The notes beneath the pieces are model-generated. The model had not been told where the DNA came from and did not search any database. It saw only the letters and a program-made list of their open reading frames with translations. From Phaeodactylibacter xiamenensis (GTDB taxonomy: Bacteria; Bacteroidota; Bacteroidia; Chitinophagales; Saprospiraceae), in the NCBI RefSeq assembly GCF_000759025.1, contig NZ_JPOS01000083.1, forward strand, positions 1 through 64,000: DNA of 64,000 nt, in the 5' to 3' direction. The translations under genes and the position numbers were made by a program. This document shows, piece after piece, positions 1-64,000 of the stretch; the first letter of the stretch is position 1, and every line of letters starts with the position of its first letter.

Positions 1-1353
1 CAGGTGCAGGCGAACCTGAGCTTCAGTGCCAGCGGCACGGGCGTGGACGGCTACGAAGTGCTGGTGGACGGGGCCCTGGCGGGCACCTTTTCTTACGATG
101 GCAGCGGTCAGAACAGTGCCTCCGTACCGGTCCCGGGCGACGGCGGCACGCACACGATAACGGTGCGGGATGCAGCGGACAACAGCTGCAGCGCCTCCGC
201 CACCTTAACCACGCCGGACTGCAATGCGCCGTCCTGCCAGCTGAGCGTTTCGGCGGAAGAGACAGGCGGTTGTTCGGGCGGCAATGTGACAGCCACCCTG
301 AGCGTATCAGACGCAGGGGGCAGCGCTCTGGGCTTTGAGGTGCAGGTAGACGGCGCCAGCGCAGGCACGTTCAGCTACAGCGGCACGGGCACGACCACCG
401 TACAAATACCGATAGCCGGGGACGGGCAGCCGCACGATATTCAGGTTACGGATTTGGAAGACGGCGCCTGCGCGGCCACCGCCAGCCTGACGACGACCGA
501 CTGCACTATCCCCTGTGCTATAACCAACCTGACGGCCAGCACCGGCGGCAGCGCTGTGCACACGGTCAACGTGGAAGACTTTGCCTTCAGCCCGCAGAGC
601 ATCACTATTGCTGCGGGTGACATCGTGGAATGGGTGTGGACTGGCTCTGTTGCCCATACAGCGACCTCAGATGCCACGTCCGGCCCGGACAGCTGGGACA
701 GCGGGCTGCTTGGGCAGGGCGCCGTGTACCAGTCGCCGGCACTGAGCGCCGGTGTGCATCCGTATTACTGCATCCCGCACGGTGGCCCCGGCGGGCAGGG
801 CATGGCGGGGACCATCACCGTGCAGGCCGATTGCACGAACGGTCAGGTGCAGGCGAACCTGAGCTTCAGCGCCAGCGGCACGGGCGTGGACGGCTACGAG
901 GTGCTGGTGGACGGCGTTTTAGCGGGCACCTTCGCCTACGATGGTGGCGGGCAGAACAGCGCTTCCGTACCGGTGCCAGGGGACGGCGGCACGCATACCA
1001 TTACCGTGCGCGATGTAGCAGACAACAGTTGTAGCGCCTCCGCCACATTAACCACGCCGGACTGCAATGCGCCAACCTGCCAGCTGAGCCTCTCGGCGGA
1101 AGAGACGGGCGGCTGTAACAATTGGGATATCACCGCCACGCTGACGGTATCAGACGCAGGCGGCAGCGCCCTGGGCTTTGAAGTGCAGGTAGACGGCGCC
1201 AGCGCAGGCACGTTCAGCTACAGCGGTCCGGGCACGACTGCGGTACAAATACCGATAGCCGGGGACGGGCAGCCGCACGATATCCAGGTTACGGACCTGG
1301 AAGATGGCGCCTGCACGGCCACCGCCAGCCTGACGACCACAGACTGCACTATC
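1..1353 (+). repeat. 843-nt in-gene tandem duplication
   Basis: Bases 1-510 and 844-1353 are nearly identical at DNA level, offset by exactly 843 nt (281 codons, in frame). Similarity falls off sharply after about 1353, where the second copy runs into a more diverged cupredoxin domain. The unit is one spacer pair plus one cupredoxin domain. It probably continues upstream of the window. The near-identity points to a recent duplication or ongoing homogenisation, while the downstream copies are old. Confidence 0.85.
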
Positions 1354-4300
1354 CCCTGTGAAATCAATGATTTAATACTCAATACTTCTGGCAACCCAGT
1401 AGTGCACACTGTTGAAGTGCAAGACTTTGAGTTTACTCCTCAGCAGGTGACCGTTGCTCCCGGTGATACCATTCGCTTCCTGTGGACAGGGGCTATTCCG
1501 CATACCACGACCTCAGATGCCACATCCGGCCCGGACAGATGGGACAGCGGATTATTGGGGCAGGGGGCTGTTTATGACGTTGTGCTGGAGACTTTAGGTG
1601 AGCACCCTTATTATTGCATCCCCCACGGGGCACCGGGAGGCATTGGAATGGCAGGTAACATTACCGTAGAGCCGCCTTGCAATAATGGACAGATCAATCT
1701 GCTGGCGACTTTCAGTATCATGGGAGGGGGTGATGTTTACAATGTTTTGCTGGACGACACAGCGCTTCCGGCAGGTCCATTCCCATACGAACCGGGCTCA
1801 TTACAGTCCGTACAGGTGTCTGTCCCAGGTGATGGCCAGGAGCATACCTTACTCGTTCAGGATGCACAATCCGCAGGATGTGGGGCGACCTACACTTTTG
1901 TCGCTCCTGATTGTAATACCACTGAACCGTGCGGGCTTTCCCTCTCAGCTGAGATAGCCGGAGATTGCGATGGCAGTAATCAAGTGCCGGTAGACCTCAC
2001 CATCGCGCATACCGGAACTACGGGAAATAGTTTTCAATTACTGGTTGGTGGTATTACTCATCCTGACAGCCCGTTCAGCTATGCACAAGGGGGCGTCACA
2101 CAGCTGTCTATCCTGCTTGCAGGTAATGGTATGATGCGTAATTTTGAGGTGGTGGATTCGGACAGCCTGGACTGTTCGGCAACCACTACTTTGGAGGTGC
2201 CCCAATGTGGCGCAATTTGTGAAATACAGCAACTGTCCGTCAATAGCAGCGGCGCAGCCAATCATCAGATTTTGGTTGAAGATTTTGAATTTCAGCCTGC
2301 TGCTCTTACTGCAGCGCCCGGAGATACGATTACGTTCGTCTGGACTGGCAGCATTCCTCACACCACCACCTCGGATGCCACAAGTGGCCCGGATAGCTGG
2401 GACAGCGGATTGCTGGGACAAGGGGCAGTTTATCAGCTGGTTTTGAATGAAGAAGGAAGTTATCCCTACTACTGTATTCCGCACGGAGGACCGGGAGGAA
2501 TCGGTATGGCTGGAACCATTCATATTGAGGATCCTTGCAACGCTGGTCAAGCCACCGTTGGGGTCAGTTTTGAAACTACGAACGGCAGTGCGATGGGCTA
2601 CCAGGTATTTGTAGACGGGAATTTGGTAGCCGGCCCGATTGCCTATGATGATCCTACGGGGTTCAATACGACCTCAATTACTATACCTGGTGACAGCTTG
2701 TTGCATACCCTAACTGTTCAGGACCTGGAGGTCGGCTTTTGCGCTGCGAGTACCACTTTTACTGCCCCGCTTTGTGAGGTGCCCTGTGCAATTTTGAATT
2801 TAGAGGCCAACGTTGGTGCAGGCATTGCCCATATCATTGAAGTTAGAGACTTTGATTTCTTTCCGGCACTTACTTCCGTAAGGGTAGGAGAGACCATACG
2901 GTTTAACTGGACGGGGGCAATCCCCCATACGGCTACTTCTGATGCCAGCAACGGGCCGGATAGTTGGGACAGCGGATTGCTTGAGCAAGGGGACTCCTTT
3001 GAAGTCAATATTCAGGAGCCGGGCGAACATCCTTATTATTGTATTCCGCACGGCGGACCGGGAGGGATTGGCATGGCAGGTATGATTGTTGTGGATCCGG
3101 ATTGCATGGAAGACAGCGTTCAGGTTGCCGTAATGTTTAAAGTCACCAATGGTAGTGTCCAAGGCTACAACCTGTATATTGACGGTCAATTAAATGAAGG
3201 GGCTCCCTTTTCCTACGCTAACCCGATGGGAACCAACATGGTATTTGTCAACCTTCCGGGAGACGGTCAGCAGCATTTTATCACTGTGCAGGATTTGGAG
3301 ATTGGGTTCTGCGCAGCAACCACATCCGTCTTGGTACCGGACTGCAGTGCGCCTTGCAGCGTAGATAGCCTGAGCGTCGAATTCCCAAGCCCGGCTCTAC
3401 ATGAGGTGCTGGTGGAGGACTTTGAGTTTTTGCCTGCTCAGTTAGATGTGTTTATTGGAGATACTGTTCGGTTTATCTGGACGGGGAGCATACCGCATAC
3501 CGCCACTTCAGATGCCACAAGTGGGCCTGACAGCTGGGATAGTGGCTTGCTGGGACAGGGGGCTATCTTTGATGTGGTCCTGAATGAGCCCGGCAGTCAT
3601 CCTTACTATTGCATACCGCACGGAGGCCCCGGCGGCATTGGTATGGCTGGTGTGATCAACGCATCTCCACCGTGTCAGGGGGATAGTATCTTAACCACGA
3701 TATACTTTTCCGATACCAACTCGGAGGGCCCCTTTGAGGTGAGCTTGGATGGCGTGTTATGGGCTACAGTTAACGGTACGGGCAGTGCTGTTTATCTGCC
3801 TGGCGATGGGGAATCCCATGAACTTATTATCAGGGATGTCAACGCAGTGGAGTGTGCTGATACATTGACTTTCGTTACCCCAATATGTGGGACAGATGAT
3901 CCTGTATTTTGTGATCTCAGCCTCGCGCTTGATCCAAGCAGTGGATGTGAAAATGGAATGGTTAACTATACTCTTGGTCTTTCTGGTATGCATACCGGTG
4001 GTACCGGGTACGACCTTTTTGTAGATGGCGTGCTCCAAACCGGATCGCCATTTAGCTACAGCGACCTGCCGGCAACACTTACTTTAGAGGGTGATGGGCT
4101 GTCCCATCAGATCATTATTGCAGATGTGGATAGTATTGCTTGTGCCGATACCTTGTCTGTAGTGACACCGGATTGCAGTCAGGACTGCCTGTTGAGCTTC
4201 GATAGCCTGGCTGTAGACCCTGTGGTCATTCATGTAGTGGAGGTACGGGATTTTGATTTCCTGCCAGCTAATCTGGAAGTAGCCGTTGGAGATGTGGTCC

Positions 4301-5778
4301 GTTTTGTATGGACGGGTGCTATTCCTCATACCGCTACAAGCGATGCCACTGCCGGTCCGGATAGCTGGAACTCAGGCCTGTTGGGAGAAGGTGCTGTTTT
4401 CGATGTCACCATCACCACTGCCGGGTCGCACCCCTATTATTGCGTACCGCACGGTGGGCCAGGTGGCATTGGTATGGCTGGATTGATCACCGCTGTGGAG
4501 CCTTGTGCTGATGGCATGCTTAATGCAGAGATTTTCTTTCAGGCTGTCAATACAGGATCTGCAGGTTTTGAAGTCCTGATTGATGGTGTGTTGACAAATG
4601 GTAGTCCCTATGCTTTCGAGGTAGGTGCTGCTCAATCGGTCGTTATTCCTATCTCTGCTGATGGCCAGGTTCACGAGGTACAGGTGCGTGATGCACTCGA
4701 GGTAGACTGTCAGTTCACCACAGAAGTGGAAATGCCGGATTGTTCGGATCCTTGTTTGGGTTATTCTGCTGGTTTTAGCGCCGCACCAACCAACAACAGC
4801 CTTGAGGTAGCCTTTACCGACGAGACGGAGCTCAATGTCACTTCCTGGTCCTGGTCATTTGGGGACGGAACAACTAGTACCGCGCCAAACCCGGTGCATG
4901 TTTTTCCAACAGCAGGCACTTATACGGTTTGCCTGACGGTAATGGACAACAGTACCGGTTGCCTGGACATGCACTGTTCGGAGATTGAAGTAAGCAGCAC
5001 GCTTTGCAACATTGATTTCGCCTTGTTTTCCGATGGGTTGTCTGTTACATTGGTGGATGCCACGCAAAGTACTGCACCGGTGCAGGACTGGTCCTGGAAC
5101 CTTGGCAACGGGACTACTATTTCCGGTCAGGACAGTATCACCTACACTTACGATAACCTGGGAACCTACACTATTTGCCTTGAAGTGTTAGCCGATGGGT
5201 GTAGTGGTGAACTATGCCAGGAAATTGACCTTACGGACCCCTGCCTGTTGTTTGCCCCTGGCTTTACCTACACGGTTAATCCGGAGGATCCATTATCGGT
5301 GCAGTTTGTTGACCTGACATCAGGGATGCCCAACCAATGGCTCTGGGGCTTTGGCGATGGCATGACTTCGCATCAGCAAAATCCGGTACACACCTATTCC
5401 TCTTCAGGTACTTATAATATCTGCTTACTGGTGCAGGATACGATAACGGGCTGCAATAAAGCCTTGTGTGAAAGTGTTTTCGTGGGGACTACCGGGATTG
5501 CAGCCACCGAACAGGTCAATTACAAAGTTACGATTGCACCCAATCCGGCACCTATGGGGCAGCCTAACTGGACGGTAGCGGGTATACACCCTGCTGATTA
5601 TCAACAAGACCTTCAGCTTTTTATTTATGACCTTCAGGGCCGGTTGCTAACAGAGGGACAGGTAAAAGGAAAACCGGATTTGGCTGTGGAAGCGCCTTTG
5701 TCGGCTTCTGCCGGCATGTATATCGTTGAGTTGCGGTCCAGCCGCAGAGTCTATCAGGGCAGGGTTATCCTCCAATAA
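1..5778 (+). CDS. Giant secreted multi-cupredoxin T9SS protein (5' end outside window)
   Basis: The reading frame is open at base 1, so the gene starts upstream. Six plastocyanin-like domains lie at about 553-834, 1399-1680, 2257-2538, 2827-3105, 3397-3675 and 4228-4506. Each keeps a possible type-1 copper set: His in the motif HT(A/T)TSD, then Cys, His and Met in YYCIPHGGPGGIGMAG. They alternate with cysteine-bearing beta-sandwich spacers. Three PKD domains (about 4750-5490, motifs SWSFGDG, WSWNLGNG, WLWGFGDG) follow, then a T9SS type A sorting domain (about 5515-5778). The protein is therefore predicted to be exported by T9SS and surface-bound or released. Copper binding or electron transfer is inferred from ligand conservation. 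The gene ends 11 nt before a CusB-like gene, which fits a copper-related role. The first 1.35 kb is visibly more GC-rich than the rest. Confidence 0.85.
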   Translation, partial: QVQANLSFSASGTGVDGYEVLVDGALAGTFSYDGSGQNSASVPVPGDGGTHTITVRDAADNSCSASATLTTPDCNAPSCQLSVSAEETGGCSGGNVTATLSVSDAGGSALGFEVQVDGASAGTFSYSGTGTTTVQIPIAGDGQPHDIQVTDLEDGACAATASLTTTDCTIPCAITNLTASTGGSAVHTVNVEDFAFSPQSITIAAGDIVEWVWTGSVAHTATSDATSGPDSWDSGLLGQGAVYQSPALSAGVHPYYCIPHGGPGGQGMAGTITVQADCTNGQVQANLSFSASGTGVDGYEVLVDGVLAGTFAYDGGGQNSASVPVPGDGGTHTITVRDVADNSCSASATLTTPDCNAPTCQLSLSAEETGGCNNWDITATLTVSDAGGSALGFEVQVDGASAGTFSYSGPGTTAVQIPIAGDGQPHDIQVTDLEDGACTATASLTTTDCTIPCEINDLILNTSGNPVVHTVEVQDFEFTPQQVTVAPGDTIRFLWTGAIPHTTTSDATSGPDRWDSGLLGQGAVYDVVLETLGEHPYYCIPHGAPGGIGMAGNITVEPPCNNGQINLLATFSIMGGGDVYNVLLDDTALPAGPFPYEPGSLQSVQVSVPGDGQEHTLLVQDAQSAGCGATYTFVAPDCNTTEPCGLSLSAEIAGDCDGSNQVPVDLTIAHTGTTGNSFQLLVGGITHPDSPFSYAQGGVTQLSILLAGNGMMRNFEVVDSDSLDCSATTTLEVPQCGAICEIQQLSVNSSGAANHQILVEDFEFQPAALTAAPGDTITFVWTGSIPHTTTSDATSGPDSWDSGLLGQGAVYQLVLNEEGSYPYYCIPHGGPGGIGMAGTIHIEDPCNAGQATVGVSFETTNGSAMGYQVFVDGNLVAGPIAYDDPTGFNTTSITIPGDSLLHTLTVQDLEVGFCAASTTFTAPLCEVPCAILNLEANVGAGIAHIIEVRDFDFFPALTSVRVGETIRFNWTGAIPHTATSDASNGPDSWDSGLLEQGDSFEVNIQEPGEHPYYCIPHGGPGGIGMAGMIVVDPDCMEDSVQVAVMFKVTNGSVQGYNLYIDGQLNEGAPFSYANPMGTNMVFVNLPGDGQQHFITVQDLEIGFCAATTSVLVPDCSAPCSVDSLSVEFPSPALHEVLVEDFEFLPAQLDVFIGDTVRFIWTGSIPHTATSDATSGPDSWDSGLLGQGAIFDVVLNEPGSHPYYCIPHGGPGGIGMAGVINASPPCQGDSILTTIYFSDTNSEGPFEVSLDGVLWATVNGTGSAVYLPGDGESHELIIRDVNAVECADTLTFVTPICGTDDPVFCDLSLALDPSSGCENGMVNYTLGLSGMHTGGTGYDLFVDGVLQTGSPFSYSDLPATLTLEGDGLSHQIIIADVDSIACADTLSVVTPDCSQDCLLSFDSLAVDPVVIHVVEVRDFDFLPANLEVAVGDVVRFVWTGAIPHTATSDATAGPDSWNSGLLGEGAVFDVTITTAGSHPYYCVPHGGPGGIGMAGLITAVEPCADGMLNAEIFFQAVNTGSAGFEVLIDGVLTNGSPYAFEVGAAQSVVIPISADGQVHEVQVRDALEVDCQFTTEVEMPDCSDPCLGYSAGFSAAPTNNSLEVAFTDETELNVTSWSWSFGDGTTSTAPNPVHVFPTAGTYTVCLTVMDNSTGCLDMHCSEIEVSSTLCNIDFALFSDGLSVTLVDATQSTAPVQDWSWNLGNGTTISGQDSITYTYDNLGTYTICLEVLADGCSGELCQEIDLTDPCLLFAPGFTYTVNPEDPLSVQFVDLTSGMPNQWLWGFGDGMTSHQQNPVHTYSSSGTYNICLLVQDTITGCNKALCESVFVGTTGIAATEQVNYKVTIAPNPAPMGQPNWTVAGIHPADYQQDLQLFIYDLQGRLLTEGQVKGKPDLAVEAPLSASAGMYIVELRSSRRVYQGRVILQ

Positions 5779-5789
5779 AATAAGAAACA

Positions 5790-7073
5790 ATGACCAGCAA
5801 TCTGAAGTTAGGCATCGCCGCCGGTTTTTTGATCGCATGGGGCCTGGGGTATTACCTGGGGCAGGGGAATACGCCTGTTGCTGCCCCTCATCCTATGCAG
5901 TCTTTCGTGAATTGTGCGGCAGAAGCCACTGATATTTACACGTGTAGCATGCACCTTTCTTTGGAACAGCCCGAACCGGGTCAGTGCCCGGCTTGCGGCA
6001 TGAAGCTAATAAAGAAAAGGCTCCTGCCGCAGTTCAATCCCGATTTAGTCGCCTTGTCGGATGCAGAACTGCTGCTATCTGGTGTGGAAACTCAGATTGT
6101 AGGCGATCCGAAGTCTTCCCGTGGCGGCATCCCGGTATCCGGTCGCCTGAAAATACCCCCGGGCCAAATCCGCAGGCAGGCCGCAGGGCTACCTGGCCGG
6201 ATAGAGGCCTTATACATTACCGCTGAAGGGGATTATGTAAAAAAAGGCGAGCCCGTGGCTTCCATTTATTCCAAAGACCTGATCGCGGTAGTCGAGGCTT
6301 TTGTGCACAATACCAACTCTGAATCCATTCTGCGGGCGGCAAAGAACAACCTCAAAAGCTGGAACCTGGACCTCGAAGTCCTGCAACAGTTTGATGTAGC
6401 TTCCGGGCAGTACCGTCATCCGGTGACGATCAGCGCAGACTATGAAGGGTATGTCCTGGAGCATTTCACCCATACCGGAGATTACACTGCTAATGCCCAC
6501 ATGGGAGCACCAACTACTTTGTACACCATTGCCAGTTTGGATAAGCTGTGGGCTGTCCTCGAAGTGTACGAAACTCAATTGTCATCGATAAGGCTGGGCA
6601 GTCAGGTTCAATTGACAACAGAGGCTTTTCCTGGCGAACGCTTTGAGGGCAGGATATCCTTTATCAGCCCGGTCGTTGATCCGGACAGCCGGACTGTAGA
6701 GGTGCGGGTGGAATTGCCCAACCCCGGCCACCGCCTGAAGCCGGATATGCTGGTGGAAGGCACGGTTGAATCGGGTGCAAGCTCTGATCATTCTTCAGTT
6801 TTGCTGCCGCGATCGGCAATCCTGTGGACCGGAAAGCGGTCCGTAGTCTATGTTAGAGATTCGGCATTTAATCAACCGGTATTCCGGCCACGAACGGTCG
6901 TTTTAGGGCCTTCCCATGGAGATGTCTACACTATTGAAGAAGGGCTTGCCTCCGGAGAGGAGATCGCTGTGAACGGTGTATTTGCCATAGATGCTGCTGC
7001 ACAGCTCAGAGGCGGAAGGAGTATGATGAGCCCCGGCAGTGTAGCGGAGGAACCCGTTGCCGCACAACATTGA
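5790..7073 (+). CDS. CusB-like RND efflux periplasmic adaptor with heavy-metal-binding motif
   Basis: A 427-residue membrane-fusion (HlyD/CusB) protein. An N-terminal membrane anchor (about residues 5-25) is followed by a heavy-metal-binding segment at about 45-71 (YTCSMH ... GQCPACGMKL), the form attached to CusB adaptors and Cu-ATPases. Barrel-sandwich, beta-barrel and membrane-proximal domains follow. In the Cus family this subunit links an inner-membrane RND pump to an outer-membrane channel and passes Cu(I)/Ag(I). No CusA or CusC homologue lies downstream, so the partner must be elsewhere or upstream of the window. The position directly after the multi-cupredoxin gene supports copper handling. 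The ATG at 5790 is taken because the hydrophobic anchor begins right after it. Confidence 0.85.
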   Translation: MTSNLKLGIAAGFLIAWGLGYYLGQGNTPVAAPHPMQSFVNCAAEATDIYTCSMHLSLEQPEPGQCPACGMKLIKKRLLPQFNPDLVALSDAELLLSGVETQIVGDPKSSRGGIPVSGRLKIPPGQIRRQAAGLPGRIEALYITAEGDYVKKGEPVASIYSKDLIAVVEAFVHNTNSESILRAAKNNLKSWNLDLEVLQQFDVASGQYRHPVTISADYEGYVLEHFTHTGDYTANAHMGAPTTLYTIASLDKLWAVLEVYETQLSSIRLGSQVQLTTEAFPGERFEGRISFISPVVDPDSRTVEVRVELPNPGHRLKPDMLVEGTVESGASSDHSSVLLPRSAILWTGKRSVVYVRDSAFNQPVFRPRTVVLGPSHGDVYTIEEGLASGEEIAVNGVFAIDAAAQLRGGRSMMSPGSVAEEPVAAQH

Positions 7074-7091
7074 CCGGGTTCAGCATCGGTT

Positions 7092-7111
7092 TTTTCCGGT
7101 TCGGCGGAAAA
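7092..7111 (+). terminator. Short hairpin after the CusB-like gene
   Basis: TTTTCCG pairs with CGGAAAA around a 6-nt loop, 18 nt past the adaptor stop. No T-run follows, so termination is plausible but weak. It sits just before the next promoter. Confidence 0.35.
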
Positions 7112-7114
7112 TAG

Positions 7115-7146
7115 TTGCCGCTGCCCTCGATATAGGCTTACCTTTG
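7115..7146 (+). promoter_or_regulatory. Bacteroidota promoter for the heme lipoprotein genes
   Basis: TTG at 7115-7117, a 21-nt spacer, then TACCTTTG at 7139-7146, an exact match to the Bacteroidota -33/-7 pattern TTG/TAnnTTTG. It ends 17 nt before the start codon at 7164. Confidence 0.7.
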
Positions 7147-7163
7147 GACTAGAAATTTAACCG

Positions 7164-7940
7164 ATGATACTAAAGCACAACAATTGGATAATCATTTTGG
7201 CAGGCGCGGTATTTTTTGCCCTCAGCCTCAACAGCTGTAAGCATGACCCGGTATTGGGCGATGATCCGATTACGCCGGTAGATACCACTGATATCTCCAA
7301 CCCGATCGACTCTACAGACAATCCGGTGGATACTTCGGGGACGCCTTGCGACCCGGAAGTGGTATACTTTGAATTGGATGTATTGCCCATCCTGCGTTCA
7401 AATTGTGCCTTCGGTGGTTGTCATGATGATAACAGTGCACAGGATGGTGTAATCCTGACCTCCTATACATCAGTGATCAATACAGCTGATGTCGAGGCCT
7501 TTGATTTGGATGGCAGCGATTTATACGAAGTGATTACTGATGATGACCCCGATAAACGCATGCCGCCTCCACCCAATAATCCGCTGACGAGCCAGCAGAT
7601 CAACCTAATCAGTAAGTGGATATTGCAGGGCGCGAAAAACGAAACCTGTAATCCCGGAGCCGGTGGTTGCGATACGACTGCTGTCAGCTTTGCCGCACAG
7701 GTTTTACCGGTGATTAACACCAACTGCTTCGGTTGCCACAATGATGATGTGCCAAACGCTGGTATTTCTCTGAGCAGCTACGAAAAAATCAAAGCTGTCG
7801 CGGAACAAGGCTTGCTGGTTGGGGTCATCAGCTGGGCTCCCGGTTACGATCCCATGCCGCTGGGCGCACAGTCCCCGCTGCCGCAATGTACGATTGATCA
7901 AATTGAATCCTGGGTAGCAGCAGGCGCACCTAACAATTAA
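7164..7940 (+). CDS. Di-heme c-type cytochrome-like lipoprotein
   Basis: A 258-residue lipoprotein: an N-terminal hydrophobic segment ends in a lipobox (LNSC, about residue 25), followed by an Asp/Thr/Pro-rich linker. Two cytochrome-c-like modules follow. The first has a CX4CH motif (NCAFGGCHDD) with a downstream Met (KRMPPP). The second has a normal CX2CH motif (CFGCH) with Met in DPMPLG. This resembles the planctomycete-type cytochrome domains (PSCyt1) found in many Bacteroidota surface lipoproteins. Role inferred: envelope electron transfer or heme binding. It is the first gene after a consensus promoter and is followed after 6 nt by a second heme lipoprotein, so the two are likely co-transcribed. 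Confidence 0.75.
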   Translation: MILKHNNWIIILAGAVFFALSLNSCKHDPVLGDDPITPVDTTDISNPIDSTDNPVDTSGTPCDPEVVYFELDVLPILRSNCAFGGCHDDNSAQDGVILTSYTSVINTADVEAFDLDGSDLYEVITDDDPDKRMPPPPNNPLTSQQINLISKWILQGAKNETCNPGAGGCDTTAVSFAAQVLPVINTNCFGCHNDDVPNAGISLSSYEKIKAVAEQGLLVGVISWAPGYDPMPLGAQSPLPQCTIDQIESWVAAGAPNN

Positions 7941-7946
7941 TGTACG

Positions 7947-8318
7947 ATGAAAAACTGTCTGATCGCCCTTGCCGCAATAATGTCCTTGTTGGCGGTTTTG
8001 CCGGGCTGCTATTATGATGTGGAGGAGGAGTTGTACCCCAATACCGGTTGCGACACCCTGGATGTTGGCTATGCCACTACCATCGCTCCGATTATTGAGG
8101 ATAACTGCCTGAACTGCCATAGCGCAGCCGCAAATTTCGGGAATGTCACACTGGAAGGGCACAATAACCTTAAAACTTATGCAGACAACGGGCAACTACT
8201 GGGCGTCATTCGTCACGAAAGTGGCTTTCCGGCTATGCCGCAGGGCGCTCCTCAGCTTGTTGATTGTACCATCGAAAAAATTGAAAAGTGGGTGAACGAT
8301 GGCGCCCCGGATAACTAA
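7947..8318 (+). CDS. Mono-heme c-type cytochrome-like lipoprotein
   Basis: A 123-residue protein with a lipoprotein signal (lipobox LPGC, about residue 22), one CX2CH heme motif (NCLNCHSAA) and a likely distal Met in FPAMPQG. It resembles the second heme module of the preceding protein, including the Thr-Ile-Glu-Lys-Ile-Glu-Lys-Trp ending, so it probably arose by duplication of that module. It starts 6 nt after the upstream stop. Predicted to sit in the outer or inner membrane on the periplasmic or surface side. The electron partner is unknown. Confidence 0.75.
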   Translation: MKNCLIALAAIMSLLAVLPGCYYDVEEELYPNTGCDTLDVGYATTIAPIIEDNCLNCHSAAANFGNVTLEGHNNLKTYADNGQLLGVIRHESGFPAMPQGAPQLVDCTIEKIEKWVNDGAPDN

Positions 8319-8331
8319 AAACTCAATTGCT

Positions 8332-8742
8332 ATGAAATATTTGAAATACCTACTACTGCTGGCGGTCATTGGTGCTGCCGTTGGGTTTTATCAATACAAT
8401 AAGCCTCACCAAAACATGGAAAAAGCCGATGCGGACGTTACCATGACCGCAACAGAGCTTTTCCAGGCTTTTGAAAAGGACGAGCTGTCTGCCAATGAAA
8501 CCTATCTGGACAAGGTGGTGGAAGTCAAAGGAGAGGTGCAACAGGTCTCCAACAACGATGAAGGCGGTATCAGCCTGACCCTGAATAGCGGCAACGATAT
8601 GTTCGGAGTCATTTGCCAGCTCGATGAACTGACGGAGCACCAGAAAACGACGTTTGAGCCCGGCGAAGAAGTCACGGTCAAAGGCATCTGCACAGGCATG
8701 CTGATGGACGTAGTCTTAGTGCGCTGCGTGGTGAAGGGGTAA
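8332..8742 (+). CDS. OB-fold tRNA_anti-like membrane-anchored protein
   Basis: A 136-residue protein with an N-terminal membrane or signal segment (KYLLLLAVIGAAVGF) and a C-terminal OB-fold of the tRNA_anti-like family (DKVVEVKGEVQQVSNN ... EEVTVKGICTG). Despite the family name, such exported proteins are not known to bind tRNA. They recur in Bacteroidota beside YceI and cytochrome genes. I chose the ATG at 8332, because the frame's longer version (from 8299) overlaps the upstream gene and places 11 polar residues before the signal segment. It is 13 nt after the upstream stop, so probably in the same operon. Confidence 0.7.
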   Translation: MKYLKYLLLLAVIGAAVGFYQYNKPHQNMEKADADVTMTATELFQAFEKDELSANETYLDKVVEVKGEVQQVSNNDEGGISLTLNSGNDMFGVICQLDELTEHQKTTFEPGEEVTVKGICTGMLMDVVLVRCVVKG

Positions 8743-8789
8743 TCCTCTTCCGAACTGATAATTTTTGAACAACCATAAACCATACTACC

Positions 8790-9344
8790 ATGAAAAAGAT
8801 CACAATCGTTGTAGCTTGCCTGTTGATGGCAGGCACAGCAATGCAAGCTCAGAAATACTTTACCCGCGATGGCAACGTTGCTTTCTTTTCCAGCACACCT
8901 ATCGAGAACATTGAGGCGCACAACAGTAAAGCCACAAGCGTACTCGACGCCGAAAGCGGGCGCATGGAATTTGCCATTCTTATCAAAGCCTTTCAGTTTG
9001 AAAAAGCCCTGATGCAGGAGCACTTCAATGAAAACTACATGGAAAGCAGTACTTATCCCAAGGCGACCTTTAAGGGTGCCGTGAAAGACTGGTCGAAGGT
9101 CAACCTGTCTAAAGACGGGGAGTACCCGGTCACCGTAGCGGGAGATATGACCATCCACGGTGTTACCCAAACGGTGGAAGCCCCTGGCGTAATAACAGTT
9201 AAAGGCGATGCTATCTCCGCTGCTTCCGAGTTCCCGATCGCTGTAGCTGATTACGACATTGAAATTCCAGCGGTGGTCAGAGACAATATAGCTAAGGAAG
9301 TAAAAGTCACGGTCGCTATTGATTATCAGCCACTGTCCCGCTAA
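8790..9344 (+). CDS. YceI family periplasmic protein (first copy)
   Basis: 184 residues with a clear signal peptide (cleavage after MQAQ, about residue 21) and the YceI lipocalin-like domain, including the family signature HFNENYMES followed by YPKATFKG. YceI proteins are beta-barrels that bind polyisoprenoid or other amphipathic ligands in the periplasm. The physiological ligand here is unknown. A hairpin follows at 9422-9457. A paralogue lies at 10406-10957, with the DUF5777 gene between them. Confidence 0.88.
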   Translation: MKKITIVVACLLMAGTAMQAQKYFTRDGNVAFFSSTPIENIEAHNSKATSVLDAESGRMEFAILIKAFQFEKALMQEHFNENYMESSTYPKATFKGAVKDWSKVNLSKDGEYPVTVAGDMTIHGVTQTVEAPGVITVKGDAISAASEFPIAVADYDIEIPAVVRDNIAKEVKVTVAIDYQPLSR

Positions 9345-9421
9345 GCAGCGCATTTTGGGGACTGGATTCACCACATGCATCTGCCTCAGGGCTATGAGAA
9401 CTAATATTTAATCTCTTCGTA

Positions 9422-9457
9422 GAAGCCGGGCTGCTTCCCCCCGGATTGCCCGGCTTC
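9422..9457 (+). terminator. Terminator-like hairpin after the first YceI gene
   Basis: A perfect 10-bp stem (GAAGCCGGGC with GCCCGGCTTC) followed by CTTTATCTT, 77 nt after the YceI stop and 17 nt before the next ATG. The T-tract is broken, so it may only attenuate. Confidence 0.5.
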
Positions 9458-9474
9458 CTTTATCTTGCCGGATT

Positions 9475-10368
9475 ATGTCTAAACTTTCACTGTTTTTATT
9501 GTTGTTCACGCTTGGCTCAGGGGCAGTGCTCTATGCTCAGGAAGACGACCTGCTCGCCTTACTGGGGGAAGAAGAAGAAACCATAGAATATGCTAATGCC
9601 AGTTTCAAAACCAACCGGGTGATCAATTTGCATTCCCTGGAAAGTACTTCTGCTGGTGTACTGGACATTAAGATCAGCCACCGCTTTGGTACCCTTAACC
9701 GGGGCGCGTATGAGCTTTTTGGGCTGGACAACGCCTCTATCCGTATCGGGGGAGATTACGGCATAACCGACCAACTGACCGTAGGCCTGGGACGGAGCAG
9801 CTATCAGAAGACCTTTGACGGTTTTGTGAAGTACAAGTTTCTCCGGCAAAGCAAGGGAAAAAAAGTGATGCCCGTCACGGCGGCCTTTTTGGCTACAACC
9901 GCCATTCAGTCCATGAAATGGCAGAACCCCGACCGGGAGAATTACTTCAGCTCCAGGATGTACTACACCTTTCAGTTGATTTTAGGGCGTAAATTCAGTG
10001 AGAATTTTTCCCTGCAGGTTTCGCCAACCGTGGTGCACCGGAATCTGGTCAAAACAGCGGCAGAGGCGCATGATGTATACGCTATTGCTGCTGCCGGCCG
10101 AATTAAACTTACGAAACGGGTCGCCCTGAATGCAGAATACACCTACGTGCTGCCTGATCAATTGCTGCCGGGCTTCCGGAATGCACTTTCTGTAGGGTTT
10201 GATATTGAAACCGGCGGGCATGTTTTCCAGCTTCACTTTACCAATTCCACCTCCATGATTGAGCCTGGCCTGGTGACCCAAACCGTTGAAACCTGGGGTA
10301 ATGGCGGTATTCACTTTGGCTTTAATGTTTCCCGGGTCTTTACGGTTGTCCGCCCGAAAATTCAATAA
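9475..10368 (+). CDS. DUF5777 outer-membrane beta-barrel protein
   Basis: 297 residues with a signal peptide (cleavage near YAQ, residue 21), an acidic linker (EDDLLALLGEEEE), and a barrel-like pattern of alternating aromatic strands containing INLHSLE and LDIKISHRFG. This matches the DUF5777 family of Bacteroidota outer-membrane proteins, usually found beside YceI and cytochrome genes. No substrate can be assigned. Its stop codon lies inside the -7 box of the promoter for the next gene. Confidence 0.75.
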   Translation: MSKLSLFLLLFTLGSGAVLYAQEDDLLALLGEEEETIEYANASFKTNRVINLHSLESTSAGVLDIKISHRFGTLNRGAYELFGLDNASIRIGGDYGITDQLTVGLGRSSYQKTFDGFVKYKFLRQSKGKKVMPVTAAFLATTAIQSMKWQNPDRENYFSSRMYYTFQLILGRKFSENFSLQVSPTVVHRNLVKTAAEAHDVYAIAAAGRIKLTKRVALNAEYTYVLPDQLLPGFRNALSVGFDIETGGHVFQLHFTNSTSMIEPGLVTQTVETWGNGGIHFGFNVSRVFTVVRPKIQ

Positions 10369-10373
10369 ATTTG
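10346..10373 (+). promoter_or_regulatory. Consensus promoter overlapping the DUF5777 stop codon
   Basis: TTG at 10346-10348, a 17-nt spacer, and TAAATTTG at 10366-10373. The TAA of the DUF5777 stop forms the first bases of the -7 box. It would start transcription about 25-30 nt before the ATG at 10406. Confidence 0.6.
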
Positions 10374-10405
10374 GAGCTGTTCGTCTTTTACTGAAATGAA
10401 AGCAC

Positions 10406-10957
10406 ATGAACTTTACCTGGATAATAGCATTGATAGGCCTCACCTTCGGGCAGCTTTCCGATACAAAGCTATACGAAGTGGATAAGGGCTCGGTGTACTT
10501 CCGGTCTGACGCTCCCCTGGAGCTTATCGAAGCATCTTCCACGGAATTAAAGGGGCTGATCAACGCGGAGGAGCGCACCTTTGCCTTTTCAGTGCCTATG
10601 TCTTCCTTCGAGGGATTTAACAGCCCGCTGCAGCGGGTGCACTTCAATGAGAATTACATGGAAAGCAAGCAGTACCCCAATGCCACGTTCTCCGGTAAGA
10701 TCATCGAAAACATTGACTTCACAAAAGATGGGCTTTATACGGTAAGAGCCAAAGGACAGCTCAATGTACATGGCATAAAGCGGGAACGGATCATCCGCAG
10801 TGAGCTACAGGTGGAAGAGGGGCAAATCGAAGTCCGCGCCGACTTTACCGTCCTGCTGGCAGAGCATGACATTAGCATCCCTAAGATCGTTCACCAGAAA
10901 ATTGCCGAAGAGATTGCAGTGGAAATCCGAGCGGTCTTCCTCCCCAAGACGCCTTGA
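10406..10957 (+). CDS. YceI family protein (second copy)
   Basis: 183 residues with a short N-terminal hydrophobic segment (FTWIIALIGLTFG) and a YceI domain with the same HFNENYMES / YPNATFSGK signature as the gene at 8790, but clearly diverged elsewhere. Likely periplasmic or inner-membrane anchored, binding an amphipathic ligand. The histidine kinase gene starts 3 nt after its stop, so kinase and YceI protein are probably made from one transcript and may share a signal. Confidence 0.85.
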   Translation: MNFTWIIALIGLTFGQLSDTKLYEVDKGSVYFRSDAPLELIEASSTELKGLINAEERTFAFSVPMSSFEGFNSPLQRVHFNENYMESKQYPNATFSGKIIENIDFTKDGLYTVRAKGQLNVHGIKRERIIRSELQVEEGQIEVRADFTVLLAEHDISIPKIVHQKIAEEIAVEIRAVFLPKTP

Positions 10958-10960
10958 TGT

Positions 10961-13843
10961 ATGTATAAAATCAGCCTGATATTCACCTTGCTCACTACTG
11001 CCGCTTTCCTGAAAGCGCAGGTGCCTTCATTCGAGCTGCAGCCTATGCCCGAGCAATATCAGGAAGTGAAGCCAACTGTCCTTTTCCAGGCTGGTAACCG
11101 ATATATCTGGGTAGGAACGGAGCAAGGGCTTTTCCGCTTTGACGGGCTGGATTATCAGCCTTTTTTAATGCCGGATTCTATTTGCAACAACAAAGTAACT
11201 GCAATAGGTGAGATTGGCGATCGCCTTTGGGTGGGGTATGAGGACGGTTGCGTATTCTTTCAGGATAAGGTAGCGTTTCAGCTGTGGCAGATTGAAGAAG
11301 GCTTGCCAAATGCACCAATAACCGGGTTCGGACAAGGGGCAAACGGGTTGATTTGGGTAGCAACCTACGGCGAAGGGCTATACTACCACAACGGCAGGCA
11401 CCTGTACAATATCAATACAGACGATGGCTTGCCGGGAGATGATATTTACACCATTCATGTGGACCCTGAAGGTGATGCGTGGGTAGGGACTGATGGGGGG
11501 CTGAGCCGTTGTAAGGTTAGAGCGGAGCAGAAACAAATTACCACCATCGGCAAAGCAGAGGGCATGCCTGACGAAATTGTCCGTGCGGTTATTCCCGCCG
11601 GGCAGACCGGACTGTTCTGGGTAGGTACGCATAGCGGAGGTCTGGCATTATGCAACGCTGCCAAGGGCGAAGTAAGCGTCCCTTTCGAATATTGGCCTTA
11701 TGCACCAATCAATGCTATGGTTAGTTACCAAAATCAGGAATTATGGATTGGCACGGATGGGGACGGATTGTTGCGTTACACTTTCAGGGACAGCCTGTTA
11801 ACGTCCTTACAAAATCCATCATTCGGAAATGGGCGCATTCTAGACTTATTGAAAGATGCAGAAGGAAACCTTTGGAACATTCAGCAGTTTCGCGGCATTT
11901 CGAAAGCCAACCGGAAATTCGAGCAGGTGCTGCAAAAGCTACCCGACATTCAGGCTGTCCTGGAATCCAGGGATGGGGGCCTCTGGGTGGGGTGTCAGTC
12001 GGGGTTGTTCCGCTATGACTTTAGCGCGCATCAATTTGAAAAAATTCTGCCCGAAAATACGCTCAGCCTGTACGAAAGCCCCGCTGGGCAGCTTTACGCC
12101 GGCACCTTTGGGCAGGGATTGTATATATTAACTTCAGATACGAGGCACCCTCTTCATCTGACTGCAAAAGACGGCTTATCCAACGGCAGTATTTTGGATA
12201 TCACGGGTAGCGGGTCCACTATTTGGCTGGCAACCCTGGGCGGGGTCAATAGTTTTCAGGAAGCCCCATTCGGTGAGCGCCCTGTCATCACCCCCAGGTT
12301 TGATGAGCAGTCTGCACTGGGGACCAATTTCACCTATACCGTTTTTCCGGACAGTCATGGTCGGATTTGGTTTGGGACGGATGGGGAAGGCCTGAGTGTG
12401 CTTGAAGATGGAAAGCTTCATAACTATAACACTATTGACAGCATCGACATTCAGGCTGTTTACTCCATTACCGAAGATAAGCAGGGGCATATTTGGTTCA
12501 GTACAGCCCGGGAAGGAGTCTTTGAATACGATGGCGTTCGCTTTCGCCACCTGACCCTTAGGGAAGGGATACGCGACCTGGCTATCACAAGCTTGATCAC
12601 GGCACCGGATGGCAATATCGTAATCGTTCATCCTTCAGGGGTGGACTTACTGGACCCTCTTACCCGGCATATCATTTACTACGACGAAGGAATCGGGGTA
12701 AAGGGGCTGGAGCCCAACCTTAATGCAGTAGCCGCTGGTAGTGGAAGATCGGTATGGCTGGGGATGGAAAACAGGGTGCTCAGGTATACCGCATTGGAAG
12801 AGCCCCTCAGTATTCACCCCCAAACGCTGATTACTAATGTTTCTGTCTTTTTGGAGCCTGTGGATTATCCATTGGTTTCCACCTTCAATCACAATCAAAA
12901 TAACCTCGTTTTTGAATTCACCGGACTATGGTATACCGACCCCAAAGCCGTGAGATACCGTTACAAGCTGGATGGTTTTGACCTGGACTGGATTTCCACC
13001 CGCGATCAGCAAGCGATTTACTCTAACCTGCCTCCTGGTGCCTACACCTTTAAAGTGGTTTCCACTGAAAATGATACTTACAGCGACGAGCCGGTAGTGG
13101 CTTATGCGTTTACAATCCATCCTCCTTACTGGCAGAGATGGTGGTTCATTCTCCTCGCACTTGCTGGCTTATTCCTGTTGCTGGTTAGCTGGATCAGGCA
13201 ACGGGACCGGCGGCAGCAGCGGATAGCCCGTCTGGAAAAGGAAAAAGTACAGAGTCAGTTTGAGGCACTGAAAAGTCAGATTAACCCTCATTTCCTGTTC
13301 AATAGTTTCAATACGCTGGCGGCCATCATTGAGGAGAGCCCCGGGGAAGCGGTCCAGTATGTGGATAAGCTATCAGATTTTTACCGCAGCATTCTGCAGT
13401 ACAGGGAGCAGGCGGTGATCAATCTGTCAGAAGAGCTGAGCCTGGTCAGAGATTATGGGTATCTGCTCAAATATCGCTACGGAGAGAATCTGGAAGTAGA
13501 ATATAAGGTACCCGATGCCGACCGGTACGCGGTGGTGCCTTTTGCGTTGCAGCTGTTGGTGGAGAATGCGGTCAAGCACAATGTGATTTCCTCAACACGC
13601 AAGCTTAGGATACTAATTGAAATAAGCAGCAATAAAATTATAGTGGCTAATAATGTACAACCAAAGTTCACGAAGGAATCGTCCACCTCATTTGGGCTGG
13701 AAAGCCTGCGGCAGCGATATGAAATGCTGGGTGCGCCCCCATTGGAGGTAGTTTCTGATGATCATCTCTTCAGGATGGAGCTGCCTTTGCTGGATGCCAC
13801 TACAGATTTGCAAAAAAATGGATTTTCTACATGGATGTTTTAA
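10961..13843 (+). CDS. Beta-propeller sensor histidine kinase, LytS type
   Basis: 960 residues: signal peptide (to about 20), a periplasmic two-propeller sensor built of Reg_prop repeats (about 20-620; motifs such as WVGTEQGLFRFDG and IWFGTDGEGL), a Y_Y_Y domain (about 650-715), one transmembrane helix (about 728-748), a short coiled coil, then the His_kinase domain with QINPHFLFNSF (phosphoacceptor His777) and an ATPase region with N-box VENAVKH. Unlike the one-protein hybrid systems of Bacteroides, it has no receiver or DNA-binding domain. Its regulator is the next gene, which overlaps by 13 nt. The signal sensed is unknown. The location suggests control of the envelope/metal block just upstream. 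Confidence 0.92.
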   Translation: MYKISLIFTLLTTAAFLKAQVPSFELQPMPEQYQEVKPTVLFQAGNRYIWVGTEQGLFRFDGLDYQPFLMPDSICNNKVTAIGEIGDRLWVGYEDGCVFFQDKVAFQLWQIEEGLPNAPITGFGQGANGLIWVATYGEGLYYHNGRHLYNINTDDGLPGDDIYTIHVDPEGDAWVGTDGGLSRCKVRAEQKQITTIGKAEGMPDEIVRAVIPAGQTGLFWVGTHSGGLALCNAAKGEVSVPFEYWPYAPINAMVSYQNQELWIGTDGDGLLRYTFRDSLLTSLQNPSFGNGRILDLLKDAEGNLWNIQQFRGISKANRKFEQVLQKLPDIQAVLESRDGGLWVGCQSGLFRYDFSAHQFEKILPENTLSLYESPAGQLYAGTFGQGLYILTSDTRHPLHLTAKDGLSNGSILDITGSGSTIWLATLGGVNSFQEAPFGERPVITPRFDEQSALGTNFTYTVFPDSHGRIWFGTDGEGLSVLEDGKLHNYNTIDSIDIQAVYSITEDKQGHIWFSTAREGVFEYDGVRFRHLTLREGIRDLAITSLITAPDGNIVIVHPSGVDLLDPLTRHIIYYDEGIGVKGLEPNLNAVAAGSGRSVWLGMENRVLRYTALEEPLSIHPQTLITNVSVFLEPVDYPLVSTFNHNQNNLVFEFTGLWYTDPKAVRYRYKLDGFDLDWISTRDQQAIYSNLPPGAYTFKVVSTENDTYSDEPVVAYAFTIHPPYWQRWWFILLALAGLFLLLVSWIRQRDRRQQRIARLEKEKVQSQFEALKSQINPHFLFNSFNTLAAIIEESPGEAVQYVDKLSDFYRSILQYREQAVINLSEELSLVRDYGYLLKYRYGENLEVEYKVPDADRYAVVPFALQLLVENAVKHNVISSTRKLRILIEISSNKIIVANNVQPKFTKESSTSFGLESLRQRYEMLGAPPLEVVSDDHLFRMELPLLDATTDLQKNGFSTWMF

Positions 13844-14589
13844 TTATTGAGGATGAACAGGCTGCTGCCCGGCGGCTGGAAAAACAAATTTTGGCGATCC
13901 GTTCAGAGGCTCATATCCTGGCAAAGCTGGATAGCATAGAAAGCGCCCTGGACTGGTTTTCGGCACACCCAATGCCGGATTTGGTGCTCCTGGATATACA
14001 CCTGGCTGACGGTGCGAGCTTCGAGATTTTCAATCACACTCAAATCACTTGTCCAATCATTTTTACCACTGCGTATGACCAATATGCTATTCAGGCGTTC
14101 CGGGTAAATGCGGTGGACTACCTGTTGAAACCCATAAAGCCGGAAGAACTGGCCGGTGCACTTGAAAAGGTCCGTAATCGTAATACTTCCATGGCGCAGC
14201 CTCTGGATTACCAAAAACTTTCCAAAGCCCTGCGTGTGGATACCTATAGCCGCCGCTTTCTGGTCAAAATCGGGCAATCGATCAAAATCATTGATGTGGC
14301 GGAGGCAGCTTACTTTTATACAGAAGACAAGATCACCTTCGTAAATACCAAAGACTGCAAACGCTATCCGGTAGATTACTCCCTGGAAAAGCTGGATGAA
14401 TTGCTGGACCCCCGCCTTTTTTTCCGGATCAACCGGCAGATTATTGTCGGGCTGGACGCGATCAAAGAGATGTATACCTACTCAAAGTCAAGGGTGAAAA
14501 TTGAACTGGAACCACCTTCCGATTTTGAGGTTATTGTGAGTACGGAACGCTCTCCGCACTTCAAAAAGTGGCTGGTTGGGGAGGAGTGA
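13831..14589 (+). CDS. LytTR-family response regulator
   Basis: 252 residues. An N-terminal receiver domain has the phosphoacceptor Asp55 in LVLLDIHLADG, with Thr/Tyr and Lys (TTAYDQYA, LLKPI) in the switch positions. The C-terminal part (about 145-250) is a LytTR DNA-binding domain (FFRINRQIIVGLDAI). It overlaps the kinase gene by 13 nt, giving a translationally coupled pair. Targets are not visible. LytTR proteins bind paired direct repeats, and I did not find a convincing pair upstream of the neighbouring genes. Confidence 0.93.
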   Translation: MDVLIIEDEQAAARRLEKQILAIRSEAHILAKLDSIESALDWFSAHPMPDLVLLDIHLADGASFEIFNHTQITCPIIFTTAYDQYAIQAFRVNAVDYLLKPIKPEELAGALEKVRNRNTSMAQPLDYQKLSKALRVDTYSRRFLVKIGQSIKIIDVAEAAYFYTEDKITFVNTKDCKRYPVDYSLEKLDELLDPRLFFRINRQIIVGLDAIKEMYTYSKSRVKIELEPPSDFEVIVSTERSPHFKKWLVGEE

Positions 14590-14703
14590 TCCCATTCGGG
14601 ATGATTTTTTTCCCGTTCGGTAATGAATTAGAAGCCAGATGCTTAAAGGCTTGTAGCTTAGTAATTGCAACAGAATTACAAAAAATCAAAAGCTACATCA
14701 GTT

Positions 14704-17700
14704 ATGCGTCAACCCCTATTTTTTCTAGTATTATTCAGCTTATCCCTTACCTTAGGCAAAGCTCAGGACTGCGATCAGATTTGGCGTCAGTTCGATCAAA
14801 ATACACCTTCTGAAACCGGCGAAGACATGGCGGTGGATGGAGCAGGCAATGTGTATGTATCAGCAAGTGGAGCATCGGGTTCAAGTCTTCGTAAATACAG
14901 CCCGGATGGTACACAGCTTTGGGAAACTGTTTCCAATAACCCATCTGAAGAAACGGCGAATCTGTCCGTTGCAGACAATGGAGACCTTGTGGTTTCCGGT
15001 TTCCATTGGTCCTTTATAACAGGCAATCCGGTTGGTGACAGCGTTTGGATAGCCCGTTACAATAGCGCAGGAACCATGCTATGGCGCAAAAGCTATAGTG
15101 TCTATATGTTCCAAATATTTAGTTTTTCCCACCTTTGTACCCATCGGATTGGCAGCAATGGGGATATCTATCTGGCTGCAGATACACAAGGCGAACTGGT
15201 GCTCTACAAGTTTGATGCTTCGGGTAACCTGCTATGGTCGGCGTTTGCAGGTACCGGTGCCGTAGACTATCCTACTGATATGGAGTTAACGCCGGGAGGC
15301 AATGTCCTTTTTGCCGGCAGCGGCCCTACCGGAGGGCATTTATACCTCAGCCAATTTGATCCTTCCGGCAACATCATGTGGGAGGTCAACAACACGAGTG
15401 ATTACAATGGAGTACAAGCCGTAATGGTAGCTCCGGGTGGCAATATTCTCGCGCTGACGACTACGCACAACGGTGCAAATAATGATATTACGGTTGCAGA
15501 ATACTCAGCCTCCGGCACTTTCCTTGGAAACCGTACTTACGATACCGGGGTTTATGAATTCCCTAAAGACATGGCCTTCGACGCCGCAGGTAATTATTAC
15601 TTTTTATGTCAGTCTACCCAAACTTCCGGTCTGCCATATGTGGATTGGATAACGGTGAAAGGCGATAACATGGGCAACGTGCTTTGGTCAGACCGTTATA
15701 ACGAAACAACAAATAATGATGAAATCCCTGCCTCTCTGCATCTCGGAGTTGACGGGTTGCTCTACGCTACGGGCAGTGGTGGGCCACAGTATCCTCATGG
15801 CCCAACTGGTCTGATGCGGTTGAGCAATGTAACGGTTAAGTATAACCCGGCAAATGGAGATCGGGTGTGCACTATCATCAATCAGGAGGAGTCCACAAGC
15901 GGCCTTGAGGTCCACGCTCTTTCGTCTGGTGGCTTTTACCTGCTAGGTAATGGCTCCAGAGAGCTGTTCAGGTATGGCAATGCCGCGGGAGTATGTCCGT
16001 CTCCCTCCGGGCTCACGGTAGGAGTTGTAACCAGCTCGACTGCTCAGGTTTCGTGGGCTGCAGCTCCTGGCGCAGTGAATTACTCCCTGCGTTACCGGCG
16101 CGCCTTCGTTAATGCAATATGGGCGGAGGTATTAGTCAGTGGCACTTCTGCTACACTTTCCAATCTGCAGGACGGCGTGACCTATGAATGGGAGCTTATC
16201 GCTAATTGCAGCAACGGAGTTGCTCAGCCGGCCCAGGGCCCCAATTTTGTAACCGATTGCCTGGATACCGATGGGGATGGTATCTGTGATTTTGCCGATC
16301 AGTGCCCCGGGCTGGATGATGCGCTCATCGGTACGCCTTGTGACGATGGAGACCCATGTACCATTAATGATGTCTATACGCTGGACTGTAACTGCGTTGG
16401 CGATCTTATTGACCAAAACAATAACAACATTTGTGACCTGGACGAGGGCTGTAGCGCACCTGTTGGGCTACAGGTGAATAATGTAACGGCAGCTACTGCT
16501 CTGGTGGGCTGGAGTACAGTTAGCACTGCTGATAGTTACGAGTTTCAGTATCTCGCTCAGGGTGCACCGTTTAGCGCACTTGTAACCATCTCTGCATCAG
16601 GTGCCTCGGTAAACCTGACCGGACTGGAACCGAGTACAACCTATCAGTGGAGGGTCAGAGCGATATGTGCCGGTGTCAATAGTCCTTTTTCAGATATTGG
16701 CACTTTCACTACTAATTGTCTCGATACCGATAATGATGGCGTTTGTGATACGGCTGATCAGTGCCCCGGGCTGGATGACGCCCTCATCGGCACGCCCTGT
16801 GACGATGGAGACCCTTGTACTGTTAATGATGTGTACACCACAAGTTGCAACTGCGTAGGCGTACTTCTCGACCAGAACAACAATGATATCTGTGATCTCG
16901 ATGAAACAGCGGACTGCACAACGCCGATGAATCTGCAAGCTACAGGTATCACGGGCACTTCCGCTTTGCTGACCTGGGACCAGGTAGGGCCTGCGGGCCA
17001 GTACCTCTTGCAATACCTGCCACAAGGAGCCCCTTTCAGCCAACTGGTGTCAGAAACGGTCAGCAGTACCAGCTACCCCCTGACCGGCCTTTCAGCGTCA
17101 ACGGTTTATCTATGGAGAGTCCGTGCGATTTGTGGTAATGAGAACAGTCCTTTCTCGGATATTCAATCTTTTACTACCGATACGGATACCTGTCCGGATG
17201 CAGATTCAGATGGCATTTGTGATGCCGAAGATCAGTGTCCTGGGCTTGATGACGCGCTTATTGGCACACCATGCAATGACGGCAACGCTTGTACCGAAAA
17301 CGATGTGTATGGAACAGATTGTAATTGTACAGGCATGCTAATAGACAGTAACAATAATAACATATGCGATTTGGACGAGGGTTGTATGGATCCCAATAGC
17401 TTACAAGCCGTTCAGGTTTCAGGTACTAGCGGAACCCTTTCCTGGAGTGCTGTCCCTAACGCTAATAGTTACCGGTTGCAATATCGCCCGATAGGTGGAA
17501 GCCCTGTAAGCCTGGATATCAATACTTCCGACTATACAGTCAATAATTTATCGCCGGGGTCTATTGTGCAGTGGAGAGTTAAAGCGCTTTGCAATAATGC
17601 TAATTCTGGCTTCGTCATAGGCCCAAATTTAAATATTGGCGGTAGCGCAATGGCCGCTAACCAGGACAGCAGTCAGCCAATATTTGTAAAAGAAGGAGAA

Positions 17701-17952
17701 GATAAGGCCGATTTCAAGCTTTTCCCAAACCCTGCAGGTGAGATAGTCTTCCTGGAAACCAATAGCGGAGAAGCTACTGATGTAACGGTCCTCACTCTGT
17801 TAGGGCAGGAACTGGGCAGGTACAGGATCATTGGTGGACAAAAGCATAGCCTGAATACAACAGATTGGGGCATTAGCCAACAGGTAGTACTCATTCGGAT
17901 AACGCAGGAAGGAAAAAAACCTGTTACCAGGCGATTATTGCTGATGAACTAA
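14704..17952 (+). CDS. Secreted FN3 / thrombospondin-3-like T9SS protein
   Basis: 1082 residues from the ATG at 14704, chosen because a textbook signal peptide (LFFLVLFSLSLTLGKAQ) starts there; an in-frame TTG lies 39 nt upstream. Residues about 25-430 form a repetitive beta-propeller-like region (motif YxxxGTxLW). Four fibronectin type III domains follow, interleaved with three almost identical calcium-binding-type modules (DTDGDGICDFADQCPG ... CDLDEG) near 16262, 16722 and 17194. The end is a T9SS type A sorting domain (KLFPNPAGE ... RRLLLMN). Predicted surface adhesin or structural protein. No catalytic motif seen. Confidence 0.85.
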   Translation: MRQPLFFLVLFSLSLTLGKAQDCDQIWRQFDQNTPSETGEDMAVDGAGNVYVSASGASGSSLRKYSPDGTQLWETVSNNPSEETANLSVADNGDLVVSGFHWSFITGNPVGDSVWIARYNSAGTMLWRKSYSVYMFQIFSFSHLCTHRIGSNGDIYLAADTQGELVLYKFDASGNLLWSAFAGTGAVDYPTDMELTPGGNVLFAGSGPTGGHLYLSQFDPSGNIMWEVNNTSDYNGVQAVMVAPGGNILALTTTHNGANNDITVAEYSASGTFLGNRTYDTGVYEFPKDMAFDAAGNYYFLCQSTQTSGLPYVDWITVKGDNMGNVLWSDRYNETTNNDEIPASLHLGVDGLLYATGSGGPQYPHGPTGLMRLSNVTVKYNPANGDRVCTIINQEESTSGLEVHALSSGGFYLLGNGSRELFRYGNAAGVCPSPSGLTVGVVTSSTAQVSWAAAPGAVNYSLRYRRAFVNAIWAEVLVSGTSATLSNLQDGVTYEWELIANCSNGVAQPAQGPNFVTDCLDTDGDGICDFADQCPGLDDALIGTPCDDGDPCTINDVYTLDCNCVGDLIDQNNNNICDLDEGCSAPVGLQVNNVTAATALVGWSTVSTADSYEFQYLAQGAPFSALVTISASGASVNLTGLEPSTTYQWRVRAICAGVNSPFSDIGTFTTNCLDTDNDGVCDTADQCPGLDDALIGTPCDDGDPCTVNDVYTTSCNCVGVLLDQNNNDICDLDETADCTTPMNLQATGITGTSALLTWDQVGPAGQYLLQYLPQGAPFSQLVSETVSSTSYPLTGLSASTVYLWRVRAICGNENSPFSDIQSFTTDTDTCPDADSDGICDAEDQCPGLDDALIGTPCNDGNACTENDVYGTDCNCTGMLIDSNNNNICDLDEGCMDPNSLQAVQVSGTSGTLSWSAVPNANSYRLQYRPIGGSPVSLDINTSDYTVNNLSPGSIVQWRVKALCNNANSGFVIGPNLNIGGSAMAANQDSSQPIFVKEGEDKADFKLFPNPAGEIVFLETNSGEATDVTVLTLLGQELGRYRIIGGQKHSLNTTDWGISQQVVLIRITQEGKKPVTRRLLLMN

Positions 17953-17967
17953 GTGTAGATCAAGCAG

Positions 17968-18002
17968 ACCGGGTAGGGCAAGCCCTGCCCGGTTCAATTT
18001 TT
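17968..18002 (+). terminator. Intrinsic terminator of the FN3/TSP3 gene
   Basis: ACCGGGTAGGGC and GCCCTGCCCGGT form a 12-bp stem with a 2-nt centre, followed by CAATTTTTA. It lies 15 nt after the stop and reaches the stop codon of the convergent DUF58 gene. Confidence 0.8.
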
Positions 18003-18933
18003 ATACCCGCATCTTCCCCCGCTTTACCAAATACCCCTGAAGTATGGTCTTGAACCCTTCGTTGATGTCCGCTTCCACAAAGTCGATGTGGTATTGCAGG
18101 CATTTAAGCTTCAGGTCTTCCTTGAACTGCTTCATCTGAGAAATATAGTAGTCTTTTACCTGATTGGACTGCAGGCGGACTTCTTCGCCCGTCTCCATAT
18201 CCACAAATAAGTAAGGGCGGTTCTCGAAGTCAAAGTCCATTTCCTGAGCCTTATCTACGACGTGGAAGAGGACGACCTCGTGCTTGTTGTGTTTTAAGTG
18301 CTGAAGGGCAGAAAACAGCTGCTCGGTATCGCTCGACTGGTCAAACATGTCGCTAAAGATCATGACCATAGAGCGCTTATGGATGCTGTCTGCTATCTGG
18401 TGAATGGCTTCGGCGGCAGAGGTGGCGCGGTTCCGCACCGGATTATTGATGGCTTCCTCCAGGTGAGTGAGCATCAGGCGGTAGTGGGAAGTACTGCTTT
18501 TGCAGCGGGTATGCGTCTTTACGGATTCATCGAAAAGGCTGAGCCCAAAGGCATCGCGTTGCTTTTGCAGCAGGTTCATCAGTGCGGCAGCGCCGAGTGC
18601 CGAAAAACGGAGCTTGTTGAGGTAGTTGCCCCGGTCTTTGCCTTCTGCTTCCGGAAAATACATGGAGGAAGACGTATCGATAACGATTTGGCACCGCAGG
18701 TTGGTCTCCTCTTCAAACCGCTTGGTAAATAAACGGTCCGTTCGGGCATACACCTTCCAGTCAATATTGCGGGTATCTTCGCCCTGATTGTAGAGCCGGT
18801 GCTCGGCAAATTCCACCGAAAAACCGTGAAACGGGCTTTTGTGCAGCCCGATGATAAAGCCTTCCACCACCTGCCGGGCCAGAAGCTCCAGCTGATCCAG
18901 GTCCCGAATGTCGTAATTGTCGCTAAGTGTCAT
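18001..18933 (-). CDS. DUF58 domain-containing protein
   Basis: 310 residues with the DUF58 signature near residues 40-75 (GEDTRNIDWKVYARTDRLFTK, here split around R and T) and a von Willebrand A-like fold with an intact metal site (IDTSSSMYF, DxSxS) plus a second acidic strand (MVMIFSDMFDQ). DUF58 proteins usually work with a MoxR-type AAA ATPase, often in envelope stress or metal insertion. No MoxR gene is next to it here. It lies behind trxA on the same strand, separated by a strong terminator, so it is probably transcribed alone. Confidence 0.88.
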   Translation of the reverse strand: MTLSDNYDIRDLDQLELLARQVVEGFIIGLHKSPFHGFSVEFAEHRLYNQGEDTRNIDWKVYARTDRLFTKRFEEETNLRCQIVIDTSSSMYFPEAEGKDRGNYLNKLRFSALGAAALMNLLQKQRDAFGLSLFDESVKTHTRCKSSTSHYRLMLTHLEEAINNPVRNRATSAAEAIHQIADSIHKRSMVMIFSDMFDQSSDTEQLFSALQHLKHNKHEVVLFHVVDKAQEMDFDFENRPYLFVDMETGEEVRLQSNQVKDYYISQMKQFKEDLKLKCLQYHIDFVEADINEGFKTILQGYLVKRGKMRV

Positions 18934-18941
18934 AGAGGAAA

Positions 18942-18984
18942 TAAAAATTTAAGCCCTTACCGCTTGCACGTGATAAGGGCTTAA
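18942..18984 (-). terminator. Intrinsic terminator of trxA
   Basis: An 11-bp perfect stem (TTAAGCCCTTA / TAAGGGCTTAA at 18949-18984) with a 14-nt loop. On the minus strand it is followed by AAATTTTTATTT. It lies 25 nt past the trxA stop. Confidence 0.8.
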
Positions 18985-19009
18985 GATACACTTTATTCTG
19001 ACCGAAGGA

Positions 19010-19327
19010 TTAAAGCTGAGCTTCAATCTTATCGGCAAGTACTTTCTTCGTCGTTACACCGACTTGCTTATCCACCACTTCGCCGTTTTTCAGGACGAGT
19101 ACTGTAGGAATACTGCGGATTCCGTACTTCATGGAAATTTCCGGGTTGTGGTCTACATTGACTTTCCCGATTTGTACTTTTCCATCATATTCTTTAGACA
19201 GCTCTTCGATGATTGGGCCAATCATACGGCAGGGGCCGCACCATTCTGCCCAAAAGTCAACAACAGCTACGCCTTCTTTGTCCAGTACGGTATCTTTGAA
19301 GTTTGCATCCGTGAATTCAAATGCCAT
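19010..19327 (-). CDS. trxA: Thioredoxin
   Basis: 105 residues, a standard single-domain thioredoxin with WAEWCGPCRMIGPI as active site (WCGPC), the cis-Pro loop IRSIPTVLV and no signal peptide, so cytoplasmic. It reduces disulfides in proteins such as ribonucleotide reductase and APS/PAPS reductase. The latter has its gene in this window at 23077-23802. Length and motifs are typical. It has its own terminator. Confidence 0.97.
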   Translation of the reverse strand: MAFEFTDANFKDTVLDKEGVAVVDFWAEWCGPCRMIGPIIEELSKEYDGKVQIGKVNVDHNPEISMKYGIRSIPTVLVLKNGEVVDKQVGVTTKKVLADKIEAQL

Positions 19328-19500
19328 TTTCAGTGGTTTTGTCAGTTATTAAATGATTTGAAATAAAACAGCAGTTGTTTGCCTGAGGTTGTAAAGATAG
19401 TACTTTGTTCTTATCTAAACGTCCTGTGAAAGACGCTTCCAATTGCTGATTTTAGTCACCTGAACACAACAACCACACAAAAAGAAAAGTTTATTGCTGC

Positions 19501-20583
19501 ATGAACAGATACAAAAGTAGCCTGGTTTGGGCCGGGTTGGGAGTCTCAGCTATTCTGCTGCGCCTCTTTCTGGGGGCTTACCCCGAATGGACCGAACAAT
19601 ACTACAGCCGGGGCTTTTTCCTGGGCATCCGTACTTTTATTGACTACACGGTAGCTTATCTTCCTTTTCCGGTTCTTTACCTGGTTGTTCTGGCGTTGCT
19701 GGTCGGCATTTTCGTGAAAACAAGAGCACTCTGGCGCATGTCGGTATCCCGTTTGGAAAAAGGTGTCCGGGCAGTGCTCGGGCTGCTTGGCTTTGCGGGC
19801 GGGGCTGTTTTTTTCTTTTTGGTACTTTGGGGCTACAATTATGGACGGGTGCCGGTAGAGCAGCAATTGGGCTTAGTGCTCAGCCCTCTGCCGATTGAGG
19901 CACTGAAGGCAGAACTGATCGATGAGGCGGAACAGGTAATCGCACTACGAAAAAAAATACAGGGCGCGGATACCGCCGCTATTGATGCGTCTTTTCTGCC
20001 GGAAGATTTGGAAGAGCAGTTGCGAGAAGACTTGGAAAGCGTACTCAGCGAGCTGGGCTTCCCCACTACCGGTAAAGTTCGGGCTAAGCGTATCTATCCC
20101 AGGGGGATTTTTCTCCGGTTCAGCTCCTCGGGCATGTATTTCCCCTGGTCGGGGGAAGGGCAGGTGGATGCCGGGCTTGATCCGCTATCTATTATCCCCG
20201 TAATGGCCCACGAACTGTCCCACGGCTACGGTTTTGGAGATGAAGGGACTTGCAATTTCTGGGCCTACGTAGCCTGCACCCGCTCAGCGGACCCGCTTAT
20301 TGCTTATGCCGGGCACCTGGATCACTTCCGCACCCTTGCCGCGCACTACCTCCGCTACGACCGGGAAGCTTACTTTGCATTTCGGGAACAGCTGCCTACA
20401 GGCATTCAGGCAGACCTTGATGCCATCAATGACAATTTGAGAAAGTACCCTGATATCATGCCGGAGCTGCGCTATGCCGCCTACGATACCTACCTCAAGG
20501 CGCAGGGCATCAAAGAGGGGATTAAAAACTACAGCCGCGTGGTCATGATGGTGAAAGCCTGGAAAGAAGCCCGGAAATCGTAG
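19501..20583 (+). CDS. DUF3810 family membrane protein with HExxH motif
   Basis: 360 residues. Three hydrophobic segments at the N-terminus (about 5-25, 50-75, 95-115) precede a soluble domain with VMAHELSHGYGFGDEG (HExxH, plus downstream Glu) and NFWAYVAC. This is the DUF3810 family of Bacteroidota, which has the look of a membrane-anchored zinc metallopeptidase. No substrate is known to me. Divergent from trxA and convergent with the SUI1 gene, 3 nt away. Confidence 0.88.
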   Translation: MNRYKSSLVWAGLGVSAILLRLFLGAYPEWTEQYYSRGFFLGIRTFIDYTVAYLPFPVLYLVVLALLVGIFVKTRALWRMSVSRLEKGVRAVLGLLGFAGGAVFFFLVLWGYNYGRVPVEQQLGLVLSPLPIEALKAELIDEAEQVIALRKKIQGADTAAIDASFLPEDLEEQLREDLESVLSELGFPTTGKVRAKRIYPRGIFLRFSSSGMYFPWSGEGQVDAGLDPLSIIPVMAHELSHGYGFGDEGTCNFWAYVACTRSADPLIAYAGHLDHFRTLAAHYLRYDREAYFAFREQLPTGIQADLDAINDNLRKYPDIMPELRYAAYDTYLKAQGIKEGIKNYSRVVMMVKAWKEARKS

Positions 20584-20586
20584 GCC

Positions 20587-20937
20587 TTACCCACCGGATT
20601 TCTTAGTGTCCGAAAAACCTTCTTTTTTAAGCAACTCCACCACTTTGTCACGGTGGTCGCCCTGAATGAGGATTTCCCCATCTTTGGCACTGCCGCCTAC
20701 ACCGCACTTGGTTTTCAACATTTTGCCGATTTCCTTCAGGCGGTCAGCGGGGCCCTGGAAGCCGGTAATAAGGGTGACTTCCTTGCCGCCCCTTTGTTTG
20801 CGGTCCAACAGCACCCGCAGACGCTGCTGATTGGTGGGGATTTCATCTTGTTCTTCCGGTTGGCTGTAGTCGTAGTCAAAATCCGGATTGGTAGAGTATA
20901 CTACGCCTACACGTTTGTTTTTATTCTTTTTTCCCAT
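20587..20937 (-). CDS. SUI1/eIF1-family translation factor (YciH-like)
   Basis: 116 residues. A charged N-terminal tail ([14 protein letters not shown]) precedes a SUI1 domain ([12 protein letters not shown] ... [21 protein letters not shown]). Bacterial members (YciH) resemble eukaryotic eIF1 and are thought to influence start-site selection and stress translation. The gene ends only 3 nt from the end of the convergent DUF3810 gene, with no visible terminator in between. Confidence 0.93.
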
Positions 20938-21085
20938 ATGCTGGTTGGTTGTATTCTAAAAACGGTCCTACCGGGAGGATGTTGAACCCGGCGGGATTTT
21001 GGTAAAAAAAGGAACTAATTTTTCTGGAATAATCAAACAATAAGGCATAAAATTTGATTTTGCTGGGGTAAACATTCTTTAAGCC

Positions 21086-21949
21086 ATGGAAAGCGGAGAA
21101 ACAAACGGTGTTATGCAGCAGGATCCGGAAACGAACAGCGCTTCAAAATTCAAAATTCTTGATGTACTGGAGCACCGGCCTACTTTTCTGTTTGTTATCC
21201 TCGGTGGATTTTTTGTTGCCAATGCGCTTGTTGCTGAGTTCATCGGGGTCAAAATCTTTGCACTGGAAGACACGATGGGGTGGGAGCGTTTCAATTTCAA
21301 CCTCTTTGGACAAAGCGGGGCGCTGCAGTTTTCAGCGGGCGTTTTGCTCTGGCCCATCGTTTTCGTCATGACGGATGTCATCAATGAATACTATGGCAAA
21401 CGCGGCATCCGACTGCTCTCTTTCCTGGCGGTAGGATTGATTACCTATGCCTTCTTCATGATTTTCGCAGCTATTCAGCTGTCACCAGCCGATTGGTGGG
21501 TGGGACAGAATGTCAATAAAGGCGTGCCGGATATGCAGGATGCCTTCAGTGTGATCCTGGGGCAGGGGCTGCTGATCATCGTGGGTTCCCTGGCGGCTTT
21601 TTTGATTGCGCAGCTGGTGGATGTAATGTCTTTTCATCAAATTAAGGAAGCGACGGGCGAGAAAATGATTTGGCTGCGGGCTACCGGTTCTACCCTCATT
21701 TCACAGCTGGTCGACAGCTTTGTCGTGCTTGCCATTGCCTTCAAGTTTGGTCCGGAACTGGTGGGCAACGTGGAGCCCTGGAGCTGGAGTCAGCTGCTGG
21801 CAGTGGGGACGGTGCAATACGCCTACAAATTTATGATGGCCATTGTGCTGACACCATTAATTTACCTGGCGCATTACCTTATTGACAACTACCTCGGACA
21901 GGAGCGGGCTGCTGCCATGAAAGCCCGTGCGGGCAGCTGGGACAACTAA
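21086..21949 (+). CDS. Queuosine precursor transporter (YhhQ/DUF165 family)
   Basis: 287 residues with about six hydrophobic helices and the family features FVMTDVINEYYGKRG (about residues 93-107) and a QLVDSFVVLAIAF helix. YhhQ/VUT proteins import preQ0/preQ1-type queuosine precursors for tRNA modification. The family assignment is solid; the exact substrate is inferred from E. coli YhhQ. Monocistronic, with a strong bidirectional terminator behind it. Confidence 0.93.
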   Translation: MESGETNGVMQQDPETNSASKFKILDVLEHRPTFLFVILGGFFVANALVAEFIGVKIFALEDTMGWERFNFNLFGQSGALQFSAGVLLWPIVFVMTDVINEYYGKRGIRLLSFLAVGLITYAFFMIFAAIQLSPADWWVGQNVNKGVPDMQDAFSVILGQGLLIIVGSLAAFLIAQLVDVMSFHQIKEATGEKMIWLRATGSTLISQLVDSFVVLAIAFKFGPELVGNVEPWSWSQLLAVGTVQYAYKFMMAIVLTPLIYLAHYLIDNYLGQERAAAMKARAGSWDN

Positions 21950-21987
21950 AAATCCGGTGCAACCCTACCTGGGCTGACACCGGATTT
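21948..21987. terminator. Bidirectional terminator
   Basis: AAATCCGGTG (21950-21959) pairs perfectly with CACCGGATTT (21978-21987). Read on the minus strand it ends in ATTTTTAG. Read on the plus strand a T-run (GTTTTTT) follows after 7 nt. It separates the converging transporter and flavoprotein genes. Confidence 0.8.
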
Positions 21988-22013
21988 CTGATCGTTTTTT
22001 GACGAAGGTTTGG

Positions 22014-23018
22014 TTAGAACCCTTCCACACCATTTACGGTGGTATACTTAAAGCTCAGCTTTTTATCCGGATTGATCTGCTTGTAAGCGGATTGTACCAT
22101 CAGGGTCGCCTCGTGGAAGCCACAGAGGATAAGCTTAAGCTTGCCAGGGTAAGTGTTGATATCACCAACGGCATAAATGCCCGGCACATTCGTGCTGTAA
22201 TCGAAGGTGTCCACCTCAATGGCATTCTTATCGATATTCAGGCCCCAGTCTGCAATGGGCCCCAGTTTTGGCGAAAGCCCGAAGAGCGGGATAAAATGAT
22301 CCGTAGATTTGACCACCTCGCCTTCCGTTTTGTGCTTGATCACCACGTCGGTGAGTTTGCCATTCCCCTTCAGCCCAACAGCTTGCGCATCGGTCAGCAG
22401 CTTGATGCGGCCCTCTTCTGCCAGTTGGAAAGCCTTCTCCACACTGTCCGGTGCCGCCCGGAATTGCTTGCGGCGGTGAATAAGGGTCACTTCTTCTGCC
22501 ACATCCGCCAGAAAAATGGTCCAGTCCAGCGCACTGTCGCCACCACCGGCTACCACGACTCTCTTGTCCCGGTAATCTTCGGGATTGCGTATGATGTAGT
22601 CCACGCCACGGTCTTCAAATTGTGCCAGGTTACTGATGGGAGGCTTGCGGGGCTCAAAACAGCCCAGCCCTCCCGCAATACAGATCACTGGCGCGTTGAT
22701 TTCCGTTCCCCGGTTGGTCCGTAGGAGGAAAGACTCGTCCTCCAGCCGTTCGATAGTTTCCGCCCGTTCGCCCAGCGTAAAGCCAGGATTGAAAGGCTTG
22801 ATCTGCTCCATGAGGTTGTCCACCAGTTCCTGTGCCAGGATGCTCGGATAACCCGGAATATCATAAATAGGCTTCTTGGGGTATATTTCAGAAAGCTGCC
22901 CGCCCGGCTGTGGCAAAGCATCAACCAGGTGGCAGCGCAGTTTTACCAAACCCGCTTCAAATACCGTAAATAATCCACAGGGCCCAGCCCCAATGATGAG
23001 AATGTCAGTCTGTATCAT
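22014..23018 (-). CDS. FAD/NAD(P) oxidoreductase, thioredoxin reductase / ferredoxin-NADP reductase-like
   Basis: 334 residues from the ATG at 23018, chosen because the FAD-binding motif DILIIGAGPCGLF begins at once; the longer open frame adds 36 unrelated residues. It has a second GxGxxA-type motif (VVVAGGGDSALDW) for NAD(P)H and a C-terminal GDINTYPGKLKLI segment. No CxxC redox pair is visible, so it is the ferredoxin(flavodoxin)-NADP+ reductase type (YumC-like) and not true TrxB. It lies 58 nt behind the APS/PAPS reductase gene in the sulfite-reduction operon and may supply reduced ferredoxin to the siroheme reductase. Confidence 0.85.
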   Translation of the reverse strand: MIQTDILIIGAGPCGLFTVFEAGLVKLRCHLVDALPQPGGQLSEIYPKKPIYDIPGYPSILAQELVDNLMEQIKPFNPGFTLGERAETIERLEDESFLLRTNRGTEINAPVICIAGGLGCFEPRKPPISNLAQFEDRGVDYIIRNPEDYRDKRVVVAGGGDSALDWTIFLADVAEEVTLIHRRKQFRAAPDSVEKAFQLAEEGRIKLLTDAQAVGLKGNGKLTDVVIKHKTEGEVVKSTDHFIPLFGLSPKLGPIADWGLNIDKNAIEVDTFDYSTNVPGIYAVGDINTYPGKLKLILCGFHEATLMVQSAYKQINPDKKLSFKYTTVNGVEGF

Positions 23019-23076
23019 TGATTCCAATTGTCGTGTTCCGTGAAAGAAACACTTTTGCCTAAATAGAGTTTTAACG

Positions 23077-23802
23077 TTATTTACCTTCTTGCACCTGATT
23101 GACAAAGCCGGCAGGGTGCAAACCACATTCGGTCTTGGTTTTGCCCTTCCACCGGCCTGCCCGACCCTGCCCCTTGGCGGTGCAATGCTCGCAGCCTACG
23201 GAACCATACCCCAGCGCTTCAAGCGGATGGCGGGGCAGCTTGTAATAATCCGTGTAAAAGTACCATTCGCCCTCGTCAATGTCGATGAGCGGATTGAACT
23301 TGAGAATGCCATCCTGCTCTTCAAAGACGGCAAGGGATGACCGGTATCCGGTTTGATAAGCCATTAGGCCAGTAATCCAAACCTTATGCTTTGCCTTGAT
23401 CGGCTCAAGTGGCAGCACCTTGTTGACGGCGCAGCATACGTCCGGGTTAGAGTGCCACCACCGTTCCTTTGCTGTGATCTCATTCTGAGCCTGGTCCGGC
23501 AGCACATCAATTACCTTTAGCCTAAACTCATTCGCAATTTGCTCGCGGTATTCCAAAGTTTTCTTGAAATGAAAAGTCGTATTGATAAAATGCACCGGCT
23601 GCTTAGGGCGGAAGCGGGACACCAAGTGCAGCAGCATCACGGAACGGGTGCCGAAAGAAGAGGTGTACAGCACATCCTCCTGCGGAAAGAACCGGCTCAG
23701 CATCAGGAGCCGCTGCTCAAAGGTCAGCGGGGTGAAAATCTTGTTGAGTTGCTTGACGTCAAGTGTTGACCATTGTTGTGTCATATGCGTATGGCTTACC
23801 AT
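23077..23802 (-). CDS. cysH: Assimilatory APS/PAPS reductase, [4Fe-4S] type
   Basis: 241 residues. PP-loop fold with FGTRSVMLLHLVS and, later, the cysteine pairs PDVCC and GCEHC typical of iron-sulfur-containing APS reductases, and the C-terminal catalytic motif KTECGLH. It reduces adenylyl sulfate (or PAPS) to sulfite with thioredoxin. The CC...CxxC set favours APS as substrate. The ATG at 23802 overlaps the stop of the upstream siroheme gene (ATGGTAA), which suggests coupling; an ATG 18 nt later (23784) is also possible. No ATP sulfurylase gene is in the window. Confidence 0.9.
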   Translation of the reverse strand: MVSHTHMTQQWSTLDVKQLNKIFTPLTFEQRLLMLSRFFPQEDVLYTSSFGTRSVMLLHLVSRFRPKQPVHFINTTFHFKKTLEYREQIANEFRLKVIDVLPDQAQNEITAKERWWHSNPDVCCAVNKVLPLEPIKAKHKVWITGLMAYQTGYRSSLAVFEEQDGILKFNPLIDIDEGEWYFYTDYYKLPRHPLEALGYGSVGCEHCTAKGQGRAGRWKGKTKTECGLHPAGFVNQVQEGK

Positions 23803-24398
23803 GTCTGTTGGTTTTGGCGCTCCTCTACGAGCGAGGCTGTCAAATCGTTGAGGGTTTTTACTTTGGTTTCGAAGTCTCCTTTGAGTTGGTCCCGGAAGAC
23901 TTTGAGGTGGCTGAGCAGGGCATCCGTTTCCTCAGGGAGTATAGCTTCCAGCCACTGCCGGAAACGCTTGGCAAAGGTGGGGGACTGCCCGTTGGTGGAA
24001 ATGGCTACTTTCAGGCTGCCGCGGGTCACGATACTGCCGAGGTAGAAATCGCAAAGTGCCGGTGTGTCGGCTACATTGACCAGGGCTCCGTGGGCTTTTG
24101 CGGCGTCACGTACCTGCCGGTTCAAATCTTCAAAGTTCGTTGCGGCAATAACCAGGTCGAAACCTTCTGTGTCTGCCGGTTCAAAGTCTTTTCGAATGAT
24201 ATTGAGGTCAACATCCGGATAATGCTCCAGTAGCTCTGAAACAGGAGGCAGCACCTCTCGGGCCACCACGGTAATATGTGCATCCGGGCTGCTTTTGAGC
24301 AGAAAGGTTAGCTTTTCGCACCCCACCTCTCCGGCACCTACGATGAGCATCTTCAGGCGGTCAAGCTTTAGGAAAACGGGATAGAGCGTATTTTTCAT
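23796..24398 (-). CDS. Siroheme synthase N-domain (precorrin-2 dehydrogenase / sirohydrochlorin ferrochelatase)
   Basis: 200 residues. A Rossmann motif (MLIVGAGEVGCEKL) near residue 17, then IAATNFEDLNRQV and VNVADTPALCDFYLGSIV, as in Met8p and the N-terminal half of CysG. It oxidises precorrin-2 with NAD+ and may insert iron to give siroheme, the cofactor of the reductase encoded two genes upstream. Its ATG shares one base with the preceding cobA stop, so the genes are translationally coupled. Confidence 0.92.
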   Translation of the reverse strand: MKNTLYPVFLKLDRLKMLIVGAGEVGCEKLTFLLKSSPDAHITVVAREVLPPVSELLEHYPDVDLNIIRKDFEPADTEGFDLVIAATNFEDLNRQVRDAAKAHGALVNVADTPALCDFYLGSIVTRGSLKVAISTNGQSPTFAKRFRQWLEAILPEETDALLSHLKVFRDQLKGDFETKVKTLNDLTASLVEERQNQQTW

Positions 24399-25171
24399 CA
24401 GGCGCGTTCTTTTAGGGGTTGTTCGGCAGCGATGGCCTGATAGTTCCAGTTGGGGTGCAGCCGCACGACCTCCCCAAAGACCAAAATGCCGGGACGGGGC
24501 AGTGCCGCTGCTTCAATGAGCGCCGGCAGGGTTGCTGCGGTACCGAGTACGCGCCGTTCATCAGCGGTGGAACCTTTGGAAATGACCATTGCAGGCAGGT
24601 CGGCTTTTCCCTGCTTGATGAATTCCTGCGCGATAGCGGTTGCTTTCCGCATGCCCATGAGGACAATAACGGTTGCTGTAGACTGGGCAGCAAGCGCAAT
24701 ATCTCCGGATAAGCCGCCGGAACGGGTAGTGCCTGTAATGACCCAGAAGCTTTCACTGTAACCACGGCTTGTGGGCGGTACCTGCTGCAATTCCGGAAGC
24801 GCGATGCAGCTGGAAATACCCGGTACGATTTCCACCGGGATGCCTTGTTCCTGTGCGTAGGCGGTTTCTTCCTTGCCTCGCCCGAATACGAAGGCATCAC
24901 CTCCTTTCAGCCGGACAGCATGGCCATGTGCCTTTGCTGATTTTACGAGCAAGGTATTGATTTCCTCCTGCGACATGCGGTGTGCGCCAGCCCGCTTGCC
25001 TACAAAAATGCGGGGCGCTTCGGGGCGGGCGTGATTGAGCAGCCGGGTATCAATTAAGGCATCGTACAGAATGACATCTGCGGTGCGCAGCGCCCGGGCG
25101 CCTTTCAGCGTGAGCAGCTCCGGATCGCCCGGGCCGGCACCTACCAATGTGATCTTAGGTTCTTTGTTCAT
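24398..25171 (-). CDS. cobA: Uroporphyrinogen-III C-methyltransferase
   Basis: 257 residues, a SUMT: VGAGPGDPELLTLKGARAL at the N-terminus, YDALID, RLKGGDAFVFGRG, PGISS and VILMGM-type SAM-binding motifs (TVIVLMGM). It methylates uroporphyrinogen III twice to precorrin-2, the first step to siroheme. Here SUMT and the CysG-N activities are separate genes, unlike the fused E. coli CysG. Three bases separate it from the upstream reductase gene. Confidence 0.94.
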   Translation of the reverse strand: MNKEPKITLVGAGPGDPELLTLKGARALRTADVILYDALIDTRLLNHARPEAPRIFVGKRAGAHRMSQEEINTLLVKSAKAHGHAVRLKGGDAFVFGRGKEETAYAQEQGIPVEIVPGISSCIALPELQQVPPTSRGYSESFWVITGTTRSGGLSGDIALAAQSTATVIVLMGMRKATAIAQEFIKQGKADLPAMVISKGSTADERRVLGTAATLPALIEAAALPRPGILVFGEVVRLHPNWNYQAIAAEQPLKERA

Positions 25172-25174
25172 GGC

Positions 25175-27307
25175 TCAGGCTTTGTAGTAGTTATCGACAA
25201 CGAGCTTATCCTGACCAGCTTCCTTGAGTTGTGCCTCCCGCACGGCAATGACGCGTTTGCGGAAGGATTGCGCTTTTTTTAGGTAAGTGGCCGCAAATTC
25301 AGGAGTAGGTGCCTGCTCTTTCATTTCCAGTACAAAGGCTTCAAAGTCTTCGGTCAGCGCCGGGAAATCGTTGGTGGCGATATAGTGCTCCTGGAAGTCT
25401 TTCAGGATTTTCCGATGGGTATTGCAATTGACATCCCTGGCGAGCAGCAGCGCTTTGGCACCGATAATCATGCTGGTGTAGGCATGGTAGATGCCATCCG
25501 CGAAAGCTTCTGCGTCGATGGCTTCCTCTGCCAGTTGGTACTTCACCTGAGCTTCGCCCAAAATGGTCCCAATCACATCGAGGGTAACACCAGCGCATTC
25601 TCCGACGCCAATTTCCTGACGGTAGGCCTCGTCCTGCCCCCAGTCAAAGTAGTCCTCAGCGATCAGGTTATCCGTTTCTGCCAGAGGCTTGAGCAGGGTG
25701 TAGAAGTAGCGCTTCCCCTGTTCCTGAAAGTATTTATTGAATCGTTGCCCGGTCGTGCTGTTTGACTGGAAATCATCAAGCAGGGTCCGGAGCGCCTGCG
25801 GGATGCGCTTTGTAGGCAATTTTATGACCTTCTGGGCGATGAAGCCTTCGCCCTCAGGAGAGACACCTCCGCCCAACACAACCTGCATCGCTGGCAGCAC
25901 CTGCGCACCGGTTTTTATGGAGCTGCCATGCAAGCCAATTTGCGCGGCCATATGCTGCCCGCAGGAATTCATGCAGCCGCTGATTTTTATCCGGATATCG
26001 CTGGTCTCCAGCAATTCTTCGTATTCTTCCAGTAAGACTTGCTCCAGTTTTGAGGCCAGCCCGGTGCTGTTGGTGACGCCTAATGCACAGGTGTCAGTAC
26101 CCGGGCAGGAGGTTATATCCGCGATGCTGTCCGCGCCGAGGTCTGCCAGTCCCAGCGCCTGTAGCCCGTTGTAGAGGTAAGGCAGGGCCTCCGGGCGGAC
26201 AAAACGCAGCAACAATCCCTGTTGTACCGTTATCCGGATGTCATCGGCAGCATAAGCTTTGACGAGATCGGCCAGCGGGCGGGCAACACGGGCGTGAATG
26301 TCTCCGCGTGGTACTTTTACCTGCACGCCGTAAAATCTTTCCTGTTTCTGGCGGAAAGTATTCAGGACCAGCCAGCGTTGGTAGTGAGCCTGATCCTTAA
26401 TTTCAGGACGCCCCTGGGGTGCATCAGGCAGAAGTACCTCTTCTTCCTCCGGGACTATCGGGACAGACTGCTGAGGCAGGCTGGGCCATTCTTCCTTTGC
26501 CAGCTTCATGAATGCCTCAACGCCCATTTTCTTAATCAGAAACTTCATACGGGCTTTCATCCGCTTTTCGCGTTCTCCGTAGCGGTCAAATACCCGGATG
26601 CAGGCTTCCATGAAGGGGATAATCTGGTCGTCTGGCAGGAATTCGTAAACAGTTTGGGCAATGGCACCTACGGCACCGAGCCCGCCACCAATGACCACCT
26701 TAAACCCCCGGCGCAATTCGCCTCCGTGTTCCCGCAGACGGGGGATGAAGCCAAAGTCATGGAAATAGGTATAGGCAGAGTCCCGCTCGCTGGAAGAAAA
26801 GGCAGGCTTGATTTTACGCCCCATTTCCTGGCAAATCGGGTTGCGCAGGAAGTATTCGAAAGTCGCCTGTACATAAGGTGCCACATCAAAAGGCTCTTCC
26901 GGATCAATGCCAGCTGTGGGAGAAGCCGTAATGTTGCGTACGGTATTCCCGCAGGCTTCCCGGGCGGTCAGGCCTGCCGCTGCCAGGTCTTCCCAGATTA
27001 GCGGCGAATCGCTAAGCTTGACAAAATGCATTTGCACATTCTGCCGGGTAGTCAGGTGAAGGTTCCCGTTGGTATAGCGCTCCGAGATATCGGCAAGGGC
27101 TTTGAGCTGAGCGGTAGTAATTTTGCCGTAGGGTATCTTGGTGCGGAACATCTGCACCCCAAATTGCCGCTGCCCGTAAACACCGCGGGTCAGGCGGTAC
27201 AGCTTGAAGCGTTCTTCATCTTCTTTTCCGGAATAGAAGCCATCGATCCGTTGCTTCAGTTCCTCAATATCTTTGTGGTCTTCAGTGGGTATAGTTGTAG
27301 CAGGCAT
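25175..27307 (-). CDS. Siroheme sulfite/nitrite reductase with C-terminal HEPN-like extension
   Basis: 710 residues from the ATG at 27307; a TTG two codons upstream is also open. Residues about 1-500 carry the two-fold ferredoxin-like plus siroheme/[4Fe-4S] domains: NVQMHF and TASPTAGIDPEEPFD near the N-terminus, and cluster cysteines in CPGTDTCALG and SGCMNSCGQH (CX5C ... CX3C). The last 170 or so residues (from about LAETDNLIAEDYF) form an all-helical extension recalling HEPN domains in Bacteroidota relatives. Sulfite is the likelier substrate, because the neighbours make APS reductase and siroheme. Nitrite cannot be excluded. First full-length gene of the operon, behind a Cys-rich leader. 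Confidence 0.88.
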   Translation of the reverse strand: MPATTIPTEDHKDIEELKQRIDGFYSGKEDEERFKLYRLTRGVYGQRQFGVQMFRTKIPYGKITTAQLKALADISERYTNGNLHLTTRQNVQMHFVKLSDSPLIWEDLAAAGLTAREACGNTVRNITASPTAGIDPEEPFDVAPYVQATFEYFLRNPICQEMGRKIKPAFSSSERDSAYTYFHDFGFIPRLREHGGELRRGFKVVIGGGLGAVGAIAQTVYEFLPDDQIIPFMEACIRVFDRYGEREKRMKARMKFLIKKMGVEAFMKLAKEEWPSLPQQSVPIVPEEEEVLLPDAPQGRPEIKDQAHYQRWLVLNTFRQKQERFYGVQVKVPRGDIHARVARPLADLVKAYAADDIRITVQQGLLLRFVRPEALPYLYNGLQALGLADLGADSIADITSCPGTDTCALGVTNSTGLASKLEQVLLEEYEELLETSDIRIKISGCMNSCGQHMAAQIGLHGSSIKTGAQVLPAMQVVLGGGVSPEGEGFIAQKVIKLPTKRIPQALRTLLDDFQSNSTTGQRFNKYFQEQGKRYFYTLLKPLAETDNLIAEDYFDWGQDEAYRQEIGVGECAGVTLDVIGTILGEAQVKYQLAEEAIDAEAFADGIYHAYTSMIIGAKALLLARDVNCNTHRKILKDFQEHYIATNDFPALTEDFEAFVLEMKEQAPTPEFAATYLKKAQSFRKRVIAVREAQLKEAGQDKLVVDNYYKA

Positions 27308-27343
27308 GGTCAAACTTTTTGGGTTTGGTCAATAGCATTTTAG

Positions 27344-27366
27344 GGGCAATCGGTTCCAATTAGCCC
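27344..27366 (-). promoter_or_regulatory. Hairpin between leader peptide and sulfite reductase gene
   Basis: On the minus strand GGGC(T)AAT pairs with ATTGCCC around an 8-nt loop, with one bulged T. A second small stem, CAAAC/GTTTG, lies next to the reductase start (27310-27328). No clear T-run follows, so this is not an obvious intrinsic terminator. It could act with Rho, or block the ribosome site. Confidence 0.3.
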
Positions 27367-27407
27367 GGCAATTTGGTTTGAAAATTCAGCAGGGAAAGAA
27401 TCGTGAA

Positions 27408-27509
27408 TCAGAGGGTAGGGCAGGAGCAACAACAACATCGCATTCGCAGATGCCGCCGGAACATCTCGTGGCTCATCATAGCTTGCATGGTATATTGCTT
27501 TTGTTTCAT
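27408..27509 (-). CDS. Cysteine-rich leader peptide of the sulfite-reduction operon
   Basis: A short open frame of 33 codons from the ATG at 27509, or 22-26 from downstream ATGs at 27488, 27479 or 27476. It ends ... FRRHLRMRCCCCSCPTL and then TGA. Codons are TGT TGT TGT TGC TCC TGC across the Cys run at 27420-27437. It lies 100 nt before the sulfite reductase start, in the same direction, right behind a consensus promoter. By analogy with amino-acid leader peptides (His, Trp, Leu operons) and the Cys-containing leaders of actinobacterial sulfur genes, ribosome stalling at scarce Cys-tRNA would raise operon expression. The sequence is directly visible. The regulatory role is inference. The predicted transcript start falls almost on the first ATG, so the 27479/27476 pair is the more likely start. 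Confidence 0.75.
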   Translation of the reverse strand: MKQKQYTMQAMMSHEMFRRHLRMRCCCCSCPTL

Positions 27510-27513
27510 AGTG

Positions 27514-27544
27514 CAAGTATACAGCCTTACTCCGAATAAAACAA
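27514..27544 (-). promoter_or_regulatory. Promoter of the leader / sulfite-reduction operon
   Basis: On the minus strand: TTG (27544-27542), 20-nt spacer, TATACTTG (27521-27514), one mismatch from TAnnTTTG. Transcription would begin near 27505-27509, at the leader peptide. The rest of the gap up to 27696 is AT-rich with no other feature that I see. Confidence 0.65.
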
Positions 27545-27696
27545 TACTAATCCGATAGGAATTTAGTTAAATGGATTTTTGATTCTGTCAATCAGTTGAA
27601 TTACAGCAGTTTAGGGTTAATTTTTTCTTTTCTAAAAGGACTTTTCAGGACCAAAAAAGCGGAGTCTGGAATTTAAAAAGAAAGGAGAGGGATAAA

Positions 27697-27732
27697 AAAA
27701 GCTGTACCGGGAGGCTTCCCGGTACAGCTTTT
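27697..27732 (-). terminator. Strong intrinsic terminator of the SprB-repeat gene
   Basis: A perfect 16-bp stem (AAAAGCTGTACCGGGA with TCCCGGTACAGCTTTT) and 4-nt loop, followed on the minus strand by a T-rich tail. It is 25 nt past the stop and would also stop plus-strand read-through. Confidence 0.92.
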
Positions 27733-27757
27733 AATATACTAAAGCTAACAAATTCGC

Positions 27758-30700
27758 TTACTTCTTCGTCAGTTTCAGGACTTTAACGCCTGACTTGCTG
27801 TAGTTCAGCTTAACGAAGTAGGTGCCGGATGGCAGTTGTTTTACATCCAGTTCCAGTTGCTGCGCATCGGGTGCCAGCTGCTGTGAATAGATGACATTGC
27901 CCTGAACACCCAAGAGTTCTACTGTTACGGATTCCCCGAAGGTTTCAAATAGCTCGAGTGTAGCCACTTCTTCGGCAGGGTTCGGATAAAGCAGCGCAAT
28001 TTCCGAATCTCCGTAGAGGATTGCTTCGGCCTCTTCAGAGTAGAAGATATCACCCTGTGGGTTTTCAATCCGCAGTCGGTAGAGGTTGCGGCCGCGCTTG
28101 GCGTTATCATGCATTTGCTCGTAGTAGTTCATTACACCAAGGTAGGCAGAGGGCTCTTCTACGGTCGCAATTTCCACAAATCGTTCTCCGCCATCAGCAG
28201 AGTGTTCGACGGTGTAGGTATGATCCTGAATAAACTCTTCCGTCATCCAGCTGACCATGACTTCTCCGTCCACCTCATTGGTGACTTCTGCGGTGAGCGG
28301 CATCGGCGAACCACAGTATAACGGGCTGTTGGTTGCAGTAATGGTCTCGATATCCGTGGAAGTACACCCATTCTCGGTCACCTGCAGCGTAATGGTGAAG
28401 GAACCGTGTGAGGAAGCCGTAACGCTAACCTGTGGGCCTGTTGCACTTTGTGGGCTGAGCCCCGGGCTAAAGGACCACTGAATTTGAGCATTAGCACCAG
28501 TTGGGCCTGCAAAGAAGGTCGTTGGCTCATCCACACAGATGAAGTCGGGACCATTGATGTCCGCTACAGCCACATTACCTACTTCAATAGTAACGATGTT
28601 GCTTTCAAGGTATACAATACAGCATTCCCGGCGGGCACAGCGTGCAAAGTAAGTGGTTTCAGAAAGTGGCCCCGGATCATAAGAGTCTCCGGTAGCGCCT
28701 GGGATGATTTGCCAGGTCTGAAGGTTGAATGGCCCGGCAATAGTACTTTGCATCCACAGGTATTCTATGGCACCACTACCACCTGATGGTGATTCGATAT
28801 TGATGATGGGGTCTGGGTCGTTGCCAGGACCGCACAGGAACTGGTTTGGACCAATGAGCCCCGGATCGTCGATGTTGTCACACTTGGTGTAAAGACCGGC
28901 ATCAACAGTCAGGTTAGAATCTCCTGCATTGATAACGTAGATACCTGTCATACCCATGAGGGTGTCGGCGTCGCTGTCAAGTGCATCGTCCACCCCTTGG
29001 TTAGGAGCAGTGAAGACCAGGCCTCCCGGTGCAATAAACTGTACTTTGTACTCGCCCGGATCTACATTGAAGAGGTAGAAGCCATTGGCATCTGTGAACA
29101 TCGTATCGATATTGATCGGGTCATTTTCAGCAGGAATCTGCAGGATGACCATCACGCCTTCGATGCCCTGTTCGTTCGGGTCCTGAATGCCATCGCGGTC
29201 TTCATCCAGCCAGACATAGTCGCCAAGCTGAGCCGGTGGTGCAATCGTTACCATACAAGTCGTTTCACAGCCGTTAGCATCGGTGACGGTTGCGGTGTAG
29301 TCGCCGGAAGCAAGGCCGGTTGCGGTCTCCGTGGTTTGGCCATCACTCCAGAGGTAAGTGTAAGGTGCTGTGCCTCCTGTGACCGTAATAGTTGCTTCAC
29401 CATCGTTGCCAGCCGTGGAGATAGGGCTCGTTACTTCAATAGAGCAGGATGGAGCAGGGAAGGCATTCACGTCAATGCTCGCCGTAGCCGTACACTCTGC
29501 AATATCAGTAACCGTGACGGTGTAGGTACCTGCCGGCAGGTTAGAAATAGAAGGTGTTGTTGCACCATTGCTCCACTCGTAGAAGAACGGAGGCGTACCT
29601 CCCGTTGCGCTAACGCTTACAGCACCATCGGTTGTATTCTCACAAGTATTGCCTACATCGGCAGAGATGTTGAGGTCAATCGCTTCTGGCTCATTAATTT
29701 CCACGGTAAGGACATCTGCACAATCGTTAGCATCGGTGACTGTTACGGTGTAAGTTCCGGCGGACAGGTTGGTAGCCGTTGGCGTGGTTTGACCATCACT
29801 CCACTCGTAGGTGAAGGGCATGGTGCCGCCGGTTACTTCCACACTGGCCTGGCCATCAGACAAACCATTACAGCTAACGTCCTCCGTCATAGAGGAGGAT
29901 ATGGAAGCAATTAATTCTTCCGGCTGTGCTACGCCTACAATTGCTGTTCCGGTACAACCGGCATCATCGGTTACGGTAACTTCGTAAATGCCTGCCGGGA
30001 TGTCAATAAGTTCCGGCGTGGTGCTGCCCGTGTTCCACTGATAGGAGAACGGTGGCGTACCACCGGAAACAGAGACTGCTGCTGCACCGGTTGATTCGCC
30101 AAAGCACTGTGGCGAAGTGGCGATCGGTGTCAGGCTCAGGCTTGGGAATGCGTTTATGGTGACCGAAGACATGGCTGTACATTCGTTCAGGTCTGTTACC
30201 GTAACGGTGTACTGGCCAGGCTGAAGGCCATCAATGGTAGCCGTTGTTTCACCATTGCTCCACTCGTAGGTGTAAGCAGGCGTACCGCCGGTTACCACAG
30301 CCGTGATAGAACCCGTGCCATCGTCGTCACAGAAAATGTCCGTTTTATTAAGTGTGATATTGATGGGGTCTGGCTCAGCTACGGTAGCTTCTGCCGTTGC
30401 GGTACAGCCCTCAATATCGGTTACCGTTACGGAGTAAGTACCAGCGGGCACGCCCATGAGGTCCGGAGTGCCGGCGCCGTTGCTCCACTCGAAGTTGTAA
30501 GGCATATTTCCTCCGGAAACAGTGGTCATCACTGCACCGAGCATATCTCCATTACAAGGATTGTTTTGTACATCAAGGCTCAGCTCTATCGCTTCCGGCT
30601 CATTGATAATGGCAGTGTCGGAAGTTTCGCAGAAGTTGGCATCCCGCACTGTAACGATAAGCGTGTCCGGTCCTGAGAGTCCGGTAATAGTGTTGGAAAC

Positions 30701-33700
30701 GACTTCATTGCCATCTACAAAGATCGTGTAGCTGGCATCATTGCCTCCTGATACATTAATAATGACCTGCCCATCGCCCGCATTTGCGCAGGTAACGTCA
30801 GTCACATCGAGGTCAAGTTCAAGCAATGGTGGCTCGCCGATTGTTACGGTTTCGGATAGCGTACAATCGTTGGCATCCGTGACAGTCAGGCTGTATTGCC
30901 CTGCCGGCAGGTTAATCAGCTCGCTGAGCGTATCGCCGGTAGACCATTCATACGAGTAGGGTGCGGTACCGCCCTCAGCAGTCACCAAAATACTGCCGGT
31001 ATTATCACCGTTGCAGAGCACGTCTCTTGGCACTACTGTAATGGAAAAGTCTTCAATGACCTCAATAAAGATTTCCTCTACCTTCGTACAGCCGTTGGCA
31101 TCCGTCACCGTAACGGAATAAGTGCCTTCAGGGAGGTTTTCAATATTGGTATCGGACTCACCGGTGCTCCACTCGTAGGTGTAAGGTGGCAGTCCGCCTA
31201 TAGCCTCTACAGAAGCTTCGCCGGTATTGCCAGCTCCGCAAACCACCTCGGGGGCATCTACATTGATGTCGAGTTCAGGCGCTTCTTCAATAGTTACCGT
31301 TGCCGTGGCTTCACATTCGTTGACATCGGTAACAGTGACAGTGTAAGTGCCAGCACCAAGGCCGGTAATCATTTGTGTGGTGGCACCGGTGCTCCATTCA
31401 TAAGTGTAGGGAGGCGTGCCGCCACTTGCCATTGCCATGGCTGTTCCGTTCATGTCGCCGGGGCAAACCAGCCCGCCGGCATTCGCATCTACCTGTATTT
31501 CGGTAGGCTGAGAAATAACAAAGGTCTGAGAAGCCGTACAGCCGTTTTCATCCGTTACCGTAACGCTGTAGAAGCCTGCGGGGACGCCCAGAATAGCAGG
31601 CGCCATAGATCCGTTATTCCACTGATAGGTATAAGGAGGGGTGCCGCCGGTGGGGTTAGCTGTTGCTTCGCCTGTGCCGTCTGCGAAGCAAAGAAGGTTT
31701 TTGCTTGTACCGTTGACGGCAAGGTCATCGCTTACATCAATGGTGAAGGACGTATCGTCTGTACAGCCATTAGCATCCGTGACCGTAACGCTGTAGGTTC
31801 CTGCACCCAGGTTCATAATGGTTTGGCTGGTCGCGCCGGTGCTCCACACGTAGGTAAACGGTGGTGTGCCTGATGTAGACATGGCGGTGAGCATACCATC
31901 TGTCTCAGAACCACATACAATGTCCGTTCCGGTAATTACAGCCGTAACGCCATCGTATTCACCGATTTCAACGGATTTTGCGGCCTGGCAGCCGTTAGCG
32001 TCGGTGATGGTAACCGTGTAAGTGCCTGCACCTAAGCCGGTAATCATTTGAGTTATCGCTCCTGTATTCCACTCGTAAGTATAAGGAGGCGTTCCTCCCA
32101 TACCTACAGCCATGGCTGTTCCGGTAAACTCGCCCGGGCATACCTCAACTGTGGCATTGATCGTTGCTACCAGGGTAGGAGGGTCTGCCAATACAAAGTT
32201 TTCGATGAGCTGGCATCCGTTCTGATCCGTGACGGTAACGCTATAGTTGCCAGCTCCAATATTTTCAAGCAGCGGGGTACCGGTCACACCGTTGCTCCAC
32301 TGATAAATGTAAGGCGGTGTGCCACCCCAGCCTTCAGCCAGGATGCTACCGTTTTCATCACCGGGGCAGAGCGGATTGGTGACGATGATATCCAGAATGA
32401 AATCATCTACGATGTCAATGTCAATTTCATCCACGGCAGTACAGCCCAGTGCATCCGTTACTGTTACACTGTAGGAACCTTCGGGCAGGTTGGCAATAGC
32501 CTGTGTGATTGCCCCTGTGCTCCATTGATAACTGTAAGGCGGGTTTCCGCCGGAAGCCATAGCGGTCGCAAGCCCTTCGCCTTCCGGGTCACAAATGGTT
32601 TCATCTCCACTGATCACCACAATGAGCTCTGATGCTTCCTCGATAACAACCGCTGCGAGGTCTTCACATCCGTTAGCATCTGTCACGGTCACTGTATAAG
32701 TTCCTGCGCTTAGTCCTGTGATCATTTGAGTCGTGGCACCGGTATTCCACAGATAGGTATACGGAGGCGTTCCGCCGCTGGCCATCGCCATCGCCATGCC
32801 CGTTGTTTCGCCGGGGCACAATTCCTGAGTCGCTGAAATATCTGCCACTACAGCTGGTGGGTCAACCAGCGTGAAGTTTTCAATGAGCTGACAACCGTTC
32901 TGGTCCGTGACGGTCACGCTATAGTTGCCTGCGCCGATGTTTTCAAGCAGTGGGGTGCCGGTAACGCCATTACTCCACTGATAAATGTAAGGAGGAGTGC
33001 CTCCCCAACCTTCAGCAAGGATGCTGCCGTTTTCGTCTTCCGGGCAGAGTGGGTTGGTTACAATAATGTCAAGAATAAAGTCATCCACAATTTCAATGTC
33101 AATAGACTCGATTGCAGTACAACCAAGGGCATCAGTCACCGTAACGGTGTAGGTGCCTTCCGGCAGGTTGCCAATGGAAGCAGCAAAGCTGCCGTTGCTC
33201 CAGTTATAGGTAAACGGGGGGGTACCGCCAATTGGAGTGGCAGTGGCAAATCCTTCGCCTTCCGGATCGCAAACGGTTTCGTCTCCGCTGATGGTTACGC
33301 CAAGGCTTGGTGCAGCTTCAATAACCACCGTGGCAACATCCTGACACATCGCGGCATCCGTTACGGTAACCGTATAGGTGCCTGCGCCCAGGCCCGTAAT
33401 TTGCTGAGTAGTCTCTCCTGTGCTCCAGAGATAGTTGAATGGAGCCGTGCCACCTGAAACAGTTGCAGTGGCTGTGGAGGTATTCTCACCCAGGCAAACG
33501 GTAGACTCAGAGGTAATGACGGAAACAATCAGGTTAGGTGGAGTGTCGATCATCACCGCATCGGTAGCTGTACAGCCATTCACATCGGTAACCGTTACCA
33601 TATATACACCACCGGGAAGGTTGGAAATCGTCTGAGTCGTCGCACCCGTGCTCCACTGATAGGTGAATGGACCCGCTCCATCGGTGACAGAAACAGTTGC

Positions 33701-34990
33701 AGAGCCGTTTGTGCCATCACAGACTGTAACGTCGCTTCCAATGATCGTAATTTCAAGATTTGTAGCAGCCATAATTATGGTAGAAGCGACATCCTGACAC
33801 CCCTGCGCATCCGTAACCGTGACGGCATACACACCCGGTGCCAGACCGGAAATTGTTTGGGTAGTCGCACCATTGCTCCAGCTGTAGGAAACCGGCTGCA
33901 CACCACCTACCGGGAATGCTGTAATGGACCCGTCATTCTGATCAGGGCAGCTCTCGTCGTTCTTTTGCAGGGATACATTCAGGTTAGACAAAGGAGCGAT
34001 GACTACATTATCTACGGCAATACAGCCGTTGGCATCCGTAACTGTTACAGAATAGCCCCCGGGAACAAGCCCTGCTATGGAAGTAGTCGTTGCACCGGTA
34101 CTCCACAGATAGCTGTATGGCAGGGTGCCACCTGAAGCAACTACGGAGGCAGAGCCGTTGTCGTCACCCACACAGACCGGGTTTTGCCCGGTTGCATTGG
34201 CAAATAGAGCGGGCGGTTCAATCACGGTGCCTGAGCCTACCGCCTGACAGCCTTCACTGTCTGTTAAGGTAACGGTATAGGTGCCAGGAGCAAGGCCACT
34301 GATGGAGGCAGTGGTTGCACCAGTATTCCAAAGATAGGAGAAAGGAGGGGTGCCTCCAATTGGTGTCGCGGTGATCTGCCCGTTGTTGTCGCCCGGGCAG
34401 GTGATATTGTTGACATTAACATTTACATCCAGAGGCGTGAAATCAACGGTTATACACTCCACTGCACCGCACAGGTCCTGATCGGTCATTGTGACACAAT
34501 AGGTGCCTGCTCCCGGAACAGTAATGGTCGAACCGTTTTGTCCTGTATTCCAGTTGTAATTGTAAGGTGATTCTCCACCGCTGCCTGTTGCCGTAATGGT
34601 GATAGGCAATGTGCAATTATCAGCTGTGATATCTACATTGACCAAATCCGGCTGGGTTACTGTAACATTCTTAATGGCGGAATTATTGGAGGCATCCACC
34701 ACAGTAACGGTGTAAGTGCCAGCTGTAACCCCGGAAAGTACCGGCCCTACCGCACCTGTGTTCCAGGTATAGCTGTAAGGGGCGTTCCCTCCGGAAGCGG
34801 TTGCCGTAACGCTACCGTTCGGTTGGCCAAAACAGGCAGGTTCAGTGACCTGAAAGTCAACTGTGATCTGCGCCTGTAAGACTTGAAAGGAAAGCAGGAA
34901 GAGCGGTAGCATTAGAATAATGCGGTTTTTGGGGCTCTTCAGCTTACACAACAAACTTGTGCGAATGGAAGATGGTAAAATTCTTTGCAT
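27758..34990 (-). CDS. Giant SprB-repeat surface protein with T9SS sorting domain
   Basis: 2410 residues. An N-terminal signal segment (IILMLPLFLLSFQVLQAQ) is followed by about 25 SprB repeats of 70-80 residues (pattern CxGxxxGxaxaxxxGGTPPYtYxWsxGattxxixxLxaGxYxVTVTDxxGC, residues about 40-1915). Next come an SdrD/Cna-B-like domain (about 1920-2030; YVWLDEDRDGIQDPNEQG), a PKD/Ig-like domain (about 2140-2215), an FN3-like stretch and a T9SS type A sorting domain (about 2330-2410). SprB of Flavobacterium johnsoniae is the mobile gliding adhesin. Proteins with these repeats are often large adhesins, so adhesion or motility is a fair guess, not shown. Preceded by a 1-kb gene-free stretch. Confidence 0.92.
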   Translation of the reverse strand: MQRILPSSIRTSLLCKLKSPKNRIILMLPLFLLSFQVLQAQITVDFQVTEPACFGQPNGSVTATASGGNAPYSYTWNTGAVGPVLSGVTAGTYTVTVVDASNNSAIKNVTVTQPDLVNVDITADNCTLPITITATGSGGESPYNYNWNTGQNGSTITVPGAGTYCVTMTDQDLCGAVECITVDFTPLDVNVNVNNITCPGDNNGQITATPIGGTPPFSYLWNTGATTASISGLAPGTYTVTLTDSEGCQAVGSGTVIEPPALFANATGQNPVCVGDDNGSASVVASGGTLPYSYLWSTGATTTSIAGLVPGGYSVTVTDANGCIAVDNVVIAPLSNLNVSLQKNDESCPDQNDGSITAFPVGGVQPVSYSWSNGATTQTISGLAPGVYAVTVTDAQGCQDVASTIIMAATNLEITIIGSDVTVCDGTNGSATVSVTDGAGPFTYQWSTGATTQTISNLPGGVYMVTVTDVNGCTATDAVMIDTPPNLIVSVITSESTVCLGENTSTATATVSGGTAPFNYLWSTGETTQQITGLGAGTYTVTVTDAAMCQDVATVVIEAAPSLGVTISGDETVCDPEGEGFATATPIGGTPPFTYNWSNGSFAASIGNLPEGTYTVTVTDALGCTAIESIDIEIVDDFILDIIVTNPLCPEDENGSILAEGWGGTPPYIYQWSNGVTGTPLLENIGAGNYSVTVTDQNGCQLIENFTLVDPPAVVADISATQELCPGETTGMAMAMASGGTPPYTYLWNTGATTQMITGLSAGTYTVTVTDANGCEDLAAVVIEEASELIVVISGDETICDPEGEGLATAMASGGNPPYSYQWSTGAITQAIANLPEGSYSVTVTDALGCTAVDEIDIDIVDDFILDIIVTNPLCPGDENGSILAEGWGGTPPYIYQWSNGVTGTPLLENIGAGNYSVTVTDQNGCQLIENFVLADPPTLVATINATVEVCPGEFTGTAMAVGMGGTPPYTYEWNTGAITQMITGLGAGTYTVTITDANGCQAAKSVEIGEYDGVTAVITGTDIVCGSETDGMLTAMSTSGTPPFTYVWSTGATSQTIMNLGAGTYSVTVTDANGCTDDTSFTIDVSDDLAVNGTSKNLLCFADGTGEATANPTGGTPPYTYQWNNGSMAPAILGVPAGFYSVTVTDENGCTASQTFVISQPTEIQVDANAGGLVCPGDMNGTAMAMASGGTPPYTYEWSTGATTQMITGLGAGTYTVTVTDVNECEATATVTIEEAPELDINVDAPEVVCGAGNTGEASVEAIGGLPPYTYEWSTGESDTNIENLPEGTYSVTVTDANGCTKVEEIFIEVIEDFSITVVPRDVLCNGDNTGSILVTAEGGTAPYSYEWSTGDTLSELINLPAGQYSLTVTDANDCTLSETVTIGEPPLLELDLDVTDVTCANAGDGQVIINVSGGNDASYTIFVDGNEVVSNTITGLSGPDTLIVTVRDANFCETSDTAIINEPEAIELSLDVQNNPCNGDMLGAVMTTVSGGNMPYNFEWSNGAGTPDLMGVPAGTYSVTVTDIEGCTATAEATVAEPDPINITLNKTDIFCDDDGTGSITAVVTGGTPAYTYEWSNGETTATIDGLQPGQYTVTVTDLNECTAMSSVTINAFPSLSLTPIATSPQCFGESTGAAAVSVSGGTPPFSYQWNTGSTTPELIDIPAGIYEVTVTDDAGCTGTAIVGVAQPEELIASISSSMTEDVSCNGLSDGQASVEVTGGTMPFTYEWSDGQTTPTATNLSAGTYTVTVTDANDCADVLTVEINEPEAIDLNISADVGNTCENTTDGAVSVSATGGTPPFFYEWSNGATTPSISNLPAGTYTVTVTDIAECTATASIDVNAFPAPSCSIEVTSPISTAGNDGEATITVTGGTAPYTYLWSDGQTTETATGLASGDYTATVTDANGCETTCMVTIAPPAQLGDYVWLDEDRDGIQDPNEQGIEGVMVILQIPAENDPINIDTMFTDANGFYLFNVDPGEYKVQFIAPGGLVFTAPNQGVDDALDSDADTLMGMTGIYVINAGDSNLTVDAGLYTKCDNIDDPGLIGPNQFLCGPGNDPDPIINIESPSGGSGAIEYLWMQSTIAGPFNLQTWQIIPGATGDSYDPGPLSETTYFARCARRECCIVYLESNIVTIEVGNVAVADINGPDFICVDEPTTFFAGPTGANAQIQWSFSPGLSPQSATGPQVSVTASSHGSFTITLQVTENGCTSTDIETITATNSPLYCGSPMPLTAEVTNEVDGEVMVSWMTEEFIQDHTYTVEHSADGGERFVEIATVEEPSAYLGVMNYYEQMHDNAKRGRNLYRLRIENPQGDIFYSEEAEAILYGDSEIALLYPNPAEEVATLELFETFGESVTVELLGVQGNVIYSQQLAPDAQQLELDVKQLPSGTYFVKLNYSKSGVKVLKLTKK
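32181..33298 (-). repeat. 678-nt internal duplication of three SprB repeats
   Basis: About 440 nt at 32181-32620 is repeated at 32859-33298 with a constant offset of 678 nt (226 codons, three SprB repeats). Encoded blocks such as IVDDFILDIIVTNPLCP and GSILAEGWGGTPPYIYQW are identical, while third positions differ in many places. This copy pair is older than the near-identical repeat at the window start. Confidence 0.8.
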
Positions 34991-35514
34991 CTGGATTATG
35001 AATTTGTTAGCTGAAAAATGGTATTTAACAGATTAGGATCAGTAAAGACCAAGGCATATATAATAGTCATGGTTAGACTAAATACCACTAATTTCTACCG
35101 ATAAATAAGTTTACTGACTATCGTCAAACCTGGAAAAACACCAAACAACCATAGCAAATGCTATGATCTTTTCTTCGTGAAGGGAACTCCGGAAATTCCG
35201 GAGCCAAGGGGAATGGTGGGGCAAGATGTTTGCTACTGTGTGTGTAGACGCATTCCGGCGTCTTATGTCACAAAGAAACAAATTTTGCTTCAAACTTCCA
35301 ATCACTTTTTGGAAGTTTGCCGGGAATAGGTGTACCAAACATTTCTTTTTAAGGTGGGCCCGCATCCCTGCCTTTAATTATCTATACGGATACCTCTGTT
35401 GAATGTTCCAGAAAAAGCACATCTTTTTCTTGAAAACCAACGTATTAAGAAAAATTTTAGATGTTCGCACGGCTCTTAGTATTTGCTTTCCAGGGTTTAC
35501 GTTATCTTTAGCGC
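34991..35514. repeat. Gene-free stretch with four perfect inverted repeats
   Basis: No credible protein gene. Four perfect stems stand out: CATAGCA/TGCTATG at 35150-35165, CTCCGGA/TCCGGAG at 35187-35203, AGACGC/GCGTCT at 35246-35263, and a 10-bp stem CAAACTTCCA/TGGAAGTTTG at 35291-35319. None has a T-run on both sides. They may be REP-like palindromes or part of the long 5' leader of the SprB-repeat gene. No consensus promoter was found directly upstream of that gene. Confidence 0.55.
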
Positions 35515-35551
35515 AAAAAAATAAGTCGCACTGAATCTCAGTACGACTTAT
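35515..35551 (-). terminator. Intrinsic terminator of the candidate RNA
   Basis: ATAAGTCG-C-ACTGA / TCAGT-A-CGACTTAT, a stem of 14 positions (13 paired bases) with one mismatch and a 3-nt loop. On the minus strand it is followed by seven T's. It is 490 nt past the bshC stop and a separate strong terminator lies between, so it must serve another transcript. Confidence 0.8.
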
Positions 35552-35789
35552 CATTCATAATCCCATGAACATGTACGAAAACTAGCAAGAGCTAGTTGAA
35601 AAGTATAAATCTTTATATTTAGTTCTCCTGATGAGGAGGCTTAATAGTCTTTCAAGGTTTGGAAGTAGTTGCCGTATAGCAAGTCAGATTTTCCCAGATC
35701 CGACTTGCTATAAGTGGCAAACTAAAATCCCAAATAAAAATCCCAAATTTTGAGAGCCGATTCATTCATCGGCTTCTATCTTCGTTTGA
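35515..35789 (-). ncRNA. Candidate structured non-coding RNA (unknown class)
   Basis: Between a promoter-like element (35795-35825) and an intrinsic terminator, all on the minus strand, lie in order: AGCCGAT/ATCGGCT (35774-35755); a doubled TTTGGGATTTT motif; a long hairpin at 35720-35669 (TTGCC, internal loop, 10-bp ATAGCAAGTC/GACTTGCTAT, then 3 more pairs); CTCCT/AGGAG (35638-35625); TATAAA/TTTATA (35617-35604); AACTAGC/GCTAGTT (35597-35580); then the terminator stem. No open frame of note is present. It does not look to me like tmRNA, RNase P RNA, SRP RNA, or a simple 6S rod. Function unknown. Confidence 0.5.
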
Positions 35790-35794
35790 CATTA

Positions 35795-35825
35795 CAAACA
35801 TCTTAATAATTGCAAGGGATAACAA
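35795..35825 (-). promoter_or_regulatory. Promoter-like element before the candidate RNA
   Basis: Minus strand: TTG (35825-35823), 20-nt spacer, GATGTTTG (35802-35795), one mismatch (G for T) from TAnnTTTG. Predicted start near 35789, just before the first stem-loop. Confidence 0.45.
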
Positions 35826-35988
35826 AGACAAAAACGGGCTATTGTGAAAAAAAACAAACAAAGTAAATCAAGTGAATTGCTATATAAGAAGAGATCTGTT
35901 TTAAATTTGTGAGAATAAAAGTATTTTTCAGGCGCTAATTCCAGGGCAAAAAGCTCAAAAAACTTTCATTTTTTATTTGCGGGAAACA

Positions 35989-36027
35989 AAAAATGCACTG
36001 CTGAACCTGTCTCAGCAGTGCATTTTT
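35989..36027 (-). terminator. Intrinsic terminator of bshC
   Basis: Perfect 16-bp stem, AAAAATGCACTGCTGA with TCAGCAGTGCATTTTT, 7-nt loop, 20 nt after the bshC stop. It has A/T tracts on both sides, so it should act in both directions. Confidence 0.92.
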
Positions 36028-36046
36028 AATTCGGCCGGGGGCCGGT

Positions 36047-37660
36047 TTAGGCATCAATAAGCACAACGAAACGGTTGTCAAGGGGGTTGAGATGCTCCAT
36101 CAGCGCTTCAAAAAAGCCCCGGCCGTATTTGAGGTAGTACATTGTGAAGTTGTCGTAGCGTTCCTGAAGCCCGTTATTGGGGAAAAGCTTGTCTTTGAGT
36201 GTGCGCATCTGATTAACCGCAGTATCATGGCGTTGCTTTTCCGCCCGCATGAGCTTACCTTCGAGCTGATTCAGGCTGTTCAACTGCCGGGCTCCTTCAG
36301 CAGCTGCGGCTTTGCGCAATGTAGGGTCTACTTCCTGAGCTTTGGCTTCTACCTGTTTGAAAACCTGCGCTAAAGCTTTTTTCTCCTCCGACAAGCTGAT
36401 CTCGTTTTCGGTATTTTCTCTTACGTACGCTTTAATCAGTGCTTCAATGTCACCAAAGAGGTCCTCTACCTGAAGATCGAGTTTGTCCAGGCGTTTGCGG
36501 GTGCCCTTGTCAACGAAAAGCACTGAGTTTCGTCGGATGAGCATAGGGAAATTCAGGCCGAAAGCTTCGAATTGTTTCTTTCGCTCCAGCCAGTATGCAA
36601 TCTCTCCGCCACCGCCAATGTAGGCCAGATTGGGCAGGATGTGCTCCTGATAGATAGGCCGCATGACTACATTGGGGCTGAACCGCTGTGGGTGGGCTTC
36701 GATTTCTGCCCTGAGCGCTTCAGTAGTCCAGGAAATATCCTGATTGAGCACTTTAAATGTTTCTCCTTCCTGCACAATACGCTCCCGGAAGCCTTCGCCC
36801 AGGTAGAAAAAATTAATTTCCCTGGGATACGCCTGTTCTGAAAAACCAGCAGCTTCCAGCTCTTTGACGGTGCCTTCTACGAGTAGCTTGGAAGGCTGCT
36901 CAAAAATCTCCTTATGGACAAAAGGAGTAAAAGAAGCTTTTAAGTCCGGATGGCTGGGGTCTAGTATGACGAGCCCGTACTCGCCAAGCAGGCGGTGGGT
37001 CAGGTCAAAAGCGACTTCACCGTACTTCGTTTTCCCCTCAAGGGCAGCTTTGAAGAGGTTCGTCAGTTCCTGAGCGGAAGGCGAATCGCCCATGATATCT
37101 GCAAGGGTGTCCAAAGCTTCCTGCAATCCGTCCAGTGGCATTTGTCCTACAGGTCCGGTGTGGCCGTTTTCCCAGGTTACGGTTTTGCCAAAAATATGCA
37201 GATGGTTCACTTCCTCGAAATCGTGGTCTTCCCCTCCAGTAATGAATATGGGGACGAAGTTGTAATCCGGATAGGTTTTTCCAAGCTGTTCCGCCAGATT
37301 GAGGGTGGAAATGATCTTATAAATGTAGTACAGTGGCCCTGTAAACAGGCTGGGTTGGTGGGCCGTTGTCACTGTATAGGTGTTGGCTTCGAGCAGAGCA
37401 TCTATTCTGCTGCTGGTGAGCTTGCTCAGCTCCTTGCCCGCGTATTGCGCTTTGAGAGCCCGGACCAGTGTTTCCCGGCGTTCCTGGTCAAAGGCTTTGT
37501 CCCGAATGACCGATTCAAAGGCCTCCAGCGTTACCGGGTACTTATAAAAAGGTTTGAGTCTTGGGTCGGCGGTAGTATAGGCTAGATCCCGTTCAGACAG
37601 TTGCGGCACTTTATCGAAAGAAAGAAGTTCTCGGGTAAGGCCTGGCTTCGGTTTACTCAT
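36047..37660 (-). CDS. bshC: Bacillithiol biosynthesis cysteine-adding enzyme
   Basis: 537 residues, full length for BshC. Recognisable segments: TVTTAHQPSLFTGPLYYIYKI (split here as TVTTAHQPSLFTGP and LYYIYKI) near residue 100, FITGGEDHDFEEVNH, and YIGGGGEIAYWLERKKQFE with the following RRNSVLFVDKGT. A coiled-coil region sits near 425-480. BshC joins cysteine to glucosaminyl-malate to finish bacillithiol, the low-molecular-weight thiol of many Firmicutes and Bacteroidota. bshA and bshB are not in the window. Monocistronic, with its own terminator. Confidence 0.94.
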   Translation of the reverse strand: MSKPKPGLTRELLSFDKVPQLSERDLAYTTADPRLKPFYKYPVTLEAFESVIRDKAFDQERRETLVRALKAQYAGKELSKLTSSRIDALLEANTYTVTTAHQPSLFTGPLYYIYKIISTLNLAEQLGKTYPDYNFVPIFITGGEDHDFEEVNHLHIFGKTVTWENGHTGPVGQMPLDGLQEALDTLADIMGDSPSAQELTNLFKAALEGKTKYGEVAFDLTHRLLGEYGLVILDPSHPDLKASFTPFVHKEIFEQPSKLLVEGTVKELEAAGFSEQAYPREINFFYLGEGFRERIVQEGETFKVLNQDISWTTEALRAEIEAHPQRFSPNVVMRPIYQEHILPNLAYIGGGGEIAYWLERKKQFEAFGLNFPMLIRRNSVLFVDKGTRKRLDKLDLQVEDLFGDIEALIKAYVRENTENEISLSEEKKALAQVFKQVEAKAQEVDPTLRKAAAAEGARQLNSLNQLEGKLMRAEKQRHDTAVNQMRTLKDKLFPNNGLQERYDNFTMYYLKYGRGFFEALMEHLNPLDNRFVVLIDA

Positions 37661-37785
37661 TTAATGTTTGTAGATTGGTGATTGCAGATGCTTTTTAGAA
37701 GAAAGCAAATCCGTGGGCAATAGTTGACTGACCACCTGTTTTTTTGCCAGAGAAGGGTAATGGCGAGAAAATCAAATAAGATTTC

Positions 37786-37815
37786 TTGCAGATATACCCA
37801 CAATTTATATTTTTG
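37786..37815 (+). promoter_or_regulatory. Consensus promoter of glpK
   Basis: TTG at 37786-37788, 19-nt spacer, TATTTTTG at 37808-37815, an exact TTG/TAnnTTTG match. It lies 42 nt before the glpK start codon. Confidence 0.65.
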
Positions 37816-37830
37816 GCATGCTACCCTTAA

Positions 37831-39351
<1,521 letters not shown>

Positions 39352-39357
39352 ACATAA

Positions 39358-40398
39358 ATGGCAATAATTTATATTTCTCCGAAGGAAGCTATTGCGCAAT
39401 TAAAGGACATCCCCATGTTGGATGTCCGTACGCCAGCTGAGTTCGGGGAAGCGCACATCACGGGCGCACACAATTTACCGCTCTTTTCAAACGAAGAACG
39501 GGCAGAAGTAGGCACACTCTATAAGCAGGTGAGCCCCAAAAAAGCTTTCCTGCGCGGTCTGGAGTTCGTCGGCCCAAAAATGCGGGAACTGGTAGAACAA
39601 GCTGAAGCGCTGGCTCCGGCTGGAAAGGTACAGTTGCATTGCTGGCGGGGCGGTCAGCGGAGCAGCAGTGTAGGCTGGCTGCTGGACCTTAGTGGTTTCG
39701 AAGTACAGGTCATTAAAGGAGGCTATAAAGCTTACCGGACCTGGGTGCAAGCCGAACTTGCTCAGGTGAAAGCGAATTTTCTGATCGTTGGCGGGCCTAC
39801 CGGTGCCGGAAAGACGGAGGTCATTCACGCGCTGAAAACCGCAGGAGAGCAAATTATTGACCTGGAAAAACTGGCCCATCATAAGGGCTCTACCTTCGGT
39901 GCGTTGGGGGAAGCTCCTCAGCCAACTGTGCGGCAGTTTGAGAATGACTTGTGGGAAGCCTACCGGCAGCTCGACCCTGATCGCCGGATTTGGCTCGAAA
40001 ATGAAAGCAGGGCTATTGGCAGGGTCTATATTCCGGAGGGCTTCTGGAAAACGATGACCGAAGCCCCGTTATTCGACCTGCAGGTGGGCCACCATGACCG
40101 GCTCAACCGGCTGGTGCAACAGTATGCGTCCTTTTCTGATGCCCAACTAACAGAAGCTTTCGGGCGTATCCGCAAACGGCTCGGCGGGCAAAATCTCAAA
40201 GCTGCCTTTGAAGCCCTGGAGAAAAAGGACTATCACAAGGCTGCTGAAATAGCCCTCGTTTATTACGATAAAGCCTATCACCACCACACTTTTGAGAAAC
40301 TGGGACGGCAAACCGTTTATTCTGTACCTGTAGAAAAAGACGATCCGGCTCAAACTGCCCAAACTCTAATTGCGTTCGCAAATCAAAAACGACACTAA
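39358..40398 (+). CDS. mnmH: tRNA 2-selenouridine synthase
   Basis: 346 residues. An N-terminal rhodanese domain has active-site Cys in [10 protein letters not shown] (about residue 97). A P-loop domain follows ([11 protein letters not shown], about residue 143), with the family segments [17 protein letters not shown]. MnmH/SelU replaces sulfur by selenium in 2-thiouridine at the tRNA wobble position, by way of a geranylated intermediate, using selenophosphate. The selenophosphate synthetase gene starts one base after its stop, so the pair forms a self-contained tRNA selenation module. Confidence 0.95.
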
Positions 40399-40399
40399 A

Positions 40400-41437
40400 A
40401 TGGAATATAAGCTAACTGAATACAGCCACGGTGCAGGATGCGGGTGCAAAATCGCCCCCAAAGTCCTGGATGAAATCCTCGCGCATGCTAATGAAAAAGT
40501 ACCATTCCCCGGGCTCATTGTCGGTAATGATAAACGGGACGATGCAGCAGTTTTTGATCTGGGCGATGGTACCGCCATCGTAAGCACAACGGACTTTTTC
40601 ATGCCTATTGTAGACGATCCGGTTGACTTTGGGCGGATCGCTTCCGTTAATGCCATCAGCGATATTTATGCGATGGGGGCTACGCCTTTGGTCGCCATTG
40701 CCATTCTGGGGTGGCCCATAGATAAACTACCGCCCGAGGTAGCTAATCTGGTGATTGAAGGGGGACGTCAGGCTTGCCAGGAAGCAGGCATCCCGCTGGC
40801 AGGCGGGCACAGCATCGACAGCCCGGAGCCGATTTTTGGGCTCGCCGTGACCGGCCGGGTAAAAATGGACGAGCTAAAAATGAACGGAGGCGCAAAAGCA
40901 GGGGATGTGCTTTTTCTGACCAAGCCCCTGGGCGTAGGCATTCTCAGTACGGCACAAAAAAAGAAAAAGCTGAAACCAGCACACAGGACCATCGCCCGCG
41001 ATAGTATGGTCCAACTCAACAAAGTGGGGGCGGTTTTTGCCCGCCTGCCGTACGTACATGCCATGACGGATGTGACGGGCTTTGGCTTACTGGGGCATTT
41101 GAGCGAAATGTGTGAAGCCAGCGGGCTGAGTGCTACGGTGAACTTCAGACAGGTCCCACTGCTCGACAAAGCGATCCTGGATTACTACCTGGGCGAGAAA
41201 TGCATACCTGGCGGCACTCATCGGAACTGGAGCAGCTACGGGCACAAGATTGAGGACCTGCCCGATGAACAACGCTTTTTGCTTTGCGACCCTCAGACCA
41301 GTGGCGGCTTGCTGACAGCAGTAGCGCCCGGACATGTGAGCGACTTTAAGAAAGCTGCAAAGGCAGAAGGCTTCGATTTGGTGCCTTTGGGTGTCCTGGA
41401 AACACAGCGCGCAAAGCTGGTCCGCGTTACCGATTAA
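40400..41437 (+). CDS. selD: Selenide, water dikinase (selenophosphate synthetase), Cys form
   Basis: 345 residues from the ATG at 40400. The frame is open 10 codons further up, but that part lies inside mnmH. The active site reads [12 protein letters not shown] with a cysteine where some organisms use selenocysteine, followed by conserved Lys. AIRS-type ATP site residues appear in [15 protein letters not shown]-like form ([14 protein letters not shown]) and [10 protein letters not shown]. It makes selenophosphate from selenide and ATP for MnmH. The 3' end overlaps the convergent lpxB gene by 4 nt. Confidence 0.96.
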
Positions 41438-42573
41438 CCCTCAGACTGAGCATACTGCACCATAAGCCGGGCTGCTTTGCGGGAGGCACCGCCCTGCCCA
41501 ATTTGATTTTTAAGGGCGTCATAATCTGCTTTCATGGATTCCCGGCGGTCGCCACCGGCCAAAATAGCTGACAGCTCTTCCCGTATGCGTTCCGGGTTAC
41601 AGTCGTCTTGTATGAGCTCTCTGACAATTTCCCGGTTAGCAATAAGGTTGACCAGAGAGATATAATCCACATTGACGACCTGCCGGGCAATGTAGTAGGA
41701 GAGGGGACTGCCCTTATAGCAGACGACCTGAGGTACCTCAAACAAGGCGGTCTCTAAAGTGGCTGTGCCAGAGGTCACCAGGGCTGCTTCCGCATGTTGC
41801 AATAAGGCATAAGTTTGGTTGTCGGTAAAGTGGACCCGCTCTGTCGCTTCTTTGGAAAGCGGCGACAGCTGTATGACCCGCTCGTAAAACGCCCGCTCCT
41901 GTGAAGGTGCGCCTGCAATTACAAACTGATAACCGGGAAAGTCCGGGACGATGGAGAGCATGACATTAAGCAGGCGCTCGATTTCCTGTTTGCGGCTGCC
42001 CGGCAGCAGAGCGATAATGGGAGCGTCATTCAGTTGGTGGACCGTAGTGAAATCCGCAGGCGCTTCGAAGGCCTCCACGACGTCCATGAGCGGATGCCCG
42101 ACGAAATCAACCTCGTAATCGTACTTCGCATAAAAGTCACGCTCAAAGGGAAGGATGACAAACATACGGTCCACACTGGCCTTAATACCATGCACCCGGC
42201 TGCTGTGCCAGGCCCAAATCTGTGGGCTAATATAGTAGAACACACGTATGCCCTGTGCTTTAGCCCATTTCGCAATACGTAGGTTGAAACCCGGGTAGTC
42301 GATAAGGATCAGTACATCAGGCTGATAAGTCAGAATGTCCCGCTTACACATTTTAATGTTTCCCAGAATAGTGCGGATATTTTTTAGGACCTCCCAGAAG
42401 CCCATAAAGGCCAGGTCCCGGTAGTGCTTCACCAGTTGACCGCCCTCCGCTTCCATAAGATCGCCACCCCAGATTCTGAAATCAGCTTTCTCGTCCTCGG
42501 CTTTCAGCCCTTTCATCAGATTGCTGCCGTGCAGGTCACCTGATGCTTCACCAGCAATGATGTAGTACTTCAT
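41434..42573 (-). CDS. lpxB: Lipid-A-disaccharide synthase
   Basis: 379 residues, GT19 family: [21 protein letters not shown] at the start (split as [14 protein letters not shown] and SNLMKGL), [26 protein letters not shown] and [14 protein letters not shown]. It condenses UDP-diacylglucosamine and lipid X on the inner-membrane face during lipid A synthesis, confirming a Gram-negative envelope. Its start overlaps the end of the small membrane protein gene upstream by 4 nt, in a surE-membrane protein-lpxB operon. Confidence 0.96.
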
Positions 42574-42872
42574 GAAAGGATGTATTTCCCAAAGTAAATG
42601 ACCCAGGCTGCTACCAGGACGACTGTGGCAAGCACTATGCCCCGCATGGATTGAGTAGCGCGCGCTTTCATGAACTTATTCAGCGGCAGCAGGTTGAGGC
42701 AAATAGCAATTACAGCGGATGTCCGTTCCCGAAAGTAAGGGGAGAAACCGCGCTCGCTCACTACGCCGCTATTTTCCAGCATGCCATACCCAAAATAGAT
42801 AAGCGCAAAGCCAAGTGCGGGCAGCAGCAACCCGATCAGCACACCATAAAAGAGGTTGTTTTTCTGGAACAT
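42570..42872 (-). CDS. Small two-helix membrane protein of unknown function
   Basis: 100 residues with two hydrophobic helices, about 8-28 (FYGVLIGLLLPALGFALIY) and 78-97 (GIVLATVVLVAAWVIYF), separated by a charged loop. I do not recognise a named family. It sits between surE (3 nt upstream) and lpxB (4-nt overlap), so the three genes are almost certainly co-translated. The position suggests an envelope role, but nothing in the sequence proves one. Confidence 0.75.
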   Translation of the reverse strand: MFQKNNLFYGVLIGLLLPALGFALIYFGYGMLENSGVVSERGFSPYFRERTSAVIAICLNLLPLNKFMKARATQSMRGIVLATVVLVAAWVIYFGKYILS

Positions 42873-42875
42873 GCC

Positions 42876-43649
42876 TTACAGTTTTTCGATTTGCTTGAGG
42901 GTCTTGATGGCCCGGTAATTGGTCAGGTCGTGCATGGATGGCACTACCGAGATATAGTTATTTTCCAGCGCCCAGATATCAGTATCATCGGCTTCGTCAT
43001 CATTGGAGAAGCGGCCGGTGAGCCAGTAGTATTTTTGCCCCCGGGGGTCTTCAGCTTCCGTAAATTCTTCGATCCATCGGGCATCAGCCTGACGGCAAAC
43101 CCGCAGCCCTTTGAGTTCCGATCGGGAAATAGCCGGAATATTGACGTTCAGCAGGCTGCCTTCTTCCAGGCCGTTATTCAAAACCCATTCCGCCAGGGTT
43201 TTAACAAAAGGGACACAAGGCTCGAAGTCTGCTTCGTGGGAGTAGTCGAGCAGAGAGAGCCCAATGGATGGTATGCCTTCCAGCGAGGCCTCCATCGCCG
43301 CCGAGAGCGTACCCGAATAGATGATGTTGATGGAGGCATTGGACCCATGGTTGATACCCGAAAGGCACAAATCAGGTTGCCGGTCTTTCAGCACCACATG
43401 TTTAGCCAGTTTCACGCAGTCTACCGGCGTGCCCGAGCATTCGTAGGCTTCCACATTTTCGAATACCTGTTTGTTGGGATGAAGCCGGATCGGTCCACTG
43501 ATGGTAATGGCGTGCCCCATGCCCGACTGAGGGGAGTCCGGAGCGACCACCACCACATCGCCAAGTGTTTTTGCAATTTCAACCAGCGTGCGAATGCCGG
43601 GTGCGGTGATGCCGTCATCATTGGTTACCAGTATCAGAGGTCGTTTCAT
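42876..43649 (-). CDS. surE: 5'-nucleotidase SurE
   Basis: 258 residues from the ATG at 43649, where the family start (RPLILVTNDDGITAPGIRTL) begins; the upstream open frame adds 18 unlikely residues. Metal ligands are visible in NDDG, the serine loop APDSPQSGMGHAIT, and SGINHGSN. SurE dephosphorylates nucleoside monophosphates and short polyphosphates and helps stationary-phase survival. It leads the surE-membrane protein-lpxB operon. Confidence 0.96.
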   Translation of the reverse strand: MKRPLILVTNDDGITAPGIRTLVEIAKTLGDVVVVAPDSPQSGMGHAITISGPIRLHPNKQVFENVEAYECSGTPVDCVKLAKHVVLKDRQPDLCLSGINHGSNASINIIYSGTLSAAMEASLEGIPSIGLSLLDYSHEADFEPCVPFVKTLAEWVLNNGLEEGSLLNVNIPAISRSELKGLRVCRQADARWIEEFTEAEDPRGQKYYWLTGRFSNDDEADDTDIWALENNYISVVPSMHDLTNYRAIKTLKQIEKL

Positions 43650-43700
43650 GGAATTTTTTTTGAGCCATACCCGTAACTTGGGGCTGGGCGGGTGAGTGGC

Positions 43701-43735
43701 CAAAAATACATTAACATGGCCATAAATAAAAACAA
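43701..43735 (-). promoter_or_regulatory. Possible promoter of the surE operon
   Basis: Minus strand: TATTTTTG at 43708-43701, an exact -7 match. A TTG at 43735-43733 is 24 nt away, one base longer than the usual spacing. It is 52 nt before the surE start. Confidence 0.4.
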
Positions 43736-43787
43736 GGTTTTAAACTAAGAAAGCAAGTGAGCGTTTGAAAGGTTGACATTCCGAAAA

Positions 43788-44888
43788 ATGAGTATTAACA
43801 GACAGAACGAAGGCATGACGAGTATTGGAAAAAAAGGCGTACTACTGGTGAATTTAGGCACACCGGATGATCCCTCGAGAGGGGCGGTGTATCGTTACCT
43901 CAAGCAGTTTCTGCTGGATCCCCGTGTCATTGACTACCCGTGGCTGCCCCGGAACCTGCTGGTGCGCGGTATTATTGCGCCTTTTCGCAGCGGCAGTTCT
44001 TCCAAGCTCTATAAAATGCTCTGGACGGAGGAGGGCTCTCCGCTCAAGTTCTATGGGGAGCGCGTCCGGGATGGCGTTCAGGAATTGCTTGGCGATGAGT
44101 ATGTCGTGGAGCTCGCCATGCGCTACCAGAATCCGTCCATCGGCCATGCTATCGAAAACCTGGAGAAAGCCCTGGTCTCGGAAATAACGGTGATACCGAT
44201 GTTTCCGCAATATGCCTCGGCCACCACTGGTTCTGTGCACGACGCGGTCATGCAAGAGCTTTCCACGCGGCAGATCATCCCGGATGTCAAAATGGTCAAT
44301 TCTTATTACGACCGCCCCAGCATGATCAAGATATTTGCGGACAATGCCCGTCAGTTTGATCTGGACAGCTACGATCACATTATTTTTAGTTACCACGGCC
44401 TGCCACAACGGCAACTCCGCAAGGGTGATCCTACGGACAGCCACTGTACGAAAAAGGAGGACTGCTGTATGAATATTTCTCCGGTGAACCAATTCTGTTA
44501 TTCTGCGCAGTGCCATGCCACTACGAAAGCCATTGTGGCAGAGCTTGGGCTAAAGCAGGAACAGTACACTACCGCTTTCCAAAGCCGTCTGGGGCCGGAA
44601 GCCTGGGCACAACCCTATACCATCAAGACCATCGAAGAGCAGGCGGAGAAAGGTGCAAAACGCCTGTTGGTGTTTAGCCCGGCTTTTGTAGCTGATTGCC
44701 TGGAGACTATCATCGAAATTGGTACCGAGTATCAGGAAGAATTTGAGGAAATGGGCGGCGAACACGTCGACCTTGTTCCCAGCCTGAATGACGATCCCAG
44801 GTGGATTCAGACCGTGGCAGACCTGGTACTGGAACAGCAAAAGACCAGCATCAGCCGCCCGGCAGCTACCGCTGCATCGGAATCGTAA
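43788..44888 (+). CDS. hemH: Ferrochelatase
   Basis: 366 residues from the ATG at 43788; the ATG at 43815 is an equally good start, since homology begins at KKGVLLVNLGTPDDPS. The conserved segments are complete: MRYQNPSI, PMFPQYASATTGS, FSYHGLPQR (catalytic His) and FSPAFVADCLETIIEI. It inserts Fe(II) into protoporphyrin (or coproporphyrin) in the last heme steps. An internal region, SHCTKKEDCCMN plus FCYSAQC, carries five cysteines, which recalls [2Fe-2S]-containing bacterial ferrochelatases. A nearby heme supply fits the cytochrome-like lipoproteins elsewhere in the window. Confidence 0.95.
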   Translation: MSINRQNEGMTSIGKKGVLLVNLGTPDDPSRGAVYRYLKQFLLDPRVIDYPWLPRNLLVRGIIAPFRSGSSSKLYKMLWTEEGSPLKFYGERVRDGVQELLGDEYVVELAMRYQNPSIGHAIENLEKALVSEITVIPMFPQYASATTGSVHDAVMQELSTRQIIPDVKMVNSYYDRPSMIKIFADNARQFDLDSYDHIIFSYHGLPQRQLRKGDPTDSHCTKKEDCCMNISPVNQFCYSAQCHATTKAIVAELGLKQEQYTTAFQSRLGPEAWAQPYTIKTIEEQAEKGAKRLLVFSPAFVADCLETIIEIGTEYQEEFEEMGGEHVDLVPSLNDDPRWIQTVADLVLEQQKTSISRPAATAASES

Positions 44889-44905
44889 AAAAGCAGGGGA
44901 GGGGC

Positions 44906-44935
44906 TTGGGGTGTCCCTCCCAAAACCTATCTTTG
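44906..44935 (+). promoter_or_regulatory. Consensus promoter of ctlX
   Basis: TTG at 44906-44908, 19-nt spacer, TATCTTTG at 44928-44935, an exact match to the Bacteroidota pattern. The GTG start at 44954 is 18 nt after the -7 box, which also argues against the longer open frame that begins upstream of the promoter. Confidence 0.7.
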
Positions 44936-44953
44936 CGGCAAAAATTACAGCCC

Positions 44954-45883
44954 GTGAAAGAACGCCAAATTACCAGCCACCTTCTAATGGTACGCCCAGC
45001 TCATTTCGGATACAACCCGGAAACCGCCACCAATAATGCCTTTCAGAGCCTGAACCCTGACCTTACTTCGGGTCAGGTAGAGCAGCAGGCGCTTCAGGAA
45101 TTCGATACTTTTGTAGCTCGCCTGCGCGATGCCGGTGTGCAAGTGCACGTGGTGGAGGACACGACCATGCCGATCAAGCCGGATGCGATTTTCCCCAACA
45201 ACTGGGTCACTTTCCATCAGGATGGCACTGTAGCAACATACCCTATGCATGCGCCGACCCGCCGTAAAGAGCGGCGGGAGGATGTCATTGAGCAGCTCTC
45301 CGCTCAGTTCGAGGTCCGTGACCGGGTAAAATTTGAAGGCACGGAAGCCGAGGGCCGTTTTCTGGAAGGCACGGGGAGCCTTATCCTGGACCGTCCCAAC
45401 CGCATCGCCTATGCCTGCCTGAGCCCGCGCACAGAAACAGCACTGCTGGAAACATTTTGCAACAAGATGGGCTACAAAAAAGTAGCGTTCACTGCTGTAG
45501 ATGGCGATGGTAAAGCTATTTACCACACCAATGTGATGATGGCGCTGGGCGTTGACTTTGTGGTCATTTGCCTGGATGCTGTGCCTGATAAAGCAGAGCA
45601 GCAATTCCTTAAAGACCAGTTTGCCGCCACCGGAAAAGCGATTATCGAAATTTCCCTGGATCAGATGATGGCCTTTGCCGGGAATATGTTGCAGGTAGCC
45701 GGCAAAGACGGCACGCCTTACCTTGTCATGTCAGAGCAGGCTTATCAGTCGCTCAACCCTGCGCAGGTGGAATTGATTGGCCAATACACCCAGATTCTCC
45801 ATAGCCCGCTGTATACGATTGAGCAGCATGGCGGCGGCAGTGCCCGCTGTATGATGGCGGAGATATTTCTGGAGGAAAAATAA
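44954..45883 (+). CDS. ctlX: Citrulline utilization hydrolase CtlX-like amidinotransferase-fold protein
   Basis: 309 residues from a GTG at 44954 (start of KERQITSHLLMVRPAHFGYN). The frame is open 153 nt further up into hemH, but those codons lie before the promoter and look non-coding. An ATG at 44987 is an alternative. Residues fit the guanidino-modifying (DDAH/arginine deiminase-like) fold: PDAIFPNNWVTFH, EGTGSLILDR, a catalytic His in IYHTNVMMALG and the catalytic Cys near the end in GGGSARCMMAE. CtlX is reported for citrulline or related ureido substrates. The actual substrate here is not shown. Confidence 0.88.
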   Translation: MKERQITSHLLMVRPAHFGYNPETATNNAFQSLNPDLTSGQVEQQALQEFDTFVARLRDAGVQVHVVEDTTMPIKPDAIFPNNWVTFHQDGTVATYPMHAPTRRKERREDVIEQLSAQFEVRDRVKFEGTEAEGRFLEGTGSLILDRPNRIAYACLSPRTETALLETFCNKMGYKKVAFTAVDGDGKAIYHTNVMMALGVDFVVICLDAVPDKAEQQFLKDQFAATGKAIIEISLDQMMAFAGNMLQVAGKDGTPYLVMSEQAYQSLNPAQVELIGQYTQILHSPLYTIEQHGGGSARCMMAEIFLEEK

Positions 45884-45888
45884 CTGGT

Positions 45889-45926
45889 AAAGGGGCGAGG
45901 CTGCTTTCGGGCAGCCTCGCCCCTTT
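45889..45926. terminator. Bidirectional terminator
   Basis: A perfect 16-bp stem (AAAGGGGCGAGGCTGC with GCAGCCTCGCCCCTTT) and 6-nt loop between the converging ctlX and DUF3467 genes, only a few bases from either stop codon. Confidence 0.88.
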
Positions 45927-45932
45927 GTCCCC

Positions 45933-46253
45933 TTAAGCCTGTGCTTTTGGCGTATTAAAACTCATCGGAGGGAACGGTGGCTGGCCAGACTCGTCAATGG
46001 CCCCAAATTGGGCTTCAAATTTCTGGATGTTTTCCTGCAAGGCTTTCAGCATCCGCTTAGCATGCTGTGGGGTAAGAATGACGCGCGACTTCACCTTCGC
46101 TTTTGGCACATTGGGCACAAGGCGCACAAAATCAAGAATAAATTCTGAATTGGAGTGGGAAATGATGGCCAGGTTGGAGTAAACACCTTCGGCTACTTCT
46201 TCCGGCAACTCTATATTGAGTTTATTTTGTGGGTTTTTCTTCTGGTCTGCCAT
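45933..46253 (-). CDS. DUF3467 domain-containing protein
   Basis: 106 residues, cytoplasmic, matching DUF3467: LNIELPEEVAEGVYSNLAI, SNSEFILDFVRLVP and SRVILTPQHAKRMLKALQEN (first and third given in part). The family is widespread in Bacteroidota and is often annotated only as hypothetical. No enzymatic motif. Proline-rich tail (QPPFPPM). Monocistronic, ending at a bidirectional terminator. Confidence 0.9.
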   Translation of the reverse strand: MADQKKNPQNKLNIELPEEVAEGVYSNLAIISHSNSEFILDFVRLVPNVPKAKVKSRVILTPQHAKRMLKALQENIQKFEAQFGAIDESGQPPFPPMSFNTPKAQA

Positions 46254-46327
46254 GTTCTGGAACTATTTTTGTTTTCCAATAATTAGAAAGAACGGCAATA
46301 TCGCAATTAATCTCATGCCCGCAAAAC

Positions 46328-47119
46328 ATGAACACCTACCTGCAGTCTAATCGTGAACTTTGGGACGGCTGGGCCGGCTTCCATCCGCAGTCAGACTTTT
46401 ACAATATGGAAGCCTTCAGAAATGGCGCGTCTTCCCTGATGGAACCGGAATTGCAAGCGCTGGAGCCGGTGGCCGGCAAAAGCCTGCTTCACCTTCAGTG
46501 TCATTTCGGACAGGATACCCTGTCCTGGGCGAGGCTTGGAGCTCGGGCTACAGGCGTGGATTTTTCAGGCAAGGCGATTGCTACTGCCCGCTCGCTGGCA
46601 GAATCAATGGGCCTTGCTGCCCGTTTTGTACAATCGGATGTTTTAGTACTCGATTTGAAAGAAACCTATGACATCGTTTTTACCTCCTACGGCGTCCTTA
46701 CCTGGCTCCCGGACCTCAAGCGCTGGGGGGAAGTAGTGGCACGTCACCTGAAGCCTGGGGGTATTTTCTTTGTCGCCGAGTTCCATCCGGGCCTGATGAT
46801 GTTCGATTTTGATACGGGTAAATATGTCTGTAGTTATTTTGGGAGTGCAGAGCCTTCCTACGCGGAAGAAGTCGTGGGGTCTTACGCCAATCCGCAAGAA
46901 GGCACCACCCGTATGGAGTACACCTGGAGCTACAGTATCAGTGAAGTGATCAATGCACTTATGGGTCAAGGGCTGGAACTAAAGGCTTTCGAAGAGTATC
47001 CGGCATCGCCATTTGATTGCTTCCCTAACATGAGACCAAGGCCTGATGGGTGGTTTGAGTGTGAACCTCTGGTGGGAGCGCCACATCTGTTTACACTGCT
47101 GATGCAAAAGCCAGAGTAA
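46328..47119 (+). CDS. Class I SAM-dependent methyltransferase
   Basis: 263 residues. The SAM-binding motif I reads LLHLQCHFGQDTLSWARLGA (about residue 55), motif II is near VQSDVLVLD and motif III is LKPGGIFFVAEFHPG. The HFGQDTLS form is common in a Bacteroidota/Firmicutes subfamily of Methyltransf_11-like proteins whose substrate is unknown. No signal peptide. It stands alone between a divergent DUF3467 gene and a convergent protease gene. Confidence 0.88.
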   Translation: MNTYLQSNRELWDGWAGFHPQSDFYNMEAFRNGASSLMEPELQALEPVAGKSLLHLQCHFGQDTLSWARLGARATGVDFSGKAIATARSLAESMGLAARFVQSDVLVLDLKETYDIVFTSYGVLTWLPDLKRWGEVVARHLKPGGIFFVAEFHPGLMMFDFDTGKYVCSYFGSAEPSYAEEVVGSYANPQEGTTRMEYTWSYSISEVINALMGQGLELKAFEEYPASPFDCFPNMRPRPDGWFECEPLVGAPHLFTLLMQKPE

Positions 47120-47131
47120 CCATAGCGCTTG

Positions 47132-47177
47132 AGCAGCGGCTGTGGCTTTTCTTAACATGAAAGCCATAGCTGCTGCT
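47132..47177. terminator. Bidirectional terminator with G-U pairs
   Basis: AGCAGCGGCTGTGGCTTT pairs along 18 positions with AAAGCCATAGCTGCTGCT, two of them G-U, around a 10-nt loop. It separates the methyltransferase from the converging protease gene, whose stop it nearly touches. Confidence 0.75.
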
Positions 47178-47181
47178 TAAA

Positions 47182-48723
47182 TTATTCAACAACAATTTGC
47201 TGAACAGCCTGTCCTTCCGCTGTTTGAAAGGACAGAAAGTATAGTCCTGCTGCCAGCTGTGCGGTAGGAAACTGCAGGGTGTGCTGCCCGGCACCGTAGT
47301 TCAGGGCAGTCTCCTGAAGGGCTTGCCCAATGCTGTTGAAAAGCCTGATCCGGCCCTTAATCGGCGCATTGACTGTGAAATCGACCGTAAAAGCATTTCC
47401 TCCACGAACTGGCTGAGGGAAAACCCTGAGGGAGGCCAGCTGATCGATTGCAGACACACTGCTTACATTGGTGGTGCTAAAGGTGCCTACTTCCGAAATC
47501 GGTGCGCAATAAGAATAGGCATTGTATGGTGTGATGCGCCAGTAATAGTCGCGGTTAGCCACAAGGTCGGTTACCACAAGGGCATTACCTTCCGCAATGT
47601 ACTCAGACCGGAGGCCAAAGGTGGGCAGCGGGCTGATTTGCACAATGTAATGAGTTGCATTTTCAACCGGCGTCCAGGAAAGCAGTACTTCATCGAAAGG
47701 CAGCTCCGCACCTTCTTCCGGGCTAAGAAATTCCGTAACTGTACTGGCTACGAGGCCCATGGGCGGCTCCTGAGAAATCCAATCCGGATTTTCATCGTAG
47801 AGATCGGCACGCATGGCGGCAATCTGCTCCGGTGTGAACCTGGCCTGACAGGCATCGTCAGAATAGCCCATGATCAGGCTGCCATCCGAACGGAAGCTGG
47901 CACCGGTGGGGTCTGTTTGAAGGACCGGGCTTTCCCCATTGGCGTCGCAAAACCAGCGCTGAGCCAGATAGTCCGGCGAGGTGTCGCAGAAACCATCAGC
48001 GGCAAAGCTGCAGTTGCTGCCATCCAGTAATTCTACGTAGGCGGTATCAATGATTAAGGTATCCTCAATCAGGGTATCCTGAAAAAAAGTATAGTCATAG
48101 GTGATGATCTCGGGCGCCGGGTTGTTGTAGTTGTGCGTTTGTGACCCATCGTGGCTGATACCGCCTTCCCAGCCCAGGAAAGGGTGGGGGATAGCCAGAG
48201 CATGCCCGATTTCGTGCGCCCAGGTATTGTCATTGGGCCCGGAGCAGCTTTTGCGCATGGCGATGCCTGCATAGGGGAGGTTGTAACCACAATTGCCGGC
48301 GGGATCGTTGACGAAGTAAATATTCAAGGTGCCATCAACGTTGTTGGCAAACATCATTTCCGCTCCTTCCAAAACAGTCTCATGGGAGTACCATGCCGAA
48401 TTCATCAAATAATTGATCTCACCAGCCATGAAAAACTGAATGTTGGCTTCTTCAAAGCTTTCGTTGAGTTTGCAGAAGGCCGCTTTCAGCCCCGAAAGGG
48501 AAAAGAACCCATTACCGGAATCGCTCCCTACGATGTGTATGGTAAGCGGGACATACAAGGTCGTGTCATTGTCCCGCTGATAAAGCTGCGGGGCTTCCTG
48601 ATAGCGCTTCAGCCAGTCAGATTTGCCCGGTGGGGTGCCACAGGGGAAGTCCCAGTTGGATTGTGCCTGTACTGCTGTAGCCAGGCCAAGAATTAAAACC
48701 AGTGCGTGTAGAATTTTTGCCAT
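47182..48723 (-). CDS. Secreted M43 zinc metalloprotease with T9SS tail (copy 1)
   Basis: 513 residues. Signal peptide (ALVLILGLATAVQAQ, cleavage near residue 21), then an M43 (pappalysin/cytophagalysin) catalytic domain with HEIGHALAIPH, which is HExxHxxGxxH with the third zinc His, and a Met-turn region in SLIMGYSDDACQARF. An FN3-like domain follows (about 325-420, including HYIVQISPLPTFG), then a T9SS type A sorting domain (FPQPVRGGNAFTVDF ... QQIVVE). It should degrade proteins outside the cell. It is the last of three tandem paralogues on this strand. Gaps of 63 and 161 nt suggest separate or loosely linked transcription. Confidence 0.93.
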   Translation of the reverse strand: MAKILHALVLILGLATAVQAQSNWDFPCGTPPGKSDWLKRYQEAPQLYQRDNDTTLYVPLTIHIVGSDSGNGFFSLSGLKAAFCKLNESFEEANIQFFMAGEINYLMNSAWYSHETVLEGAEMMFANNVDGTLNIYFVNDPAGNCGYNLPYAGIAMRKSCSGPNDNTWAHEIGHALAIPHPFLGWEGGISHDGSQTHNYNNPAPEIITYDYTFFQDTLIEDTLIIDTAYVELLDGSNCSFAADGFCDTSPDYLAQRWFCDANGESPVLQTDPTGASFRSDGSLIMGYSDDACQARFTPEQIAAMRADLYDENPDWISQEPPMGLVASTVTEFLSPEEGAELPFDEVLLSWTPVENATHYIVQISPLPTFGLRSEYIAEGNALVVTDLVANRDYYWRITPYNAYSYCAPISEVGTFSTTNVSSVSAIDQLASLRVFPQPVRGGNAFTVDFTVNAPIKGRIRLFNSIGQALQETALNYGAGQHTLQFPTAQLAAGLYFLSFQTAEGQAVQQIVVE

Positions 48724-48786
48724 TGGTCTGCATTTTTTCGAAAGATAAACAATGGTAGGCAGTTCTCCATCCGGTAGCTGAAGTGC

Positions 48787-50289
48787 CTAACGGGACAGGC
48801 TTAACTTTTCCACCCATCGCCCGGCGCTTGTTGTCAGTTCCAGGAGGTAAAATCCGGGTGGCAGGCCTCTTGTTGGGACCTCTGCAGTTTGCTTTCCGGG
48901 CTGAGCCTCAAACTGCAGGGTTTGTACAATCTGCCCGCTGCTGTTGATCAGGCGGAGTTGGGCCAGTTCATTTCCGGGAATTTCGTATTCCACACTGAAG
49001 TGCCCGGTACTCAGGCTTGCTGGTTGGGGGAACGCCCGGAGCCCATATGCCGCCAATGAGGCATCTTTGCTATCCACGAAGGTGCCTACTGTGAACGCTT
49101 TGGGAGTGCTGTAGGCTGTGCAACCATCGTAACGGCCGAAGGGGCGAACTTTCCAAATGTAAGTACGGTTGGATTGCAGGTTGTTGAGCATCAGGCTGTT
49201 GGTGGATGTAGTATAGCTCCTGAAGTTGATCGTGGACCCATTGAAAGGCACATAGAGGTCGAAGTCTATAGCGTAGCCAATGGCGCCGGGCACGGCTTCC
49301 CATTCCAAAGTAACAGAACTGGTGACGTCAAAAACCGCACCTGAATCGGGAGCAAGCAGCGCCACTTCAAAGGTATCCGGAATCAAATCCGGCAGGAATG
49401 GGTTGAGGAGAAGCCCGGGGCGCTGAAACTCAATATTAGCGCGCATGGCGGCAATTTGCTCGTCTGAAAAACGATTCATGCACCGGTCGCTAGCGTAACT
49501 CATGAAGAAAGTGCCGTCAGAACGGAAGGTGGAATCGGCGGGATCTTTTTGCTGTACATTGCTCAATCCTTCAGTATTGCAAGGCCACCGGTAGCTTAAA
49601 TAGTCTGGTGGCGTATCGCAGAAGCCATCGCCGGCAGTGCCACAAAAGCCACCGTCCATCCTCTCCACCCGCCGGCCATTGATGAACGCAGGGGTAGGGT
49701 CAATGGGACTGTAGTCCGTACCTTCCCAGCCCGAGAAGGTATGGGGCAGGGAAAAGAAATGGCCGAGCTCGTGCGCCCAGGTATGGCTATTGACGCCACT
49801 GCAGCCCTTGGACATCGCCACCGCATCAGCTCCGGGAGAGAAGTAGCCGCAGGCACCTCCGGGGTCTTGTACAAAGTAGCAATTGACCGTATTGGGCACG
49901 TTGTTCTCCTGCATCATTTGGAAGCCTTGCCCAAATGTATGCTGGTAGTAGGTAGAATTGCTGATATACCGGATGTCTCCGGCAATAAAGAATTGCAAAT
50001 CAGCTGGCAAAAAATCTTCGTTTAAAGTGCAAAGCGCATCTGCCAGCTGCTCACCGGTAAAAAAGCCCGAGCCTTCATCATTGCCGACAAGATGAATGGT
50101 CAGTGGAATGTAGCGTAGCTCTCCTGAACGGACGGCATAATTTTCCGGATTGCGCTGATAGGATTCCAGCCATTCGCTCTTTGCGGGAGGGGTGGCGCAG
50201 AAGTCGCCTGTTGCCTGTGCAGATATTTCGGAATAGCCGGCTATTAAAACAAGCAGTAACAGGTAGAATTGGTGTCTTTTTAAATTCAT
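48787..50289 (-). CDS. Secreted M43 zinc metalloprotease with T9SS tail (copy 2)
   Basis: 500 residues. Signal peptide (FYLLLLVLIAGYSEISAQ), M43 domain with HELGHFFSLPHTFSGWEG and Met-turn FMSYASDRCMNRF, FN3-like region (SVTLEWEAVPGAIGYAID), and a T9SS type A sorting domain starting near RAFPQPASLSTGHFSVEY. It shares with copy 1 the N-terminal CxTPPxKSxWLxxYQ stretch and the FCDTPPDYL segment, so the two are clear paralogues. Extracellular protein breakdown is the likely role. Confidence 0.93.
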   Translation of the reverse strand: MNLKRHQFYLLLLVLIAGYSEISAQATGDFCATPPAKSEWLESYQRNPENYAVRSGELRYIPLTIHLVGNDEGSGFFTGEQLADALCTLNEDFLPADLQFFIAGDIRYISNSTYYQHTFGQGFQMMQENNVPNTVNCYFVQDPGGACGYFSPGADAVAMSKGCSGVNSHTWAHELGHFFSLPHTFSGWEGTDYSPIDPTPAFINGRRVERMDGGFCGTAGDGFCDTPPDYLSYRWPCNTEGLSNVQQKDPADSTFRSDGTFFMSYASDRCMNRFSDEQIAAMRANIEFQRPGLLLNPFLPDLIPDTFEVALLAPDSGAVFDVTSSVTLEWEAVPGAIGYAIDFDLYVPFNGSTINFRSYTTSTNSLMLNNLQSNRTYIWKVRPFGRYDGCTAYSTPKAFTVGTFVDSKDASLAAYGLRAFPQPASLSTGHFSVEYEIPGNELAQLRLINSSGQIVQTLQFEAQPGKQTAEVPTRGLPPGFYLLELTTSAGRWVEKLSLSR

Positions 50290-50450
50290 CTGGCAGATTT
50301 GTTATCATATTTCTAATGTGCTGGCGCCGCAGTGACGGTGCCTGGCCCAATGATAATGCCCAATAAAACAAGTAGTTCATTGGGCATTATCGGTAAAGAT
50401 AAATTTGTCATTTCTCTTTCAGAAAAAGAAGGACAGCGGAGGGCAGGAGG

Positions 50451-51989
50451 TTAGCGGGTGACGACCAGCCGCTTAAACTGCCGGCCTTCAGGGCTGCTGA
50501 GCCCAATGAGGTATACACCCGGGCTGAGGTTTTGGGCGGGCATTTCAAAGGTGCTGCTGCCTTGTTGTACTTTCACTTCGCCAAGCTGAGCAATTTCCTG
50601 GCCTGCCATATTATGTACAGAAAGGAATGCGGAAAAAGCCTGATTAGCCTTTAGGTTGATCAGAACGTTGGCCTGCCCGCTTACAGGGTTTGGTGCTACG
50701 TTGAATACGTCAAGCAGTTCAATGTCATCCGCAGCTACGGTGCTGCCGGTGGTAAAGGCTTCGGCATCCGAGAATTCTGTACAGGTCCGGTAAGCACTAA
50801 AGGGGCGCACCCTCCAGAAATAATTGGTATTCTCCAGAAGGCTATTGATTACTTTAGAGGTGCCATAAACCACTTCATCATAAACCGTAAGCGTGGCAGA
50901 GAAGGTAGGCAGGCGTGAAATCTGCAATACGTAAGCCTGAGCACCAGGTACGGGATCCCAAGACAAATTGACCGCGTTAAAGCCTTCCACAATCTCGCTG
51001 TTGATCGGGCCAGTAAGTACCGGCGTTTCATTAATTTCTTCCAGCACCGGGGTGTGGTTGCTCCTGATGTAAGACCGCTGAGAAGAAGCAAGGTCTGCCT
51101 GCATGAGCGAAATCTGGTCATCGGAGAAGAAGTACTCCTCCCGTGGGCAATTCAGGAAGTAGCTCATGAACAGGCGCTCTTCCGGGTCAAGCACATCACC
51201 ATTGCGGTCCTTCACTTCTGTTGTGAAATTGCAGTTGGCCCAGCCGAAGCCAAAGTTATAGTTGGGCGGTGTATCACATATGAAGTCGCCCGCACTTCCG
51301 CAATTGCTGCCATCTGCCAGCTCTACCGGCGTAAAATTATCCGGAGCAGTGGTCTGATTGACGGTGGTGCCATGCGTGGCCGCATCCCATGGCTCAAAGT
51401 CCCAGCCATTGAAAGGGTGGGGCAGGCTGAAGAAGTGGCCAAACTCGTGGGTCATGGTAATTTCAGAGGTGCCCACGTCATTTTTACGGATGACCAACCA
51501 GTCTTTGAAGGGAGAATAATACCCCAGAGTGGTACCGATCCCACCTCCGCCAGTATTGGCATTAGCGGGAATGAAAACATTTATGGCGTTATTATCCCTT
51601 TCGAATTCCATAATGGTATTCTGCGTATTGGAATGGTTTTCAAATACTGCATTATTGAAGATTTCATTGAAACCATCTTTAATGTAGAATTGAATATCTG
51701 CTGGTGCGAAATCCTCGTTGAGGGCACATAGCTGGTCAAGTACTCTGGAAGGCGATACGCGGCCGGAGCCATCCGCCTGTCCGACCAGGTGGAATTTTAC
51801 AGGCACATAGCTGGTGCTGCGTTCCGTGATCAGGCCGGCTTCAAGAGCGGCTTTGTTTTCGAGGAGGCGCTCGGTGAGGAGTTGTGCACCTTCGTGGTCG
51901 ATCCCACAGGGGAAGTGTGTCTCCTGAGCCTGTGAAGGAAGCAGGGCAGACAATGCGACAAAAAACAGAAGGAAAAACCTTTTTAACAT
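50451..51989 (-). CDS. Secreted M43 zinc metalloprotease with T9SS tail (copy 3)
   Basis: 512 residues from the ATG at 51989 (a TTG two codons upstream is open but adds nothing). Signal peptide FFLLFFVALSALLPSQAQ, M43 domain with HEFGHFFSLPHPFNGWD, Met-turn FMSYFLNCPREEYF, FN3-like region and a T9SS type A sorting domain (VAPNPVSGQANVLI ... RLVVTR). It is the most upstream and most diverged of the three tandem proteases, with a different N-terminal region and no TPPxKSxW motif. A -7 box lies about 90 nt upstream. Confidence 0.92.
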   Translation of the reverse strand: MLKRFFLLFFVALSALLPSQAQETHFPCGIDHEGAQLLTERLLENKAALEAGLITERSTSYVPVKFHLVGQADGSGRVSPSRVLDQLCALNEDFAPADIQFYIKDGFNEIFNNAVFENHSNTQNTIMEFERDNNAINVFIPANANTGGGGIGTTLGYYSPFKDWLVIRKNDVGTSEITMTHEFGHFFSLPHPFNGWDFEPWDAATHGTTVNQTTAPDNFTPVELADGSNCGSAGDFICDTPPNYNFGFGWANCNFTTEVKDRNGDVLDPEERLFMSYFLNCPREEYFFSDDQISLMQADLASSQRSYIRSNHTPVLEEINETPVLTGPINSEIVEGFNAVNLSWDPVPGAQAYVLQISRLPTFSATLTVYDEVVYGTSKVINSLLENTNYFWRVRPFSAYRTCTEFSDAEAFTTGSTVAADDIELLDVFNVAPNPVSGQANVLINLKANQAFSAFLSVHNMAGQEIAQLGEVKVQQGSSTFEMPAQNLSPGVYLIGLSSPEGRQFKRLVVTR

Positions 51990-52079
51990 TTCCAAGAGAT
52001 ATTTTGCTGATGAAGACCTCGGTAGAAGGAGGCAAAATTTGTTTTACTCTTAATCTTTATAGAGGTAAATTTGGCACCG

Positions 52080-52087
52080 CAAAAGTA
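52080..52087 (-). promoter_or_regulatory. -7 box upstream of protease copy 3
   Basis: Minus strand TACTTTTG, an exact TAnnTTTG match, about 90 nt before the start at 51989. No TTG lies at the usual distance, so only the -7 element is supported. The rest of the 321-nt gap 51990-52310 holds the mdh promoter and nothing else that I see. Confidence 0.35.
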
Positions 52088-52208
52088 GCAAAAATTTAAA
52101 ATATGATTTGTCTAACGTGTGCCAAATCTGCTAAAATCCAAAGCTAAAAACCGGGCAAGAGACCTGAAGAAGTGATTAAAGGCAGCCGTTGATATGACGA
52201 AAGTTACT

Positions 52209-52239
52209 TCGGAAGCTGAAGATAATTAATTAAGTTTGC
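52209..52239 (+). promoter_or_regulatory. Near-consensus promoter of mdh
   Basis: TTC at 52209-52211 (consensus TTG), 20-nt spacer, TAAGTTTG at 52232-52239, an exact -7 match. The start codon is 71 nt downstream. Confidence 0.5.
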
Positions 52240-52310
52240 CCCGCTGACTTTCCTGATACTAAGGATCAGCGGATACAGATAAGTCAATTAGCAAAAACCA
52301 ATAAAAAGTT

Positions 52311-53243
52311 ATGAGTAAAGTGACCGTAGTCGGCGCCGGCAATGTGGGCGCAACCTGTGCTAATGTTTTAGCCCATAAGGACCTGGTAAACGAAGTCGTC
52401 CTCCTGGATATCAAAGGCGACATGGCGCGGGGCAAAGCGCTGGACAGCTGGCAGCAGGCTCCAATTGATTACTACAGCACCCGGCTGATCGGAACGGAAG
52501 ATTATGCAGCAACGGCTGATTCGGATATTGTGGTCATCACCGCCGGCATTCCTCGTAAGCCTGGCATGAGCCGCGATGATTTGATCGCCACCAACGCCAA
52601 GATTGTCAATATGGTTTCCAGCTCTATCATGGAGCACTCGAAGAACCCTATTATCATCGTGGTTTCCAATCCACTGGACGTAATGACCTACGCAGCCTAC
52701 AAAGCTTCAGGTCTTGATGCTTCCCGTGTATTTGGTATGGCTGGTATCCTTGATACTGCGCGTTACCGGGCTTTCCTGTCTACAGAGCTGAATGTGTCTC
52801 CTAAAGATATTCAGGCGGTATTGATGGGCGGACACGGCGACACTATGGTGCCACTGCCCCGGTATACCACGGTTGCTGGTATCCCTGTGCTGGAACTCAT
52901 CGACAAAGACAAACTGGATGCTATCGTAGAGCGTACCAAAGTTGGCGGTGGCGAACTGGTCAAGCTGATGGGCACTTCGGCCTGGTATGCTCCGGGTGCG
53001 GCAGCTGCTCAAATGGTGGAATCCATCGTGCGCGACGAGCAGCGTATATTCCCTTGCTGCGTGCGCCTCGACGGACAGTATGGCATCAATGACATGTTCC
53101 TTGGGGCACCGGTTAAGCTGGGCAAAAATGGTATTGAGCAGATCATCGAGCTGCAGCTCAATGAAGATGAAAAAGCGCTGCTAACTGAATCGGCTCAACA
53201 TGTACGTTCTGTAATGGAAGTATTTGAGAAGATGGACATCTAA
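52311..53243 (+). CDS. mdh: Malate dehydrogenase
   Basis: 310 residues, the LDH-like (group III) malate dehydrogenase of Bacteroidota: KVTVVGAGNVGATCANVLA for NAD binding, AGIPRKPGMSRDDL (substrate Arg), VVSNPLDVMTY, GMAGILDTARYRAFLS and the catalytic His in VLMGGHGDTMVP. It interconverts malate and oxaloacetate in the TCA cycle. Own promoter and terminator, so monocistronic. Confidence 0.97.
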   Translation: MSKVTVVGAGNVGATCANVLAHKDLVNEVVLLDIKGDMARGKALDSWQQAPIDYYSTRLIGTEDYAATADSDIVVITAGIPRKPGMSRDDLIATNAKIVNMVSSSIMEHSKNPIIIVVSNPLDVMTYAAYKASGLDASRVFGMAGILDTARYRAFLSTELNVSPKDIQAVLMGGHGDTMVPLPRYTTVAGIPVLELIDKDKLDAIVERTKVGGGELVKLMGTSAWYAPGAAAAQMVESIVRDEQRIFPCCVRLDGQYGINDMFLGAPVKLGKNGIEQIIELQLNEDEKALLTESAQHVRSVMEVFEKMDI

Positions 53244-53267
53244 ATTATCCCGTCCGTTAGACCCTGT

Positions 53268-53305
53268 CAGATGGGGCTTTCGTAACCGTGCGGGAGCCCC
53301 GTCTG
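53268..53305 (+). terminator. Terminator of mdh
   Basis: CAGATGGGGCT pairs with AGCCCCGTCTG (one T-G pair) around a 16-nt loop that can pair further (CCGT/ACGG-like), followed by CTTTATATAT, 24 nt past the stop. Confidence 0.65.
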
Positions 53306-53483
53306 CTTTATATATGGATTGTTGCTTTTTTCAGACAAATTCCATTTCCAGAGTTGTATTTTTTATTCGATATTTATCGTCGGAGATGTAATTGAAAGCA
53401 GATACCCTGAAATACATTCTTTGGCTGAGACCAAAACAATGTTCAGCTGTGGATGTTGAAGAATATTGAAAATCGAAAAATGT

Positions 53484-54038
53484 ATGGAAACCAACCGTCC
53501 AGTTGAAGATGAGCTATTGAAGGAAATGGTGACCAATGAAGGCGCCAGCCTGATGGCGTTATCTGAAAATAAGCCGGTTTTATTGGTTTTTCTTCGGCAT
53601 TTTGGCTGTACCTTCTGCCGGGAAGCTCTCGCTGATATTTCCAAAGAACGGGAGGATATTGAGGCTTCAGGCTCCGAATTGGTTTTTGTTCACATGACTG
53701 ATAATGAGGTGGCCGAGCGCTACTTCAACCGCTACGGGTTGGAAGGGGTACAGCATATTAGTGACCCTGAGTGCAAGTACTACACAGAGTTTGGCCTGGT
53801 TAAAGGTAATTTTACCCAACTTTTCGGGTTGCAGTCCTGGATACGTGGATTTTCTGCCGGTGTGGTTGCAGGACATGGCATTGGCCCGCAGTTGGGCGAT
53901 GGCTTTCAAATGCCCGGCGCCTTTGTTATTCAGGATGGCGAAATTAGAAATAGCTTTATCCACAAGCTGGCATCAGATCGTGTAGACTATCTCGGGTTGG
54001 TAAAATGCTGTGAAGTAGAAAACGATACGCCTGCCTGA
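53484..54038 (+). CDS. Peroxiredoxin-like (AhpC/TSA-2, SelL-related) redox protein
   Basis: 184 residues from the ATG at 53484; a TTG 18 nt upstream is also open. Thioredoxin fold with the CxxC motif in FLRHFGCTFCREALADI (residue about 45), then SDPECKYYTEFGL and GDGFQMPGAFVIQDGEI. This matches the peroxiredoxin-like proteins related to SelL, where some members have selenocysteine; this one uses cysteine. Predicted cytoplasmic thiol peroxidase or disulfide reductase, substrate unknown. A VWA gene follows on the same strand after 63 nt. Confidence 0.82.
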   Translation: METNRPVEDELLKEMVTNEGASLMALSENKPVLLVFLRHFGCTFCREALADISKEREDIEASGSELVFVHMTDNEVAERYFNRYGLEGVQHISDPECKYYTEFGLVKGNFTQLFGLQSWIRGFSAGVVAGHGIGPQLGDGFQMPGAFVIQDGEIRNSFIHKLASDRVDYLGLVKCCEVENDTPA

Positions 54039-54101
54039 GCCGCCTTGCATACAAAGCATAATCCTCGTCGCTCTGAACTTTTTCAGGGCGACTGTCATTT
54101 C

Positions 54102-55247
54102 ATGTCTGTAGGTCCAAAACGGATGCCTTACCAAAAACAGAGACGTATGATAGGTTGGAAATTCTCAGAATACATTCCCGGACAGGAAGACGGGGCCTCT
54201 TTCGAGAAGCTGCTTAAGCTGTTTCAGGAGTTGCTGGTACATACCTCGGGAGATGTCAGCGAAGCGCTTTCCTGGCTCACCGAACTGGACAAGCAATATG
54301 ACCTGACTGACGAGGAGTATGGTATGGCAGATTTCATACAAGACCTGATTGATAAAGGCTATATTCAGCAACAGGACCGTGACAACGCTAACTTTGTGCC
54401 TTCCGCTAAAATGGAAATTGCTCTGCGCCAAAAGGCACTGGAGGATATCTTTGGCAAACTCAAAAAGTCCAAGCGTGGCAGCCATAACACCAATTTCGGC
54501 GGTGGGGGCAACGAAACGACTTCTGACCTCCGCCCTTTTCAGTTTGGCGACCCTCTCGATCAGCTGGCGGTCTCAGAAAGCCTGCGCAATGCTCAAATCA
54601 ACCACGGCATTGATGAGTTCAAACTGACCCACGACGATCTGGAAGTTAAGGAGACCTTTTATCAAAGCCAGATGAGCACGGTGCTCATGATCGATATTTC
54701 GCACTCCATGATTTTGTATGGGGAAGACCGGATTACCCCTGCCAAGAAAGTAGCCATGGCGCTTTCTGAACTTATCACCACCCGCTACCCCAAAGATACG
54801 CTTGATATCATCGTGTTTGGTAACGACGCCTGGCGTATTGAAATCAAAGACCTGCCTTACCTTGAAGTGGGCCCCTACCACACCAACACGGTAGCAGGGC
54901 TGGAACTGGCCATGGATATCCTGCGCCGCCGCAAGAATCCGAATAAGCAGATCTTTATGATTACGGATGGCAAGCCGACCTGCATCAAGAAAGGTAAACG
55001 GTACTATAAAAACAGTTTCGGGCTCGACCGGACCATTGTCAACCGGACGCTCAATCTGGCGCAGCGCTGCCGGAAAATTGATATTCCCATAACGACCTTC
55101 ATGATTGCCCGCGACCCTTACCTTCAAAATTTTGTAGAGCAGTTTACTCAGGCAAATAATGGCAAAGCCTTTTACAGCAGCCTGCAGGGGCTGGGAGAGT
55201 TCATCTTTCAGGATTACAAAAACAATAAGGGCAAACGCTACCGGTAA
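54102..55247 (+). CDS. VWA domain-containing protein
   Basis: 381 residues from the ATG at 54102; ATGs at 54123 and 54147 also fit, as does an upstream TTG at 54045. The N-terminal half is helical and charged, with a Gly/Asn-rich linker (NTNFGGGGNETT). The C-terminal half is a von Willebrand A domain with an intact MIDAS (LMIDISHSM, DxSxS; DGKPT). Such proteins usually act with a MoxR/RavA/magnesium-chelatase-like AAA ATPase, whose gene is often next to it. None is present here. Confidence 0.85.
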   Translation: MSVGPKRMPYQKQRRMIGWKFSEYIPGQEDGASFEKLLKLFQELLVHTSGDVSEALSWLTELDKQYDLTDEEYGMADFIQDLIDKGYIQQQDRDNANFVPSAKMEIALRQKALEDIFGKLKKSKRGSHNTNFGGGGNETTSDLRPFQFGDPLDQLAVSESLRNAQINHGIDEFKLTHDDLEVKETFYQSQMSTVLMIDISHSMILYGEDRITPAKKVAMALSELITTRYPKDTLDIIVFGNDAWRIEIKDLPYLEVGPYHTNTVAGLELAMDILRRRKNPNKQIFMITDGKPTCIKKGKRYYKNSFGLDRTIVNRTLNLAQRCRKIDIPITTFMIARDPYLQNFVEQFTQANNGKAFYSSLQGLGEFIFQDYKNNKGKRYR

Positions 55248-55343
55248 TCAATAAGCTATAGCCGTTACTGCAGGAAGGATTTTTAGGTGCTCAAAATATA
55301 GGAAGCCAACTGAACGTTATTCGGTTAGTCCAAAAACGATAGT

Positions 55344-56246
55344 ATGATTTCCAGGCTAATCCAGTCCTTTATTTGCGCTTTCCTGACGATTTCTGCGGTA
55401 CCGCTGGCGGCTCAGGCTCCCCAAGATGTTACCTACTTTGAAATGGTAGAGGACTCTCTTTCGGGGCTTGCTAAAACCCTGCTTAGGGACTCGCTTGCGG
55501 AGCATCGGTTAAAGGCAGGCACAGAAATCAAAAACCTGCTTCAGGAGGCTCTTTCCGCAGAATATGCTTTTCAATATCCCTTTTCCGGATTGCGGGGTAT
55601 TTCCATTCAGTATCCTCAGGACAGTACATTCCGGATATTCACCTGGCAGCTGTATGTGAGTGAAAATGATTACCGCTACGGTGGTTTTTTGCAGCATAGC
55701 TCAGGTAGTGTCTATCCGCTGGAAGATCACTCTGCAGAGGTGCGTATGCCGGAGTATGAGGTCATGAGCCCCGACTATTGGTATGGAACGGTTTACTACA
55801 ACATTAAGCAAACCGGCAAAAAAAGAGATCGCCATTACCTGCTTTTCGGGTACGATGGCTACGAGCTGTTCCGTAAGCGGAAGTTGATTGATGTGCTCGT
55901 TTTCAAGGACGGAGAGCCGAGGTTTGGCGCGCCGGTTTTTCAGCATGGTCCCGGAAAAGTAAAGCACCGCGTGGTGCGGGAGTATTCAGCTGAAGTAAGC
56001 ACCCGCCTCAACTACGATGATGTGCTGGAGATGATCATGTTTGACCATCTGATCGGGCAAAACGGCCCTCATGGTGAAGGACTGACCTATTACCCGGATG
56101 GCAGCTACGAAGCCTATAAGCTTGAAAAAGACGGCAAATGGGTTCACGTGGAGAAAGTCTTCGATCAGGTATCTGAGGAAGCGCCCCGTCCATCACCTAT
56201 CTTAGACAATCGCAAAAAAGATATTTTTGGGCGCGGAAATCAATAA
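55344..56246 (+). CDS. Secreted protein of unknown function
   Basis: 300 residues with a signal peptide (FICAFLTISAVPLAAQ, cleavage near residue 24). The mature part has a helical start and then a beta-rich core with conserved-looking blocks YYNIKQTGKKRDRHYLLFGYDG (split at KK/RD) and VLVFKDGEPRFGAPVF. I do not recognise a characterised family, though similar hypothetical proteins exist in Bacteroidota. No sorting domain, so periplasmic or outer-membrane associated. The esterase gene starts 8 nt later, suggesting an operon. Confidence 0.75.
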   Translation: MISRLIQSFICAFLTISAVPLAAQAPQDVTYFEMVEDSLSGLAKTLLRDSLAEHRLKAGTEIKNLLQEALSAEYAFQYPFSGLRGISIQYPQDSTFRIFTWQLYVSENDYRYGGFLQHSSGSVYPLEDHSAEVRMPEYEVMSPDYWYGTVYYNIKQTGKKRDRHYLLFGYDGYELFRKRKLIDVLVFKDGEPRFGAPVFQHGPGKVKHRVVREYSAEVSTRLNYDDVLEMIMFDHLIGQNGPHGEGLTYYPDGSYEAYKLEKDGKWVHVEKVFDQVSEEAPRPSPILDNRKKDIFGRGNQ

Positions 56247-56254
56247 CTGCCACT

Positions 56255-56911
56255 TTGATTGAAGAATACCACCTTAGCGTTCAGCGCACGGCCCGCTATT
56301 TCACCTTTGGCCAATGTACAGAGCAAACGAATTGCCTGGTTATCGCCTGCCACGGCTACGGGCAGTTGGCTAAACATTTTATCAAAAAATTTGATGTTAT
56401 TGCCCGTCCGGATACGCTCATAGTCGCTCCGGAGGGGCTTTCCCGTTTTTACTGGGGCGGGCTTTCCGGTAATCCGGTAGCAAGCTGGATGACAAAGGAG
56501 GACCGGCTGGCTGAAATTGCAGATTTTTCGGCTTACCTGACAAAGCTGTATATACACTTCACGGCTGATTTGCCTGACGGCGCCCAAATTATCCTGCTGG
56601 GCTTCTCTCAGGGCTGCGCCACGCAGATCCGATGGATAGCCCGTGAAAACCCCACCTTCTCCCACCTCATTCTTTGGGCAGGTAGTATTCCAGAGGATAT
56701 TGACTATGGTCCTGTCCGGCATCATTTTCAAGACAAGCCCCTGCACTTCGTGTATGGCACGGAAGACCCTTTTATCACGCCGGAGCGCGTGGCAGCCCAA
56801 GAAGCTCTTGCTGCGCAATTACCAATGAATTATCAGGTACATACTTTTGAAGGAAAGCATACGGTAGAACGGGAGGCCCTGCGAGGCTTGTTTGAGCAAA
56901 TCCGCCCCTAA
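56255..56911 (+). CDS. Alpha/beta hydrolase, phospholipase/carboxylesterase family
   Basis: 218 residues, starting at a TTG 8 nt after the upstream stop, since no ATG precedes the conserved part. The nucleophile elbow is LLGFSQGCATQ (Ser about residue 114). The oxyanion region is CHGYGQLA, and the catalytic Asp and His fit YGTEDPFI and FEGKHTV. It resembles the serine esterase family of YpfH and acyl-protein thioesterases. The substrate is unknown. No signal peptide, so cytoplasmic. Confidence 0.82.
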   Translation: MIEEYHLSVQRTARYFTFGQCTEQTNCLVIACHGYGQLAKHFIKKFDVIARPDTLIVAPEGLSRFYWGGLSGNPVASWMTKEDRLAEIADFSAYLTKLYIHFTADLPDGAQIILLGFSQGCATQIRWIARENPTFSHLILWAGSIPEDIDYGPVRHHFQDKPLHFVYGTEDPFITPERVAAQEALAAQLPMNYQVHTFEGKHTVEREALRGLFEQIRP

Positions 56912-56920
56912 TCAAAAACA

Positions 56921-56956
56921 AATCCGCCAGTGGGTATTGAGCCACGCTGGCGGATT
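56921..56956. terminator. Hairpin after the esterase gene
   Basis: AATCCGCCAG pairs perfectly with CTGGCGGATT, and TGG/CCA extend the stem inward. The T-run is only on the minus-strand side (ATTTGTTTTTG), while the neighbouring gene is on the plus strand. It may still define the plus-strand 3' end. Confidence 0.45.
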
Positions 56957-57093
56957 GTCGGGAATGCAAATCTGTATTTTATAACCTGTTCAGGTTTATC
57001 ATTATCACTTACAATTACTAATTTGCCATTTGCTGACACCAATTTCAAATAATTGTAGCAGATAGCCCTGTTTTTGTAGCAGAGACTGGAATA

Positions 57094-58248
57094 ATGAAAA
57101 TCACACATGCCCAAGACCGGCTTTATGAAGCATTGCGCAGAGACCTGGTACAGCACCTGGTATTTGGGGCAGTGGTGCTGATTGTGGTTTTCTGCTTCTT
57201 TGCGGTGCACGCCTGGTATCAGGGTAAAGCGGAGCTCCTGGACACCTTCGGCTATCAGCGGGAAGCCTTCTGGAAAGTATTTCGGGAAGCCCTCGGGTAC
57301 ACGCTTATGATGGGGGTGCCGGTTTATTTCAACCTGTTCTTTGTGTATCAGGGGCGGCTGCAGGATTTTCTGACCCGTAGCATTCATGACCGGAAGTGGG
57401 TAAAGAATGGTTCCTTCTATCTTTTTTTGTTGCTGAGCCTCATCACTGCAGTGGTCTTCTCCTTTATCTACGCCCCTGTCGTGCATGCCGCTTTTGACAT
57501 CATCGAGCAGCAGTGGTATGAATTGGTCATCGCTATTCTGGTTTTCATTCTTTGCACAACCGGGATTTCCTATACCAAAGAGGCTATCGAACGAAGCCGC
57601 GAACTGGAACGGAAAGAACGGCTGGATATCATCCGCCGCCGCAGGGAGGCTGAGCAGCAGCTGAACTTCATCAAGCGGCAAATCCGGCCCCATTTTTTGT
57701 TCAATACCCTGGCGAATCTCCAAATCCTCGCACGACGAAAGTCTGAGGGCTTGCCGGACCTGATCGGTGAGCTGTCGCGACTGCTGCGGCACCTGGTTTA
57801 TCAAACAAACGAGCGGCTGGTACCGCTTCAGGACGAGCTGCGTTTTATCCGCAGTTACGTTGAGCTACAGCGGCTCCAACTGGGCGCACATACCGTACTG
57901 GACTACCGGGAAGAAGGGCAGGCACCCGATAACGCAAGAATTGCACCAATGATTTTGCTACTCTTTGTAGAAAACTGCTTCAAACACTACAACAGCCGAG
58001 GAGCGGGAGAAAAACTCATACAAATCCACTTTGAAATAACTGAAGGATGGCTGGAAGCCTGTATCCGAAACAGCTTCAAACCTCACGCCCGCAACGAAGG
58101 CACGGTAGATGGACAAAAGGCAAAGAGTGGAATCGGGCTTTCTGCAGCCATAGAAAACCTCGAGCTGGTCTATGGCGGGCGTTACCGGCTGGAAGTGGAT
58201 AAGTCTCCGCCTTACTACACCATTAACCTGAAAATCCCTGTGCTATGA
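57094..58248 (+). CDS. LytS-type membrane sensor histidine kinase
   Basis: 384 residues. Four transmembrane helices at about 13-35, 62-84, 108-132 and 143-162, with no large sensory domain, then a coiled coil (ERSRELERKERLDIIRRRR) and the His_kinase motif QIRPHFLFNTLANL (phosphoacceptor His200). The ATPase N-box is LLFVENCFKHY and a glycine box is in SGIGLSAAIENL. The stimulus is likely membrane-borne. The response regulator gene overlaps by 4 nt (ATGA), a tightly coupled two-component pair. This is the second such pair in the window. Confidence 0.92.
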   Translation: MKITHAQDRLYEALRRDLVQHLVFGAVVLIVVFCFFAVHAWYQGKAELLDTFGYQREAFWKVFREALGYTLMMGVPVYFNLFFVYQGRLQDFLTRSIHDRKWVKNGSFYLFLLLSLITAVVFSFIYAPVVHAAFDIIEQQWYELVIAILVFILCTTGISYTKEAIERSRELERKERLDIIRRRREAEQQLNFIKRQIRPHFLFNTLANLQILARRKSEGLPDLIGELSRLLRHLVYQTNERLVPLQDELRFIRSYVELQRLQLGAHTVLDYREEGQAPDNARIAPMILLLFVENCFKHYNSRGAGEKLIQIHFEITEGWLEACIRNSFKPHARNEGTVDGQKAKSGIGLSAAIENLELVYGGRYRLEVDKSPPYYTINLKIPVL

Positions 58249-58994
58249 GTGCAGTTTACAGCTTTATCATTGTTGAGGATGTAGCGCTGCAGAGAGAACA
58301 CCTTATTGACTTGTTGCACAGCCGGTTGGACTTACGGCTGCTTCGGGCATTTGACAATGCGGAGGACGCCTACCTTTATCTTTCCGATAGCGCAACCCTT
58401 GTCCCGGATCTCATTTTTCTGGACATTGAAATGCCTGAGGCCAGTGGGTTCAATTTTCTGGAAGCCATTCAAAAACTCCCTTCAAGCCCCAGGGTGATCA
58501 TTACAACGGCCTTCGCAGAGTATGCTGTCAAAGGGTACGATTATGATTTGTCAGGTTACCTGCTTAAGCCCATCGAGGAAGAGCAACTTAATAAAGCCAT
58601 TCAAAAGGCGCTGCGGAGCCTGGAACAAAAAGATGATAGCAAGCCCGTAACTAAACAAGAGGCGCATCTGCTCATCAAGAGCAAAAGCAAATGGGTCAAA
58701 TTGGCGCATGAGGAAATCCTCTATCTGGAAGGCGCTAACGTAGACGTACGAATTGTAACGACTGGCGGAACTTACGTGACCCGCAACCGTATCAAGAATT
58801 TGCAACAAAAACTCCCGCGTGACCACTTTATGCGTATACACGATAGCTTTGTTGTCAATCTAAACCATATCCGAAGCTACGCCAGCAATTACACCTATCT
58901 AGAATTGCGGTCTGCGCCGGAGGAAGGTTTGAAAAAGCTGCCGGTAGGGCCTAAATACCGCGACCAATTTAAGGAAAGCCTGTCGCCGGAGTAA
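58245..58994 (+). CDS. LytTR-family response regulator
   Basis: 249 residues. Receiver domain with Asp60 in LIFLDIEMPEASG, Thr in VIITTAFAEYAVK and Lys in LLKPIEEEQL. LytTR DNA-binding domain from about 140 (LYLEGANVDVRIVT ... FMRIHDSFVVNLNHI). Partner of the kinase encoded just upstream. It ends 4 nt from the convergent arginyltransferase-like gene, with no room for a separate terminator. Confidence 0.93.
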   Translation: MSAVYSFIIVEDVALQREHLIDLLHSRLDLRLLRAFDNAEDAYLYLSDSATLVPDLIFLDIEMPEASGFNFLEAIQKLPSSPRVIITTAFAEYAVKGYDYDLSGYLLKPIEEEQLNKAIQKALRSLEQKDDSKPVTKQEAHLLIKSKSKWVKLAHEEILYLEGANVDVRIVTTGGTYVTRNRIKNLQQKLPRDHFMRIHDSFVVNLNHIRSYASNYTYLELRSAPEEGLKKLPVGPKYRDQFKESLSPE

Positions 58995-58998
58995 GCGG

Positions 58999-60063
58999 TT
59001 ACTGTAGCTTTGCTCCCTGTAGTAAGGCCTGAAGCAGGTGTCCGGGCGTGCGGCTTTCCTCCAGCATCCGCTCTATGACCAGTAATTCTACAAAGTTAGT
59101 CCGCTTGTCGAAGGACTCGGTATAGGAATGGTTGAAATACAGTTGAAGGTCATCAAAGAGCGCTGCAACCATTAGTTTGTAGGAAGACACGGCCGGATCG
59201 TAAACGATGATGAGGAAACGACGGTTGTGCTCTCTTGGAGAGCAAAGCAGGAAAACAGGATAGTCAAAATAAGGGGCACTCCAAAAACCGAATAAATTAG
59301 CTTCAAAAAGCGGATAGTTCAGCAACTGGCTCTTGTACCCTTTATGGCTAAGAAACTGCTGCATTTCCTGAAGGCGTGTATTCATTGCACCCAAAGGGGT
59401 CTCTGTCTCGGCCAGGCCGGTGTGCGGGCGCCAGGCATGAAGGCTCAGGTCGAAGTATTCCACCTCTCCAATCCTTAATTTGTAATCAAATCGGGGATAT
59501 CCGGGCACAACATAACCAGGATAGTAATAAAGTAGTTTCCGCTCCATCGAGTATTCAATCTCCCTAAGCATAGTGAAGAGACCCAGGCTATACTTTTTGT
59601 AGTCCGGGTCATAAATCCCCATAATACTTGCCGAGCTGTGATGCCCAAGGTCGAAGTAGCTCAGTGCAATGAGCTTGTCTTTATCGTAAACCCTGACTTC
59701 ATACGTCCTGAAAATATTGAAATCTTCCCCATCCATTAATGCATCGCGCAGGGTAGGGGCCAGCATACCGGAGAAGGAGGCTTTGTAGCGGCGGTATAGT
59801 CTTTCTTTTTCAGGGGTAATCGCAGCCTGTCCTATTTCGGATTCGAAGTAGCGGCCTACTTTTCGGTAAACTTTCCTGAGGCTTTTCCGGAACCGGTAAC
59901 CTGTCAGGGGAAGCCGGACCCAAATGGCCGAATAGTAAGACCGGCCGAAGCAGAGAAAGTGGGTCGTGAATACAGTTTGCCCCATGCGGTACCAGCCTCG
60001 GGACAGGTAGGCATCCAATTCTTCCGGCAACAGTAATTCAGGATAATGCTTCTCTGCAAACAT
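58999..60063 (-). CDS. Arginyl-tRNA--protein transferase-like protein (copy 2)
   Basis: 354 residues from the ATG at 60063; a TTG 30 nt upstream is open but unneeded. Residues about 105-235 resemble the ATE C-terminal (GNAT-like) domain: LIALSYFDLGHHSSASIMG, YDPDYKKYSLGLFTMLREIE and YYYPGYVVPGYPRFDYK, comparable to the YDPD...SLG...LREI and YYLGYYI...KMRYK blocks of ATE1/Bpt. The N-terminal Cys cluster of canonical ATEs is missing. Family members attach Arg or Leu to protein N-termini for degradation. Whether this one uses aminoacyl-tRNA is unproven. It is a tandem paralogue of the next gene upstream, 59 nt away. Confidence 0.75.
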   Translation of the reverse strand: MFAEKHYPELLLPEELDAYLSRGWYRMGQTVFTTHFLCFGRSYYSAIWVRLPLTGYRFRKSLRKVYRKVGRYFESEIGQAAITPEKERLYRRYKASFSGMLAPTLRDALMDGEDFNIFRTYEVRVYDKDKLIALSYFDLGHHSSASIMGIYDPDYKKYSLGLFTMLREIEYSMERKLLYYYPGYVVPGYPRFDYKLRIGEVEYFDLSLHAWRPHTGLAETETPLGAMNTRLQEMQQFLSHKGYKSQLLNYPLFEANLFGFWSAPYFDYPVFLLCSPREHNRRFLIIVYDPAVSSYKLMVAALFDDLQLYFNHSYTESFDKRTNFVELLVIERMLEESRTPGHLLQALLQGAKLQ

Positions 60064-60122
60064 GTTAGGCTCTTGTAGAGGCGATATTAACAATAAATAC
60101 TCGAAAAAAGTGGCTGATCAGG

Positions 60123-61211
60123 TTATAAAAAACTGGTATTCCGTATTTCTCTTTCCAACAAGGTTACCGTGGGTTCCAGTTCGAGCTTTTCCCCGATGAT
60201 TTCCATAATAGCAATCGGGTAACGGACAACGGTGGGCTTGCGCTCCATAACTTCCTGATAAGTAGGGACATGGTGCACACCGATACCGAAGAACTTGATG
60301 TCCAGTACAGCGTACTGCTGCAACTCAGGTATAAAAACGACCGCCGGGCAGTAACGGGCAGGCTCCGGGCTCGACAGCAGCAACAGGAGAGGAAATTCCA
60401 AAAAGGGTAGGGGGCGGTTGTCAAAAAAGCGGATGTCAAACAGGGCATACTCCAGCAGGTGGCTGTCGATACCTGTGTCTTGAAGCTTTGTTTTTAGCCT
60501 TTCCAATGCAGCCCGCATTCGATTTACGGGGATTTGTTCAGGCCTGACTTCGGATTCTGGTACCCATTTACGCGAATGCAACAAAAACATCTCCAGCGGC
60601 CCCACTCGCTTTTTATAGTCAAATTCCGGATAACCGGGCACCACATAACCGGGATAAAAGTACGACCGGCCTGTTTGCTGCGCGTACCGGATTTCTTCAA
60701 GCATAGTAAAAAAGCCCAGGCTGTACCGGCTCCATTCCGGGTCGTAAATCCCCTGACTGCTGTAAAGGCTTTTTTCGCCAAGGTTGAACAGGCTGAAGGC
60801 GATAAGTTGGCCCTCATGATATACCTTGACGCAGCGGGTATCAAAAGTAAACGGGCCTGTGGGCTTTTTCTGATAGGCCTCAAGGTCAGCCAGTGGGCGG
60901 TCAGGGAATGCTAACTGATACTTTTCATGGACTTCCTCCATCGCTTCATCCCAGGCAAGGGGCATACCTGAGCGCACCTCAAACTGCTCCTGCACCTTAC
61001 GGTAAAGCTTCCTGAGGCTTTTGCGGAAACTGTACCCCCGCAGGCTGAGCCGGGTGGGAATAGTGGAGTAAATTCGTCCATGTGTTTCCGGAGGGAAACG
61101 CATGAAATGAGAGGTATAGATAGCCTGGCCAGTACAGCGCCAACCGGCCCGGAGGTAATCGTCGAGCTCAGCTGGAGATACGCGTTCAGGATGACGGATT
61201 CTGGAATGCAT
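60123..61211 (-). CDS. Arginyl-tRNA--protein transferase-like protein (copy 1)
   Basis: 362 residues, clearly related to the gene at 58999: both share GYxFRKSLRKxYRKV near residue 70, YDPEWSRYSLGFFTMLEEI and YFYPGYVVPGYPEFDYKKR. The C-terminal 130 residues are hydrophobic-rich and specific to the pair (FLEFPLLLLLSSPEPAR). The ATE N-terminal Cys motif is replaced by GWRCTGQAIYTSHFMRF. It lies 9 nt downstream of the barrel protein gene, so the three minus-strand genes may form one operon. Confidence 0.75.
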   Translation of the reverse strand: MHSRIRHPERVSPAELDDYLRAGWRCTGQAIYTSHFMRFPPETHGRIYSTIPTRLSLRGYSFRKSLRKLYRKVQEQFEVRSGMPLAWDEAMEEVHEKYQLAFPDRPLADLEAYQKKPTGPFTFDTRCVKVYHEGQLIAFSLFNLGEKSLYSSQGIYDPEWSRYSLGFFTMLEEIRYAQQTGRSYFYPGYVVPGYPEFDYKKRVGPLEMFLLHSRKWVPESEVRPEQIPVNRMRAALERLKTKLQDTGIDSHLLEYALFDIRFFDNRPLPFLEFPLLLLLSSPEPARYCPAVVFIPELQQYAVLDIKFFGIGVHHVPTYQEVMERKPTVVRYPIAIMEIIGEKLELEPTVTLLEREIRNTSFL

Positions 61212-61220
61212 CGCGCAAAG

Positions 61221-62027
61221 TTAACGCGATTGGTGCCGATATACAAGTGAAAAACCATACCGGCTGGAAAGCCCGATGTTACGGCCGCCTACAATAAAGG
61301 CCAGGTTGCCTGCCAGGCCCAGCCCTCTGTAGACCGGAACATAGAGTGTGCCGCCAAGCCGCGTCCAATCTGAGCCTGCCCCTCCGGTCACTTGCTGGTC
61401 AACAGCATTATTGAGGGTATTGTACCATTCCACCCACCCTTCGACAAAGTAATAGGCGCTGCCAAAACCCGTACGGATCAAAATAGGGATGGAAGTTTGA
61501 AGCGGGGATAAAAACCGGAAATCAGCACCACTCTGCAAGTGAAAAAAGAAACCGTAACCGGCGTTGTATTGCACTGCCAGGCGCCCCTGGAACTGCACTG
61601 CCCCATAGCCTATTGGCGTATCTATAGTAGTCGGATAAGCGGAAAGAGGCATGGTAAGCCCTACGGCTGTAATGGTATTGAGCCTTCCGGATGAAAACTC
61701 CCGTAAACCATTCCGGATTTTAATAAATATGGAGCCATCCTGAACGCCCCTGATGTTTTCGTTTATATAAAGGTAGGGTAGATTGATGACCACCGAACCA
61801 TGATCACTCATGCTGTATTCTGCAAAAAGGTTATAGCTAATGGTGGTTAGTTCCTCTGCTCGGGGCTCATCTCCAAAGCGATACTCATCAAAATGCTCGT
61901 AACCATAACCGGGAGCGATATCAAGCGTGCCCCTGGGGTTCATAAATCCGCTAATCATCCCCTGTGCCGGCAGGAGGAGCGGGAAGAGCGTCAGAGCGGT
62001 CAATAATTTTAGCTTTCCGGGCTGCAT
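61221..62027 (-). CDS. Predicted outer-membrane beta-barrel protein
   Basis: 268 residues with a signal peptide (LLTALTLFPLLLPAQG, cleavage near residue 22) and alternating-residue strands throughout (SVVINLPYLYI, GRLAVQYNAGYGFFFHL, SAYYFVEGWVEWY). The last residues, including RYGFSLVYRHQSR, do not end in the usual terminal aromatic residue. I do not recognise a named family; it may belong with the generic Bacteroidota transporter or hypothetical barrel proteins. First gene of a possible operon with the two arginyltransferase-like genes. Confidence 0.72.
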   Translation of the reverse strand: MQPGKLKLLTALTLFPLLLPAQGMISGFMNPRGTLDIAPGYGYEHFDEYRFGDEPRAEELTTISYNLFAEYSMSDHGSVVINLPYLYINENIRGVQDGSIFIKIRNGLREFSSGRLNTITAVGLTMPLSAYPTTIDTPIGYGAVQFQGRLAVQYNAGYGFFFHLQSGADFRFLSPLQTSIPILIRTGFGSAYYFVEGWVEWYNTLNNAVDQQVTGGAGSDWTRLGGTLYVPVYRGLGLAGNLAFIVGGRNIGLSSRYGFSLVYRHQSR

Positions 62028-62174
62028 ACGGTCGTTTTGAACAAAGGTAGGGCTATGATGGCATAATTAACGTTGCAGCAACGACAGCTCCTGCCGAAAA
62101 CTATAAATTTTTACAGGCAGCTGCCAGTAGACAAACTTTTTCGTTCCGCTGCTCAAAATAAAGGGCAAAGCGTC

Positions 62175-62182
62175 TATCTTTG
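62175..62182 (+). promoter_or_regulatory. -7 box of the glycosyltransferase gene
   Basis: TATCTTTG, an exact -7 match, 41 nt before the preferred start at 62224. Only a CTG is found at the -33 spacing (62149-62151, 23 nt away). Confidence 0.45.
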
Positions 62183-62223
62183 TCGCCCATATTATTACAA
62201 CACTCATCTCAGAATTGCCGACT

Positions 62224-62970
62224 TTGTCTGATAGTTTAGTCATAATTCCAACCTACAATGAGTGCGAGAACATCCCTCGCATGATCGATACAGTGATGAA
62301 CCTGGAAAAGGATTTTCACCTGCTTATCGTTGACGATGGCTCCCCGGACGGCACAGCAGATTTGGTCCGGGAGAAACAGGAAGCTTACCCCGGGCGTGTC
62401 TTCCTCAAGGAGCGGCAGGGCAAGCTGGGTTTAGGTACGGCTTATATCGCTGGTTTTAAGTGGGGGCTGGAGCATGGCTATGAGTTTATTTTTGAGATGG
62501 ATGCTGACTTTTCCCACAACCCCAATGATCTGATCCGGTTATACGAGGCGTGTGCCCAACCCGGAGCTGGCATGAGCGTTGGTTCCCGCTACGTAAAGGG
62601 CGGAAAGCTTGAGAACTGGCCCATCGACCGCATTGCGCTGTCCTATGGTGCCTCTCTCTACGTCAGGATTATCACCTTCATGCCGGTCAATGACCCGACC
62701 GCAGGTTTCGTCTGCTACCGGCGGGAGGTCCTGAAAGCCATGGACCTCGATAAAATCCGCTTCGTGGGTTATGCCTTCCAGATCGAAATGAAGTTCGCAA
62801 CTTATCAGATGGGGTATAAAATTATCGAGGTGCCTATTACCTTTACCGATCGGGTGGAAGGAACTTCAAAGATGTCTTCAGGTATCATCAAGGAAGCTGT
62901 CTTTGGGGTCCTGCAAATGCGGATGCGGGGCTTCTTTAGCAAGTACCGGGTAGGCGCCCGCCGTTCTTAA
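62224..62970 (+). CDS. Polyprenol/dolichol-phosphate mannosyltransferase-like GT2 enzyme
   Basis: 248 residues from a TTG at 62224, which yields the family-typical start SDSLVIIPTYNE; another TTG at 62215 is in frame and no ATG is available. GT2 motifs: DDGSPDGTADLV, EMDADFSHNPNDL (metal-binding DxD), and DPTAGFVCYRREVL. This is the soluble DPM1-type synthase that transfers mannose (or glucose) to a lipid phosphate for O- or N-glycan or envelope synthesis. No C-terminal membrane helices are seen. Confidence 0.9.
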   Translation: MSDSLVIIPTYNECENIPRMIDTVMNLEKDFHLLIVDDGSPDGTADLVREKQEAYPGRVFLKERQGKLGLGTAYIAGFKWGLEHGYEFIFEMDADFSHNPNDLIRLYEACAQPGAGMSVGSRYVKGGKLENWPIDRIALSYGASLYVRIITFMPVNDPTAGFVCYRREVLKAMDLDKIRFVGYAFQIEMKFATYQMGYKIIEVPITFTDRVEGTSKMSSGIIKEAVFGVLQMRMRGFFSKYRVGARRS

Positions 62971-63372
62971 AAAGCTTCTCTCTTCTCTTCTCCTTCAGCA
63001 GCATTTAAGGTTTATTTTAACTGCCGGAGCACCCTTGCTTGTCGGGCTGACTGGCTTTGACTGGATATTTCCGGTTTTTGCATTTAATTTTTTCTGTTAC
63101 TCATTTAGAAATTTCTTGCATTTTAAAATTTAAAAATAAAAAACGAAAACAGCAAATACCCAAAAGTCATTACGGCTGGTTTACAGGCTTTTATTATTTT
63201 AGGTGCAAGTATCACTCAGCCCATTGAAACATGATGGGATGCAGTGTAATGATGCAGTTGGTTTTTTCGGTTTCAGCCTTCCTAACGTACAAGGCAAAAA
63301 AAACAGCCAGAAAAAACAGAAACTGCTTTGTACCTTACGTATTATTGCCCCGAACCTGTAACCGGCTACATT
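62971..63372. other. AT-rich gap without a supported gene
   Basis: 402 nt with a pyrimidine-rich start (CTTCTCTCTTCTCTTCTCC near 62974-62992), A/T tracts around 63080-63150, and no consensus promoter or stable long hairpin that I can support. The open frames here are short and overlap holA in another frame, so I reject them. Confidence 0.5.
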
Positions 63373-64000
63373 TTGGACTTTCAGCAAATTCTACACGAAC
63401 TGCGGGAAAAAAAATTCCGCCCCATCTACTTTCTGCATGGAAAGGAGCCCTACTTTATTGATTCTATTTCTCACTACATTGAGAAAAACGCTCTTTCGGA
63501 GGCCGAGCAGTCGTTCAACCAAACAGTTTTCTATGGAAAAGATGTAGACCACATGGCTATCGTGGATACGGCCCGCCGTTTCCCGATGATGGCTTCCCAT
63601 CAGGTGGTGTTGTTAAAGGAAGCTCAGGATATGCGCACGCTGTCTGACCTGCTTTCTTACATCGAGAAGCCCATGGAGTCTACCATTCTGGTAATTTGCC
63701 ACAAGCACAAAAAGCTCAACCTCAATTCAAAGTTTGGTAAAGCGTTAAAGAAAAACGCGCTGATTTTCGAGTCCAAGCCCCTGTACGATAATCAGGTACC
63801 GGGTTGGATCAGCAACTACCTTAAAAGCCATAAACTGACCATTACCCCGAAAGCCGGTGAGCTGATTGCGGAGAACCTGGGGACAGATTTATCAAAAATC
63901 GCCAACGAGCTGGACAAACTGGCATTAAATCTCCCTCCCGGCACACAGGTAGACGACGCTGCGGTGGAACAACACATCGGCATTAGCAAAGACTTCAACG
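63373..64000 (+). CDS. holA: DNA polymerase III delta subunit (3' end outside window)
   Basis: The frame starts at a TTG (63373), giving DFQQILHELREKKFRPIYFL at the start, as in Bacteroidota HolA. It stays open for 209 codons to the window end. Conserved parts: YFLHGKEPYFIDSIS (nucleotide-fold start of domain I), RRFPMMASHQVVLLKEA, LVICHKHKKL, and ENLGTDLSKIANELDKLAL of the helical domain. HolA opens the sliding clamp in the clamp loader. No ATG start exists in frame, so an ATG-only search misses it. Confidence 0.9.
   Translation, partial: MDFQQILHELREKKFRPIYFLHGKEPYFIDSISHYIEKNALSEAEQSFNQTVFYGKDVDHMAIVDTARRFPMMASHQVVLLKEAQDMRTLSDLLSYIEKPMESTILVICHKHKKLNLNSKFGKALKKNALIFESKPLYDNQVPGWISNYLKSHKLTITPKAGELIAENLGTDLSKIANELDKLALNLPPGTQVDDAAVEQHIGISKDFN

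What the first reader, a model, noticed from the sequence alone, without database searches (positions are those of the whole stretch)
27408..27544. Cys-run leader peptide ahead of a sulfite-reduction operon: likely cysteine-sensing attenuator
A 22-33 codon frame ending FRRHLRMR-CCCCSC-PTL lies 100 nt ahead of the siroheme sulfite reductase, behind a near-consensus promoter. Five of six successive codons are Cys, and the operon's product pathway ends in cysteine. The layout mirrors classical amino-acid leader peptides. Actinobacteria have Cys leaders before sulfur genes; I know of no described counterpart in this phylum, though I cannot search. The predicted +1 is at or near the first ATG, so the real start is probably one of the ATGs at 27479 or 27476. 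No intrinsic terminator is obvious between leader and reductase, so the switch might use Rho or translational coupling.
Basis: partly seen in the sequence, partly recalled or inferred. Interest (0 to 1): 0.88.

Follow-up and report, generated by a model that had tools for sequence, protein, structure and literature searches.

The report
Cysteine-sensing leader peptides before sulfur genes
A tiny gene whose message holds a run of cysteine codons sits just ahead of the sulfite-reduction genes and recurs, with very different flanking sequence, in many relatives, so it probably lets the ribosome sense cysteine shortage and switch sulfur assimilation on.

Summary
The frame is real: minus strand 27509-27408, 33 codons ending RCCCCSCPTL, 100 nt ahead of the sulfite reductase gene, behind a Bacteroidota-type promoter. 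It is not chance: of 85 comparable sir genes (44 genera), 76 have a Cys-run short ORF within 600 nt upstream (antisense 2, shuffles 3); the rest of the peptide is not conserved. In relatives 106 of 118 such leaders are followed by an intrinsic terminator whose 5' arm co-varies with the stretch just after the Cys codons. That is classical ribosome-mediated attenuation tuned to cysteine, with two leaders in 41 of 77 leader-bearing loci. A cysteine-synthase gene has the same device; metY has a second form, Cys run at the stop codon, started 2-12 nt after a SAM riboswitch, also in the window's own genome. The window's copy is derived: terminator and antiterminator are missing and the Cys run sits near the stop, so its output (Rho-type or translational) is open. 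Ten full-text searches showed me no Cys leader in this phylum. No expression data exist here.

The parts
27408..27509 (-). Leader-peptide ORF, 33 codons, ...FRRHLRMRCCCCSCPTL*; true start uncertain (ATGs at 27509, 27488, 27464, 27443 conserved in two sister genomes)
27420..27437 (-). Regulatory codon run TGT TGT TGT TGC TCC TGC (Cys Cys Cys Cys Ser Cys)
   Evidence: the five Cys are kept in L002 and L003, with one synonymous TGT>TGC change in L003
27514..27521 (-). Promoter -7 element TATACTTG
   Evidence: motif class enriched ahead of first leaders, 57 of 75 vs 2.3 in shuffles
27542..27544 (-). Promoter -33 element TTG, 20-nt spacer
27546..27567 (-). Imperfect palindrome ACTAAATTCCTATCGGATTAGT next to the -33 element, possible repressor site; the 26-mer holding it is the only hit in the genome within 3 mismatches
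   Evidence: similar sequence in L004-L006
27344..27366 (-). Hairpin GGGCTAATTGGAACCGATTGCCC (-8.9 kcal/mol), kept in L002/L003, no U-tract; perhaps the remnant of a terminator
25175..27307 (-). sir: siroheme/4Fe-4S nitrite-sulfite reductase family protein (ORF listed from TTG 27313)
24398..25171 (-). Uroporphyrinogen-III C-methyltransferase (siroheme synthesis)
23796..24398 (-). Siroheme synthase N-terminal domain protein
23077..23802 (-). cysH, (phospho)adenylyl-sulfate reductase
22014..23126 (-). Pyridine-nucleotide oxidoreductase, thioredoxin-reductase-like; reductase partner of sir is my guess
27694..27731 (-). Terminator-like hairpin with T-run after the upstream 2410-aa gene, between it and the leader promoter
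   Evidence: sequence (by eye; the scan did not list it)

Best explanation
It is a cysteine-sensing leader-peptide attenuator of the sulfite-reduction operon and belongs to a large Bacteroidota set. Ribosomes translate the short ORF while RNA polymerase is still nearby. With enough Cys-tRNA they pass the Cys codons and stop; with too little they stall in the run, and that favours expression of sir. In most relatives the switch is classical: a stalled ribosome leaves the stretch about 15-28 nt after the last Cys codon free to pair with the 5' arm of the terminator (antiterminator), whereas a ribosome at the stop codon covers it and the terminator forms. In the window's copy terminator and antiterminator are gone and the Cys run ends 9 nt before the stop, so my first choice for its output, at modest confidence, is Rho-type: a ribosome stalled beside the stop shields the C-rich, G-poor RNA that Rho would bind. 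Shown by comparison: ORF, frame, Cys conservation, linkage to sir, terminator and antiterminator in relatives. Inferred: stalling, response to cysteine, and Rho in the window.
For: 76 of 85 main-type sir loci with >=300 nt upstream carry a uORF with at least 3 Cys in 5 residues; antisense 2, dinucleotide shuffles 3.0. Runs of four Cys in short ORFs: 69 of 95 loci in sense, 0 antisense, 0 in 20 shuffles per locus. Frame test: of 108 runs 107 have an in-frame ATG in the Cys frame, 26 in the Leu frame, 6 in the Ala/Val frame. 106 of 118 leaders are followed by an intrinsic terminator, a median 57 nt after the last Cys codon; counting only hairpins of -14 kcal/mol or better 102 of 118 against 2.3 in shuffles. 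Antiterminator: 105 tested, mean z -1.56, 47 at p<=0.05; own pairing beats cross-genus pairing in 86 of 105, -10.5 vs -7.8 kcal/mol, p 3e-15, one per genus (37) p 4e-7. Same device at a cysteine-synthase gene: 21 of 28 loci, 34 of 38 leaders with terminator. Window: the two 100-column blocks from leader ORF to sir start are 88 and 90% identical in three genomes, the block ahead of the promoter block 50%; C over G in the 70 nt after Cys, mean 0.129 in 6 terminator-less sir leaders; rho gene present.
Against: The window's copy has no terminator, and its hairpin does not pair with the post-Cys stretch (p 0.77), so it fails the classical model. The C>G signal rests on 6 leaders, 5 of one genus, and is absent in terminator-less metY leaders (0.012). 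The sir start is predicted to pair with the leader ORF, which would also fit a translational switch. 9 of 85 main-type sir loci lack the leader (L012, L112, L119, L124 of genus g7; L086, L089, L127, L141, L142). The antiterminator is individually significant in only 47 of 105, and at the loose -7 kcal/mol limit shuffles give 26 of 118 terminators. No expression, ribosome-profiling or mutant data.
Confidence: 0.8

Rival explanations
1. The window's leader is a relic: terminator and antiterminator decayed and control passed to a repressor acting at the palindrome beside the -33 element.
For: No U-tract terminator in 5 of 6 genus members and no antiterminator in the three tested; a 22-bp palindrome conserved at the promoter and unique in the genome; several other Sir loci in the phylum sit beside an Rrf2-like regulator gene instead of a Cys leader.
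Against: The leader region stays 88-90% identical while the block ahead of the promoter has drifted to 50%; Cys runs persist in L005 and L006 although the rest of the peptide differs; L004 has palindrome and terminator together.
Confidence: 0.2
2. The output in the window is translational: ribosomes on the leader change access to the sir start or couple sir translation to the leader.
For: Mycobacterial polycysteine ORFs are cited as translation attenuators (PMC13236596, passage); no terminator in the window; in the predicted ensemble of the whole leader the sir AUG pairs with the leader ORF (best partners, probability 0.41-0.44 in L001, 0.55 in L002, 0.77 in L003) and is freer when only the post-Cys RNA is folded.
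Against: The pairing lies upstream of the Cys run, behind a stalled ribosome, and differs in position between L001 and its sisters; the 100-nt gap is long for direct coupling.
Confidence: 0.2
3. A functional cysteine-rich microprotein (metal or sulfide binding) encoded next to sir.
For: Translated-looking frame; Cys clusters can bind metals (general knowledge).
Against: I see nothing but the Cys run shared between genera; run length varies; a terminator follows 106 of 118; no family match for the window peptide and only one below-cut-off, compositional hit (streptolysin-S family model) among three others.
Confidence: 0.04
4. Chance TGY repeat, or a Leu-codon leader read in another frame.
For: TGY repeats also read as Leu (YTG) or Ala/Val in other frames; four-Leu runs appear in 63 of 95 loci.
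Against: Frame test 107 vs 26 vs 6 of 108; four-Cys runs absent antisense and in shuffles.
Confidence: 0.01

Closest known systems
Polycysteine leader ORFs of Actinobacteria (predicted by Seliverstov et al. 2005, PMC1262725, cysteine section read; tested by Canestrari et al. 2020, not held, known from citing passages)
   Same: Short ORFs with Cys runs ahead of sulfur/cysteine genes; in the 2005 paper the Cys runs lie near the stop and no conserved terminator was found, as in the window and at metY.
   Different: Different phylum and promoters; no match to a curated peptide family; most Bacteroidota sir and cysteine-synthase copies have an intrinsic terminator, with antiterminator support overall, and are often in pairs.
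Classical trp/his-type ribosome-mediated transcription attenuators (recalled)
   Same: Regulatory codon run, terminator, and mutually exclusive antiterminator with matching spacing in relatives.
   Different: Amino acid is cysteine; often two copies in series; the window's own copy lacks terminator and antiterminator.
Salmonella mgtCBR tandem attenuators (PMC3641672, title and abstract start in listing)
   Same: Two leader ORFs in series control one operon.
   Different: There the two ORFs sense different signals (recalled); here both carry Cys runs.
B12 riboswitch with uORF in M. tuberculosis (PMC11260477, abstract and outline)
   Same: A riboswitch and a translated uORF share one 5' leader; translation of one uORF is needed for the downstream gene.
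   Different: Here the riboswitch is SAM-I and the uORF ends in Cys codons.
E. coli tnaC Rho-dependent attenuation (recalled; cited in PMC1262725)
   Same: Stalling beside the stop could mask a Rho site, as proposed for the window's copy.
   Different: tnaC stalls on excess tryptophan through its nascent peptide (recalled); here stalling would follow lack of charged tRNA.

Membership tests
Classical ribosome-mediated transcription attenuator | Short ORF with a run of codons for the pathway's end product | tested here: met
Classical ribosome-mediated transcription attenuator | Intrinsic terminator between leader and first gene, in the window | tested here: not met
Classical ribosome-mediated transcription attenuator | Intrinsic terminator, in related leaders | tested here: met
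   106 of 118 sir leaders (shuffle control); 34 of 38 cysteine-synthase leaders
Classical ribosome-mediated transcription attenuator | Alternative antiterminator pairing, in the window | tested here: not met
   p 0.77
Classical ribosome-mediated transcription attenuator | Alternative antiterminator pairing, in relatives | tested here: met
   as a set; individually p<=0.05 in 47 of 105
Classical ribosome-mediated transcription attenuator | Expression responds to cysteine through leader translation | not testable with these tools
   needs reporter or RNA-seq
Actinobacterial polycysteine uORFs | Poly-Cys short ORF upstream of a sulfur operon | tested here: met
Actinobacterial polycysteine uORFs | Membership of a curated Cys-rich leader peptide family | tested here: not met
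   no NCBIfam match to the window peptide; none above cut-off for three others
Actinobacterial polycysteine uORFs | Leaderless short ORF | tested here: inconclusive
   four bases lie between the -7 box and the first ATG, near the expected +1; no transcript start known
Rho-dependent (tnaC-like) attenuator | C-rich, G-poor untranslated stretch after the leader stop | tested here: inconclusive
   C 21, G 11 in the 70 nt after the last Cys codon; only 6 leaders in the class
Rho-dependent (tnaC-like) attenuator | Rho present | tested here: met
   633.9 bits, cut-off 509
SAM-I riboswitch RF00162 | Aptamer in the window's sir leader | tested here: not met
   L001, no Rfam match
SAM-I riboswitch RF00162 | Aptamer ahead of metY Cys leaders | tested here: met
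   21 of 22 metY loci with a Cys leader, including the window's genome; the other (L362) is cut by its contig start

The most novel reading that the evidence does not exclude
Saprospirales and some Cytophagales run cysteine and methionine supply through a nested set of leader peptides: classical Cys attenuators, often in pairs, ahead of sir and cysteine synthase, and ahead of metY (or a ferredoxin - PLP enzyme - sir operon) a SAM riboswitch whose 3' end abuts the start of a Cys leader, so that SAM controls whether the leader is translated and cysteine controls how it ends. That would be a serial two-metabolite gate in one mRNA leader. The window's sir leader would be a terminator-less, Rho-type offshoot.
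Probability: 0.5. Interest if true: 0.9.

Novelty: new variant of a known kind. Interest (0 to 1): 0.78.

Why it matters
Cysteine-sensing leaders were predicted in Actinobacteria without conserved terminators, leaving their mechanism open. A terminator-based version with a co-varying antiterminator, often in pairs, makes the question testable in another phylum. The SAM riboswitch joined to a Cys leader would be a natural two-input sensor. It also suggests how sulfur assimilation is controlled in part of the Bacteroidota, through short ORFs that automated annotation may well miss (not checked here).

Tried and rejected
Tried without gain: generic promoter/terminator scan of 27000-28000 (nothing). 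Rfam on 12 sir loci: no match. Scan of the own genome for TGY runs: 29 places with 5 or more, of which one lay in a short ATG ORF by my in-frame check (L071, ahead of a 166-aa ORF not identified), so raw TGY runs are mostly not leaders. Of 20 stretches fetched around 6-Cys runs in nine relatives two were recognisable sulfur-gene leaders (L195 cysteine synthase, L211 metY). No conserved structure found after 17 metY leaders. Substitution counts in three sister genomes were uninformative.

Rejected: Leu leader, chance repeat, microprotein (see rivals). A classical attenuator for the window itself. On checking, I withdrew an earlier view that the sir start lies outside any helix: one search shows it pairing with the leader ORF, so the translational rival was raised to 0.2 and the main confidence set to 0.8.

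Rows dropped: sir fragments without a start (L019; G178, G166 and G076; second segments of split genes); L153 and L155 for under 300 nt upstream. L153 is an SFRTE-type sir WITH a Cys leader and terminator, against the 0 of 10 counted for that type in the family. One L017 ORF was excluded from leader counts because it ends about 650 nt from sir without a terminator. Only the best 30 metY places and the 28 cysteine-synthase places were examined; of the phylum search the upstream DNA of L214-L240 was examined, plus places already held. In one search two of 80 loci had 3 nt or less upstream.

Full report
What is there. On the minus strand of the window an ATG frame runs from 27509 to 27408 and reads MKQKQYTMQAMMSHEMFRRHLRMRCCCCSCPTL. 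Its stop lies 100 nt ahead of the likely ATG of a sulfite/nitrite reductase family gene (27307), which is followed on the same strand by two siroheme-synthesis genes, cysH and a thioredoxin-reductase-like oxidoreductase. A Bacteroidota-type promoter (consensus recalled) ends four bases before the first ATG. Among 1219 short ORFs of 10-60 codons in the window it is the only one with five Cys in six codons.

Is it more than chance. I collected sir genes from relatives (18 of 59 genomes have one; 93 of 248 family genomes; both counts include the window's own genome) and read the upstream DNA of 97 loci. Of 95 loci with at least 300 nt upstream, 85 are of the main Sir type and 76 of these carry a short ORF with three Cys in at most five residues within 600 nt (40 of 44 genera); the same test gives 2 of 85 antisense and 3.0 of 85 in dinucleotide shuffles. 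Runs of four Cys in short ORFs occur in 69 of the 95 loci in sense, none antisense, none in 20 shuffles per locus. Leu runs also appear in 63 loci because TGY repeats read as YTG in another frame; the frame test settles this: of 108 runs, 107 have an in-frame ATG in the Cys frame, 26 in the Leu frame and 6 in the Ala/Val frame, and 107 of 108 have a stop within 60 nt in the Cys frame. Outside the Cys run I see nothing shared between the peptides of different genera. Nine main-type loci lack a leader. The second Sir type (N-terminus SFRTE) has none in 10 counted family loci, but L153, left out for short flank, has one, and Pontibacter loci, whose Sir I take to be of this type from the sequence, have one too.

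How the relatives work. Of 118 leaders in 77 sir loci, 106 are followed by a hairpin with a U-tract, a median 57 nt after the last Cys codon; 41 loci have two leaders and 36 one. The limit used there (-7 kcal/mol) is loose: shuffles of the same stretches give 26 of 118; but at -14 kcal/mol it is 102 of 118 against 2.3. The stretch after the Cys run is complementary to the 5' arm of the terminator: 105 tested, mean z -1.56, 47 with p<=0.05, in which the pairing spans nt 15-28 after the last Cys codon (medians). Own pairing is better than the mean pairing with arms of other genera in 86 of 105 (-10.5 vs -7.8 kcal/mol, p 3e-15; one per genus, 37, p 4e-7), so the two sides have changed together. 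The leader stop ends a median 30 nt after the Cys run. This is the geometry of classical attenuation: a ribosome stalled at Cys leaves the antiterminator strand free; a ribosome at the stop covers it. Stalling itself is inferred.

More genes. A cysteine-synthase-like gene has Cys leaders in 21 of 28 loci, 38 leaders (two in 17 loci), 34 with terminator. metY (O-acetylhomoserine sulfhydrylase) has a different form: in 22 of the 30 loci examined an ATG leader ends with the Cys run at or next to its stop codon, and 4 of 20 such leaders have a terminator-like site, no more than the loose limit gives by chance. An RF00162 SAM riboswitch lies ahead in 23 of the 30 metY loci, 21 of them with the Cys leader (association Fisher p 3e-4). 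In all 21 an in-frame ATG lies 2-12 nt after the end of the aptamer match. The window's own genome has this arrangement at metY (L371...VHPLMRCCMCCC*). Five Cytophagales loci (L254-L257, L261: three Fulvivirga species, Cesiribacter andamanensis and a Flammeovirgaceae MAG) have a SAM riboswitch and a Cys leader at the start of an operon of ferredoxin, a Cys/Met-metabolism PLP enzyme and sir, and four of them (not L261) a further Cys uORF directly before sir (enzyme identities by my reading of the sequence).

Spread. In the named genome set (80 loci, some of them the same genomes as the unnamed ones) I count Cys uORFs before sir, within 1 kb or at the operon start, in 27, from Saprospiraceae to Fulvivirga, Cesiribacter, Flexithrix, Marinoscillum, Pontibacter and Botryobacter; short Cys matches in L263, L297, L309 and L315 were not counted. 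None in the Lewinella/Neolewinella, Chitinophaga, Pedobacter, Mucilaginibacter (bar the uncounted L315), Larkinella, Runella or Dyadobacter loci (my count from its listing). Of 27 loci read from the phylum search, L215 and L217 (genomes already counted) have leaders and L224 and L230 only short Cys matches. Several loci without a leader have an Rrf2-like regulator gene or a cysN-like gene upstream (Rrf2 match 23.5 bits with a 35-residue fragment, below the cut-off of 30).

The window's own copy. It lacks the U-tract terminator, as do 5 of 6 members of its genus, itself included (L004 keeps one). The remaining hairpin at 27366-27344 is kept in two sister genomes but does not pair with the post-Cys stretch (p 0.77). 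The Cys run ends 9 nt before the stop (3 and 0 nt in L005 and L006), like the metY form. Over all three genes a Cys run within 12 nt of the stop goes with lack of a terminator (Fisher p 1.5e-5, related rows, so indicative). The RNA after the Cys run has C well over G (mean 0.129 in 6 terminator-less sir leaders, -0.009 in 106 with terminator), and the genome has rho, so a Rho-type output is my first choice, at modest confidence; metY leaders do not show the C bias. A translational output is not excluded: in the folded ensemble of the whole leader the sir AUG pairs with the leader ORF (best-partner probability 0.41-0.77 in three genomes). From leader ORF to sir start the three genomes are 88-90% identical while the block ahead of the promoter is 50% identical, which speaks against decay.

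Literature. Ten full-text searches, of which I saw the best-ranked listings only, showed no Cys leader in Bacteroidota. Seliverstov et al. 2005 (PMC1262725, cysteine section and passages) predicted Cys-run leaders in Actinobacteria near the stop codon, without conserved terminators, and weakly suggested Rho. The F. psychrophilum transcriptome paper (PMC9723704, one section and passages) notes leader-peptide attenuation upstream of amino-acid operons without naming cysteine there; the B. thetaiotaomicron map (PMC7366714, passages) notes short ORFs reminiscent of leader peptides. Supplements of neither were read. Canestrari et al. 2020 is not held; Lopatovskaya et al. 2010, seen only as a reference, could contain earlier predictions.

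Verdict. The finding is real and larger than first seen. It works like an amino-acid leader-peptide attenuator for cysteine; the window's member is a derived one whose output is still open.

Noticed in passing
L371:1158-1276 and downstream (G000:C3, ahead of metY at about 109890): In the window's own genome a SAM-I riboswitch (78.4 bits) is followed 11 nt later by an in-frame ATG of a leader ORF ending MRCCMCCC*, ahead of metY.
   Followed up: yes
window 27546-27567, minus strand: Palindrome ACTAAATTCCTATCGGATTAGT lies next to the -33 element; unique in the genome and similar in other genus members; possible repressor operator.
   Followed up: partly
L216, L224, L229, L230, L277, L284, L287, L300, L307, L308: In these sir loci an Rrf2-like regulator gene (by sequence likeness; one fragment tested) lies upstream; apart from short Cys matches in L224 and L230 they have no Cys leader. 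Perhaps a swap of control systems.
   Followed up: partly
window 27758-34990, minus strand: A 2410-aa repeat-rich protein with many YSVTVTD-type repeats, by my reading, lies just upstream of the leader promoter.
   Followed up: no
L071 (G000:C35:20973, minus): A short ORF ending RLCCCCC* lies 343 nt ahead of a 166-aa ORF that I did not identify.
   Followed up: no
loci with two leaders and two terminators (sir, cysteine synthase): The first leader has a shorter Cys-to-stop distance (median 13.5 nt) than the second (30 nt), in 39 of 50 loci; reason unknown.
   Followed up: no
sir leaders versus sir genes, 40 loci: Leaders use TGT more than the sir coding sequence does (TGT:TGC 223:133 vs 156:184, p 1e-5).
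   Followed up: no
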